A stretch of 42,498 bases of DNA from assembly GCA_947625845.1 (NCBI GenBank), contig CANQQB010000012.1:1-42498 (forward strand), written 5' to 3'. Source of the DNA: an uncultured Oscillospiraceae bacterium. Its GTDB lineage: Bacteria > Bacillota > Clostridia > Oscillospirales > Oscillospiraceae. The notes beneath the pieces are model-generated. The model had not been told where the DNA came from. It did not search any database and worked only from the letters and a program-made list of their open reading frames with translations. Positions 1-42,498 of the stretch are shown here, one piece after another (position 1 is the first letter of the stretch; every line of letters starts with the position of its first letter). The position numbers and the translations under genes are program-made.

Positions 1-577
1 TCTGGGAGTCAAGGATGGTCCAGCCCTCGCGGTCGGCGATCTCCTTGAAGCCGTCGGTACGGCCGATCTGGGCGCCGGAACCGGTGGTGCCCTCGATGAC
101 CAGGGCGTTGATCTCCTCGATGCCCTTATCGGCGGCGTAGGCCTTCAGCCACTCGCCGCAGGCGCGGCCCTCGACCATGAAGTCGGAGCCAACCCAGGCC
201 ACGTACTTGTCGGAGTCGGTGATGGTACGGTCGATGACGATCACGGGGATGCCGGCGTCTTCGCACTCAGTCAGAACAGCGTCCCAGCCGGTCTCAACGA
301 TGGGGTCGACAATGATGTAGTCCATGCCCTGCTGGATGAAGTTGCGGATGGCTTCCAGCTGGACGGCGGAGTCGTTGTCGGCGTCCACGAAGGACAGGTC
401 ATAGCCGTTCTCCTCGGAGAACACTTCCTGCGCGGAGTTGGTGGAGGCGGCGCGCCAGTCGGACTCGTGGCCAACCTGGGCGAAGCCAACATGGATGAGG
501 TCATCGTCCGCAAAGGCGATGGCGCCCAGGCTCATGATCATCGCCAGGGCAAGAACAAGCGCAAGGATCTTCTTCAT
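1..577 (-). CDS. Sugar ABC transporter substrate-binding protein, type I periplasmic-binding fold (C-terminus beyond window)
   Basis: The reverse strand reads from an ATG at 577 out of the left edge, giving the first 192 residues. A signal peptide (MKKILALVLALAMIMSLG, then AIAFA before DDD) is followed by a type I binding-protein core. Visible family motifs are VGFAQVGHESDWR near residue 30, an IVDPIVETGW segment, PVIVIDRTI, and TTGSGAQIGRTDGF near residue 170; this pattern resembles the YtfQ-type sugar-binding proteins. A good ribosome site (ggaaggag) lies 10 bases upstream. The signal peptide has no lipobox cysteine, which is unusual for a Gram-positive binding protein. It diverges from an AraR-like regulator, which suggests local sugar-dependent control. 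The exact sugar cannot be read from the sequence. Confidence 0.9.
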   Translation of the reverse strand, partial: MKKILALVLALAMIMSLGAIAFADDDLIHVGFAQVGHESDWRAASTNSAQEVFSEENGYDLSFVDADNDSAVQLEAIRNFIQQGMDYIIVDPIVETGWDAVLTECEDAGIPVIVIDRTITDSDKYVAWVGSDFMVEGRACGEWLKAYAADKGIEEINALVIEGTTGSGAQIGRTDGFKEIADREGWTILDSQ

Positions 578-633
578 GTTTGGATTGCTCCTTCCTAAAA
601 TTATCCGGCTGTGACCGGACTTGTGATACTCGT

Positions 634-662
634 ATTAAATCAAAAAAGACGGGAGAAGTCAA
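634..662 (-). promoter_or_regulatory. Sigma-A-like promoter of the sugar-binding protein gene
   Basis: On the minus strand TTGACT (657-662) and TTTAAT (634-639) are separated by 17 bases. They stand about 57 bases upstream of the start codon at 577. Confidence 0.7.
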
Positions 663-827
663 CGGGATATTTGTGGTTTTCGCCAAATTTGTGCCAATTA
701 ATAAGACAAATCATCGACGGTTTGCATAATTATGAAACAAATTTTGAAAAACTCTTCCGAAATTCCCGAAATATAGTATAATAATTTTAGATTTATCCGC
801 AAATCGGTGTGTTGATTTAAGATGTCG

Positions 828-912
828 GGTCCGCGCCGTCCCGGCGAAAGTATTGGGCAAATTGCTCATTTCCCCGGCTTTCGCCGGGTCCGTTTTGGTG
901 GTTTCACGGACC
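828..912. promoter_or_regulatory. Two adjoining inverted repeats in the divergent intergenic region
   Basis: The 482-base gap between the sugar-binding protein and the regulator contains a perfect 11-bp inverted repeat (840-850 with 878-888, CCCGGCGAAAG/CTTTCGCCGGG). Its right arm shares two bases with a second 6-bp repeat (887-892 with 907-912, GGTCCG/CGGACC). CGGGTCCG occurs at both flanks of the first structure. The two helices could compete if transcribed. No known riboswitch class is recognised. The remainder of 578-827 is AT-rich with no gene seen. Confidence 0.45.
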
Positions 913-920
913 GCTCGGCA

Positions 921-1027
921 GAATTTGTATTCTTTTTAACGGGAAAAAGAACAACTTAGACGAATTTGTATCTTTTTCCCGGAAATCGTCCGGTTTTTAT
1001 GACGATTTGGCGCGAGTATGTTATAAT
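921..1027 (+). promoter_or_regulatory. Promoter with direct and inverted repeats ahead of the AraR-like regulator
   Basis: An extended -10 (TGT then TATAAT at 1022-1027) lies 32 bases before the regulator start, with a weak -35 (ATGACG, 999-1004). Upstream are two direct repeats of GAATTTGTATTCTTTTT type (921-937 and 962-977) and a perfect 10-bp inverted repeat GGGAAAAAGA/TCTTTTTCCC (941-950 and 971-980). These are plausible operator sites for one of the two adjoining regulators; that is inference. Confidence 0.55.
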
Positions 1028-1059
1028 GTATATATTAAAAGCAACAGGGGGGCGGGAAA

Positions 1060-2133
1060 ATGGCGCTGAAATACAGGCTCCTGGCGGACAGGCTCCGGGA
1101 GGAGATATACGTCCAGGGCTGGAAGGGCGGGCACAAGCTGCCCACGGAGGCGGAGCTGTCGGCCGCCTATTCCGTCAGCCGCCAGACGGTGCGGCGGGCC
1201 ATCGGCATATTGACGGAGGAGGGCATCGTGGTCTCCCGCCACGGCAGCGGCACCTATACCACGGGCATGAACCAGAATGCCGGTTCCCGCCAGGTGGCGG
1301 TAGTGTCCTCGTTTCTGGACGACTATATCTTTCCCACGGTCCTGCACGACGCGCAAAACGTCTTTTCCCGCCACGGCTACTCCGTGCTGATATTCGCCAC
1401 GGAAAACCAGGTCAGCCGGGAGCGGGAGATCTTGCAGACCCTGCTGGATCGGCCTGTGGCCGGGATATTGGTGGAGGGGTCCAAGACGGCGCTGCCCAGT
1501 CCCAACGCGGACCTCTACCAGAGCTTGCAGCGGGCCAGCGTGCCCATGGTGTTCCTCCACGGGGCATACGCCGAGCTGAGCGGCATCCCCTGCATCTCCG
1601 ACGACAATTACGGCGGCGGGTATAAGCTGGCCCGCTATCTCATCGACAAGGGCCACCGGTCAATCGGCGGCATCTTCAAATCCGACGACGCTCAGGGTCC
1701 CCAGCGCTATTACGGCTGCATCTCCGCCATCCGGGACCGGGGCCTTCCCATCCGGGACCGGAGTTTTTGCTGGTATGACACCACGGACAGGGCCGAGATG
1801 TTCTCGTCCGGGGACGGCGGCATGCTCCGACGGTTCATAACAGAGCGGCTGGACGGGGTGACGGCGGTGGTCTGCTACAACGACGAGGTGGCGTACCTGC
1901 TGATACGGGAGATGCTGGCTATGGGCCGCCGGGTGCCGGAGGATATGGCCGTGGTCAGCTTTGACAACAGCTACTACAGCCAGGTGGGTCCCGTGCACAT
2001 CACGTCCCTCTGGCACCGGCACAGCCGCATGGGTCAGGAGGCGGCGGAAGAGCTCATCCGCATCTTGCAGGGCCAGCCGGGCGTTTCCCGAAGCCTGGAC
2101 TGGGAGCTGATGGAGCGGGCCAGTAGCCGGTGA
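1060..2133 (+). CDS. GntR-type winged-helix / LacI-type sensor transcriptional regulator (AraR-like)
   Basis: 357 residues. The N-terminal 70 residues form a GntR winged helix (KLPTEAELSAAYSVSRQTVRRA, here residues about 27-48, with the wing GIVVSRHGSGTY). From about residue 80 a LacI/GalR sugar-sensing domain follows (VAVVSSFLDDYIFPTVLHD, later SVPMVFLHG, DDNYGGGYKLARYLIDKGH, VVCYNDEVAYLLIREM, VSFDNS). This two-part architecture is that of AraR of Bacillus, the arabinose repressor, so a sugar-responsive repressor is likely. The ATG follows a purine-rich GGGGGGCGGG site. It is divergent from the sugar-binding protein gene and probably cotranscribed with the AraC-type regulator 25 bases downstream. 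The effector sugar is unknown. Confidence 0.9.
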   Translation: MALKYRLLADRLREEIYVQGWKGGHKLPTEAELSAAYSVSRQTVRRAIGILTEEGIVVSRHGSGTYTTGMNQNAGSRQVAVVSSFLDDYIFPTVLHDAQNVFSRHGYSVLIFATENQVSREREILQTLLDRPVAGILVEGSKTALPSPNADLYQSLQRASVPMVFLHGAYAELSGIPCISDDNYGGGYKLARYLIDKGHRSIGGIFKSDDAQGPQRYYGCISAIRDRGLPIRDRSFCWYDTTDRAEMFSSGDGGMLRRFITERLDGVTAVVCYNDEVAYLLIREMLAMGRRVPEDMAVVSFDNSYYSQVGPVHITSLWHRHSRMGQEAAEELIRILQGQPGVSRSLDWELMERASSR

Positions 2134-2158
2134 CGCCGGATAGGAGGGAGGCGGGAGC

Positions 2159-3361
2159 ATGACGCTGGAAGACGCGCTCCGGGACCCGGAGCTCATTCCC
2201 CATGTGCGGCGGTGGCTGTTTGAGCAGCTTACCGGGAGCCTCATCGCTCCGGACCGGGCCGCGGTCATCGCCAGGCGCATCGGCGTGGACCTGGCGGCGG
2301 AGGCGTACGCGGTGGCGCTGTTCGACCTGCCGCCGCGAGATAGGAACGCCGGACCCCTGGCCGACCTGGCCGCCGAGGCGCGCCAGACGCTGCTGGCCTA
2401 TTTTTTGAAGTACTCGGAGTATATGCCCGTGCAGCTTGCCCCCGACCTGGGCGCGGTGCTCATCAAGGGCGAAGCCCGGCGGATGCCGGAGTTGACGGAC
2501 CGGTGCGTCCGCTGGGTCCGGGAGGCGCTGGACCGGGGGGGCAGCGGGAACTGGCACCTGGCCGTCAGCGACCCGGCGGAAGGCCTGGAGGCGCTGCCCG
2601 GGTGTTTGCAGCAGGCGTCCCGGCTGTGGTCGCTGCGGGTGCTGTGGCCGGACAGACAGGTCCTGCGGCCAGGCATGGAGCGCTCTGTGCAGCCGCCGGT
2701 CGACGAGGACGGTATACCGGACGTGGACCCGGCGCGGCTGGACCCACAGGATCTGTGCGCCTTTCTGGAAAGTGCCCGGCGGGAGGATGTGCCCGCCTGC
2801 GCGGAACAGTATTTAAAATCCATGCCAGAGACGGCCCGCTCCCGGACCCTGCGGACCTATGTACTGCTGAACGCCAGATTCGCCGCGGAGCGGTTCGTGA
2901 TGGGTCTGGGCATCCCGCGGGAGGCGTATGTGGAGCGGCTCGGAGCGTGGGACATGTCCCGTCTGGAGCCGGAACGGGCGCTGACCCGGACGCTTCTGGC
3001 CGCCATAGAAGCGCGGGACCAGAGCGCCGGCGGTGCCCGCGCCGGGACGCTGGGGGCGGCGCTGGACTATGTGGATAAGCGCTTCACGGACCCGGACCTG
3101 ACCCTGGCGGATACGGCGGAGGCGGCCGGCGTCACGGCCAGTTATCTGTCCGCGCTGTTCCGAAAAGAGCTGGGCAGGACCTTTTCCGACTATGTGACCG
3201 GCCGGCGCATGGAGCTTGCCCGCCGGCTGCTGCTGACCACGGACAAGCGTCCCGGCCAGATCGCACGTGCGGTGGGCTATCGGGACGGGCATTACTTCAG
3301 CGCCGTGTTTAAAAAGACCCAGGGCCGCACGCCTACGGACTTCCGCGCGGGACGAGCGTAG
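2159..3361 (+). CDS. AraC/XylS-family transcriptional regulator, orphan YesN-like without receiver domain
   Basis: 400 residues. The last 100 residues are a double helix-turn-helix of the AraC family (TLADTAEAAGVTASYLSALF, then GQIARAVGYRDGHYFSAVFK and the closing QGRTPTDFR). Residues about 10-190 resemble the GGDEF-like linker region found between the receiver and the DNA-binding domain in YesN-type response regulators, but there is no phosphoacceptor receiver domain. It starts with ATG after TAGGAGGGAGGCGGG. It sits 25 bases behind the AraR-like gene and is probably in the same transcript, so the two may act together on the divergent sugar uptake operon. What it senses is not visible. Confidence 0.85.
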   Translation: MTLEDALRDPELIPHVRRWLFEQLTGSLIAPDRAAVIARRIGVDLAAEAYAVALFDLPPRDRNAGPLADLAAEARQTLLAYFLKYSEYMPVQLAPDLGAVLIKGEARRMPELTDRCVRWVREALDRGGSGNWHLAVSDPAEGLEALPGCLQQASRLWSLRVLWPDRQVLRPGMERSVQPPVDEDGIPDVDPARLDPQDLCAFLESARREDVPACAEQYLKSMPETARSRTLRTYVLLNARFAAERFVMGLGIPREAYVERLGAWDMSRLEPERALTRTLLAAIEARDQSAGGARAGTLGAALDYVDKRFTDPDLTLADTAEAAGVTASYLSALFRKELGRTFSDYVTGRRMELARRLLLTTDKRPGQIARAVGYRDGHYFSAVFKKTQGRTPTDFRAGRA

Positions 3362-3417
3362 TTGTAAATGGGTATAATTCGCCTGGGGCAGGGAACACTT
3401 GCCTCGGGTGATGCTTT

Positions 3418-4053
3418 ATGGACGACGTAAAGACGGAGGACATCAAAGAGCTTGGGACCAGCGCGCCGTCGGCCATCCAGGTGCTCACGGTCATCGGCCA
3501 GATCGAGGGCCACCAGGTGCTGGCGGAGGAAAACAAGACCACGAAATATGAGCACGTCATGCCCTTGCTGGCGGCGGTGGAGGAATCCCCAGACGTGCAG
3601 GGGCTGCTCATCCTTTTAAACACCGTGGGCGGGGACATCGAGGCGGGTCTTGCCATCGCGGAGCTGATCGCGGGCATGAAAAAGCCCACCGCGTCCCTGG
3701 TCCTGGGCGGCGGGCACTCCATCGGCGTGCCCCTGGCGGTGGCGGCCAAGCGCAGCTTCATCGCTCCCAGCGCCTCCATGACCATCCATCCCGTGCGCAT
3801 GAACGGCACGGTCATCGGCGTCAGCCAGACCTATGAATACTTTGCCCGGACCCAGGAGCGTATCGTCCGGTTCGTGACCGCCAACTCCCACATCGGCCGG
3901 GAGAGATTCCTGGGCTACATGCTCAAGACCGGGGAGCTGGCCAACGACGTGGGCAGCATCGTGGACGGGGAAGAGGCGGTGACCTGCGGGCTGATGGACT
4001 CGCTGGGGAGCCTGGCAGACGCACTGGCCTGGCTGCACGGACAGGCAAACTGA
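3418..4053 (+). CDS. TepA/ClpP-like serine protease
   Basis: 211 residues of the ClpP/crotonase fold. The segment LLILLNTVGGDIEAGLAIAE (64-83) is the family's strand-turn motif. The likely nucleophile is Ser101 in GGGHSIG and the likely general base His124 in MTIHPVR, matching the TepA (translocation-enhancing protein) branch rather than true ClpP, which has a differently spaced ASMG-type site. There is no signal peptide or membrane segment, so it is probably cytosolic. The start codon has only a weak ribosome site (GGGTGATG), and 56 bases separate it from the AraC gene, so translation may be modest or coupled to read-through from the operon. Confidence 0.85.
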   Translation: MDDVKTEDIKELGTSAPSAIQVLTVIGQIEGHQVLAEENKTTKYEHVMPLLAAVEESPDVQGLLILLNTVGGDIEAGLAIAELIAGMKKPTASLVLGGGHSIGVPLAVAAKRSFIAPSASMTIHPVRMNGTVIGVSQTYEYFARTQERIVRFVTANSHIGRERFLGYMLKTGELANDVGSIVDGEEAVTCGLMDSLGSLADALAWLHGQAN

Positions 4054-4094
4054 AAAAAGAGGGGCAAGCGGGCGCAAATTTAGCAGATTTGTGC

Positions 4095-4123
4095 TTGACA
4101 ATTTCGGAAAACAATGGCATAAT
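4095..4123 (+). promoter_or_regulatory. Promoter of tRNA-Gln
   Basis: TTGACA (4095-4100), a 17-base spacer and CATAAT (4118-4123), ending 18 bases before the mature tRNA. Confidence 0.75.
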
Positions 4124-4141
4124 ACACACCGTTCCGAATAT

Positions 4142-4215
4142 AGCGGGATTGTGTAAAGGTAGCACAGCGGACTCTGACTCCGTATGTGAGGGTTCGAATC
4201 CTTCTCCCGCTGCCA
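4142..4215 (+). tRNA. tRNA-Gln (anticodon CUG)
   Basis: Cloverleaf seen by eye: acceptor AGCGGGA/TCCCGCT, discriminator G, encoded CCA at 4213-4215. The anticodon stem GCGGA/TCCGT closes the loop CTCTGAC, giving anticodon CTG. The T-arm has GGTTCGAATCC. It reads CAG codons. Small toxin-antitoxin type genes begin directly downstream, a common pattern beside tRNA integration sites, though no second attachment copy was found. Confidence 0.95.
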
Positions 4216-4293
4216 ACCCGGAAAGTGTTGCGTTACCAATGCTTTCCGGGTTTTCCCTTTATTCTAAGCATAAGGTACGGAAGGAAGGCCTAT

Positions 4294-4431
4294 TTGAACA
4301 AGTTCATGCGCGTAGAAGTAAGAATGACGCGGGAGAAATGCGCAACTGTAAAGGCTCACGGGGAAAGCGTGAACGGCTTCATCACCAGGGCCATTGATGA
4401 GACCATCGAGCGGGACAGTGGAAAGGAGTGA
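4294..4431 (+). CDS. Small ribbon-helix-helix (Arc/CopG-like) protein
   Basis: 45 residues if begun at TTG 4294, which has a strong site (AAGGAAGG, 4281-4288) five bases upstream; the ATG at 4306 has none at proper distance. The sequence has the beta-strand-helix-helix pattern of short RHH antitoxin relatives (MRVEVRMTREKCATVKAHGE, then SVNGFITRAIDETIERD). Full-length relatives usually have an extra N-terminal tail, so this may be a minimal or clipped version. It lies 6 bases upstream of an antitoxin-like gene and probably belongs to that operon. Its role as DNA-binding regulator or antitoxin is inferred. Confidence 0.6.
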   Translation: MNKFMRVEVRMTREKCATVKAHGESVNGFITRAIDETIERDSGKE

Positions 4432-4437
4432 AAGCAA

Positions 4438-4653
4438 ATGAGCAACAAAGAACTGTGCATCAAGCTGCTGGACAGTGTGCCGGAGTATAAGATCGGCTAT
4501 GTGCTTGCCTATCTCCAGGGCATCACCGCCGATGAAGAGGCGGACGACCGCTTTTGTCAGCGGATGCTTGAAAACTATGAAAACGACCCGGACCCGGATA
4601 AGGACCAGACTGTCACTCTGGAAGAGTGCAAGCGGGAGTGGGGGCTGGATTGA
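4438..4653 (+). CDS. Antitoxin-like small protein preceding RelE
   Basis: 71 residues, strongly acidic toward the C-terminus (DEEADDRFCQRM, YENDPDPDKD, TLEECKREWGLD). The sequence pattern (EYKIGYVLAYLQGITADEEA) is one I associate with small proteins found ahead of RelE-type toxins in Clostridia. The ribosome site GGAAAGGAG precedes the ATG. Its stop overlaps the toxin start by one base (TGATG), the classical arrangement of antitoxin and toxin with coupled translation. The antitoxin role rests on this context. Confidence 0.7.
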   Translation: MSNKELCIKLLDSVPEYKIGYVLAYLQGITADEEADDRFCQRMLENYENDPDPDKDQTVTLEECKREWGLD

Positions 4654-4904
4654 TGTACCGGATCGTTCTGAAGAAGAGCGCAAAGAAATTTATAGACCGG
4701 CTGCCGCGCAATGAGAAAGTGCGCATCGTTTCGGCCATTGAGCAGCTCCCAAATGGGGAGGACATCAAGCAACTCAAAGGACATCCCGGGATGCTTCGGC
4801 TTCGGGTAGGTGAGTATCGTATCATTTACACAGTGGATCACGGAAGATTGGTGGTGTATGTGATCGACGCCGGACCGCGGGGACAAATTTACAACCGATA
4901 CTGA
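4653..4904 (+). CDS. RelE/ParE-family toxin
   Basis: 83 residues with the compact RelE fold pattern: MYRIVLKKSAKKFIDRLPRN at the N-terminus, EQLPNGEDIKQLKGHPGMLR in the middle, then LRVGEYRIIYTVDHGRLVVY and the final R of GPRGQIYNRY. Members usually act as ribosome-dependent mRNA interferases or gyrase poisons. The ATG overlaps the stop of the preceding antitoxin-like gene, so I begin it at 4653. Which toxin subgroup it belongs to cannot be settled from the sequence alone. Confidence 0.85.
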   Translation: MYRIVLKKSAKKFIDRLPRNEKVRIVSAIEQLPNGEDIKQLKGHPGMLRLRVGEYRIIYTVDHGRLVVYVIDAGPRGQIYNRY

Positions 4905-4941
4905 CGGCAAAAGAGCGGGACAGCGGAAAGGAGTGACGGAT

Positions 4942-5193
4942 ATGCCGGAGATAGCGCGGTTTTACGGCATCGTGATCAAGATGTTTTTCAAGCCGAAGGA
5001 GCATGAACCCAGCCATATACATGCTCTGTATGGGGAGTATATGGGAGAGTTCAATATCCAGAGCATGGAGATGCTTCAGGGGGATCTGCCGATCAAGGCG
5101 CAGGAGCTCGTCCGGGAATGGCTGGGCGCTCACCAGGAAGAGCTGCAGGAGATGTGGGACAGCCAGATCATACGGAAGCTCCCGCCGCTGTGA
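4942..5193 (+). CDS. DUF4160 domain protein
   Basis: 83 residues beginning at ATG 4942, eight bases after GGAAAGGAG; the GTG nine bases earlier lacks a spaced site. The sequence carries the DUF4160 hallmark: RFYGIVIKMFFKPKEHEPSH followed by IHALYGEYMGEFNI and a C-terminal helical part LVREWLGAHQEELQEMW. DUF4160 proteins commonly lie immediately upstream of DUF2442 proteins, as here, and the pair is often discussed as toxin-antitoxin-like, though the biochemical role is not established. Confidence 0.8.
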   Translation: MPEIARFYGIVIKMFFKPKEHEPSHIHALYGEYMGEFNIQSMEMLQGDLPIKAQELVREWLGAHQEELQEMWDSQIIRKLPPL

Positions 5194-5206
5194 GGGGGTG
5201 TCGGGC

Positions 5207-5470
5207 ATGATACAGAGGATCATAAAGCTGGTCCCGCTCCCGGATTATCAACTGGCGGCTGCCTTTGACGATGGCCGGAAGGTAATATACGATGTAAAAG
5301 ACGATATGAAGCTGCCGGGTTATCAGCTTCTCGCGGAGGTACCGGGCCTTTTCCAGCAGGTCCAGTTGGACGAGAGCCGGACGTGTGTATTTTGGAGCGA
5401 CGAGATCGACCTGCCCAGTCACGCCGTATATGAATACGGCAAGCCGGTGGAAGAACTGCCGGTGATATAA
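5207..5470 (+). CDS. DUF2442 domain protein
   Basis: 87 residues from ATG 5207, behind a GAGGGGGTG site. It shows the DUF2442 pattern: a short beta hairpin LPDYQLAAAFDDGRKVIYDV followed by FWSDEIDLPSHAVYEYGKPV. It is 13 bases downstream of the DUF4160 gene and is the last gene before a bidirectional terminator. A partner role with DUF4160 is inferred from gene order only. Confidence 0.8.
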   Translation: MIQRIIKLVPLPDYQLAAAFDDGRKVIYDVKDDMKLPGYQLLAEVPGLFQQVQLDESRTCVFWSDEIDLPSHAVYEYGKPVEELPVI

Positions 5471-5590
5471 CCGCCGGGGATTACGTGCGGGACAGCGCCA
5501 TAAACTGGGATTGACCGTGTTGAGCGGGATCGGGGTGCCGACTGTCCGAGAGAATTTGCGGCTTCCAGAGCATACTTCCCCTGCCATCAA

Positions 5591-5627
5591 AAAAAGCCCT
5601 GTGACCATCGCGGTCACAGGGCTTTTT
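5591..5627. terminator. Bidirectional intrinsic terminator
   Basis: AGCCCTGTGACC (5595-5606) pairs perfectly with GGTCACAGGGCT (5612-5623) around a 5-base loop, flanked by A-tract and T-tract. It sits between the convergent DUF2442 and fructokinase genes. Confidence 0.9.
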
Positions 5628-5645
5628 GCTATACCGTATCTTCTT

Positions 5646-6602
5646 TCATTCGGCCAGTTTTTGCAGCACCTCGGCGTATGCCGGGACGCTGGAGATGCCG
5701 CCGAAGCGGGTGGCGGAAAGGCCTGCGCTGGCGCAGGCAAAGCGCGCCGTGTCGGCCAGCTCCTGTTCTGTGAGCTCCCGCACGTCCTTGCCGAGCTGCA
5801 ACAGCTTCCAGACCGCGCTGCCGCCGAAGATGTCGCCCGCGCCGGTGGTGTCCGCCACCTGGATACCGGCCAGGCCGGGCACCCGGCCCTCCGCCACGGG
5901 GTTTTTGAACACACAGCCGTCCGGGCCGCAGGTGACGAAAACAAGCCCCGCGCCAAACTGCTGCAAAATATGTCGGGCACCTTCCTCCGGCGTCATGCCG
6001 AAGAGAAATTCCACTTCCTCGTCGCTGATCTTTACCACGTCCGCCTGCCCCAGACCCCAGAGCATCAGTTCTTTTGCCTCGTCCAGGCTCTTCCACAGGG
6101 GCTTGCGCAGATTGGGGTCAAAGGTGATGAGCTTGCCTTTTTTCCGGGCATAGGCCACCGCGCGGGCCGTGGTGCCGCGGGCCGGCTGGTCGGTCAGGGA
6201 CAGGGTGCCGAAGTGAAACGCGCGGGCCTCGTCGATCAGCCCCAGGTCCAGCTCTTCAAACCGCAGGCATGTGTCCGCTCCCGGCTTTCTGGCGAAGGAA
6301 AACTCCCGGTCGCCGCTCTCGTCCAGGGTGACGAAAGCCAGGGTGGTGAACACGTCCGGGTCCGTCACAACGCCGCGGGTGTCGATACCGGACCGGGCCA
6401 GGGTCTTGAGCAGCATCATGCCGAAGGCGTCGTTGCCCACCTTGCCCAGCAGGGCCGTTTTGGCACCGAATTTCGCCAGCGCAGCCAGGAAATTCGCCGG
6501 CGCGCCGCCGGGATGGGCAGCCATGGTGGGGTAGCCGTCGCCATCCGCGCTGAGGGTGGTGAAGTCGATGAGCAGTTCGCCAAGCGCTACAACGTCGATC
6601 AT
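5646..6602 (-). CDS. Fructokinase, PfkB (ribokinase) family
   Basis: 318 residues. It has both PfkB signatures: GGAPANF (32-38), the sugar-binding loop, and DTTGAGD (251-257) with Asp257 as catalytic base and the anion hole. The overall pattern (EVALGELLIDFT-like start, FARKPGADTCLRFEELDLGL, ITFDPNLRKPLW, VVKISDEEVEFL) is that of bacterial fructokinases, which phosphorylate fructose to fructose-6-phosphate with ATP. The ATG follows GGGGAGGAACTGACT and has a near-consensus promoter. It is divergent from rsmA. A related substrate such as another ketohexose cannot be excluded. Confidence 0.9.
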   Translation of the reverse strand: MIDVVALGELLIDFTTLSADGDGYPTMAAHPGGAPANFLAALAKFGAKTALLGKVGNDAFGMMLLKTLARSGIDTRGVVTDPDVFTTLAFVTLDESGDREFSFARKPGADTCLRFEELDLGLIDEARAFHFGTLSLTDQPARGTTARAVAYARKKGKLITFDPNLRKPLWKSLDEAKELMLWGLGQADVVKISDEEVEFLFGMTPEEGARHILQQFGAGLVFVTCGPDGCVFKNPVAEGRVPGLAGIQVADTTGAGDIFGGSAVWKLLQLGKDVRELTEQELADTARFACASAGLSATRFGGISSVPAYAEVLQKLAE

Positions 6603-6670
6603 AGTCAGTTCCTCCCCTTGATATCCTCTGCCTGCGGGCGGTGGTTTATGCGCGTATCCGCGCTGGGACT

Positions 6671-6699
6671 ATTGTACGTCCCCAGGGGAAATTTGTCAA
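6671..6699 (-). promoter_or_regulatory. Promoter of the fructokinase gene
   Basis: On the minus strand, TTGACA (6694-6699), a 17-base spacer and TACAAT (6671-6676). Confidence 0.8.
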
Positions 6700-6731
6700 T
6701 CGCCGGACCGGGACAGGCGGGAATTTTGCTG

Positions 6732-6760
6732 TTGCTTTTGGCGGGGTGCAGTGGTAAAAT
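6732..6760 (+). promoter_or_regulatory. Promoter of rsmA, predicted to give a leaderless transcript
   Basis: TTGCTT (6732-6737), a 17-base spacer and TAAAAT (6755-6760). Only six bases separate the -10 from the rsmA ATG at 6767, so transcription should begin at or within a base or two of the start codon. Confidence 0.65.
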
Positions 6761-6766
6761 CACCGC

Positions 6767-7627
6767 ATGGAAAAGACATTGGACCTGTGCGATTATGATG
6801 CTGTGCGTCCCCTGCTGCAAAAGGCGGGGTTCCGCTTTTCCAGGGGGAGGGGACAGAACTTCCTGACCGCCGCCTGGGTGCCGGAGCGCATTGCCGAGGA
6901 AGCGGACTTGGGTCCCGGTGACGGCGTGGCGGAGATCGGACCCGGCGTGGGCTGCCTCACAAGAGAACTGGCCGCCAGGGCGGGCAAAGTGCTGGCCTAT
7001 GAGGTGGACAGGGATTTAAAACCAGTGTTGGCCCGGACCGTGGGCGATCTTGCCAATTTGGAGATCGTCTATGCCGACGTGATGGGCCGGGACGTGCAGG
7101 CCGACTGCGCGGAAAAGCTGTGCGGGCTGCGGCTTAGCGTGTGCGCCAACCTGCCCTACAGCATCACCACCCCGGTGCTGACGAAGCTGTACCGGGCCGG
7201 GTGCTTTTCGCGTATGCTGGTGATGGTGCAAAAGGAAGTGGCCATGCGCATGTGCGCCGGAGCGGGGGAGAAGGACTACGGGGCGTTTACCCTGCTGACC
7301 CGGTGGTATGCCGAGCCGGAGATGCTCTTCACGGTGGGGCCGGAGTGCTTCGTGCCAAGGCCAAAGGTGCAGAGCGCCGTGGTGCGCCTCACTATGCGCT
7401 CCGCGCCGCCTGTTCAGACGGACGAGGACGCCTTTTTCCGGGTGGTCCGGGCGGCCTTCAATCAGCGGCGCAAGACCCTGGTCAACGCTCTGGAGGGCGT
7501 GTGCGGCAAGACCAGGGCGGCCGCGGCGCTGGCCGCGTGCGGGCTGGACAGCCAGGTCCGGGGCGAGGCACTGAGCCTGGAGGACTTTGCCGCGCTTACG
7601 AACGCGTTACAAAAATCTGCGATATAG
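6767..7627 (+). CDS. rsmA: 16S rRNA (adenine1518-N6/adenine1519-N6)-dimethyltransferase
   Basis: 286 residues, the usual family length. It methylates the two adjacent adenines of the 3'-terminal helix of 16S rRNA using S-adenosylmethionine. Visible motifs: GRGQNFL near residue 28, the SAM-binding EIGPGVG near 57, ADVMGRD, and the catalytic NLPYSI near 128. VPRPKVQSAVVRL and AAFNQRRKTLVNAL in the C-terminal part are also typical. No ribosome site precedes the ATG, and the promoter -10 ends six bases before it. Its stop lies 12 bases before pckG, so the two may be cotranscribed. Confidence 0.95.
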   Translation: MEKTLDLCDYDAVRPLLQKAGFRFSRGRGQNFLTAAWVPERIAEEADLGPGDGVAEIGPGVGCLTRELAARAGKVLAYEVDRDLKPVLARTVGDLANLEIVYADVMGRDVQADCAEKLCGLRLSVCANLPYSITTPVLTKLYRAGCFSRMLVMVQKEVAMRMCAGAGEKDYGAFTLLTRWYAEPEMLFTVGPECFVPRPKVQSAVVRLTMRSAPPVQTDEDAFFRVVRAAFNQRRKTLVNALEGVCGKTRAAAALAACGLDSQVRGEALSLEDFAALTNALQKSAI

Positions 7628-7639
7628 GAGGAAACCACA

Positions 7640-9403
7640 ATGGCTCTGACGACCAACAAGCATGTATTGGACTGGGTACAGCGGTGTGCGGACCTGTGCC
7701 AGCCGGACGAGGTGGTCTGGCTCACCGGCAGCGAGGACGAACTGGAAAGCCTGCGGCGGCAGGCGGTGGCGGACGGTACGCTCATCAAGCTCAACGAGGA
7801 AAAGCTGCCCGGCTGCTATTATCACCACAGCAATCCCAACGACGTGGCCCGTGTGGAGGGCCGCACCTTCATCTGCTGCGAGAAGCAGGAGGACGCCGGT
7901 CCCACCAACAACTGGATGGCCCCCGACGAGATGAAGGAAACGCTCCGCAAGATATACAAGGGTTCCATGAAGGGCAGGAAGATGTACGTGGTGCCCTATT
8001 CCATGTCCGTGGTGGGCTCGCCTTTCGCAAAGTACGGCTTTGAGCTGACCGACAGCATTTACGTGGTGCTGAATATGGCTATCATGACCCGCATGGGCAA
8101 GCAGGTCTATGACGCGCTGGGGGACAGCGCCGACTTCATCAAGGGCTTACATTCCTCGGCGGAGATGGACCCGGAAAAGCGCTATATCGCCCACTTCCCC
8201 CAGGAAAATTACATCATGACCGTCAACTCCGCCTACGGCGGCAACGCCTTGCAGGGCAAGAAGTGCTTTGCCCTGCGCATCGCCTCCTGCCTGGGCCGGG
8301 ACGAGGGATGGCTGGCCGAACATATGCTGATCTTGGGCATCGAAAAGCCGAGCGGCGAGATAACCTATGTCTGCGCCGCGTTCCCCTCCGCCTGCGGCAA
8401 GACGAATTTGGCCATGCTCATCCCGCCGGAAATTTACCGGAAGAAGGGCTGGAAGTGCTGGACCGTGGGTGACGATATCGCCTGGCTGCGGCCTGGTCCC
8501 GACGGGCGGCTGTGGGCCGTGAACCCGGAGAACGGCTTCTTCGGCGTGGCTCCCGGCACCAGCGTCAAGTCCAATCCCAACGCTCTGGAGAGCACCGGGA
8601 AGAACACCATCTTCACCAACGTGGTCCTGAAAAAGGACGGAACCGTCTGGTGGGAGGGCATGGACAAGAACCCGCCTACGGACGCTGTGAACTGGAAGGG
8701 GGAGCCCTGGGACCCGTCCGACGGCTCCAAGGGCGCGCACCCCAACTCCCGCTTCACCGCACCCGCCGTGAACTGCCCCTGCATCAGCCCCAAGTTCAAC
8801 GATCCCCAGGGCGTGCCCATCTCCGCCATCATCTTTGGCGGCCGTCGGGCCGGCACCGTGCCCCTGGTCTACCAGAGCAAGAACTGGGCCCACGGCGTGT
8901 TCGTCGGCTCCGTCATGGGGTCGGAGAAGACCGCCGCCGCCGAGGGCAAGGTGGGCGAGCTGCGCCGTGATCCCATGGCTATGCTGCCCTTCTGCGGCTA
9001 TCATATGGCCGACTACTGGCAGCACTGGCTGGACATGGAGTCGAAGCTGACAAACCCGCCTAAGATCTTCAATGTGAACTGGTTCCGCACCGACGACAAG
9101 GGCAACTTCCTCTGGCCGGGCTTTGGCGAGAACCTGCGGGCGCTGGAATGGATCCTGGGCCGCTGCGACGGCTCTGCCCAGGCGGTGGAGACACCCATCG
9201 GCTTCGTGCCTCGGGCGGAGGACATTGACCTGGAGGGCCAGGACGAGGTCACGCCGGAGACGCTCCAGGAGTTGCTCAAGGTCGACAAGGACCAGTGGAA
9301 GGCCGAGGTGGCCGACATCCGGACCCATTACGCCAAGTTCGGCGACAAGCTGCCCCCGACGCTGCGGGGGTGCCTGGCGTCGCTGGAACAGTGGGTCGGG
9401 TGA
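7640..9403 (+). CDS. pckG: Phosphoenolpyruvate carboxykinase (GTP)
   Basis: 587 residues, the length of the GTP-dependent family. It interconverts oxaloacetate plus GTP with PEP, GDP and CO2. The P-loop FPSACGKTNLAM (248-259) carries the hyper-reactive Cys252 typical of GTP-type enzymes; GDDIAWLRPG and GRRAGTVPLVYQ are other active-site blocks, and NPENGFFGVAPGTS contains the guanine-side residues. The ATG is behind TAGGAGGAAACCACA. In anaerobic gut bacteria the enzyme commonly runs in the PEP-carboxylating direction; that is family knowledge rather than something shown here. Confidence 0.97.
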   Translation: MALTTNKHVLDWVQRCADLCQPDEVVWLTGSEDELESLRRQAVADGTLIKLNEEKLPGCYYHHSNPNDVARVEGRTFICCEKQEDAGPTNNWMAPDEMKETLRKIYKGSMKGRKMYVVPYSMSVVGSPFAKYGFELTDSIYVVLNMAIMTRMGKQVYDALGDSADFIKGLHSSAEMDPEKRYIAHFPQENYIMTVNSAYGGNALQGKKCFALRIASCLGRDEGWLAEHMLILGIEKPSGEITYVCAAFPSACGKTNLAMLIPPEIYRKKGWKCWTVGDDIAWLRPGPDGRLWAVNPENGFFGVAPGTSVKSNPNALESTGKNTIFTNVVLKKDGTVWWEGMDKNPPTDAVNWKGEPWDPSDGSKGAHPNSRFTAPAVNCPCISPKFNDPQGVPISAIIFGGRRAGTVPLVYQSKNWAHGVFVGSVMGSEKTAAAEGKVGELRRDPMAMLPFCGYHMADYWQHWLDMESKLTNPPKIFNVNWFRTDDKGNFLWPGFGENLRALEWILGRCDGSAQAVETPIGFVPRAEDIDLEGQDEVTPETLQELLKVDKDQWKAEVADIRTHYAKFGDKLPPTLRGCLASLEQWVG

Positions 9404-9430
9404 AAAATCGCAAAAATCGAAAAATTCCGA

Positions 9431-9459
9431 TTGACAATTCCGGCAAGATGTGATATGTT
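9431..9459 (+). promoter_or_regulatory. Promoter of tRNA-Leu
   Basis: TTGACA (9431-9436), a 17-base spacer and TATGTT (9454-9459), 33 bases before the tRNA. Confidence 0.65.
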
Positions 9460-9491
9460 ATTTGGGCGTTCGAGAGAGCGCTCAAATACAT

Positions 9492-9579
9492 GCGCGAGTG
9501 GTGGAATTGGCAGACTCGCTAGATTCAGGTTCTAGTGTGCATTACGCACGTGCGGGTTCAAGTCCCGCCTCGCGCACCA
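9492..9579 (+). tRNA. tRNA-Leu (anticodon CAG), attachment site of the adjoining element
   Basis: Type II tRNA with a long variable arm. Acceptor GCGCGAG/CTCGCGC, discriminator A, encoded CCA (9577-9579). The anticodon stem CTAGA/TCTAG closes loop TTCAGGT, giving CAG, which reads CUG codons. The variable arm is GTGC-ATTAC-GCAC. Its 3' 56 bases recur at 15229-15284, so the gene is the integration target of the CRESS-Rep element and its 3' end may have been supplied by that element. Confidence 0.95.
9524..9579 (+). repeat. attL-side copy of the 56-base attachment repeat
   Basis: This 56-base 3' portion of tRNA-Leu matches 15229-15284 at 49 positions. Identical blocks are TTCAGGTTCTAGTG, GTGCGGGTTCAA and TCCCGCCTCGCGCACCA; six of the seven differences lie in the variable arm. 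Confidence 0.85.
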
Positions 9580-9612
9580 AAACCCCTGAAGCCCTACGGC
9601 TTCGGGGGTTTT
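9580..9612 (+). terminator. Terminator behind tRNA-Leu
   Basis: AACCCCTGAAGCC (9581-9593) pairs with GGCTTCGGGGGTT (9598-9610) around CTAC, followed by T residues. Confidence 0.8.
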
Positions 9613-9697
9613 CTCTGTTTCTGCTTGAAAATCTGCTGGCTTGCTGTTATGATGGTCTAAACAAAATCTAGCGTGTCTGCGGGACTGGAGGCACGCT

Positions 9698-10648
9698 ATG
9701 AGAAGACGGAGACGGCAGACAATGACGATTGAGAACATCACACTAAAGCAAGCATATTCTCAATTCATGGCAGACAAGCGGGCGGAAAATCTGTCTGAGG
9801 CTACACTAGCCACATACAAAATTCACATAGACAATTTTGTGAATTTTACCGACATGGCAGATTTTACAACAGCACTTGTCGGCAGGGACATCTACGACTA
9901 TTGGATTGAGGATTTGCAGGACGACCAAAACAAGAACGACGTGACGGTAGCTTCATACTGTCGCTCTGTGCGGGCGTTCCTGTATTGGATGATTGACAAT
10001 CATTACATCGAGGACGACAACTTCAAGCTCCCAAAGTACCAGAAGACAATCAAAGTCTGCTACACAGACGATGAACTGCGGGCACTTCTCAAAAAGCCCG
10101 TTCACTGTTCCGAGGTAGAGTATCAAAGCTGGGTGTTTATCAATCTGGTCTGTTCGACGGGGCTTCGGCTCTCGTCTGCTCTCGCTCTCAAGGTCAAGGA
10201 TTTCGATTTCAAAGAGCGGGTCTGTTATATCCAGAAGACCAAAAACAACAAGGCACAGGCCCTCTATCTCTCTGACGAGCTAATAGCAATCATCAACAAG
10301 TATATTGCACTGTTTGAATTAGAGGCAGACAGTTATCTTTTCTGTTCGGCTGAAGGCACTGTTTTAAATAAGCGTACCATGCAACAGAACATAGCCAACT
10401 ACAACAATAAACACGGGGTAGAGAAGACGAGCATACACCTATTTAGGCACACATTCGCAAAGAACTATTACCAGAAGACAAAGGATATATACTCGCTCTC
10501 TCACATTCTGGGGCATAGCTCCATAGCAACAACAGAGAAGTATCTATCCGATTTGGGCGTTTCTCTGGCAGACGCTACCGCCTACAATCCACAAGTCATA
10601 TATTCCACCAGCCAAAAGAAAAGACGCCGTGGCAAACTGAACACATAA
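9698..10648 (+). CDS. Tyrosine recombinase (integrase of the element)
   Basis: 316 residues. An N-terminal SAM-like core-binding domain (residues about 10-110) precedes the catalytic domain. The catalytic set is visible: Arg157 in STGLRLSS, His247-x-x-Arg250 in HLFRHTF, His273 in LGHSSIATTEKY and nucleophile Tyr282. It is XerC/phage-integrase-like and follows the tRNA-Leu attachment site by 118 bases, the usual place for the enzyme that integrates at that tRNA. I start at ATG 9698, six bases after TGGAGG; the ATG at 9722 has no ribosome site. The C-terminus ends in a basic tail (KKRRRGK). Confidence 0.93.
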   Translation: MRRRRRQTMTIENITLKQAYSQFMADKRAENLSEATLATYKIHIDNFVNFTDMADFTTALVGRDIYDYWIEDLQDDQNKNDVTVASYCRSVRAFLYWMIDNHYIEDDNFKLPKYQKTIKVCYTDDELRALLKKPVHCSEVEYQSWVFINLVCSTGLRLSSALALKVKDFDFKERVCYIQKTKNNKAQALYLSDELIAIINKYIALFELEADSYLFCSAEGTVLNKRTMQQNIANYNNKHGVEKTSIHLFRHTFAKNYYQKTKDIYSLSHILGHSSIATTEKYLSDLGVSLADATAYNPQVIYSTSQKKRRRGKLNT

Positions 10649-10670
10649 TTTTAAGCTATGTTTTCGGGCG

Positions 10671-10743
10671 AAGAAGTTGCTAAAGGTGCCAAGGGGGGCA
10701 CCGCTTGCGGGGGGTTCCCTATTATTACCTTTAGCAACTTCTT
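10671..10743 (+). other. Candidate replication origin: long stem-loop displaying a NANTATTAC nonanucleotide
   Basis: A perfect 17-bp inverted repeat (10671-10687 with 10727-10743) encloses 39 bases. TATTATTAC (10720-10728) at the right side of the loop fits NANTATTAC, the consensus at which CRESS-virus Reps nick. A nested hairpin GGTGCC/GGCACC (10685-10690 with 10697-10702) would, if formed, release the last bases of the nonanucleotide from the main stem. It lies about 0.6 kb upstream of rep on the same strand. The origin role is inferred; an unusually long terminator for the integrase is the alternative. Confidence 0.55.
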
Positions 10744-10953
10744 GTTCCAAAATTTTTTCTCAATTAGTTATCTATTTTTTCTGAAGCGTTTTTCAATTAA
10801 TTATCTAAAAATCATGGAACAAGAAGTTTCCTGTTCCATTGTTCCAAAATTGAGATCAGGCTTTGGAAAAAACGCCCGAATATCAATTAACTAACTGAAA
10901 AATATAGCCGTGAACTTCTTGTTCCAAGATAAACAACTTCTTGTTCCAAAATT
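10736..10953. repeat. Cluster of AACTTCTTGTTCCAA repeats and TCAATTA repeats
   Basis: AACTTCTTGTTCCA occurs at 10736-10749, 10913-10926 and 10935-10948, plus once inverted at 10815-10828; a partial copy TTGTTCCAAAATTGA follows at about 10839. A second motif, TCAATTAGTTATCTA, recurs at 10760, 10793 and (diverged) 10883. The first repeat copy continues the right arm of the candidate origin stem. They could be Rep-binding iterons or integrase arm sites. Apart from these and two hairpins, 10649-11323 has no gene I can support. Confidence 0.65.
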
Positions 10954-10978
10954 GAAATTGGCATAACTAAAAATAATG

Positions 10979-11010
10979 AAGCACCGCACAAAGCGGTGCT
11001 TTATTCTTTT
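10979..11010 (+). terminator. Intrinsic terminator downstream of the repeat region
   Basis: AAGCACCGC (10979-10987) pairs with GCGGTGCTT (10993-11001) around ACAAA, followed by TATTCTTTT. Confidence 0.75.
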
Positions 11011-11133
11011 TGGTTATAATATTGATTATATAGATAATTCTGTGATAAATTAAATATATAGCAAGGGCAAGCTATTAAAAAATACCTATATACTTAACGA
11101 GCCACAATGTTATATGGCAAAACGGTATACAAA

Positions 11134-11166
11134 AAAACAACCGTTTAGGAGAACGGTTGTTTTGGT
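11134..11166 (+). terminator. Hairpin with T-tract just upstream of the rep promoter
   Basis: AAAACAACCGTT (11134-11145) pairs with AACGGTTGTTTT (11152-11163) around TAGGAG. It ends 10 bases before the rep -35, so it insulates rep from upstream transcription or ends a short upstream RNA. Confidence 0.65.
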
Positions 11167-11172
11167 TGGTGG

Positions 11173-11200
11173 TTGACCTCTTATCAATTGTCTTTATTAT
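11173..11200 (+). promoter_or_regulatory. Promoter of rep
   Basis: TTGACC (11173-11178), a 16-base spacer and TATTAT (11195-11200), about 124 bases upstream of the rep ATG. Confidence 0.6.
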
Positions 11201-11323
11201 ATTATGAACACCGATTAACGATTTTCATATTTGTATTATATATCAATAAAAAATATAAGTCAATAGTTAAGAAGACAAAACCGCCCAAATATTTCAAGTA
11301 ACATAGAAAGGGGGTTTTGCGAC

Positions 11324-12349
11324 ATGGCAGAACCAATAAAGGGCAGAAAAGCCTTCTTAACTTTTAACAATCCAATAGAACACGGATATAATACAAGAAA
11401 TCCCGAAGATATGAAAAGCGTATATTTTGACCCTGTAATCAAGAAATGGAACAAGATAATATTTATTTGCTGTACCAAAGAAATCGGAAAAGAGACACAA
11501 ACAGAACATGACCACGTTTATATACACTTCACTTCTCCTGTATATAGGTCAAGTATTCAGAAGCTATTTCCAAATGCTGATATTAGATTTCATACTGAGA
11601 GTGATGAAGAAAATAGAAACTACGTTTTTAAAACAGGGAAATACGAGGGGACAGAGAAAGAGGAAACAAAGATTGCTGGCTATCAGTTTGAACATGGGAC
11701 AGTAGAGAAATTTAGAGAGAACCAAGGCAAAAGAAATGATTTAGCGGAATTAAAGGAGTATATCCTAGCTGGCAAATCTAACGGCGAGATTTATGACATC
11801 GACCCTAACTACATGAAACACGCAAGCCAGATAGACAAAATACGCCTTGACCTGTATTCTGCTAAATACAAAAGCGAGATACGAAAACAAAATGTTATAT
11901 ATCAATGCGGGGCGACAGGATCAGGAAAAACACGCACTGTAATGGAGCAATACAACTATGACGTGTATCGCGTAACGGACTACACACACCCGTTTGATTC
12001 ATACACAACGCAGGATGTAATTATATTTGAGGAATTTAGAAGTAGCTTGAAGATAGAACAAATGCTCAACCTATTAGACCTCTACCCTGTAGAGCTGCCC
12101 GCCAGATACTCAAATAAGCAAGCGTGTTACCATACTGTCTATATCAACTCTAACTGGACGTTAAAGGAACAGTACCAGAACCAACAGGAAGAACACCCTG
12201 CAACGTGGCAAGCGTTTCTCCGTCGTATAAATGAAGTCCACGTCTATGAAGCGGGAAAGGTATATGTCTACAAGCAAGTAAAGCTGGAAGACGGTACATA
12301 CGACTTCATAAGCGACGAGGGAATGTCACTGTTCCACGAATTTGACTAA
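11324..12349 (+). CDS. rep: CRESS-type rolling-circle Rep: HUH endonuclease fused to superfamily 3 helicase
   Basis: 341 residues with every hallmark of circovirus/geminivirus-like Reps. HUH domain: motif I FLTFNN (11-16), motif II H62-D-H64 in EHDHVYIHF, motif III Y100-x-x-K103 (nucleophile Tyr100). Helicase: Walker A GATGSGKT (196-203), Walker B VIIFEEF (232-238), motif C YINSN ending at Asn277, and an arginine pair in FLRRINEV. It would nick the origin, remain 5'-linked and unwind the template. A GAAAGGGGG site precedes the ATG. An unknown gene follows 20 bases downstream in the same transcript. Bacterial and phytoplasma plasmids encode relatives. Confidence 0.93.
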   Translation: MAEPIKGRKAFLTFNNPIEHGYNTRNPEDMKSVYFDPVIKKWNKIIFICCTKEIGKETQTEHDHVYIHFTSPVYRSSIQKLFPNADIRFHTESDEENRNYVFKTGKYEGTEKEETKIAGYQFEHGTVEKFRENQGKRNDLAELKEYILAGKSNGEIYDIDPNYMKHASQIDKIRLDLYSAKYKSEIRKQNVIYQCGATGSGKTRTVMEQYNYDVYRVTDYTHPFDSYTTQDVIIFEEFRSSLKIEQMLNLLDLYPVELPARYSNKQACYHTVYINSNWTLKEQYQNQQEEHPATWQAFLRRINEVHVYEAGKVYVYKQVKLEDGTYDFISDEGMSLFHEFD

Positions 12350-12369
12350 TAGGAAAGGAGTTAAAGAAA

Positions 12370-12876
12370 ATGGCGTCAAATGCAATGGCACCCGCAATAC
12401 ATAAGAGTAAACGGCTACAACAGATTGAAATTAAATTTAATCTGTATGATAAAACAATAGATTCGTTCTCGCGCTTCGTTCACGAAATATATATGGAACT
12501 AATTTGTGAATTTTCTGATACAGAGCATAATTTAGGATTAGCTGATACTTTGTTTTATACAGGTTATTTTGAGGAAGACGACGTATCAAAATTTCTTAAA
12601 TATGTAAGGGAAAGGTTCATAGAGATATTTGATACACACCCTGAGAAGATACCAGAAGTTATAGAGGAATATAATGAAAGATGGCTTGATAATGATTACA
12701 AAGAAATGTTCCCCGACATTGACTTTGAAGATTTTATGTATCATTACTTAACCTATTTTGATGAAGCATTAATAACCTGTGAGAAACTAAAACAGTTTAA
12801 AGCAAAATATAAAAATGAAATTGAGCTAATTAAAGATATAAACATAGATAGTATCATGAAAAATAGAGAACATTAA
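12370..12876 (+). CDS. Unknown acidic protein cotranscribed with rep
   Basis: 168 residues, not recognised. The sequence is predicted to be mostly helical and is rich in Glu, Asp, Tyr and Phe (TGYFEEDDVSKFLKYVRERF, PDIDFEDFMYHYLTYFDEAL), with a basic N-terminal stretch (HKSKRLQQIEIKF). No membrane segment, signal peptide, cysteine cluster or DNA-binding motif is evident. It begins 20 bases after rep behind AGGAAAGGAG, and its stop codon lies in the middle of the terminator palindrome. A replication accessory or copy-control role is possible from position only. Confidence 0.75.
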   Translation: MASNAMAPAIHKSKRLQQIEIKFNLYDKTIDSFSRFVHEIYMELICEFSDTEHNLGLADTLFYTGYFEEDDVSKFLKYVRERFIEIFDTHPEKIPEVIEEYNERWLDNDYKEMFPDIDFEDFMYHYLTYFDEALITCEKLKQFKAKYKNEIELIKDINIDSIMKNREH

Positions 12877-12891
12877 ATGTTCTCTATTTTT
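12859..12891 (+). terminator. Terminator of the rep operon, overlapping the stop codon
   Basis: A perfect 33-base palindrome (AAAAATAGAGAACATT, one central base, then its complement) ending in T residues. The TAA stop of the preceding gene (12874-12876) forms its centre. Confidence 0.85.
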
Positions 12892-12913
12892 TATGCTCGT
12901 TAAGAAGTATTTA

Positions 12914-13008
12914 TATCATAAGGCGTTGTATCAGATAAAAAGAAATTTCAACAGATAAAATAGTTATCATAGGGCGTAGATAAGTATTTTATCTGAAAGA
13001 AATTTCAA
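12914..13008. repeat. Imperfect tandem duplication in the noncoding stretch after the rep operon
   Basis: TATCATAAGGCGT (12914-12926) recurs as TATCATAGGGCGT (12965-12977), and each copy is followed by an AAGAAATTTCAA block (near 12940 and 12997). CAGATAAAA and ATTTTATCTG between them are mutually complementary. The unit resembles iterons. The whole 12892-13751 stretch otherwise has no convincing gene. Confidence 0.5.
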
Positions 13009-13023
13009 AACATAAAGCTGGTG

Positions 13024-13078
13024 GATGCTGGTTACTGTTGTGAAATGCGCCAGCATTTCGCTACAGTAAACGAGCATC
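13024..13078. other. Long imperfect palindrome, candidate single-strand origin or structured RNA
   Basis: Three nested perfect helices: GATGCT/AGCATC (13024-13029, 13073-13078), TTACTGT/ACAGTAA (13032-13038, 13063-13069) and GAAATGC/GCATTTC (13042-13048, 13053-13059), closing a GCCA tetraloop. That is 20 base pairs with two small internal loops in a 55-base span. It is not followed by a T-tract, which argues against a terminator. Single-strand origins of rolling-circle plasmids have this look, but the role is inferred. Confidence 0.5.
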
Positions 13079-13222
13079 TCTTGAAAACTAAATTTAATGG
13101 GTATAAAATTATAGTTGAAAGTGATTATTGTTTTTAAGTTAAGTGTTCCCCTATTAGATAGGAAGTTGATATTATAACATAATCAAACCGCAAAACAACC
13201 ATGGCGGAATAAAAGAGGTTGT

Positions 13223-13417
13223 ACCGCAACGTGGAGCGGTATATAAAAAGCCCAAGGAAAATATCACTTCATAAGAAGCGAGACCGTATAGCGTCAACGC
13301 GGTATATAAAGACGTATTCAAAATTTACTTATAATTAGAGAAAGGAGAAATCAGAAAAACAAAATTCGCAAGAGAAAGCGAGACCGCGTTAGTGTCTCAC
13401 CGCACGCGGGATATGAA
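13223..13417. repeat. Three spaced, hairpin-forming repeats ahead of the second recombinase
   Basis: GCGGTATATAAA occurs at 13236-13247 and 13299-13310, with a variant GCGGGATATGAA at 13406-13417. Copies two and three begin with AAGCGAGACCG (13276-13286 and 13376-13386). In each, an ACCG-containing left part can pair with the GCGGT-type right part. Spacing is about 60 and 107 bases, irregular for a CRISPR. Purpose unknown. Confidence 0.5.
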
Positions 13418-13751
13418 GTGGAGGCACAAGGGTTAGCTTATTTAGGGACGAAAAAAGGATTACAGGAGAAAAAACGAAACTTCTAGTTGAAGGACTGTAA
13501 GTGGTAAACAGTATAAATAATTATCATAGCATGCCGATAGCTAATAATGGCAAATTCAAATCAAATAAATATCCCACACTATCTCACCCCCCGAATGAGA
13601 TTAAAAAAAGCAGCCGCAAGCTTTTAAAAAAACGCGTAGAAAACGTTTCTTACGGAGAAACGCACTTAACATGAAAAATCCAGTTACAACACGCTAACGC
13701 GTGTTGGGCTGGCTCAAATATATGCAAATTCTAGTAGAAAGGAGTTTTTGT

Positions 13752-14723
13752 ATGGGTAGAAGCACAATCGAAAGACAAATAAATAATATTCTGTATAGCA
13801 AGCAAGCATTTGGCGAAAGCCGACACGAAGCTAAAAAGGAATTGAAAGAAGCACTGGGCGACGATTATAAATTCGGCATGACCGACGATAAAATACACTC
13901 TTATGCTTCATTTGATACATACCAAAAGGCTTGTCAAAGATTCGGAGCATGGCTTATAGCTGAAAAGGGTATAAATAAGCGTACCAATATACAGGACTGT
14001 AAACAGTATGCTGCGGAATATATTAAAAGCCGTCTTGACGATGGTGTATCTGTCTGGACGGCAAAAATGGAGCGTTCCGCACTTGGAAAGCTATACGGCG
14101 AAACAATAGAGATAGAAATGCCAAAACGCGACATAAAGAAGATCACACGCTCACGCGGACCCAAAAAGGGGGATGTTCATTTTAGCGTCAAAAACAACAG
14201 AGACCTAATAGATATAGCAATTGCAACGGGCGGGCGACGTGCTGATATAGCAAAAATGAAGCCGTCCGATTTTTATTATGACGACAAGGGTAATCTGTGG
14301 GTCAAGATAAATGAAAGTAAGGGCGGGCGTAATCGTGTATCACCCATCTTGCCCCAATACAAAGAACGGGTCGAGGAAATCTTGAAACAGCACCCCGCTG
14401 ATAAACACATCTTTAAGACAATACACGCACAAGCCGATATACACAGCTTTAGGGGCGAGTATGCTAGAGCCTTATACAGAGCCGTAAGCACGGACAAAGA
14501 CTTCAGGGACGCCGTTCTGGACGCCTATCCTGCCCGCCACGAATACAAGACCGTCAAAGACCCTAAAACGGGCGAGAGAGTGACAAAGGAAATCAGCGGG
14601 CAGAATATCACGACACGACAGGGGAAAGGATCACAGACATTTAAGAGGGATGATGTGTATTGTGTAAGTCAAGCCCTCGGACACAACAGGTTAGATGTAT
14701 CAATAACACATTACTTCAAATAA
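13752..14723 (+). CDS. Second tyrosine recombinase of the element (divergent)
   Basis: 323 residues from ATG 13752, seven bases after AAAGGAG; upstream in-frame codons lack a ribosome site. Catalytic residues are discernible: Arg162 or Arg163 in TGGRRADIAKMK, His231-x-x-Arg234 in HSFRGEYAR, His311 in ALGHNRLDVSITHYF, and Tyr321, only two residues from the C-terminus. The catalytic domain has a long insert between the H-x-x-R box and the final His (HEYKTVKDPKTGERVTKEIS). It is unlike the first integrase and lies near the right end. It may act in resolution, dimer processing or inversion; which is not shown. Confidence 0.85.
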   Translation: MGRSTIERQINNILYSKQAFGESRHEAKKELKEALGDDYKFGMTDDKIHSYASFDTYQKACQRFGAWLIAEKGINKRTNIQDCKQYAAEYIKSRLDDGVSVWTAKMERSALGKLYGETIEIEMPKRDIKKITRSRGPKKGDVHFSVKNNRDLIDIAIATGGRRADIAKMKPSDFYYDDKGNLWVKINESKGGRNRVSPILPQYKERVEEILKQHPADKHIFKTIHAQADIHSFRGEYARALYRAVSTDKDFRDAVLDAYPARHEYKTVKDPKTGERVTKEISGQNITTRQGKGSQTFKRDDVYCVSQALGHNRLDVSITHYFK

Positions 14724-14737
14724 ATGTGCTTAATTTT

Positions 14738-14800
14738 TTACCCCTATGTCTTATGTATAATGAACCTAAATTATATATAAGGCATAGGGGTAATTTTTAC
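14738..14800. terminator. Hairpin downstream of the second recombinase
   Basis: TTACCCCTATG (14738-14748) pairs with CATAGGGGTAA (14783-14793), extended by TTAT/ATAA across a two-base bulge, then TTTTTACG. It can work in both directions. Confidence 0.65.
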
Positions 14801-14889
14801 GTTTTTCGGCTGGGTTGATTTTAAACTGCTTCAACTGGTAATTGCCCATCAGGAGAAATAAAAACAATTCTGCCGTAATTTTGCCGACA

Positions 14890-15025
14890 TAAGAGTGTCA
14901 AGGGGGCATACCTGCGGGGTGGAGATTTCGCTAACGGCGAAATACAACCCCTTTACCCCTTGACGCTCTGGACGGGCTAGGACGAGCCTAGAAGCGGGGG
15001 GAGCCACTCTGGTGGCTTCCCCCTT
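14890..15025. other. Nested inverted repeats in the right end of the element
   Basis: GAGTGTCAAGGGG (14890-14902) pairs with CCCCTTGACGCTC (14955-14967) with one wobble. Inside it, ATTTCGC and GCGAAAT form a small hairpin around TAACG. A further stem GGGGGGAGCCAC/GTGGCTTCCCCC-type lies at about 14996-15025. The local composition is GC-rich, unlike the rest of the element. No coding potential is convincing here. Transposon-end, structured RNA or recombination-site functions are all open. Confidence 0.5.
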
Positions 15026-15075
15026 ACTTACCCTCTGGCTGGCTCTAAAAGCCCGCTGACGGCTCAAAAAGGGGC

Positions 15076-15104
15076 TTGTTCTGATAGCCTATATGTGTTA
15101 TAAT
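15076..15104 (+). promoter_or_regulatory. Outward-facing promoter near the right end of the element
   Basis: TTGTTC (15076-15081), a 17-base spacer and TATAAT (15099-15104), directed toward the attR tRNA fragment. The first strong terminator downstream is at 15286-15362. No gene lies in between. Confidence 0.5.
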
Positions 15105-15228
15105 CTTGTGTGGTTAGAGCGGTGTATGCCCGCTAGATTATTTTGGGCTGTTTTGCGGAGATACCCTCTAATACTACTTTTTTTCGTTACTGCTGATTCG
15201 CTAGATTTTGAACGGCTATAGCACAGGC

Positions 15229-15284
15229 TTCAGGTTCTAGTGCCCAATTCGGGCGTGCGGGTTCAACTCCCGCCTCGCGCACCA
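15229..15284 (+). repeat. attR-side copy: 3' part of a tRNA-Leu
   Basis: It matches the last 56 bases of tRNA-Leu at 49 positions, including the T-arm, acceptor 3' strand and CCA. Its variable arm GCCC-AATTC-GGGC differs but still pairs. About 20 bases upstream, TCGCTAGATT (15198-15207) also matches the tRNA, so a tRNA with an extra 21-22 bases in the anticodon arm seems to have been present. It has no 5' half and is not a functional tRNA. Confidence 0.8.
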
Positions 15285-15285
15285 C

Positions 15286-15362
15286 GGCAGAACAGTCCTG
15301 AAGACGAACGGGGACCGGCAAAACCGGTCCCCTTTCGTCGGTCAGGGCTGTTCTGCCTTTTT
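15286..15362 (+). terminator. Large composite terminator behind the attR tRNA fragment
   Basis: GGCAGAACAG (15286-15295) pairs with CTGTTCTGCC (15348-15357) and encloses GGGGACCGG/CCGGTCCCC with an AAAA-type loop; TTTTT follows. It is probably the original terminator of the tRNA-Leu. Confidence 0.75.
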
Positions 15363-15407
15363 CCCGCGTGGTAAGCGTGCTGCGCGGGGACCCCGGAAAC
15401 AAGGTGC

Positions 15408-15433
15408 CGCCGCCCAGAGGGCGGCGAATTTTT
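15408..15433 (+). terminator. Intrinsic terminator
   Basis: CGCCGCCC/GGGCGGCG around AGA (15408-15426), then AATTTTT. No gene ends just upstream. Confidence 0.65.
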
Positions 15434-15486
15434 ATGGAGGGGTGGAGGATTTCGTAAAAGTCAGGTTTGACTTCGTAAACGTCAAG

Positions 15487-15524
15487 GTCGGCGCATTGAA
15501 CGCGCCGACTTCGTCATGTATAAT
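15487..15524 (+). promoter_or_regulatory. Promoter overlapped by a perfect palindromic operator candidate
   Basis: TTGAAC (15496-15501), a 17-base spacer and TATAAT (15519-15524). The -35 lies in the centre of an 8-bp perfect inverted repeat GTCGGCGC/GCGCCGAC (15487-15494 and 15502-15509). A repressor bound there would block polymerase. The transcript would reach the small gene at 15618. Confidence 0.65.
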
Positions 15525-15617
15525 TTTAAGTAGAAAATATCCACCGAACATCGGCCCTTTCAGGTGGCTGGGACGTATAAAGAGACAGCGAACAAAACAC
15601 CGGAAAAGGAGAACGGC

Positions 15618-15854
15618 ATGGGCAAGAAAAAGAACAAAATGGAACTGACCGACGAGATGCTGGACGCGATGGCCGACGGGGCCGACGCACCGGGTCTGGA
15701 CGCCATTTCAGCGTGGACGGCGCAATTTGGCGTGAACAACTGCCTGCGCTGCGCGGGTCCATGCATTTATGATCATGGGCCGGCGGACGTCTACCTGATG
15801 GGGCTGGACGCCTCCGCTGCCTGTCCCGGGCTGCGGACAGAGGACTCGCCTTGA
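15618..15854 (+). CDS. Small Cys-containing protein of unknown function
   Basis: 78 residues from ATG 15618, five bases after AAAAGGAGAA; the in-frame GTG at 15564 has no such site. The N-terminus is Lys-rich (MGKKKNKMELTDEM), followed by an acidic helix and a cysteine cluster NCLRCAGPC (41-49) and a later AACPG. Four cysteines and several His/Asp could bind metal. It has its own promoter with an operator-like palindrome and a strong bidirectional terminator directly behind, so it is probably a monocistronic regulated gene. Not recognised as any family. Confidence 0.65.
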   Translation: MGKKKNKMELTDEMLDAMADGADAPGLDAISAWTAQFGVNNCLRCAGPCIYDHGPADVYLMGLDASAACPGLRTEDSP

Positions 15855-15880
15855 GCATGAAGATCCGCCGCTATCGCCGT

Positions 15881-15918
15881 AAAAAGTCCTGCGACCATGT
15901 GTGTCGCAGGGCTTTTTC
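15881..15918. terminator. Bidirectional intrinsic terminator
   Basis: AGTCCTGCGAC (15885-15895) pairs with GTCGCAGGGCT (15903-15913), flanked by A- and T-tracts. Confidence 0.85.
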
Positions 15919-15946
15919 GTTATGTCCGTCTCCTGGCTGCCGCATA

Positions 15947-15975
15947 TTGTTAAATCCGGGCAAAAAGTATATAAT
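15947..15975 (+). promoter_or_regulatory. Promoter of the DUF262/HD two-gene operon
   Basis: TTGTTA (15947-15952), a 17-base spacer and TATAAT (15970-15975), 71 bases ahead of the start at 16047. Confidence 0.65.
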
Positions 15976-16046
15976 GCGGTCAGACCGTATCGAAACAGAA
16001 GCGCGGCATGCAGAGCGTGCAAATATGCCAGGGAGGACGGAGCGTT

Positions 16047-18590
16047 ATGAAGGGTTCGGAGGCAAGACTGATCGACTACATGGAAGGGGCCGGCAAGCGC
16101 TACATCATCCCCGTATACCAGAGAAAATACGACTGGAAAGAGGAAAACTGCCGCCAGCTTTACGAGGACCTGAAAAAGATCGTCCGGGACGGCCGGGAGA
16201 GCCACTTTTTCGGGAGCGTCGTTTCGTCCGTCGTGGGCAACGGCGCCGTCACGGAGTATCATATCATCGACGGCCAGCAGCGCCTCACCACGGTCACGCT
16301 CCTGCTTCTGGCGATCAGGAACCTCATCCGTCAGAAAAAGATCGCCGCGCGGGCCAACAGGCTGGACGAGCAGATCAACGACCGGTTTTTGGTCTCCCCC
16401 TGGGCTGACGAGGGCGAGCGGATCAAGCTGTGCCCGGTCAAAGGGGACCGAACGGCGCTGGCCAGGCTGTTCGGCGACGAGGAGGACTATGACCCGGCCT
16501 CCAACCTGACGCTGAATTACCGCTTTTTCTGCGGCCAGCTGCTGAAAGAGGAGGCGCCGGTCGACGAGCTGTACGGGGCGATCGGCAAGCTGGAGATCAT
16601 CAGCATCACACTGGACCAGAGCGACAACGCTCAGCTAATCTTCGAGAGCCTCAACTCCACAGGCCTTGCCCTGACGGAAGGGGATAAGATCAGAAACTAT
16701 ATCCTGATGGGCCAGCGTCCGTCGGAGCAGAACCGGCTCTATGATACATATTGGGCGACCATCGAGCGATGCGCGGAAAACGACGTCAGCGGCTTTGTCC
16801 GGGACTATCTCAGCGTCAAACAGCAGCTCACGCCTACGGTCAGCAAGGTCTACCGGGCTTTCAAGGATCACGTCGAACAGAAACAACTGCCCATGGAAGA
16901 GCTTCTGGACGATCTGCGCCGGTACGCGCGCCTTTACGGAAAGCTGCTCACATGCAGGAGCGGGCTGGGGGAGAAGAAGCTGGACGACTGCCTGTACCGT
17001 ATGGCGCGGCTGGAGGTGGTCGTCACAAGGCCGTTCTTGATGGAGGTGCTGCGGCTGCATCAGGACGGGAAGCTCTCCGCCGACGACGTGCTGCGGATAT
17101 TTCTGATCACGGAAAACTATCTGTTCCGCAGGAATATCTGCGAGGTGCCGACCAATGCCCTGAATAAGATCTTTCTGAACCTGAACAGGGAGATATTGCG
17201 CTTCGACAACACGACGGACAACTATGTGCAGAAATTCATATACGCGCTGTTATCGAAGAAGGACAGCGGGCGGTTCCCGGACGACGGGGAATTTACCGCG
17301 GCGCTGGCGGGCAAACAGGTGTACCTGATGCGGGGCAAGTATAAGGCGTATCTTTTTGAGCGCTTTGAAAACTACGGGACCGTGGAGACGAAAGACGTCT
17401 ATACGCACCTGGACAACAATACGTATTCCATCGAGCACATCATGCCACAGCATCTGACGCCGGCATGGACGGAGGCTCTGGGCGCCAATGCCGCGGAGAT
17501 CCATGCCACATGGCTGCACCGTTTGGCAAACCTTACGCTCACCGGGTATAACCCCAATCTCGGCAACAGGACGTTTGCGGAAAAGCGCGACGACGCAGAG
17601 GACGGCTACCGGGCCAGCGGGCTGCGCATGAATCAGAAGATCGCCGCCAAACAGTCCTGGGGCCTGGCGGAGCTGGAGGAACGCAACGAAGAGATGATCG
17701 CGCTGGCCACGAAGATCTGGGCGTATCCGCAGACGGATTTCGTCCCGGCGGAGAGGCAGTTCGACACCTGCGCGCTGGACGATGAGAACGTGGACCTGAC
17801 CGGCCGGGACATCGCCAGGTACAGCTATCAGAACGTGGAGCAGCCCGTGAGCAGCTGGGCGGATATGTTCGAGCACGTCGTGAAGTATCTGCACGGCCGG
17901 GACGGGAGCGTGCTGTCCCGGTTGGCCTATGAGCCCGGCGCGGCCACGGGGCTTGCCAGCTATGTGAGCGGCACGGCGGAAGGGCTGCGCAACCCGCTGA
18001 AGATAGACGACAACATCTATATGGAGCGCAATACGAGCACGGTGATGAAGATGTCGGTCCTGCGCCGGCTGTTCGCGCTGTATGGAGCCGATCCGATGGA
18101 CCTAGTCTTCTATCTGAAGGACGCGGACGGCGAGAAGTCCGCGGAGACCGGCCGCTACGCGACGCGAAAGCGCTACTGGACGTATGCTCTTCCGCTCATA
18201 CAGGAGCGCAACGCTCACCGGGGCACCTTCGGCAACTGCAATCCGATCACCTCGAACACCATTGCCGGTTCCTTTGGTATCAGCGGGTTCAGTGTTTGCT
18301 GTATCGCCAATTACGACTGCGCTCGTATCGACTTCTATCTGGGCAAGTCTGACGCGGCGCAGAATAAGGCGGCCTTTGACCTGCTCCATGCGCACAAGGA
18401 TGAGATCGAGGCGGAGCTGGGCGTATCCCTGACCTGGGAGCGGGCCAACGAGTATAAATCGTCGTGGCTGTCCTATACCCTCCGGGACGTGAGCGTCACC
18501 GACGAGGCGGACTGGCCGCGGATGGCCCGGTTCCACGCGGAATGGAGCGACAAGATCTGCTCTGTCGTTCTGCCGTATCTGCAAAAATGA
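16047..18590 (+). CDS. GmrSD-like fused DUF262-DUF1524-DUF4268 protein, probable type IV restriction enzyme
   Basis: 847 residues. The N-terminal DUF262 (GmrS-like) domain has IPVYQRKYDW (21-30) and the diagnostic DGQQRLTT (75-82), proposed NTP-binding or catalytic residues. The DUF1524 (GmrD-like) HNH-type nuclease motif IEHIMPQ carries His464, with the downstream LHRLANLTLTGYNPNLGN block. The last 110 residues (FYLGKSDAAQNKAAFDLLHA to DEADWPRMARF) match DUF4268. GmrSD enzymes cut modified, chiefly glucosylated hydroxymethylcytosine, phage DNA. I start at ATG 16047 behind GGGAGG. It overlaps or nearly abuts the HD gene downstream. The DNA modification recognised here is unknown. Confidence 0.88.
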   Translation: MKGSEARLIDYMEGAGKRYIIPVYQRKYDWKEENCRQLYEDLKKIVRDGRESHFFGSVVSSVVGNGAVTEYHIIDGQQRLTTVTLLLLAIRNLIRQKKIAARANRLDEQINDRFLVSPWADEGERIKLCPVKGDRTALARLFGDEEDYDPASNLTLNYRFFCGQLLKEEAPVDELYGAIGKLEIISITLDQSDNAQLIFESLNSTGLALTEGDKIRNYILMGQRPSEQNRLYDTYWATIERCAENDVSGFVRDYLSVKQQLTPTVSKVYRAFKDHVEQKQLPMEELLDDLRRYARLYGKLLTCRSGLGEKKLDDCLYRMARLEVVVTRPFLMEVLRLHQDGKLSADDVLRIFLITENYLFRRNICEVPTNALNKIFLNLNREILRFDNTTDNYVQKFIYALLSKKDSGRFPDDGEFTAALAGKQVYLMRGKYKAYLFERFENYGTVETKDVYTHLDNNTYSIEHIMPQHLTPAWTEALGANAAEIHATWLHRLANLTLTGYNPNLGNRTFAEKRDDAEDGYRASGLRMNQKIAAKQSWGLAELEERNEEMIALATKIWAYPQTDFVPAERQFDTCALDDENVDLTGRDIARYSYQNVEQPVSSWADMFEHVVKYLHGRDGSVLSRLAYEPGAATGLASYVSGTAEGLRNPLKIDDNIYMERNTSTVMKMSVLRRLFALYGADPMDLVFYLKDADGEKSAETGRYATRKRYWTYALPLIQERNAHRGTFGNCNPITSNTIAGSFGISGFSVCCIANYDCARIDFYLGKSDAAQNKAAFDLLHAHKDEIEAELGVSLTWERANEYKSSWLSYTLRDVSVTDEADWPRMARFHAEWSDKICSVVLPYLQK

Positions 18591-18625
18591 GCGCGCCAAC
18601 AAGACAACAGGGGGAATATTCCGGC

Positions 18626-19687
18626 ATGCAGTCATTGTTTGAACAATATAAGACGCTGAAGGAGAGCTACTACGGAGCGGGCATCAATGCGGAGAGACTT
18701 TTTGACGAGTTCCGCGGAAAAGAGAACTGCCGGCGTTTTATTGACGACCATTTTATAAGGGGAAGCAAGAAACGTGTCTTCTTAATAACGGAGGATTATG
18801 AAGACGATCATATGAACCGCGGCAAGCATCAACACACGGTCTCCCTGTACTTGCTTGGCCTGCTGTGCCGGGACCTTTTCGACAAAAGGCTCAAAAGCCG
18901 GATGCGGCAATTATTTTGTGTCCGTGGTTGGTATGCGTACGAATATACATGGTATCTTGCCTGCCTTTATCACGATGTGACCAGCGTCAAGGAAAAGGAT
19001 ACAGATTTTGCGGACCGAGCAGACCGGGCGTGCGGCAGCATGTTATTTGAACCGGAATACGACGACCTGCGCAGATTCCCCAAGGACGTGTACGTGAATT
19101 ATATAAACTACCGGGAGAGAAGCCGTATATCGCACGACCACGGTATCATTGCGGGAACGGAGCTCTTTGCGCGTCTATGCGAAGCTTTTCGGGAGGCCAC
19201 AGACGATCACGATTGGGACAAAGCACCGGAGCTCCAGAGGGGAAATCTGGTGTGGCGCAAAGAACATCTCCCGCATTTCGCGTACATTGCGGACGCTATT
19301 TGCTGTCACAACATGTGGACAGCAAAACAGGACGATGAAGAAAGGTGTGAAGAATACCGCCAGGCCGGCCTTGAGGCGCTCATCGTGAACAGCGAAAGCG
19401 ATAAGTTGTCTCCGGCGGAATACCCGCTGCAATTTCTGCTCTGTCTGCTGGATACGATTGAACCGGTCAAGCGGTTTACAGACCTTGACGCCAAAACCGT
19501 GCTGGAAAATATCTCTCTGGATATTCAAGAGAGCGGATTTACGCTGGCGTGGACGGATGCTGTCGAGAGGTCGCAGGATTATAAGAGCTGGATAAAATCT
19601 ATCTCGGAGGTTGGGGATTGGATGCGGGTCCGTATATTGCCGGACAGCCTCATTGCGGGTGATCGTTCGATGACGTTTTCCTGGTAA
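18626..19687 (+). CDS. HD-domain-like putative metal-dependent phosphohydrolase, operon partner of the GmrSD-like gene
   Basis: 353 residues from ATG 18626, ten bases after CAGGGGGA. An alternative ATG at 18587 overlaps the preceding stop (ATGA) and would add 13 residues with translational coupling. The sequence shows an ordered His/Asp set: RGKHQHTVSLYLLG (His68, His70), LYHDV (His116-Asp117), SRISHDHGIIAG (His170-Asp171-His172) and ADAICCHN near the end of the domain. This spacing is that of HD-superfamily hydrolases, which act on nucleotides or cyclic nucleotides. No other domain is recognised. Its tight coupling to a restriction gene suggests a defence role; this is inference. Confidence 0.65.
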   Translation: MQSLFEQYKTLKESYYGAGINAERLFDEFRGKENCRRFIDDHFIRGSKKRVFLITEDYEDDHMNRGKHQHTVSLYLLGLLCRDLFDKRLKSRMRQLFCVRGWYAYEYTWYLACLYHDVTSVKEKDTDFADRADRACGSMLFEPEYDDLRRFPKDVYVNYINYRERSRISHDHGIIAGTELFARLCEAFREATDDHDWDKAPELQRGNLVWRKEHLPHFAYIADAICCHNMWTAKQDDEERCEEYRQAGLEALIVNSESDKLSPAEYPLQFLLCLLDTIEPVKRFTDLDAKTVLENISLDIQESGFTLAWTDAVERSQDYKSWIKSISEVGDWMRVRILPDSLIAGDRSMTFSW

Positions 19688-19710
19688 AAACCGATGAACA
19701 GCGGGAGCAC

Positions 19711-19739
19711 TTGATATTTTGCCGGGACGTTGCTATAAT
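19711..19739 (+). promoter_or_regulatory. Promoter of the oligoendopeptidase gene
   Basis: TTGATA (19711-19716), a 17-base spacer and TATAAT (19734-19739); AGGAGG follows before the ATG at 19772. Confidence 0.85.
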
Positions 19740-19771
19740 CGGCTGTACTGCGATTTAAGGAGGAAGTTCCC

Positions 19772-21475
19772 ATGAAGTTTTCCCAGATGCCCTACGCGCG
19801 GCCGGACATTGCCGAGGTCAAGAAGTCGCTGGCGGCGCTGACCGAGCAGCTGAAAGCCGCGCCGGACTACGCGGCGGCAAAGGCGGTATTTCTGCAAAAG
19901 GAGCAGGAGCAAAAGCACCTGTCCACCCAGGTCAATCTGGCCCATATCCGGCACACCATCGACACCCGGGACGAATTTTACGACGGGGAGATGAAGTTCT
20001 GGAACACCGCTCTGCCGGAGCTGCAGGAGTATCAGCAGCAGTGGACCATGGCGATGCTGCAAAGCCCTTTCCGGACGGACTTCGCCGCGGAGTACGGCGA
20101 TCTGATGTTCGTCAACGCGGAGATCGCGCTGAAGGCGTTCTCGCCGGCCATCATCCCGGAGATGCAGCAGGAGAACGACCTTACCCAGGAGTACGAAAAG
20201 CTGCTGGCCTCGGCTCAGATACCCTTTGAGGGCAAGGTGTATACCCTGAGCCAGCTCACACCTTATAAAAATGACCCGGACGACGCGCGCCGTCTGGCGG
20301 CCTGGAAGGCGGAGGGCCAGTGGTACAAGGACAACCAGGGCAAGCTGGACGAGATATACGACAAGCTGGTCCACCTGCGGGACGCCATGGGCAAAAAGAT
20401 GGGCTACGAGGGCTATACCACCCTGGGGTACTACAACATGGGCCGCAACTGCTACGACCGGCAGGACGTGGAGAAGTTCCGCGCGGCCGTGGTGAAGTAT
20501 CTTGTCCCCGTGGCGGACAAGATCTACCGGCGACAGGCCGAACGTCTCGGCAAGAGCTACCCCATGAGCTTCGCGGACAACGCGCTGGAGTTTCGCTCCG
20601 GCAACCCCCGGCCCCAGGGCACGCCGGACGATATCCTGGCGGCGGGGAAGAAGTTCTATAGCGAGCTGAGCGCCGAAACGGGCGAGTTTTTCAACACCAT
20701 GCTGGACATGGAGCTTCTGGACGTGCTGAGCACGGAGGGCAAGGAGGCCGGGGGCTACTGCACCAGCCTGGCCGATTACGGCGTGCCCTTCATCTTCGCC
20801 AACTTCAACGGCACCCAGCACGACGTGGAGGTGGTCACCCACGAGGCCGGCCACGCCTTCGCCGCCTGGACCAACCGGGACCGGGTCCCCGCTCAGTATA
20901 TCTGGCCCAGCATGGAGGGCTGCGAGGTCCACTCCATGAGCATGGAATTCATGGCCTGGCCATGGGAGGAGGACTTCTTCGGTTCGGATGCCCGGAAGTT
21001 CCGGTACAGCCACCTGGCCGGGGCGCTGACGTTCATTCCCTACGGGACCATGGTGGACCACTTCCAGCACGAGGTCTACGACCACCCGGACATGACCCCG
21101 GCGGAGCGCCACGGTGTGTGGAAACGTCTGCTGGGCGTGTACATGCCCTGGATGAAGCTGGACGGGGATATCCCCTTCTACAGCGAGGGGGAGGGCTGGC
21201 AGCGCCAGCACCACATCTATTCCAGTCCCTTCTATTATATCGACTACTGCCTGGCACAGACCGTGTCGCTGCAATTCTGGGCGCTGCTCCAGGCTGACCA
21301 GAAGGCCGCGTGGGAAAAGTATATGGCCTATACCCGCCAGGGGGGCAGCCGGGTGTTCACGGAGCTGCTCGCCAACGCCGGGCTGGAGAGCCCCTTCGAG
21401 GAAAGCTGCCTGCGGGGCGTGTGCGAAAAGGCCAGCGCGTGGCTGGACGGATATGATTTAAATGGTATCGTCTGA
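19772..21475 (+). CDS. M3-family oligoendopeptidase (PepF-like)
   Basis: 567 residues, typical of M3 family oligoendopeptidases. The zinc site is THEAGHAF with His357, Glu358 and His361; the third ligand Glu is in the block CEVHSMSMEFM about 27 residues later. YGVPFIFANFNGTQHDVEVV before it and the C-terminal YYIDYCLAQTVSLQFWALL are also family blocks. No signal peptide, so it hydrolyses short peptides in the cytosol. It lies directly upstream of an oligopeptide ABC transporter operon, which would supply its substrates, but it has its own promoter. Confidence 0.93.
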   Translation: MKFSQMPYARPDIAEVKKSLAALTEQLKAAPDYAAAKAVFLQKEQEQKHLSTQVNLAHIRHTIDTRDEFYDGEMKFWNTALPELQEYQQQWTMAMLQSPFRTDFAAEYGDLMFVNAEIALKAFSPAIIPEMQQENDLTQEYEKLLASAQIPFEGKVYTLSQLTPYKNDPDDARRLAAWKAEGQWYKDNQGKLDEIYDKLVHLRDAMGKKMGYEGYTTLGYYNMGRNCYDRQDVEKFRAAVVKYLVPVADKIYRRQAERLGKSYPMSFADNALEFRSGNPRPQGTPDDILAAGKKFYSELSAETGEFFNTMLDMELLDVLSTEGKEAGGYCTSLADYGVPFIFANFNGTQHDVEVVTHEAGHAFAAWTNRDRVPAQYIWPSMEGCEVHSMSMEFMAWPWEEDFFGSDARKFRYSHLAGALTFIPYGTMVDHFQHEVYDHPDMTPAERHGVWKRLLGVYMPWMKLDGDIPFYSEGEGWQRQHHIYSSPFYYIDYCLAQTVSLQFWALLQADQKAAWEKYMAYTRQGGSRVFTELLANAGLESPFEESCLRGVCEKASAWLDGYDLNGIV

Positions 21476-21574
21476 GCTGTGGGCATAATCACCGTTTTGG
21501 CGGCGGACAGACTGTCGATTTATGGGCAAAGTGCCATGATTGCTTGAAAACCGCTGATTTTCCACGAAGTTCCC

Positions 21575-21603
21575 TTGACGGTCGCGGTTTAAGGTAGTAA
21601 AAT
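21575..21603 (+). promoter_or_regulatory. Promoter of the oligopeptide transporter operon
   Basis: TTGACG (21575-21580), a 17-base spacer and TAAAAT (21598-21603). The start codon is at 21776, so the leader is about 165 bases. Confidence 0.75.
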
Positions 21604-21634
21604 AACGAAAATCGCACTTTTGTTTTCGTGGATA

Positions 21635-21703
21635 TTTGTCCGTGTACGGAGGACAAAGGGAAAGGGACATGTCCCTTTCTGCTTGTATCGCAGATACAAG
21701 CAG
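21635..21703 (+). promoter_or_regulatory. Three consecutive hairpins in the leader of the oligopeptide transporter operon
   Basis: TTTGTCC/GGACAAA (21635-21641, 21651-21657), a perfect 18-base palindrome AAAGGGACATGTCCCTTT (21661-21678) and CTGCTTGTATC/GATACAAGCAG with a 3-base loop (21679-21689, 21693-21703) follow one another almost without gaps. None has a long T-tract, so they may stabilise the message or bind a regulator. A similar CCTTTTGTGGGGGACAAAGG block occurs at about 30010. Confidence 0.5.
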
Positions 21704-21775
21704 AATAAGACTTGTGAACGATGGGCGGGCGCGCCCTGTTCATAGAAGGTATTGTATGACGAAGGAGGTCAAACA

Positions 21776-23956
21776 ATGAAGAACGCGAAGAAACTTCTTG
21801 CGCTCATGATGGCTCTGGCCATGTGCCTGAGCCTGGGCGCGACTGCTTTCGCCTCCGAGGGGGAGGAAGAAGTCGTTTCCATCGCCGGCAAGGAGTACGG
21901 CACCGATTATGTGGAGCTGTACGAGCAGTTCTCCGACGTGACCATCGACGAGGTCATCGAGGACGAGGCTACCGGCCTGGCGTACATCGAGCGCGACGGC
22001 GAGCAGTATGAGCTGGGCATGGACTTCCTGTCCATGGCTATGGTCTACAACTGCACCGTGCCCGAGGGCGGCGTCTGGGAGACCGAGGACGACGTGTACG
22101 CCACCTGGTGGCGGCTGTACATCCAGCGCTGGAACTACCTGCTGCCCGAAGTGCCTCTGTACTCCAACGAGTACTATGATGTGTACAACGCGCAGATCAA
22201 GGGCGTGGAAGAGCATCCCACCAACCCCTACTGGGGCCCCGCTGCCGCTGTGATCGACTGGTCCAGCGAGAAGGAGGACAACTCCATCATCCTGGGCAAC
22301 TCCACTGAGCTTTCCGGCCGTTTGCGCAGCGCCGCTTTCGGCGTGTCCAGCCCCGGCGCCGGCGACCTGGACGTGGAGAACCTGATCACCGGTCTGGAGA
22401 CCGTCTCCACCACCAAGGAGGGCGGCTACGAGGTCAACCCCACCGTCGTGGAGAATATGGAGACCGTTGACAACGAGGACGGCTCCCGCACCTACACCAT
22501 TCATCTGTATGACGACCTGAAGTTCTCCGATGGCAGCGCCATCACCGCCAAGAACTACCTGGTCAGCATGCTGGCCAACTGCGGCCCCGTGGCCGTGCAG
22601 GCCGGCAGCCAGGGCACCGGCGGCATGAACTTCGTGGGCTATGAGGCCTTCAACGCCTACGACGGCACCAACGACGGCGACGGCGCCAGCAAGACCTTCT
22701 CCGGCGTGCGTCTGCTGGACGACTACACCATCCAGGTCACGGTCGACGCCCAGTATATGCCTTACTTCTATGCCATCACCTACGCCGGCTTCTCTCCCCA
22801 GCCCATCGAGCTGTGGTTGGGCGACGCCGACATCATGGACGACGGCGAGGGCGTCTATCTGTCCGACTGCTTCTATGAAAAGGAAGGCGACACCTATAAG
22901 CACGCGCAGCAGATCAGCGACGCCGTGTGGGATCACTCTCAGGATTATCCCTACTCCGGTCCTTATATGATCGAAGAGTGGAACGAGTCCGACAAGTCCG
23001 TCACCCTGACCAAGAACCCCGAGTTCAAAGGCAACTATGAGGGCACCGTTCCCTCCATCGAGAAGATCGTCTACAAGCGCATCATCGCCGAGACCCAGCT
23101 GGCCGACTTTGAGGCCGGCGGCGTGGACGTGCTGAGCGGCATCACCGGCGGCAACGAGACCAACGAGGTCATCGCCCTTGTGGACGCCAATCCCGACAAG
23201 TATGTGACCACCCACTACAGCCGCGCCGGCTACGGCAAGCTGGGCTTCCGCGGCGACCTGGGCCCCGCCCAGTTCGTTGAGGTCCGCCAGGCTATCGCCT
23301 ACTGCATGGACCGCGCCACCTTCGCCAAGGACTTCACCGGCGGCTACGGCGGCGTCACCGACGGCCCGTACTACACCGGTTCCTGGATGTATGAGGCGGC
23401 TATGGCCGACGGCATGCTCCTGAACGCCTATGACACCTCTGTGGACAGCGCTATCGCAGTCCTGGAGGCCGGCGGCTGGGTGTACAACGCCGACGGTTCC
23501 GATTACTCCGGCGAGGGTGTCCGCTATAAGAAGATCCCCGCTGGTCAGATGTATGATTACGACATCACCTACGCCTCCGTCGACGGCGCTTACAAAGTGG
23601 AGCAGGTGGGCGACGACTACTACATGCCTCTGGTCCTCAACTGGTACGGCACCTCTGACAACACCTTTACCGACCTGCTGGTGACCGGCTTCATGGAGAA
23701 CGACAACATGAAGGCCGCCGGCTTCGTGGTGCAGCAGACAATCGGCGAGTTCAACCCGATGCTCGACGAGCTGTATCAGGGCGCTCTGGGCGTCAGCTAC
23801 AGCGGCACTCCCACCTACAACTGCTTCAACTTCGCCACCGGCTTCACCTCCGCTGCTTATGACTACAGCTGGAACTGGCGTCTCGATCCCTACTGGTTCG
23901 AGAACAACTCCGTCTGCTACATCAAGGATATGGCCGACGTGTACTGGCTGAGCTGA
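21776..23956 (+). CDS. Oligopeptide ABC transporter substrate-binding protein (SBP_bac_5), apparently circularly permuted
   Basis: 726 residues from ATG 21776 behind GAAGGAGGT. A signal peptide (LALMMALAMCLSLG, then ATAFA before SEGEEE) lacks a normal lipobox. Class C binding-protein features are present: NPTVVENMETVDNEDGSRTY, LYDDLKFSDGSAITAKNYL, SGPYMIEEWNESDKSVTL with YKRIIAETQLADFEAGGVD. The segment YIQRWNYLLPEVPLYSNEYY (about 115-134) and its surroundings resemble what normally closes this family at the C-terminus (the PLY motif), yet here it precedes the core, and the protein ends early after SVCYIKDMADVYWLS. It should bind peptides outside the membrane for the permeases below. Confidence 0.88.
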   Translation: MKNAKKLLALMMALAMCLSLGATAFASEGEEEVVSIAGKEYGTDYVELYEQFSDVTIDEVIEDEATGLAYIERDGEQYELGMDFLSMAMVYNCTVPEGGVWETEDDVYATWWRLYIQRWNYLLPEVPLYSNEYYDVYNAQIKGVEEHPTNPYWGPAAAVIDWSSEKEDNSIILGNSTELSGRLRSAAFGVSSPGAGDLDVENLITGLETVSTTKEGGYEVNPTVVENMETVDNEDGSRTYTIHLYDDLKFSDGSAITAKNYLVSMLANCGPVAVQAGSQGTGGMNFVGYEAFNAYDGTNDGDGASKTFSGVRLLDDYTIQVTVDAQYMPYFYAITYAGFSPQPIELWLGDADIMDDGEGVYLSDCFYEKEGDTYKHAQQISDAVWDHSQDYPYSGPYMIEEWNESDKSVTLTKNPEFKGNYEGTVPSIEKIVYKRIIAETQLADFEAGGVDVLSGITGGNETNEVIALVDANPDKYVTTHYSRAGYGKLGFRGDLGPAQFVEVRQAIAYCMDRATFAKDFTGGYGGVTDGPYYTGSWMYEAAMADGMLLNAYDTSVDSAIAVLEAGGWVYNADGSDYSGEGVRYKKIPAGQMYDYDITYASVDGAYKVEQVGDDYYMPLVLNWYGTSDNTFTDLLVTGFMENDNMKAAGFVVQQTIGEFNPMLDELYQGALGVSYSGTPTYNCFNFATGFTSAAYDYSWNWRLDPYWFENNSVCYIKDMADVYWLS

Positions 23957-23991
23957 GTTGCCCGCGTAAAATCTAGCATTTGACCCAAGCG

Positions 23992-24024
23992 CCGCAGGAC
24001 GGGGGCGCGACCCCTGTCCTGCGG
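23992..24024 (+). terminator. Stable hairpin between the binding protein and permease genes
   Basis: CCGCAGGAC (23992-24000) pairs with GTCCTGCGG (24016-24024), extended inward by GGGG/CCCC. No T-tract follows. It probably stabilises or partly ends the binding-protein message so that this subunit is made in excess. Confidence 0.6.
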
Positions 24025-24101
24025 TGTTCTATAAACAGAGTGTGCGCTGTGCGTGAACATCTGTCCGCTGCGCGCGTTCTGGAAGAGAGCGAGGAACGAA
24101 T

Positions 24102-25145
24102 ATGGCAAAATACGTTCTAAAGCGTATCGGGTATATGCTGGTGGTGCTGGTCATCCTGTCGTTCATCCTGTTTATGATCTACAGCCTTGTGCCGGCCAAC
24201 CGGGCCTATACCGACGCGCAGACGGAATTGAAAACGCTGAAAAACTCCATCCCCAAAGGACAGGAGCAGGAATATTTCGATCAGATCTATCTGCGCTATC
24301 AGCGCGCGTACGGCACCGATACCAACAACAAGATCATCCGCTACCTGCGGTGGGTCGGGCTGTACCCCCTTTACGACGGAAGCTACGATGGCCTTCTCCA
24401 GGGCAATCTGGGCTACTCCTACGACTATAAAAAGCCGGTCGTAGAAGTGGTGGCCCAGCCCATGGTGAATACCATTAAACTCAATATATACGCCACGATC
24501 CTGGCCCTGGGCATCACCATCCCTCTGGGCATCCACTGCGCGGTGAAGCGGGGGACCAGGTTCGACCAGAGCATCCAGGTGTTCACCATCATCGGCTACA
24601 GCCTGCCCACGTTCCTGATCGCCATTTTGTTCATCTGGATATTCTGCTCCAAGCTGCATATCTTCCCGCCAAGCGGCATGAAGACCCCCGGTACCAACTT
24701 CACGGGCTTCGCCAAGTGGAAGGACGAGATGTACTATATGTGTCTGCCCCTGATCGTGGAGACGTTCTGCTCCCTGGGCGGCATGACCCGGTACGTGCGC
24801 GCGTCCATGATCGAGGCGCTGAGCATGGACTGCATCAAGACCGCCCGTGCCAAGGGTCTGCGGGAAAAGGTGGTCATTTACTCCCACGCCTGGCGCAACG
24901 CCCTGATCCCCATCGTCACGCTGGTGGTGGGCTGGTTCCTGGGCATCTTCGGCGGCTCCATCGTCATCGAGAACATCTTCGGCTGGAACGGCATGGGCCG
25001 GCTCATGTTCCAGGGCTTGCAGGTGGCGGACTACGACGTGGTCATGCTCATGCAGATGTTCTACATAGCCGTGTCCCTGATCGGCACGCTGGTCATCGAC
25101 CTGATCTACGGCCTGGTCGACCCGCGCGTCCGGGTGAATAAGTGA
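24102..25145 (+). CDS. Oligopeptide ABC transporter permease, OppB/DppB type
   Basis: 347 residues. It begins with the typical first membrane helix (YVLKRIGYMLVVLVILSFIL) and has further helices in the C-terminal two-thirds. The EAA cytoplasmic loop that contacts the ATPases is EALSMDCIKTARAKGLREKV. The external segment between helix 1 and the permease core (about 30-125) is longer than in textbook OppB and contains a charged helical part (TELKTLKNSIPKGQEQEYFD). It lies 145 bases after the binding protein and 15 bases before the second permease. Confidence 0.93.
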   Translation: MAKYVLKRIGYMLVVLVILSFILFMIYSLVPANRAYTDAQTELKTLKNSIPKGQEQEYFDQIYLRYQRAYGTDTNNKIIRYLRWVGLYPLYDGSYDGLLQGNLGYSYDYKKPVVEVVAQPMVNTIKLNIYATILALGITIPLGIHCAVKRGTRFDQSIQVFTIIGYSLPTFLIAILFIWIFCSKLHIFPPSGMKTPGTNFTGFAKWKDEMYYMCLPLIVETFCSLGGMTRYVRASMIEALSMDCIKTARAKGLREKVVIYSHAWRNALIPIVTLVVGWFLGIFGGSIVIENIFGWNGMGRLMFQGLQVADYDVVMLMQMFYIAVSLIGTLVIDLIYGLVDPRVRVNK

Positions 25146-25160
25146 GAGGGAGGCAGTAAG

Positions 25161-27113
25161 ATGAGCAATAAACCGACAAGAAGACATGCCTCCTGGATCG
25201 GCCGTGTCATTTACGGCGGGTCCAATGCCCTGGCTGACGAGATGGACGCGGCTAAGGCCGCCGACGTGGAGGCCATCGTCAGCCCCGTGCGCCAGATCGT
25301 CAACAACTTCCTGGAACGGAAGCTGGCCGTGGGCGCGCTGATCCTGCTGATCTGCATGTTCATCTTCGTGTTCGTGGGCCCGCTGTTCATGCCCAAGTAT
25401 AAGGACGCCTACACCGAGGTCACTCAGCAGAGCATGGCCCCCAATATGCGCCTGATGAGCGTGCCGAAAGAGCTGAAAAACGACATCAAGATGATCGACA
25501 GCTACGGCTCGTTCACCGTGGGCCTGTCCAACGCGGGCAAGGTCTATGTCTGGGGCTCCACCCAGCTTGGTACCACCGGTATCGACATCGGCGAGATACC
25601 CGAGGAGGTCCAGAACGCCAAGATCGCTATGGTGGCCGCCGGCATCGACCACGTGGTCGCCATCGGCGAGGACGGACATATCTACTGCTGGGGCGCCAAC
25701 ACCCTGGGCCAGTACGGCACTGAGGCGGAGGCCGAGGCCAGCACCAAGGGCGTCAACCCCAATATCGCCTATATGCCCCAGGAGCTGGTGGACGAGGGCA
25801 TCGACGTGGCCAACGTGAAAAAGCTCACCTGCGGCTACCAGGCCACCGCCATCCTGATGAATGACGGCAGCTTCTACCTGTGGGGCAATAAGCTTACATA
25901 CGCCAACATGGACCGGTACCTGGCCATGCCCACCATCGAGGACATTGACTTCACCCTGAACTACATCGTGGGCCTTACCAGCAAACGCAACGCCGTCTAT
26001 ACCGGCTCCCGTGACCTGTACACCACCGTGCGGGCCAACGTGGGCGGCGAGGGCGTGCCCATCAACGATTTCCTGGACGGGCGTAAGATCGAGTCCATTA
26101 CCGCCACCAACACCAGCATGTGCCTTCTGCTGGACGACGGGTCGGTGTGCTTCGCCGGCGACTTCCCCCTGGACGCCACCAAGGTCCCGGAGTTGGAGGA
26201 AGGGGAGGACTTCATCCAGATCGTGGGCGGGTCCTATCATTACTCCGGCCTGACCAATAAGGGCCACGTGTACTCCTGGGGCAGCGACGCGCTCAACCAG
26301 TGCCAGGTGCCCTCGTCGGCGGACAGCGCTACGGAGCTGTTCTCCGGCTCCTTCCAGACCTACGCCAAGGACGCCAACGGCGACCTGTGCGCCAAGTGGG
26401 GCTTGAAGGGCTATCTGTTCGGCACCGATACCCGCGGCGCCGATATCTTCCAGCGCATCATCGCCGGCGGTAAGATGACCATGACCGTGGGCGCCGTGGC
26501 CGTCATCATCTCCACCATCATCGGCATCATCATCGGCTGCCTGGCCGGGTACTTTGGCGGCAAGGTGGACGTGCTGCTCATGCGCGTGGCCGAGATATTC
26601 TCCGCCATCCCGTTCCTGCCCTTCGCCATGATCCTGTCCGCCGTCATGAGCCGGATGGTGCTGTCGGAGACCATGCGTATCTTCATCATCATGTGCATTC
26701 TGGGCGTGCTGTCCTGGCCGGGGCTGGCCCGGCTGGTCCGTGGCCAGATCCTGGTGGTGCGCGAGAGCGAATACGTCGTGGCGGCCCAGTCTATGGGCGT
26801 GAAGGAGGCCACCATCGCCTTCAAGCACATCCTGCCCAACGTCATGAGCGTCATCCTGGTCAGCCTGATGCTGGACTTCGGCACCTGCATGCTCACCGAA
26901 TCCTCCCTGAGCTACCTGGGCTTCGGCGTGGCCTACCCCCGTCCTACCTGGGGCAATATGCTCAACGGCGCCAACAACGCCACCATCATCAACGCCTACT
27001 GGTGGCAGTGGGTGTTCACCTCCATCTTCCTGGCCGTGACCACCGTCTGCATCAACATCGTGGGCGACGCCCTGCGCGACGTGATGGACCCCAAGTCCAG
27101 CGTGGAAAAGTGA
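25161..27113 (+). CDS. OppC/DppC-type permease with an RCC1-like beta-propeller inserted after the first membrane helix
   Basis: 650 residues, about twice the usual OppC length. TM1 is near 56-76 (GALILLICMFIFVFVGPLFM). Residues about 103-415 hold about seven RCC1-type repeats, recognisable from G-x-V/I-Y-x-W-G signatures: KVYVWGS (127), HIYCWGAN (173), SFYLWGN (237), NAVYTGS (277), SVCFAGD (328), HVYSWGSD (369) and DLCAKWG (408). The protein then resumes the OppC consensus with FGTDTRGADIF (420-430) and a normal permease core with EAA loop QSMGVKEATIAFKHILPN. The insert would face outside, near the binding protein. ATG behind GGGAGG. Confidence 0.92.
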   Translation: MSNKPTRRHASWIGRVIYGGSNALADEMDAAKAADVEAIVSPVRQIVNNFLERKLAVGALILLICMFIFVFVGPLFMPKYKDAYTEVTQQSMAPNMRLMSVPKELKNDIKMIDSYGSFTVGLSNAGKVYVWGSTQLGTTGIDIGEIPEEVQNAKIAMVAAGIDHVVAIGEDGHIYCWGANTLGQYGTEAEAEASTKGVNPNIAYMPQELVDEGIDVANVKKLTCGYQATAILMNDGSFYLWGNKLTYANMDRYLAMPTIEDIDFTLNYIVGLTSKRNAVYTGSRDLYTTVRANVGGEGVPINDFLDGRKIESITATNTSMCLLLDDGSVCFAGDFPLDATKVPELEEGEDFIQIVGGSYHYSGLTNKGHVYSWGSDALNQCQVPSSADSATELFSGSFQTYAKDANGDLCAKWGLKGYLFGTDTRGADIFQRIIAGGKMTMTVGAVAVIISTIIGIIIGCLAGYFGGKVDVLLMRVAEIFSAIPFLPFAMILSAVMSRMVLSETMRIFIIMCILGVLSWPGLARLVRGQILVVRESEYVVAAQSMGVKEATIAFKHILPNVMSVILVSLMLDFGTCMLTESSLSYLGFGVAYPRPTWGNMLNGANNATIINAYWWQWVFTSIFLAVTTVCINIVGDALRDVMDPKSSVEK

Positions 27114-27125
27114 GGAGGGAAGAAC

Positions 27126-28139
27126 ATGCCACTGCTTGAAGTGAAAAACCTGCGGACCTTTTTCAAAACGAAAAGGGGCATCGTCAAGGCAGTCAACGAC
27201 GTGTCCTATTCCCTGGAGCCCGGCAAGACCATCGGCATCGTGGGCGAGTCCGGCTCCGGCAAGTCCGTCTCCGCCATGAGCATCCTCCAGCTGCTGGACG
27301 AAAACGGCTATATCGACTCCGGCGAGATCATCTTTGAGGGCACGGAGCTGACAAAGCTCTCCCGGGAGGAGATGTACCACATCCGGGGCAACGCCATCTC
27401 CGTTATCTTCCAGGAGCCCATGACCAGCCTGAACCCGGTGTTTACCGTGGACCGGCAGCTTTGCGAGCCGTTCACGATCCACCAGGGCATGAACAAAAAA
27501 CAGGCCCATGAACAGGCTTTGAAAATGCTCTACGACGTGCAGATACCAAACCCCGAGTCCGTCATCCGCCAGTACCCCCACCAGCTCTCCGGCGGTATGC
27601 GCCAGCGGGTGATGATCGCCATGGCCCTGGCCTGCCGGCCCAAGATCCTGATCGCCGACGAGCCCACCACCGCGCTGGACGTGACCATCCAGGCCCAGAT
27701 CCTGCGGCTGATGAACGACCTGCAAAAGGAAAAGGGCACCAGCATCATCTTCATCACCCACGACCTGGGCGTCATCAACGAGATGGCCGACGACGTGGCG
27801 GTGATGTACTGCGGCCAGGTGGTGGAGAAGGCCGCCGCCCGTGTGATCTTCTCCGACTGTCCCGTGAGCCACCCTTACACCGAGGGGCTGATGATGTCCA
27901 TCCCCCGGCTGAACGCCATCGACAAGAAGATCGAACCCATCCCCGGCGTGGTGCCCCATCCGCTGGCGCTGCCCAAGGGCTGCAAGTTCGCGCCACGGTG
28001 CAAGTACTGTACGAAAAAATGCGTGGAGGAGGAGCCGGAGCTGCTGGACGTGGGCAACGGCCAGCTCATCCGATGCTTCTATCCGGAAAAGGAGGTAAGG
28101 TGCAGTGAAGAGCACAAAAAAATTACTGTCCATCAGTAA
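27126..28139 (+). CDS. Oligopeptide ABC transporter ATPase, OppD/DppD type
   Basis: 337 residues, standard length. Walker A GESGSGKS (40-47), Q-loop in [16 protein letters not shown], signature LSGGMRQRV (about 154-162), Walker [13 protein letters not shown], and H-loop ITHDLG. The C-terminal oligopeptide-transporter extension has the cysteine cluster [15 protein letters not shown] that binds an iron-sulfur cluster in DppD-type proteins. It begins 12 bases after the permease and overlaps the next ATPase gene by 35 bases. Confidence 0.95.
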
Positions 28140-29721
28140 TCTGAAAAAATACTTCCCTGTGGCGAAGACCTCCCTGTTCCAGCGCGAGCAGCTCTATGTC
28201 CGCGCCAACGAGGATATTTCCCTGGACATATACGAGGGCGAGACCCTGGGCGTGGTGGGCGAGTCCGGCTGCGGCAAGTCCACCCTGGGCCGGGTGCTGC
28301 TCCAGCTCTATCCCCAGACCGCCGGCAACACCATGTATTACGGCTCCACATTGGCCGACACGGCGCCGGAGTATGTGGAGCACACCCTCAAACACCTGGA
28401 CCAGTACAAGGAAAAGCTGAAAAAGGCGTCTGCCAAGGTGGCGGAGCTGGACAAACAGGTCCAGGCCGCGGGCGGCGAGGACAACGCCGGCTTCTATCTG
28501 CTCCAGGAGCAGAACCTGGCCCGCTGCGAGGAAAAGACCTGCCTGACGAACATCGTGAAGATCATGGGCGGCTTCTTTGCCGTGGACGAAAACGGCGCCG
28601 GCCGGGAGCTGCTGCTCAAGCAGCACGGCGAACAGGTCAAGCGCCGCAAGGCCAACGAGGTCTATCTGGCCGCCAAGCTGGACCATGACAGCCTGGCCGC
28701 CGACGCGGAGGCCGGTTCCGACAAGGCCAAGGGCCAGTTGGCCGGGGCAAAGGCGAAGATGGACGCCGCGAAAAAGCAGTTCGACGTCTGCGACGCGGCG
28801 GTGGCCGCCGTGGACGCGGAGCTGGAAAAGCTGCGGGCCAGGTACGCCAATAACGGGGAGTTTGCCAAGTACGAGGCCATGCGGGACGACGGCATCGACC
28901 TGGCCCGGCTGAAGTACAATGAGATGCGGCTGTTCCGGAAGGACCTGCAGATCATCTTCCAGGACCCCTATTCCAGCCTGAACCCCCGCATGACCATAGG
29001 CCAGATCATCGAGGAGGGCCTGCTGACCCACAATTTCTTCAAGCACGGCTCCGACAAGATGCGCCAGCATATCGTCAACACCATGGAGATGTGCGGCTTG
29101 CAGGAGTACATGCTCCACCGCTATCCCCACCAGTTCTCCGGCGGCCAGCGCCAGCGCGTGGCCATCGCCCGCGCTCTGGCCGTGCAGCCGAAGTTCATCG
29201 TGTGCGACGAATGCGTCTCGGCGCTGGACGTGTCCATCCAGTCTCAGATCATCAACCTGCTCCAGGAACTGCGGGAAAAGCAGAACCTGACGTATATGTT
29301 CATCAGCCACGATCTGTCCGTGGTGCGCTATATCTCCGACCGCATCTGCGTCATGTATCTGGGCAACGTGGTGGAGCTGGGGGAGAGCGAGACTATCTTT
29401 AACGACCCCCGGCACCCTTACACCGTGGCGCTGCTCAGCGCCATCCCCACCACGGACGCGGACAGCTTGCAGCGGGAGCGTATCCTGCTGGAGGGCAACA
29501 TCCCCAGTCCCATCAAGCCGCCCTCCGGCTGCAAGTTCCACACCCGGTGCTATATGGCCTGTGAAAAGTGCAAGACGGTCATACCTGAGCTGCGGGAGAT
29601 CGAGCCCGGCCACTTCCTGGCCTGCCACTTCCCGGAGCGCAAGATCGACGCGGACGGGAAGTACCTGTTCGAGCTGCCCAAGATGACCACCGTGGCGCGG
29701 GACACGGATAAGGCGGATTGA
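28105..29721 (+). CDS. Oligopeptide ABC transporter ATPase, OppF type, with a large helical insert
   Basis: 538 residues where 320-330 is usual. GTG start nine bases after GGAGG, overlapping the OppD gene. Walker [10 protein letters not shown] (52-60) is followed by an insert at about 76-264, rich in Lys, Ala and Glu and predicted to be coiled coil ([40 protein letters not shown]). The Q-loop [14 protein letters not shown] begins only at about 283, then FSGGQRQRV, Walker B with DECVSALD (Cys where Pro is usual) and ISHDLS. The C-terminus has the [15 protein letters not shown] cysteines. Motifs look intact, so it is probably an active partner of OppD. Confidence 0.93.
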
Positions 29722-29734
29722 ACCGTCCGACCGT

Positions 29735-29929
29735 ATGATCTGGAACCGTATCAAACCGCCGGACCCGGAGAAGGAGGAACAGTTTCACGAGCAGATGAAG
29801 GACGTGAAGCTGTCCTGGAAGGATAAGCTGGCGATGGTCCTGTCTGCCTTTGTGGTGCTGTTCCTGCCGGCGCTGCTGGTAGTGCTCGGCATCGCGCTGC
29901 TGGCGCTGTGGGCCTTTGGAGCCCTGTAA
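29735..29929 (+). CDS. Small single-pass membrane protein at the end of the oligopeptide operon
   Basis: 64 residues. A charged cytoplasmic-looking N-terminus (RIKPPDPEKEEQFHEQMKD) leads into one or two tight hydrophobic segments (LAMVLSAFVVLFLPALLVVL, then GIALLALWAFGAL). It follows the OppF gene by 13 bases and precedes the operon terminator by 20. I do not recognise it. Position suggests a small subunit or modulator of this transporter. Confidence 0.65.
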   Translation: MIWNRIKPPDPEKEEQFHEQMKDVKLSWKDKLAMVLSAFVVLFLPALLVVLGIALLALWAFGAL

Positions 29930-29951
29930 AAAACCTGAAAACCCAACGTTG

Positions 29952-29982
29952 AAAGCCCCCGGCGATCTCGCCGGGGGCTTTG
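29952..29982 (+). terminator. Terminator of the oligopeptide transporter operon
   Basis: AAAGCCCCCGGCGA pairs with TCGCCGGGGGCTTT around a 3-base loop. The T-tract is short but the stem is very stable. Confidence 0.85.
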
Positions 29983-30040
29983 ACTTGTTGTCGATTGTGC
30001 CGAACATGTCCTTTTGTGGGGGACAAAGGAAAAGAAACAG

Positions 30041-30069
30041 TACACAACCGGTCGAGCGTGTAGTATAAT
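30041..30069 (+). promoter_or_regulatory. Promoter of the MATE transporter gene
   Basis: TACACA (30041-30046), a 17-base spacer and TATAAT (30064-30069). It lies inside the longest upstream reading frame and so argues for the TTG start at 30107. Confidence 0.6.
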
Positions 30070-30106
30070 CATCCCTGCGACGACGCAGGAAAGAAGGGCG
30101 GAGAGC

Positions 30107-31498
30107 TTGCATTTATTCAAGGCGGACGGACACGCCGCCACACGGGACCTTACCCAGGGCAATCCCTATACCCAGATGGTGGGCTTCGCCATGCCCATAT
30201 TCCTCAGCCAGGTATTCCAGCAGCTTTATAACACGGCGGACGCGCTCATCGTGGGGCGCTTTCTGGGGACAAACGGCCTGGCGGCCGTCACCAGCTCCGG
30301 CACGCTGATCTTCCTGATGACCAGCTTCTTCATGGGCACGGCTATGGGCGCGGGCGTGGTCATCTCCCGGTACTTCGGCGCCCAGGAGCGGCGGCAGGTG
30401 TCAAGGGCTATCCACACGATCATGGCCCTGGGCCTGGCCAGCGGCGTGGCGCTCACGCTCATCGGCGTGCTGTTCACGCCTCTGTTTTTGCGGTGGATGC
30501 AGACGGACCCGGAGGTGCTGCCGGACGCTGTCGAGTACTTCCGGTACTACTTCCTCGGCTCGCTGGCTCTGGTGATGTACAACGTCTGCCGCAGCGTCAT
30601 GAACGCGCTGGGGGACAGCAGACGGCCGCTGTATTACCTGATCTTCTCGTCGCTTTTGAATATCGCGCTGGACCTGCTGTTCATCGCGCTGTTCCACTGG
30701 GGCGTGTGGTCCGCGGCGGTGGCCACGGTGATCTCCCAGGCGGCCAGCGTGGCGCTGTGCATGGTCCATCTGCTGGATAAGCGCAGCGAGTATGCCGTCC
30801 AGTGGCGGCTCATACGCTTCCACAAGGGGATGCTGCTGCAAATATTGCACTACGGCCTGCCCGCCGGGGTGCAGAACTCCGTCATCGGCTTTGCCAACGT
30901 GATCGTCCAGTCCCAGATCAACTCCTTTGGCAAGCTGGCGATGGCGGCCTACGGCACCCACTCCAAGATCGAGGGCTTCGCCTTCCTGCCCATCACCAGC
31001 TTCAATATGGCCAGCACCACGTTTATCAGCCAGAACCTGGGCGCCAAACAGTACGACCGAGCCCGGCGCGGCGCGCGCTTTTCCATCCTGTCTGCCATGC
31101 TCCTGGCGGAGCTCATCGGCGTGGCGCACTATCTTTTGGCACCTCAGCTGGTGCGGATATTCGACGACACCCCCGGCGTGGTGGAATACGGCGTGCGTCA
31201 GGCGCGGACCGTGGCGCTGTTTTACTGCCTGCTGGCGTTCTCCCACTCGGTGGCGGCGGTATGCCGTGGCGCGGGCAAGGCGTTCGTGCCCATGTTCGTG
31301 ATGCTGTCCATCTGGTGCGTGGTGCGGATACTGTACATCATGCTTGTCATGCGCTTCAAGGGGGAGATCGGCTATATCTACTGGGCCTACCCGCTCACCT
31401 GGGCCATCAGCTCGGTCATCTATCTCATTTACTATCTGAAAGCGGACTGGATACACGGCTTCGAGACGGGCCGGGAGGCGGTCGGTAAGGCCCGGTAA
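30107..31498 (+). CDS. MATE-family efflux transporter
   Basis: 463 residues with about twelve membrane helices in the two-half MATE arrangement. The N-terminus DLTQGNPYTQMVGFAMPIFL and the blocks QQLYNTADALIVGRFLG and ALGDSRRPLYYLIFSSLLNI are typical. MATE proteins export cationic drugs or metabolites using a sodium or proton gradient; the substrate is unknown. I choose the TTG at 30107, three bases after GGCGGAG and 38 bases after the -10; the upstream extension to 30014 would overlap the promoter. Confidence 0.9.
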   Translation: MHLFKADGHAATRDLTQGNPYTQMVGFAMPIFLSQVFQQLYNTADALIVGRFLGTNGLAAVTSSGTLIFLMTSFFMGTAMGAGVVISRYFGAQERRQVSRAIHTIMALGLASGVALTLIGVLFTPLFLRWMQTDPEVLPDAVEYFRYYFLGSLALVMYNVCRSVMNALGDSRRPLYYLIFSSLLNIALDLLFIALFHWGVWSAAVATVISQAASVALCMVHLLDKRSEYAVQWRLIRFHKGMLLQILHYGLPAGVQNSVIGFANVIVQSQINSFGKLAMAAYGTHSKIEGFAFLPITSFNMASTTFISQNLGAKQYDRARRGARFSILSAMLLAELIGVAHYLLAPQLVRIFDDTPGVVEYGVRQARTVALFYCLLAFSHSVAAVCRGAGKAFVPMFVMLSIWCVVRILYIMLVMRFKGEIGYIYWAYPLTWAISSVIYLIYYLKADWIHGFETGREAVGKAR

Positions 31499-31522
31499 CG
31501 GTCCGGCGGCGTGCGGCGCGGC

Positions 31523-31551
31523 TTGACGTTGTACGGCGTTTGTTGTATACT
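31523..31551 (+). promoter_or_regulatory. Promoter of the surface-polysaccharide operon
   Basis: TTGACG (31523-31528), a 17-base spacer and TATACT (31546-31551), 55 bases before the first gene. No other strong promoter is seen up to rmlC. Confidence 0.85.
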
Positions 31552-31606
31552 GACTACGAATAAAAATGTGCGCATTAACAGCAAATTTCAACGCTGAGGT
31601 ATCACG

Positions 31607-32626
31607 ATGAAAGAGTTGAATGTCCTGTATTTGACGGATAACAATTACGCGGCGTTCGCCGGCGTGTCCATCGTGTCGATGTTTGAGAACAACAAACATA
31701 TCGACAAGCTGCATGTCTATGTCATCGACGACAGCATCGCGCAGGAGAATAAGGACAAGATGCTGGCGGTGGCCGAAAAATACGGCCATGAGATCATCTT
31801 CCTGGACCTGACCGAGGGCATCCGGACGCTGGAGCGGATGGGTATCCCCAAGTACCGCGGATCCTATACTACATACCTGAAGCTGTTCACCTTCAACCTG
31901 CTGCCGGACAGCGTGAAGCGCATCTTTTTCATCGACAGCGACTCGGTGGTGGTGGACGACCTGAGCGAGATGATCGACATCGACATGCAAGGCTGCATGA
32001 TCGGCGCCGTGCGGGACGGCATCTCCCAACCGTACAAGGTGGCGCTGGGCTACGATCCCGACGACAGTTGGTTCAACATGGGCGTCATGCTGGTGGACGT
32101 GGACGCGTGGAAGGCCGGTCACGCGCAGGAGAAGATCATTGCCCAGCTGCAAAAGCGCAAGGGCTATATCGCCGTGGACCAGGACCTTTTGAACATCACA
32201 CAGCATGGCAACATCATGACGCTGCATCCGCGCTATAACGCCACACCCCACCACTATGTCTACAAGGAGACGGCGTTCCGAAGGGCCTTCCCCCAGGGCG
32301 GGTTTTATGACCTGCAGACCATGAAAGAGGCCCAGGAGCGGCCGGTCATCCGGCACTTCGAGCGCTTTGTGGGCCAGTCTCCCTGGCACAAAAACAGCGT
32401 CCATCCCTACACGGCGCTGTTTGACAAGTATCTGGCGCTGTCCCCCTGGCGGGACTATGAAAAGCAGGAGGCCAGGCTGACTGGTACGCTGAAAATCGAG
32501 AATATGCTCTATCGGGTGCTGCCGAAGAATTTGTTCGTGTATATTTACGCCGTCGGGTTCAAGCATTATCTTCTCACGACCAACGAGACGCTCCAAAAGT
32601 CTGAGTCTATCTCCAATATATCCTGA
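31607..32626 (+). CDS. Family 8 glycosyltransferase
   Basis: 339 residues. LNVLYLTDNNYAAFAGVSIV opens the GT8 Rossmann-like fold, FIDSDSVV (about 104-111) is the DxD metal/nucleotide-sugar site, and SWFNMGVMLVDVDAWK with DQDLLN are acceptor-side blocks; HFERFVGQSPW corresponds to the conserved late H-x-x-G-x-x-K/PW region. It is retaining and uses UDP-sugars such as UDP-glucose or UDP-galactose in this family. The C-terminus (VLPKNLFVYIYAVGFKHYLL) is amphipathic and may touch the membrane. It is the first gene of the polysaccharide operon. Confidence 0.9.
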   Translation: MKELNVLYLTDNNYAAFAGVSIVSMFENNKHIDKLHVYVIDDSIAQENKDKMLAVAEKYGHEIIFLDLTEGIRTLERMGIPKYRGSYTTYLKLFTFNLLPDSVKRIFFIDSDSVVVDDLSEMIDIDMQGCMIGAVRDGISQPYKVALGYDPDDSWFNMGVMLVDVDAWKAGHAQEKIIAQLQKRKGYIAVDQDLLNITQHGNIMTLHPRYNATPHHYVYKETAFRRAFPQGGFYDLQTMKEAQERPVIRHFERFVGQSPWHKNSVHPYTALFDKYLALSPWRDYEKQEARLTGTLKIENMLYRVLPKNLFVYIYAVGFKHYLLTTNETLQKSESISNIS

Positions 32627-32694
32627 CGGGGAGGGGCGGCTGCCCGCGGATCACAAAAAGATGTCCCGTTCCATTTGACATGAGGAGTATGATC

Positions 32695-34782
32695 ATGAAA
32701 AAAACAGCTGGGCTTACCGGAAAAACCTTCTATATACTTTCTGTCGGCGTGTTTTTCGTTGCGCTGCTGGCCGGGAACATAGCGTTCCGCATGGTGTGGC
32801 TGTCGAGGGTGTCCAATGTCCTGGCGTGCCTCTGCTTTGTGTTGATGCTGCTGGGCGGCATTTTCTCCCTGCGGGAAAAGGTGTACGCCTATCCCTGGTT
32901 CTATGTGGGCTTCTTTTTTGTGGCGGCGCTGTTCTGGGACTTGAGCTATATCAAATGCACGGTCCAGCTCAATTCCCACGAACAGGTCAACGCCTGGTCC
33001 GGCCTTGTTGCCCTGAATGTCTCGCTGGTGATATGGCTCGCCAACGCGCTGCGGGGCCGGAGCGGGAAACGCGCGGCGCGGGGCGTCTGGCGGCGGTATA
33101 TGCCCCTGTGGGTCATTTGCGCGGCGTTCGTGCTGCTGTTCCTGCTCAATCACCGGGTGTGGTTCCTGGTCGATTCCAAGACCTATGCCTCCGATATCGC
33201 GGTGAGAGCCGGAACGTGGAATTTCCGCTTCACGGACTTGCAGCCCCTGCAGCCGGCGGGCCATCTCTGCCAGGCCTATTCCATACCCCTGATGATCGGC
33301 GAGTTTTTGGCGCCTGGCTTCGGCGTTGGACAGCGGGTCGTCAGCTGCCTGCTGTCCATTGCGGCCATCATCGCTTTTTACTTTGTCGCAGAGAAAATCT
33401 GGGGCAGGGAAAAGCGCCTGCGCTGCGCGCTTTTGACGGTGATATTCGCGTTTGCGCCGCTGTTTTATGGCATCTCCCATCTGATCAGCACGGACTTTCC
33501 GCTGCTGGTCTATTTCACGCTGCTGCTGGCGGCGGCGTTTTATGACATCAAATTCCTCAAATTCATTTCGATCCTGGCCGTTTGCTACAGCAAGGAAAAC
33601 GGCGTTTTTGTGCTGGCGGGCTTTTACCTGGGCGAGGTGATCGCCAGCTTCCTCAAGGAACATAAAAAGACGGTTCGCGGATTTTTCCGGGAGCTGTTTC
33701 GCGTCAAACGGATGGCTATGTACAGCGGCGCGATCCTGTATGCGCTGATCCTGTTTTTCGGCAACGGCGGATGGGCAACGCGCCTGAAAGCGTTCCTTGC
33801 CCCCGCTACCGGCGCCGCGGCGCAGGAGAATATATACGTCTGGTGGCACTATCCGGTATACAAGATTTTTGAATATTTCTTTATGAACTTCTACTGGCTG
33901 ATGTGGCCGCTGCTGCTCATCGCACTGGTGACGGCCGTGGTCCATTGCCGGCGGGAGGGAATATCCTTCTGTCGGTATTTGGGAGAGCGTTTCGCGCCAC
34001 GATGGGACTACTATATCCCCATCGTGCTGGCGTATGCGGCGTTTTGCGTCGTGGGGATCGCGTATCTGACCTATATCCATTACCGATACATCCAGCTGGG
34101 CCACCTGTTTTATGTGCTGTGCCTGGGTATCATTATGGATATGTTCCCAAAGGTCACGGTGAAGAAGGAACTGCTCCTGGTCCCGGTGGCTGTGCTGCTG
34201 ACGGCGGAGTCCTTTGTGCTGTTCGATCCGGTGACGTATCTGTTCTTCAACAAATTTGACGCGGGGAACGGAAAGCTGATCACCACCAGCGAGTACTGGT
34301 ATCTTGTCTCGGATGAGAGTACAGGCGCCGGGTACTATTGGGAGGCGGACGCGGCCACCATGGGCATGCACTACCTGGCGGACGGGACCGAGTATAACCG
34401 GGAGATGATCGGCCTGCAGAAGGTGCTGGAAAGGGCACTGGAAAAAATAGGATGCTCCGACGATACGCTGCTGGTGCTGGATATGTTCGCCGGCTGGCCG
34501 GAATATACCTGCGATCAGCTGTTCGGGGTCATGGACGCGACGGGCTGGTATTGGGACCCGGACGAGAATACGGTCGTCCGGTATGAGACGGACTGCCCCA
34601 TGTGCCTGGCGTTTGACAGCGACGACCTGACGCCACTCATGAGACAGTATGCGCATGTGTATTATCTTGACGTGCCCTTCAACCCGTACCATGAAAACGA
34701 CGTTTTGCAGAGATTCCCCGCGAAGGACAGCTTTTCCGAAAGCTTCATGCGCTGGAAGATCGACGTGTACCGGCTGAAGTGA
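32695..34782 (+). CDS. Polytopic membrane protein, probable GT-C-type glycosyltransferase
   Basis: 695 residues from ATG 32695, seven bases after GAGGAG; the ATG at 32680 is 15 bases upstream and lacks a site. About 11-12 hydrophobic segments fill residues 10-510, followed by a soluble C-terminal part of about 180 residues. An acidic external motif after an early helix (LVDSKTYASDIAVRAGTW) fits GT-C enzymes such as ArnT/PMT-like transferases, which use lipid-linked sugars. The C-terminal region (VLDMFAGWPEYTCDQLFGVM) is not recognised. Context with a flippase and dTDP-rhamnose genes supports glycan assembly. Confidence 0.7.
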   Translation: MKKTAGLTGKTFYILSVGVFFVALLAGNIAFRMVWLSRVSNVLACLCFVLMLLGGIFSLREKVYAYPWFYVGFFFVAALFWDLSYIKCTVQLNSHEQVNAWSGLVALNVSLVIWLANALRGRSGKRAARGVWRRYMPLWVICAAFVLLFLLNHRVWFLVDSKTYASDIAVRAGTWNFRFTDLQPLQPAGHLCQAYSIPLMIGEFLAPGFGVGQRVVSCLLSIAAIIAFYFVAEKIWGREKRLRCALLTVIFAFAPLFYGISHLISTDFPLLVYFTLLLAAAFYDIKFLKFISILAVCYSKENGVFVLAGFYLGEVIASFLKEHKKTVRGFFRELFRVKRMAMYSGAILYALILFFGNGGWATRLKAFLAPATGAAAQENIYVWWHYPVYKIFEYFFMNFYWLMWPLLLIALVTAVVHCRREGISFCRYLGERFAPRWDYYIPIVLAYAAFCVVGIAYLTYIHYRYIQLGHLFYVLCLGIIMDMFPKVTVKKELLLVPVAVLLTAESFVLFDPVTYLFFNKFDAGNGKLITTSEYWYLVSDESTGAGYYWEADAATMGMHYLADGTEYNREMIGLQKVLERALEKIGCSDDTLLVLDMFAGWPEYTCDQLFGVMDATGWYWDPDENTVVRYETDCPMCLAFDSDDLTPLMRQYAHVYYLDVPFNPYHENDVLQRFPAKDSFSESFMRWKIDVYRLK

Positions 34783-34795
34783 TCGAGGTGGCGCG

Positions 34796-36049
34796 GTGAC
34801 GAAACGAAGAGACCTTTGGAATACGATCCTGAATATCTACTCAGGCGGCGTCAACAGTATCCTGTCTGTCGTCTGGGTGGGTATCATCACCCGCGTTCTG
34901 GGCGTGGAAGAGGCCGGTGTTTTCACCATCGCCTATTCCACGGCCAGCCTTTTGCTGATCGCCGGCCACTGGTCGATGCGGAACTTCCAGGTCTCCGATT
35001 TCACCGGTAAATATAACTGGAACGAATATAAGCTGTCCCGGGTCGTGACCACGGTGCTGATGCTGGTCATCGGGGCCGGGTTCTGCCTGTGGATGGGCAT
35101 GACCGGGTCTTATACGGCGCACAAGGCGACCGTGGTGTCCGGTGTGACGGCGCTCAAGGCGCTGGACGCCGTGGAGGACGTGTACCACGGCAAATACCAG
35201 CGGGACGGGAAGCTGTATCTGGCCGGGTTTTATATGGGGACCCGGCTTTTGGTCCAGCTGGTGGTGCTGTCGGCGCTGTTGTTCGTGACAAAGGACCTGA
35301 GCCTTTCCGTGCTGATAACGGTGGCGGTGGGAGCGGCGGTCCTGGCGGTATTTCTGGCGCTGGGCAACCGGCAGATCGACTTTGAACGGACCTCGGCCAG
35401 AAAGGGCTATGTGCGCCGCCTGCTGGCGGACAGCGCCCCCCTTTTCCTCACCAACTTCCTCGGCTTCTTTCTGATCAACATGTCCAAATACGTGATAGAT
35501 TGGAAGCTGAACGACACCGCTCAGGCGTACTACGGCTATATCTCCATGCCGGTGTTCGCCATGTATCTGTTCTCTAACTTTATTTACGCACCCTTTGTCC
35601 CCAGCCTGTCGGACAAGGTCGCGGACAAAAAATACGCCGGGTTCATCCGGCAGGCGCTTCGCCTTGGCGGCATGATCGGAGCCGTGGCCGTGGTGGTGAT
35701 GGCTGGCGGTGCGTGGCTGGGCATACCGGCGCTGGAACTCGTCTACGGCGTGGAGCTGGGACAATATAAGACGCAGTTTCTCATCATTCTGCTGGGGAGC
35801 GTGTTTTATGCGTTCGCCAATTACTTCCTGGTGCTGCTGACCATCCTGCGCAGACAGGGGCTGTGCATGATCTCCACGGCCGTGACCCTGGCGGCCTCGG
35901 CGCTTTTCTCGGTGGCGATGATCGGGAAACTGCGGATAGCCGGCGCGGCCTATTCCTACGGACTGAGCATGTTCGTGCTGTTCGTCATCTATTTGCTGCT
36001 GGTCGTGTTTTTCGTGGGACGCCAGCGGCGGGACGCCGGCGCGGACTGA
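34796..36049 (+). CDS. Wzx-like polysaccharide flippase (MOP superfamily)
   Basis: 417 residues with about twelve membrane helices. The N-terminus ([20 protein letters not shown], then [20 protein letters not shown]) is the usual first-helix pattern of oligosaccharide flippases, and [20 protein letters not shown] with APFVPSLSD are later blocks. It should move a lipid-linked oligosaccharide across the membrane. Start is GTG 34796 behind GAGGTGG. It lies 13 bases after the GT-C-like gene and 22 bases before rmlA. Confidence 0.88.
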
Positions 36050-36071
36050 ATCCACAGCGGAGGACGAAACG

Positions 36072-36968
36072 ATGAAAGGTATCATACTGGCAGGCGGCTC
36101 CGGGACGCGGCTTTATCCGCTGACCACCGTCACATCCAAGCAGCTTCTTCCCGTGTACGACAAGCCCATGATCTATTACCCCCTGTCCGTGCTGATGCAG
36201 GCGGACATCCGGGACATTTTGATCATCTCCACGCCTCAGGACACGCCCCGTTTTGAAGAGCTGCTGGGGGACGGGAGCCGGTTCGGCGTGCGTCTCAGCT
36301 ATGCGGTGCAGCCGTCGCCGGACGGGTTGGCTCAGGCGTTTTTGATCGGCGCGGATTTCATCGGCGGCGACGCGGTGGCCATGGTCCTGGGGGACAATAT
36401 CTTTGCCGGCAACGGCCTGACCCACAAGCTCCAGTGCGCCGTGCGCAACGCGGAGCAGGGCAGAGGCGCCACCGTGTTCGGCTACTACGTCAACGACCCG
36501 GAGCGGTTCGGCATCGTGGAGTTTGACGAGCACGGCCACGCCGTGTCCATTGAGGAAAAGCCCCAAAAGCCCAAGAGCAATTACTGCGTGACGGGGCTGT
36601 ATTTCTACGATGAACATGTGGTAGAATACGCCCGGAGCCTGACGCCATCCCCCCGCGGGGAGCTGGAGATCACGGATTTGAACCGGATCTATCTGGAAGC
36701 GGGGATGCTGAATGTGGAGCTGCTGGGCCAGGGCTTCACCTGGCTGGACACCGGCACCCATGAGAGCCTCATGGACGCGTCCAGCTTCGTGCGCACGGTG
36801 GAGACTCACCAGCACCGGAAGATCGGCTGCCTGGAGGAGATCGCCTATTTGAAGGGCTGGATATCCAGAGAGGACGTGCAAACGGTGGCGGACAAGCTGA
36901 AGAAGAATCAATACGGCCAGTATTTGCAGGACGTGCTGGACAGCAAATACATCGACATCATCCGCTGA
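36072..36968 (+). CDS. rmlA: Glucose-1-phosphate thymidylyltransferase
   Basis: 298 residues, the RmlA1 length. [11 protein letters not shown] (8-18) is the nucleotide-binding loop, followed by [35 protein letters not shown]-type substrate loop and VLGDNIF with the metal-binding Asp. It makes dTDP-glucose from dTTP and glucose-1-phosphate and is the first dTDP-rhamnose enzyme in this operon. AGCGGAGGACG precedes the ATG. Confidence 0.96.
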
Positions 36969-36990
36969 CGAGGCAGAAAGGAAAGACACA

Positions 36991-38010
36991 ATGAAGATGA
37001 TCGTGACCGGCGGCGCCGGATTCATCGGGAGCAACTTTATTTTCTACATGCGTGAGCATCACCCGGAATATGAGCTCGTCTGCGTGGACAAGCTGACCTA
37101 TGCCGGCAATATGGAGACTCTGGCCCCCATCATGGGCCAGCCCCATTTCCAGTTCGTGCGCGCCGATATCGCGGACCGGGAGGCCATGTACCAGCTCTTC
37201 GAGGCGGAAAAGCCCGACGTGGTGGTGAACTTTGCCGCGGAGAGCCACGTGGACCGGTCCATCGAGGACCCGGCCGTCTTTTTGCAGACCAACATCATGG
37301 GCACCCAGGTGCTGCTGGACGCCAGCCGGAAGTACGGCGTGCAGCGCTATCACCAGGTGTCCACGGACGAGGTATACGGCGACCTGCCCCTGGACAGGCC
37401 GGACCTGTTCTTCACGGAGAAGACGCCTCTGCACGCCTCCAGTCCCTATTCGGCCTCCAAGGCCGGTGCGGACCTGCTGTGCGGGGCCTATCAGCGCACC
37501 TATGACATGCCCATCACCATCAGCCGCTGCTCCAACAACTACGGGCCCTATCAGTTCCCGGAAAAGCTCATACCCCTCATGATCGCCAACGCTCTGGACG
37601 GCAAGCCTCTGCCCGTGTACGGCGAGGGACTGAACGTGCGGGACTGGCTGTACGTGGAGGACCACTGTGCGGCCATCGATCTGATCCTGGAAAAAGGCAC
37701 GGTGGGCCAGGTGTACAACATCGGCGGCCACAACGAAAAGCACAACATCGACATCGTGAAGACGGTGCTGCATATTCTGGACAGGCCGGAAAGCCTTATC
37801 ACCCACGTGACGGACAGGAAGGGCCACGACCGGCGCTACGCCATCGACCCCACGTTCATCCACGACCAGCTTGGCTGGCTGCCCCAGACCAGATTCGAGG
37901 ACGGCATCCAGAAGACCGTGCGCTGGTATCTGGACAACAAGCCCTGGTGGGAGAAGATCGTCAGCGGCGAGTACCGGGACTATTACGAGCGCATGTACGC
38001 GCACCGTTGA
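36991..38010 (+). CDS. rmlB: dTDP-glucose 4,6-dehydratase
   Basis: 339 residues of the extended short-chain dehydrogenase family. TGGAGFIG (6-13) binds NAD; VSTDEVYGDL carries the catalytic Thr-Asp-Glu set; YSASK (153-157) supplies Tyr153 and Lys157. NNYGPYQFPEKLIPLMI and YGEGLNVRDWLYVEDHC are RmlB-specific. It converts dTDP-glucose to dTDP-4-keto-6-deoxyglucose. It lies 22 bases after rmlA behind AGAAAGGAAAG. Confidence 0.97.
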   Translation: MKMIVTGGAGFIGSNFIFYMREHHPEYELVCVDKLTYAGNMETLAPIMGQPHFQFVRADIADREAMYQLFEAEKPDVVVNFAAESHVDRSIEDPAVFLQTNIMGTQVLLDASRKYGVQRYHQVSTDEVYGDLPLDRPDLFFTEKTPLHASSPYSASKAGADLLCGAYQRTYDMPITISRCSNNYGPYQFPEKLIPLMIANALDGKPLPVYGEGLNVRDWLYVEDHCAAIDLILEKGTVGQVYNIGGHNEKHNIDIVKTVLHILDRPESLITHVTDRKGHDRRYAIDPTFIHDQLGWLPQTRFEDGIQKTVRWYLDNKPWWEKIVSGEYRDYYERMYAHR

Positions 38011-38019
38011 GGTGAGACG

Positions 38020-38934
38020 ATGAAGGTACTGGTCACAGGCGCGGCGGGGCAGCTTGGCCACGACGTGCTGAACGAGCTTATCCGGCGCGGCCATGAGGCC
38101 GTCGGGACCATCACCACGCCGACGTATAACGGCGTTTTGGACGGCTCGCCTGCCCAGAGCGTGCCCTATGTCCAGCTTGACATCACCGACGAGGCGGCGG
38201 TGATGCGGGTGCTGGCCGAGGTAAATCCGGACGCGGTCGTCCACTGTGCGGCCTGGACGGCGGTTGACCTGGCGGAGGACGAGGACAAGCGGGACAAGGT
38301 CTTCGCCGTCAATGCCCAGGGCACCGCCAATATCGCACAGGCGTGCAAGGGCCTGGACTGCAAAATGATCTACATCAGCACGGACTATGTGTTCAACGGC
38401 CAGGGCACCGAGCCCTGGCAGCCGGACTGCAAGGACTTCGGTCCCCTGAGCGTATACGGCCGGTCCAAGCTGGACGGCGAGCTGGCCGTGGCGGGCACGC
38501 TGGAGAAGTACTTTATCGTGCGTATCGCATGGGTGTTCGGCCTGGCCGGCAAGAACTTTGTCAAGACCATGCTGAACGTAGGCCGGACACACGATACCGT
38601 GCGGGTGGTGAACGACCAGATCGGCACGCCTACGTATACGTTCGACCTGGCAAGGCTGCTGGCGGATATGCTGGAGAGCGAGAAGTACGGCTTTTACCAC
38701 GCCACCAACGAGGGTGGGTACATCTCCTGGTACGACTTCACCTGCGAGATATACCGCCAGGCGGGGCTGGCGACGCGGGTCATCCCCGTGACCACGGCGG
38801 AGTACGGCCTTTCCAAGGCTGCGCGGCCATTCAACAGCCGCCTGGACAAGAGCAAGCTGCGGCAAATGGGTTTTGAGCCGCTGCCTGCGTGGCAGAACGC
38901 GCTGGGGCGCTATTTAAAAGAGATCGGAGAGTAA
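38020..38934 (+). CDS. rmlD: dTDP-4-dehydrorhamnose reductase
   Basis: 304 residues. TGAAGQLG (6-13) is the dinucleotide-binding loop, CAAWTAVDLAEDE and STDYVFNGQG are RmlD blocks, and YGRSKLDGE holds the catalytic Tyr and Lys. It performs the last step, reducing dTDP-4-keto-L-rhamnose with NAD(P)H. The gene precedes rmlC, so the order is A-B-D-C. Ribosome site GAGGTGAG, nine bases after rmlB. Confidence 0.95.
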   Translation: MKVLVTGAAGQLGHDVLNELIRRGHEAVGTITTPTYNGVLDGSPAQSVPYVQLDITDEAAVMRVLAEVNPDAVVHCAAWTAVDLAEDEDKRDKVFAVNAQGTANIAQACKGLDCKMIYISTDYVFNGQGTEPWQPDCKDFGPLSVYGRSKLDGELAVAGTLEKYFIVRIAWVFGLAGKNFVKTMLNVGRTHDTVRVVNDQIGTPTYTFDLARLLADMLESEKYGFYHATNEGGYISWYDFTCEIYRQAGLATRVIPVTTAEYGLSKAARPFNSRLDKSKLRQMGFEPLPAWQNALGRYLKEIGE

Positions 38935-38940
38935 AGAGCT

Positions 38941-39546
38941 ATGGGACAGATCAAGGTGACGAAGACGCCTATCGAGGGGCTTTATGTGATCGAGCCGACG
39001 GTGCACGGCGACGAGCGGGGCTATTTCGTGGAGACCTATAACCAGCGGGACATGCATGAGGCCGGGCTGGACATGGTGTTCGTCCAGGACAACCAGAGCA
39101 TGTCCAAAAAGGGCGTGCTGCGGGGCCTGCACTTCCAGAAGCAGTATCCCCAGGGCAAGCTGGTGCGTGCCATCCGCGGCGCGGTGTTCGACGTGGCGGT
39201 GGACCTGCGGCCGGGCAGCGATACCTATGGCCAGTGGTTCGGCGTGGAGCTTACCGAGGAAAATTGCAAGCAGTTTTACGTCTCTCCGGGCTTTGCCCAC
39301 GGGTATCTGGTGCTGAGCGACGTGGCGGAGTTTTGCTATAAGGTCACGGACTTTTATCATCCCGGCGACGAGGGCGGTCTGGCTTGGAACGACCCCGCCG
39401 TGGGGATAAAATGGCCTCAGGTGCAGGGGGACTATCCCGGCAGCGGCAGCGCCGCGGGGTATCATCTCGCGGACGGCACGGGCCTGACCCTGAACGAGCG
39501 GGACCAGAACTTCCCCACGCTGGAACAGTTGGCCTCCGGACGCTGA
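38941..39546 (+). CDS. rmlC: dTDP-4-dehydrorhamnose 3,5-epimerase
   Basis: 201 residues of the cupin-like RmlC family. VHGDERGYFVETYNQ, VQDNQSMSKKGVLRGLHFQK (with catalytic His) and VSPGFAHGYLVLSD are diagnostic. It epimerises C3 and C5 of dTDP-4-keto-6-deoxyglucose. The gene lies six bases after rmlD. Its stop is in the loop of a 9-bp hairpin, so the operon appears to end here. Confidence 0.95.
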   Translation: MGQIKVTKTPIEGLYVIEPTVHGDERGYFVETYNQRDMHEAGLDMVFVQDNQSMSKKGVLRGLHFQKQYPQGKLVRAIRGAVFDVAVDLRPGSDTYGQWFGVELTEENCKQFYVSPGFAHGYLVLSDVAEFCYKVTDFYHPGDEGGLAWNDPAVGIKWPQVQGDYPGSGSAAGYHLADGTGLTLNERDQNFPTLEQLASGR

Positions 39547-39556
39547 GCCGGAGGCC
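39531..39556 (+). terminator. Hairpin across the rmlC stop codon
   Basis: GGCCTCCGG (39531-39539) pairs with CCGGAGGCC (39548-39556); the TGA stop is in the 8-base loop. A TTTTTTT run follows about 25 bases downstream. Confidence 0.6.
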
Positions 39557-39599
39557 GGACGCGCCGGCGTAAATCTACAGGTTTTTTTCACAAGAGGAC

Positions 39600-39627
39600 T
39601 TTACAAATCCGGAAATTGTGTTATAAT
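39600..39627 (+). promoter_or_regulatory. Promoter of tRNA-Ala
   Basis: TTTACA (39600-39605), a 16-base spacer and TATAAT (39622-39627), 17 bases before the tRNA. Confidence 0.7.
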
Positions 39628-39644
39628 ACCCTAGCGACGGATTT

Positions 39645-39720
39645 GGGGGCGTAGCTCAGCTGGGAGAGCGTTCGGTTCGCATCCGAGAGGTCGAGGGTTC
39701 GAATCCCTTCGTCTCCACCA
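39645..39720 (+). tRNA. tRNA-Ala (anticodon CGC)
   Basis: Acceptor GGGGGCG/CGTCTCC with the G3-U70 wobble that marks tRNA-Ala, discriminator A and encoded CCA (39718-39720). Anticodon loop TTCGCAT gives CGC, reading GCG. D-arm GTAGCTCAGCTGGGAGAGC and T-arm GGTTCGAATCC are regular. Confidence 0.95.
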
Positions 39721-39821
39721 AAGATTCTTTATACGAACACCGGGGCGGTCATAAAAGTGACTGCCTCGGGGTTCGTGCTTTGTTGCCCTATCTGCATCCC
39801 TAGAGGGTGCCAAAAATGACG

Positions 39822-39859
39822 AAAAGCCACCATACGGCGGTTGCCGTGTGGTGGCTTTT
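39822..39859. terminator. Bidirectional hairpin terminator
   Basis: GCCACCATACGGC (39826-39838) pairs with GCCGTGTGGTGGC (39843-39855) with one wobble, flanked by AAAA and TTTT. Confidence 0.75.
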
Positions 39860-39935
39860 GCTGTCTATTACCAGAATTGTGATAATCTGACCAGAATTGA
39901 AATACTGTGACAAAATGCGGGAAAAACTTCAAACT

Positions 39936-39956
39936 TACGTTACATTATGACGTAAA
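39936..39956 (+). promoter_or_regulatory. Operator candidate before the XRE regulator
   Basis: Inverted repeat TTACGT/ACGTAA with a 9-base spacer, ending 12 bases before the ATG of the XRE gene. Autoregulation is likely for such proteins. Confidence 0.4.
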
Positions 39957-39968
39957 GGAGAATGCGGC

Positions 39969-40220
39969 ATGATAAAGATTTTGCTTTCCACCCGGCTTGG
40001 CGAGCGGAGGTGGACACAGGCAGACTTGGCCCGGATGACCGGCATCCGCCCTGGCACCATCAACGACCTGTACAATGAGATGGCCGAGAGGGTCAACCTT
40101 GAACACTTGGATCTGATATGCGAAGCGCTGAACTGCGACCTTTCTGAATTACTTATCCGCATTCCCTTCAGCGACCCGCAGCTCAAATACAGGACCGGAG
40201 CGGAGAAGCCGGAGAAATAG
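39969..40220 (+). CDS. XRE-family (Cro/cI-like) helix-turn-helix regulator
   Basis: 83 residues. The helix-turn-helix is visible in RRWTQADLARMTGIRPGTIN followed by LEHLDLICEALNCDLSELL, the usual five-helix XRE core. ATG follows AAAGGAGAATGCGGC. Such short regulators are common in mobile elements and this one stands just downstream of tRNA-Ala in a region of element fragments. Target genes are unknown. Confidence 0.9.
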   Translation: MIKILLSTRLGERRWTQADLARMTGIRPGTINDLYNEMAERVNLEHLDLICEALNCDLSELLIRIPFSDPQLKYRTGAEKPEK

Positions 40221-40232
40221 GCCACGCCTGCT

Positions 40233-40265
40233 GCCCTGGACGATCATTCGTCCGGGGCTTTTTTT
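40233..40265 (+). terminator. Terminator of the XRE gene
   Basis: GCCCTGGACGA (40233-40243) pairs with TCGTCCGGGGC (40248-40258) around TCAT, then seven T residues. Confidence 0.85.
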
Positions 40266-40405
40266 ATGCCCTCCCTTATATCAGATTCGTCCAGGAAAAT
40301 GTGTTCGCCGTCCGGGAGCACGAACCCGACACGGCAGCCAGCAAAGGCCGCGATCCGTATGAGGTCGTCTGCGGAAAATCTGTTGTTCGTCATCTTATTG
40401 TTCAT
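40244..40405 (-). CDS. Small hypothetical protein, convergent with the XRE gene
   Basis: 53 residues on the minus strand: it starts NNKMTNNRFSADDLIRIAAF and continues with AGCRVGFVLPDGEHIFLDES, ending KKAPDE. The balanced composition and helix-then-strand pattern look natural, but no ribosome site is evident; a second ATG lies at 40393. Its stop falls within the loop of the XRE terminator. Function unknown; it overlaps a doubtful plus-strand frame in antisense. Confidence 0.45.
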   Translation of the reverse strand: MNNKMTNNRFSADDLIRIAAFAGCRVGFVLPDGEHIFLDESDIREGIKKAPDE

Positions 40406-40525
40406 AACGGCTGGCGCGGCCTAGGGGCCGTCCCCTGGCGGGATACCAGAGACGAGGCGCAGAAGGACCTGGACGCGCTGGCCAAGGAAAAAGGCTGGAA
40501 GGAATGGGGTGGCGCAGGTGGGTAA
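40301..40525 (+). pseudogene. Possible remnant of a small element gene
   Basis: A 74-codon frame. Its last third (VPWRDTRDEAQKDLDALAKE followed by KGWKEW) looks like a genuine protein tail of the kind seen in small zinc-ribbon or phage-type proteins, whereas the first half overlaps the minus-strand 53-residue frame and has no recognisable pattern or good ribosome site. I treat it as a 3' remnant. Confidence 0.35.
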
Positions 40526-40877
40526 ACCGCTGAAAGACTGGACCTTCGGAGAGGCGCAGGAAGAGTGCCTACATAAGACAAACTGCTACGGCTGTTCTTT
40601 TTACCGTGGAAAGGCGGAAGGATGCACTGTTCGGAGAGCATTGAGTGTGAATGGGAAATTTTTATGGCCGATTAATTGGGAATTTGAGAATGAAGCCAAA
40701 CTGACAGAGCCGGAGCTGGCGATTTGCCGGGTAATAGGCGGGACGCGCCTGACCCGGGGGAACAACGACGAATACGTGCTGCTATGGGGTCCTGACGGCG
40801 AGGTGGTGGCGAAGTTCGTCGCGTCCAAGTTTCCATCGGTCCAGAAGGGAACGGACATGGAGGTGCCGGATGGCTGA
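40509..40877 (+). CDS. Hypothetical protein of mobile-element type
   Basis: 122 residues from GTG 40509, behind AAGGAAT. N-terminal cysteines (EECLHKTNCYGCSFYRGKAE, then GCTVRRAL) could form a small metal site. No family is recognised. It overlaps the upstream frame by 17 bases and the following resolvase fragment by 8, as in compact phage or conjugative-element gene strings. Confidence 0.55.
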   Translation: MAQVGKPLKDWTFGEAQEECLHKTNCYGCSFYRGKAEGCTVRRALSVNGKFLWPINWEFENEAKLTEPELAICRVIGGTRLTRGNNDEYVLLWGPDGEVVAKFVASKFPSVQKGTDMEVPDG

Positions 40878-41016
40878 ATACGGATATATCCGCGTGTCCT
40901 CGCGGGATCAGAACGAGGACCGGCAGCTCATAGCCTTGCGGGAGCTGAACATCCCGGAGAAGAACATCTACATGGACAAGCAGAGCGGCAAGGACTTCGA
41001 CCGGCCAGGACGATGA
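40870..41016 (+). pseudogene. Truncated serine recombinase (resolvase N-terminus)
   Basis: 48 residues: YGYIRVSSRDQNEDRQLIAL is the resolvase/invertase N-terminus with the catalytic Ser in RVSS, followed by YMDKQSGKDFDRP, after which homology stops at a frame end (GR, stop). Real members continue for at least 130 residues. The break coincides with the broken end of the opposing VirB6/TrbL-like gene, so this is a recombination scar. Confidence 0.85.
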
Positions 41017-41680
41017 CGGCCCCCTCCATACAGACGCCAACGTAACTTTTGATAAAGGATTTTCCCACGCCGGACGTGCCTTCTCCGGCAAACGCGGACA
41101 GGGGAAGCGGGGAGATCGCCGTGTATAGGTACAGCTTGAAAAAGCGCCCGTAGACGGTCAATATCAGAATGAACGACATGACGGTGATGAACAGGCTCCC
41201 CAGGAGGGACACAAGCCAGAGTGGGATGCTCTGCAAAAAGCCCACGTCCTCAATGGCGGACACGATCTCGGTGGGGAGCGTGGTGGCGGTAGAGACGGCC
41301 CCGCCGATGCCGGACAGGGCGGTGTTCACCACGCCGCCGCAGATATTGAATATGGCGGTCATTATCTCCATGCCCCGGCTGACGGCCACCTTTGCGGCGG
41401 CCAGACGGATAAAGTGGCGCAGGGCAAATTCCGGGCGCTGAAGCTCCCGGAAGGACGCCGCCGCGCCGAACACGCCCATAGCGAAAAACAGCACGAGCAG
41501 ACCGTAGCCGATGCCCTGCAAGGCCGAGTTGATGCTGACGATCACGCTCCATATCTGCCCGCCTTTGAACGATTGCGGGGTCTGCGTGATAAGCTGCCAT
41601 AGCTCGGCCAGCTTTTCATTCCATGTGCCGAGTGCGTTTTCAAGGTTGCTTACGACCCAGTTATCACTAATTTTCTTCAC
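41005..41680 (-). pseudogene. VirB6/TrbL-like conjugative membrane protein, C-terminally truncated
   Basis: About 225 residues with hydrophobic segments (LQGIGYGLLVLFFAMGVFGA, WLVSLLGSLFITVMSFILIL) and the block YTAISPLPLSAFAGEGTSGV followed by GKSFIKSYVGVCMEGAVIVL. This is the pattern of the TrbL-like proteins of Tn1549-type conjugative elements. Homology ends at about 41005-41010, where the frame runs antisense into the resolvase fragment, so the last helices are lost. GTG start at 41680. No other conjugation genes remain next to it in the window. Confidence 0.8.
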
Positions 41681-41705
41681 CTCACATAAAAGTAGTTACA
41701 ATGTA

Positions 41706-41734
41706 TTGACACACACTCTGTTCGCGGATATACT
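41706..41734 (+). promoter_or_regulatory. Promoter of the RelBE-type module
   Basis: TTGACA (41706-41711), a 17-base spacer and TATACT (41729-41734), divergent from the truncated VirB6-like gene. Confidence 0.85.
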
Positions 41735-41756
41735 ATGGCAAAAGGAGTGGTTCACC

Positions 41757-42080
41757 ATGGATCAGAGTTTCAACGTCATAACGGCCCCAAAGACGGCAAC
41801 GTTCCAGATGCGGATAAACCCGGACGTAAAGAAAAAAGTCGAGGACATCTACGCCCGGCAGGGCCTGTCCATGACAGATGCCGTCAACATTTTCCTCCAG
41901 CAGTCCATCAATGCGGGTGGCCTGCCGTTCCTGGCCTCGCCGGAGAACGCGGAATACATGAAGGCAAAGGCGTGGAAACAGTTTTCAGCGGAAGTGCAAA
42001 AAGGTTTTGATTCCGCTGGGCAGAACGGGTGGCTGACGATGGACGAGGTCGAGTCCATGCTGGGGCTTGGGGATGAATAA
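41757..42080 (+). CDS. RelB/DinJ-family antitoxin
   Basis: 107 residues. ATFQMRINPDVKKKVEDIYA followed by RQGLSMTDAVNIFLQQSINA is the ribbon-helix-helix DNA-binding part of DinJ-type antitoxins; the remainder is the toxin-binding tail. AAAGGAG precedes the ATG. The toxin gene overlaps its end by 8 bases. Autorepression of the strong upstream promoter by the complex is expected for the family. Confidence 0.92.
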   Translation: MDQSFNVITAPKTATFQMRINPDVKKKVEDIYARQGLSMTDAVNIFLQQSINAGGLPFLASPENAEYMKAKAWKQFSAEVQKGFDSAGQNGWLTMDEVESMLGLGDE

Positions 42081-42417
42081 GCTACGGTTATCGCCGGAGG
42101 CGGCGGCAGATTTGAAAAGCATCAAAACCTATATCGCCAAAAACCTCCAAAACCCCATCGCGGCACAAAATGTCATGAAGCGCATTACAGATGGTATCCG
42201 AGTGTTGGAACAGTATGCACAAGCCGGTTTTTCCATCAGCGCCCGGACAGGTATTGACACCGATCTGCGTATTCTTGTCTGCGGCGTTTATCTGGCCGTT
42301 TACAGGGTCGAGGGCAGCGTCATATCCGTTGCCAGAGTGATCAATGGCCGCCAGGACTACATCACGGAGTTGTTTGGACAAGATATAGTCTCTGATCGCG
42401 CTGACCAAACAAAGTAG
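42073..42417 (+). CDS. RelE/ParE-family toxin
   Basis: 114 residues from ATG 42073. MNKLRLSPEAAADLKSIKTY with the ensuing AKNLQNPIAAQNVMKRITDG is the two-helix hairpin of the RelE/ParE superfamily; LRILVCGVYLAVYRVEGSVI and VARVINGRQDYITELFG supply the sheet and the basic residues near the C-terminus. It overlaps its antitoxin by 8 bases and is followed at once by a bidirectional terminator. Confidence 0.9.
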   Translation: MNKLRLSPEAAADLKSIKTYIAKNLQNPIAAQNVMKRITDGIRVLEQYAQAGFSISARTGIDTDLRILVCGVYLAVYRVEGSVISVARVINGRQDYITELFGQDIVSDRADQTK

Positions 42418-42424
42418 ATACAGG

Positions 42425-42455
42425 AAAAATGCGTCTCATGGTGAGACGCATTTTT
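42425..42455. terminator. Bidirectional intrinsic terminator
   Basis: AAAAATGCGTCTCA pairs perfectly with TGAGACGCATTTTT around TGG, between the convergent toxin gene and a minus-strand gene entering from the right edge. Confidence 0.9.
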
Positions 42456-42467
42456 CCATGCCGGGGA

Positions 42468-42498
42468 TCACAGGACGCCGATGGTGGTAAGTATCTCC
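42468..42498 (-). CDS. C-terminal end of a gene entering from the right edge (unidentified)
   Basis: The last minus-strand codons read EILTTIGVL and stop at 42468-42470. The frame is placed only by this short open end and its position behind a terminator. It may belong to the same conjugative element as the truncated VirB6-like gene, but nine residues cannot show that. Confidence 0.3.
   Translation of the reverse strand, partial: EILTTIGVL

Follow-up and report, generated by a model that had tools for sequence, protein, structure and literature searches.

What might a β-propeller do inside the permease of a peptide importer? The question is raised by the window analyzed here, a 42,498-nt stretch of DNA from an uncultured Oscillospiraceae bacterium (contig CANQQB010000012.1 of assembly GCA_947625845.1), in which genes for a substrate-binding protein (SBP), two permeases, and two ATPases of the Opp type lie together. 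A preliminary description made from the letters alone had proposed that the OppC permease carries seven RCC1-type repeats between its first transmembrane helix (TM1) and the FGTD motif, that this domain stands outside the cell, and that it could dock the SBP. The features of the operon are listed in Table 1.

Table 1. Features of the propeller-bearing opp locus, in window coordinates
Feature	Position	Strand	Source or remark
M3-family peptidase gene; 300 bp separate it from the SBP gene downstream	19772..21475	+	
Circularly permuted family-5 SBP of 726 aa; its signal peptide lacks a lipobox	21776..23956	+	
Permuted SBP block, residues 51-162; C-terminal in unpermuted relatives	21926..22261	+	
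OppB permease, 347 aa	24102..25145	+	Pfam, NCBIfam
Propeller-bearing OppC-type permease, 650 aa	25161..27113	+	ORF call, Pfam, AlphaFold2 model
TM1 helix, residues 54-76, inside OppC_N	25320..25388	+	Pfam and model
Entry segment ahead of blade 1, residues 77-108; RCC1 folds align from residue 95 on	25389..25484	+	
Seven-bladed RCC1-like propeller, residues 109-414	25485..26402	+	Pfam, phmmer, model, fold comparison
Exit linker, residues 415-428	26403..26444	+	Mean conservation 0.75, 63 sequences
OppC membrane core, residues 429-646, including an EAA-type coupling loop	26445..27098	+	
OppD ATPase, 337 aa	27126..28139	+	Pfam, NCBIfam
OppF ATPase, 538 aa, GTG start, overlaps end of OppD	28105..29721	+	Pfam, NCBIfam
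OppF insert, residues 82-255, Lys/Glu/Ala-rich	28348..28869	+	

An RCC1-type propeller within OppC

Pfam, phmmer, and an AlphaFold2 model agreed that the 650-residue permease contains an RCC1 propeller between TM1 and the FGTD motif (residues 420-423), as the preliminary description had it. OppC_N matched residues 41-84 (28.9 bits; cut-off, 23.9) and BPD_transp_1 matched residues 455-645 (106.6 bits; cut-off, 26.4), and the full OppC core fold was present. The Pfam search that the description had called for placed the repeat models RCC1_2 (PF13540; 79.2 bits; cut-off, 22) and RCC1 (PF00415; 53.3 bits; cut-off, 21.7) above their cut-offs; the whole-propeller model PF25390 scored 106.8 bits, under its cut-off of 150, so membership in the RCC1 superfamily is based on the repeats and the fold. 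Using residues 101-417 as a query against the PDB, phmmer matched UVR8 (E = 7e-20), human RCC1 (3e-15), and BLIP-II (8e-9), with HERC2 also among the solved structures. The best NCBIfam models for OppC and OppB were Opp4C (290.5 bits) and Opp4B (233.3 bits), under cut-offs of 350 and 450, respectively, which leaves OppC short of an equivalog assignment.

The predicted model has the seven-bladed RCC1 fold, with strand groups at residues 109-132, 155-178, 219-243, approximately 261-282, 310-333, 351-374, and 392-414; these agree with the seven signature positions noted originally, and blade 4 (at approximately residue 280) is degenerate. In an alignment of 49 sequences, that of the window among them, the invariant columns include W131 G132, W177 G178, G242, G333, G374, and G414. 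The presence of an RCC1-type propeller with seven blades in the TM1-TM2 region of OppC is thus supported, and homology places it outside the cell, as proposed. Conservation was 0.59 in the entry segment, 0.75 in the exit linker, and 0.76 in the membrane core. Because the exit linker is short and its conservation matches that of the core, the propeller is probably held near the entrance, the landing place of the SBP. The two loop faces of the propeller, assigned from strand order without coordinates, showed no contrast in conservation (0.59 versus 0.57).

Matches to PF00415 in the window genome were confined to this OppC gene, and none was found in any of 14 control genomes. The window genome, which is 78.5% complete, encodes at least four other OppC-like permeases, none with RCC1 repeats. 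One of these (L145; 415 aa) has a shorter extension of about 150 aa, of different sequence, between TM1 and an LGTD motif; since it lies at the same place, this site may take insertions repeatedly. An antisense open frame of 1338 aa (window positions 24117-28133, minus strand) lies opposite the operon and most likely arises from codon usage.

Distribution of the locus and its OppF insert

A contig scan revealed 28 loci with the propeller within an OppC in each (L028 is cut by a contig end), and the carriers included Oscillospiraceae, Lachnospiraceae, seven Butyrivibrio loci, and Acetatifactor muris DSM 23669, which has two such operons, divergent and adjoining. An assembly fusion, which the preliminary description had named as a possible source of error, was ruled out by the same architecture on many independent contigs; its presence in many relatives means that the propeller-bearing OppC is no artifact. 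Among 99 genomes near that of the window (its own included), the propeller query matched 24, at full length in only seven; the remaining matches were shorter and fell within different open frames. With the SBP as query (E = 1e-20 or better), exactly these seven genomes and none of the others were matched. With a single-sequence query, the OppF insert was found in 24 of the 394 genomes covered from the order; a profile found it in 15 of 398 from the phylum and in 5 of 150 from the A. muris family. These counts include the window genome and A. muris. On these sequence searches, the design is patchy, not universal. Of the plasmid records, 3187 matched, but none contained 80% of the protein in a single location. 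In a genome of the same family (G048), RCC1 matches were also observed within open frames of 30029 and 8036 aa at approximately 102-180 kb of contig C1 (L039, L056), which may encode giant RCC1 proteins.

OppC was encoded alongside SBP, OppB, OppD, and OppF, and the gene order SBP-OppB-OppC-OppD-OppF was seen wherever all five genes were complete (57 of 67 loci, window included). The OppF insert, which matched no Pfam family above cut-off and is possibly a coiled coil (about 170 aa in the window), was a constant companion of the propeller in both directions. It was present, at approximately 150-200 aa, in all 30 readable loci among 32 found with propeller, SBP, or OppC queries (L009 and L028 had no readable OppF), and the propeller was present in all 34 loci with a readable OppC among 38 found via the insert. 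The other four lacked OppC: L094, L134, and L140 lie at contig ends, and L136 (genome G665), one of the phylum matches, has no opp genes. OppC was partial in L028, L086, L087, and L130, and OppF was split or partial in L087, L125, L129, and L130. Fragments of counted places, other RCC1 matches, and ordinary Opp genes (L001, L002, L031-L069, L073-L076, L078, and L099-L122) were left out of the count. As the RCC1 profile alignment includes the loci L003-L098, a match there follows by construction; the window propeller alone, used as a BLAST query, detected RCC1 in all 19 OppC proteins of L079-L098 at E = 1e-3 or better, and L123-L139 lie outside the alignment.

Of 61 fetched SBPs, 15 had an M3 peptidase gene directly upstream; at least 2.2 kb of upstream sequence was available for 45 of the 61. 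The protein families and the recurrence of such a gene beside some operons suggest that the substrates would be oligopeptides.

The binding protein and its divergence with the propeller

The window SBP matched SBP_bac_5 (128.1 bits; cut-off, 32.4), and its model (mean pLDDT 82, with a weak C-terminus) matched NikA, AppA, and OppA among known folds with modest TM-scores. In the group of the window, block 51-162 is found close to the N-terminus, whereas L070-L072, L077, and many others have it C-terminally; A. muris has a permuted and an unpermuted SBP in adjacent operons of one cultured strain. The permuted order is derived, given the usual order of family 5. An altered chain topology in a binding protein has a precedent in Tp0684 (MglB-2), a glucose-binding protein of divergent topology (PMC4990184). 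Constant company of the propeller with a permuted SBP, the other half of the co-occurrence claim, did not hold: of the 63 rows of the OppC tree, 33 were paired with permuted and 30 with unpermuted SBPs, which rules out a tie between the propeller and permutation.

On this tree, whose midpoint root serves for drawing only, the permutation label changed once (support 98/79), which fits a single origin of the permutation; L024, which has no SBP in its locus, was taken as permuted, and L009 and L096 were labeled from partial SBPs. The OppD+OppF tree, built from 60 rows with a quick method, required six changes, at least five of them forced. This difference indicates that SBP, OppB, and OppC move as one unit with respect to the ATPases; however, since their genes are neighbors, block movement alone is no proof of contact. 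Compared with the window, L070 and L071 were 91-92% identical in OppD, 37% in RCC1, and 48% in the SBP core.

A lax pattern detected a lipobox-like site in 55 of 61 SBPs with a readable N-terminus (window included), but not in the window SBP (signal region 21776-21860), L003, L004, L005, L021, or L028; the site of L006 (TATC) is doubtful. A platform is therefore generally not needed to hold a free SBP, and anchoring of non-lipidated SBPs was ruled out as the general role of the propeller.

Divergence was compared among the loci with five complete genes, 51 of which remained after near copies were removed. Pairwise identities of the propeller and the SBP core were strongly correlated (r = 0.94), and the partial correlation, conditioned on OppB, the OppC core, OppD, the OppF insert, and the OppF core, was 0.79 (0.78 with Poisson distances and 0.62 by ranks). 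Raw correlations of the propeller with OppB (0.82) and the OppC core (0.80) were also high; its partial correlations with its own membrane core and with the OppF insert were -0.02 and 0.11, respectively. The insert, although fast, is no clean rate control, because it lies within the exchanged ATPase block. The propeller-SBP partial correlation was 0.76 in the permuted loci (0.52 by ranks) and 0.38 in the 24 non-redundant unpermuted loci, where that with the OppF core was 0.34 and, by ranks, the OppF core (0.36) exceeded the SBP (0.29). When the scoop and N-terminal parts were separated, the partial correlations were 0.53 for propeller-SBP, 0.32 for scoop-SBP, 0.28 for propeller-scoop, and 0.33 for propeller and OppC N-terminus. 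Covariation with the SBP was highest for blades 1, 3, and 4 and lowest for blades 2 and 6, and was thus not contiguous.

A candidate docking platform

These data are consistent with an oligopeptide-type importer (SBP-OppB-OppC-OppD-OppF) in which the seven-bladed propeller held by OppC in its extracellular TM1-TM2 region would most likely serve as a docking platform, capturing the cognate SBP and orienting it over the OppB/OppC entrance; such a platform would add to, or partly replace, the small loops of known Opp/Dpp systems. Its computed support consists of the fold, its position, the conserved operon, the co-occurrence with the OppF insert, and the divergence covariation with the SBP. Docking of the SBP, as originally suggested, is favored by this covariation together with the short, conserved exit linker; contact and a role in delivery are what we infer, and we place them just on the probable side.

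The propeller and the SBP, both extracellular, may share selection instead of contact. Selection shared through the substrate would produce the same covariation if the propeller were itself a receptor that binds peptides, whether to filter them for selectivity at the permease or to concentrate them locally alongside the SBP, and the most variable blade, blade 4 (mean identity, 0.25), yet follows the SBP (partial correlation, 0.67). However, the RCC1 folds matched best here are protein binders rather than peptide transport receptors, and the operon already has a family-5 SBP; we therefore consider a peptide receptor unlikely. RCC1 propellers are general protein platforms, so a third extracellular partner, such as the cell wall, a surface protease, or a neighboring transporter, can also be envisaged. 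This reading fits less well with a propeller whose divergence tracks the SBP, and the M3 peptidase, the sole neighbor examined, adjoins only a minority of the SBPs; we regard a third partner as rather improbable. A structural cap that stabilizes the outward gate or the OppC-OppF half, with no specific ligand, would agree with an exit linker conserved like the membrane core and with the additions carried by both OppC and OppF; DppC pairs with DppF in E. coli (PMC12136057). The propeller, however, tracks neither the OppC core nor the OppF insert in its divergence, and a cap appears the least probable of these roles.

Another importer permease, MalF, has a large, folded extracellular domain, P2, that meets its binding protein, although P2 differs from the OppC propeller in fold, loop, and importer family. 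The OppC and DppC proteins of E. coli and M. tuberculosis (8z21, 8z1w, 8j5q, and 8wd9) have no TM1-TM2 domain of approximately 310 residues. BLIP-II (1jtd, 3qi0), also an RCC1-like propeller (24% identity), is secreted and, unlike the OppC propeller, is a stand-alone β-lactamase inhibitor with no transporter part. In the peptide permease DppB, a scoop motif that follows TM1 lies outside the membrane and contacts the SBP (PMC12136057); the scoop is a helix-loop-helix of approximately 30 residues on the B subunit, whereas the propeller is on C. Both parts, Opp importer and RCC1 propeller, are of known kinds, and in the searched part of the open-access literature, judged mostly by titles and abstract openings, we found no account of an RCC1 propeller in an Opp permease and no description of the combination.

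Among the peptide importers of known complex structure considered here, small loops meet the SBP; here, a large folded module occupies that place. It is possible, although we would not yet call it probable, that these "RCC1-Opp" systems make up a separate class of peptide importers, as yet undescribed, in which the SBP is received by a co-evolving, permease-borne propeller and the ATPase expected on the same half has its own constant insert. Such pairing would let the SBP be rebuilt, by circular permutation and, in the clade of the window, loss of the lipid-anchor site, without loss of delivery. The locus thus offers a testable case of paired evolution between an SBP and what may be its receptor domain, as well as a circularly permuted SBP with an unpermuted paralog in the neighboring operon of one cultured strain. 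For this gut-type bacterium and a number of its relatives, it points to a peptide-uptake pump with a propeller that is expected to stand outside the cell.
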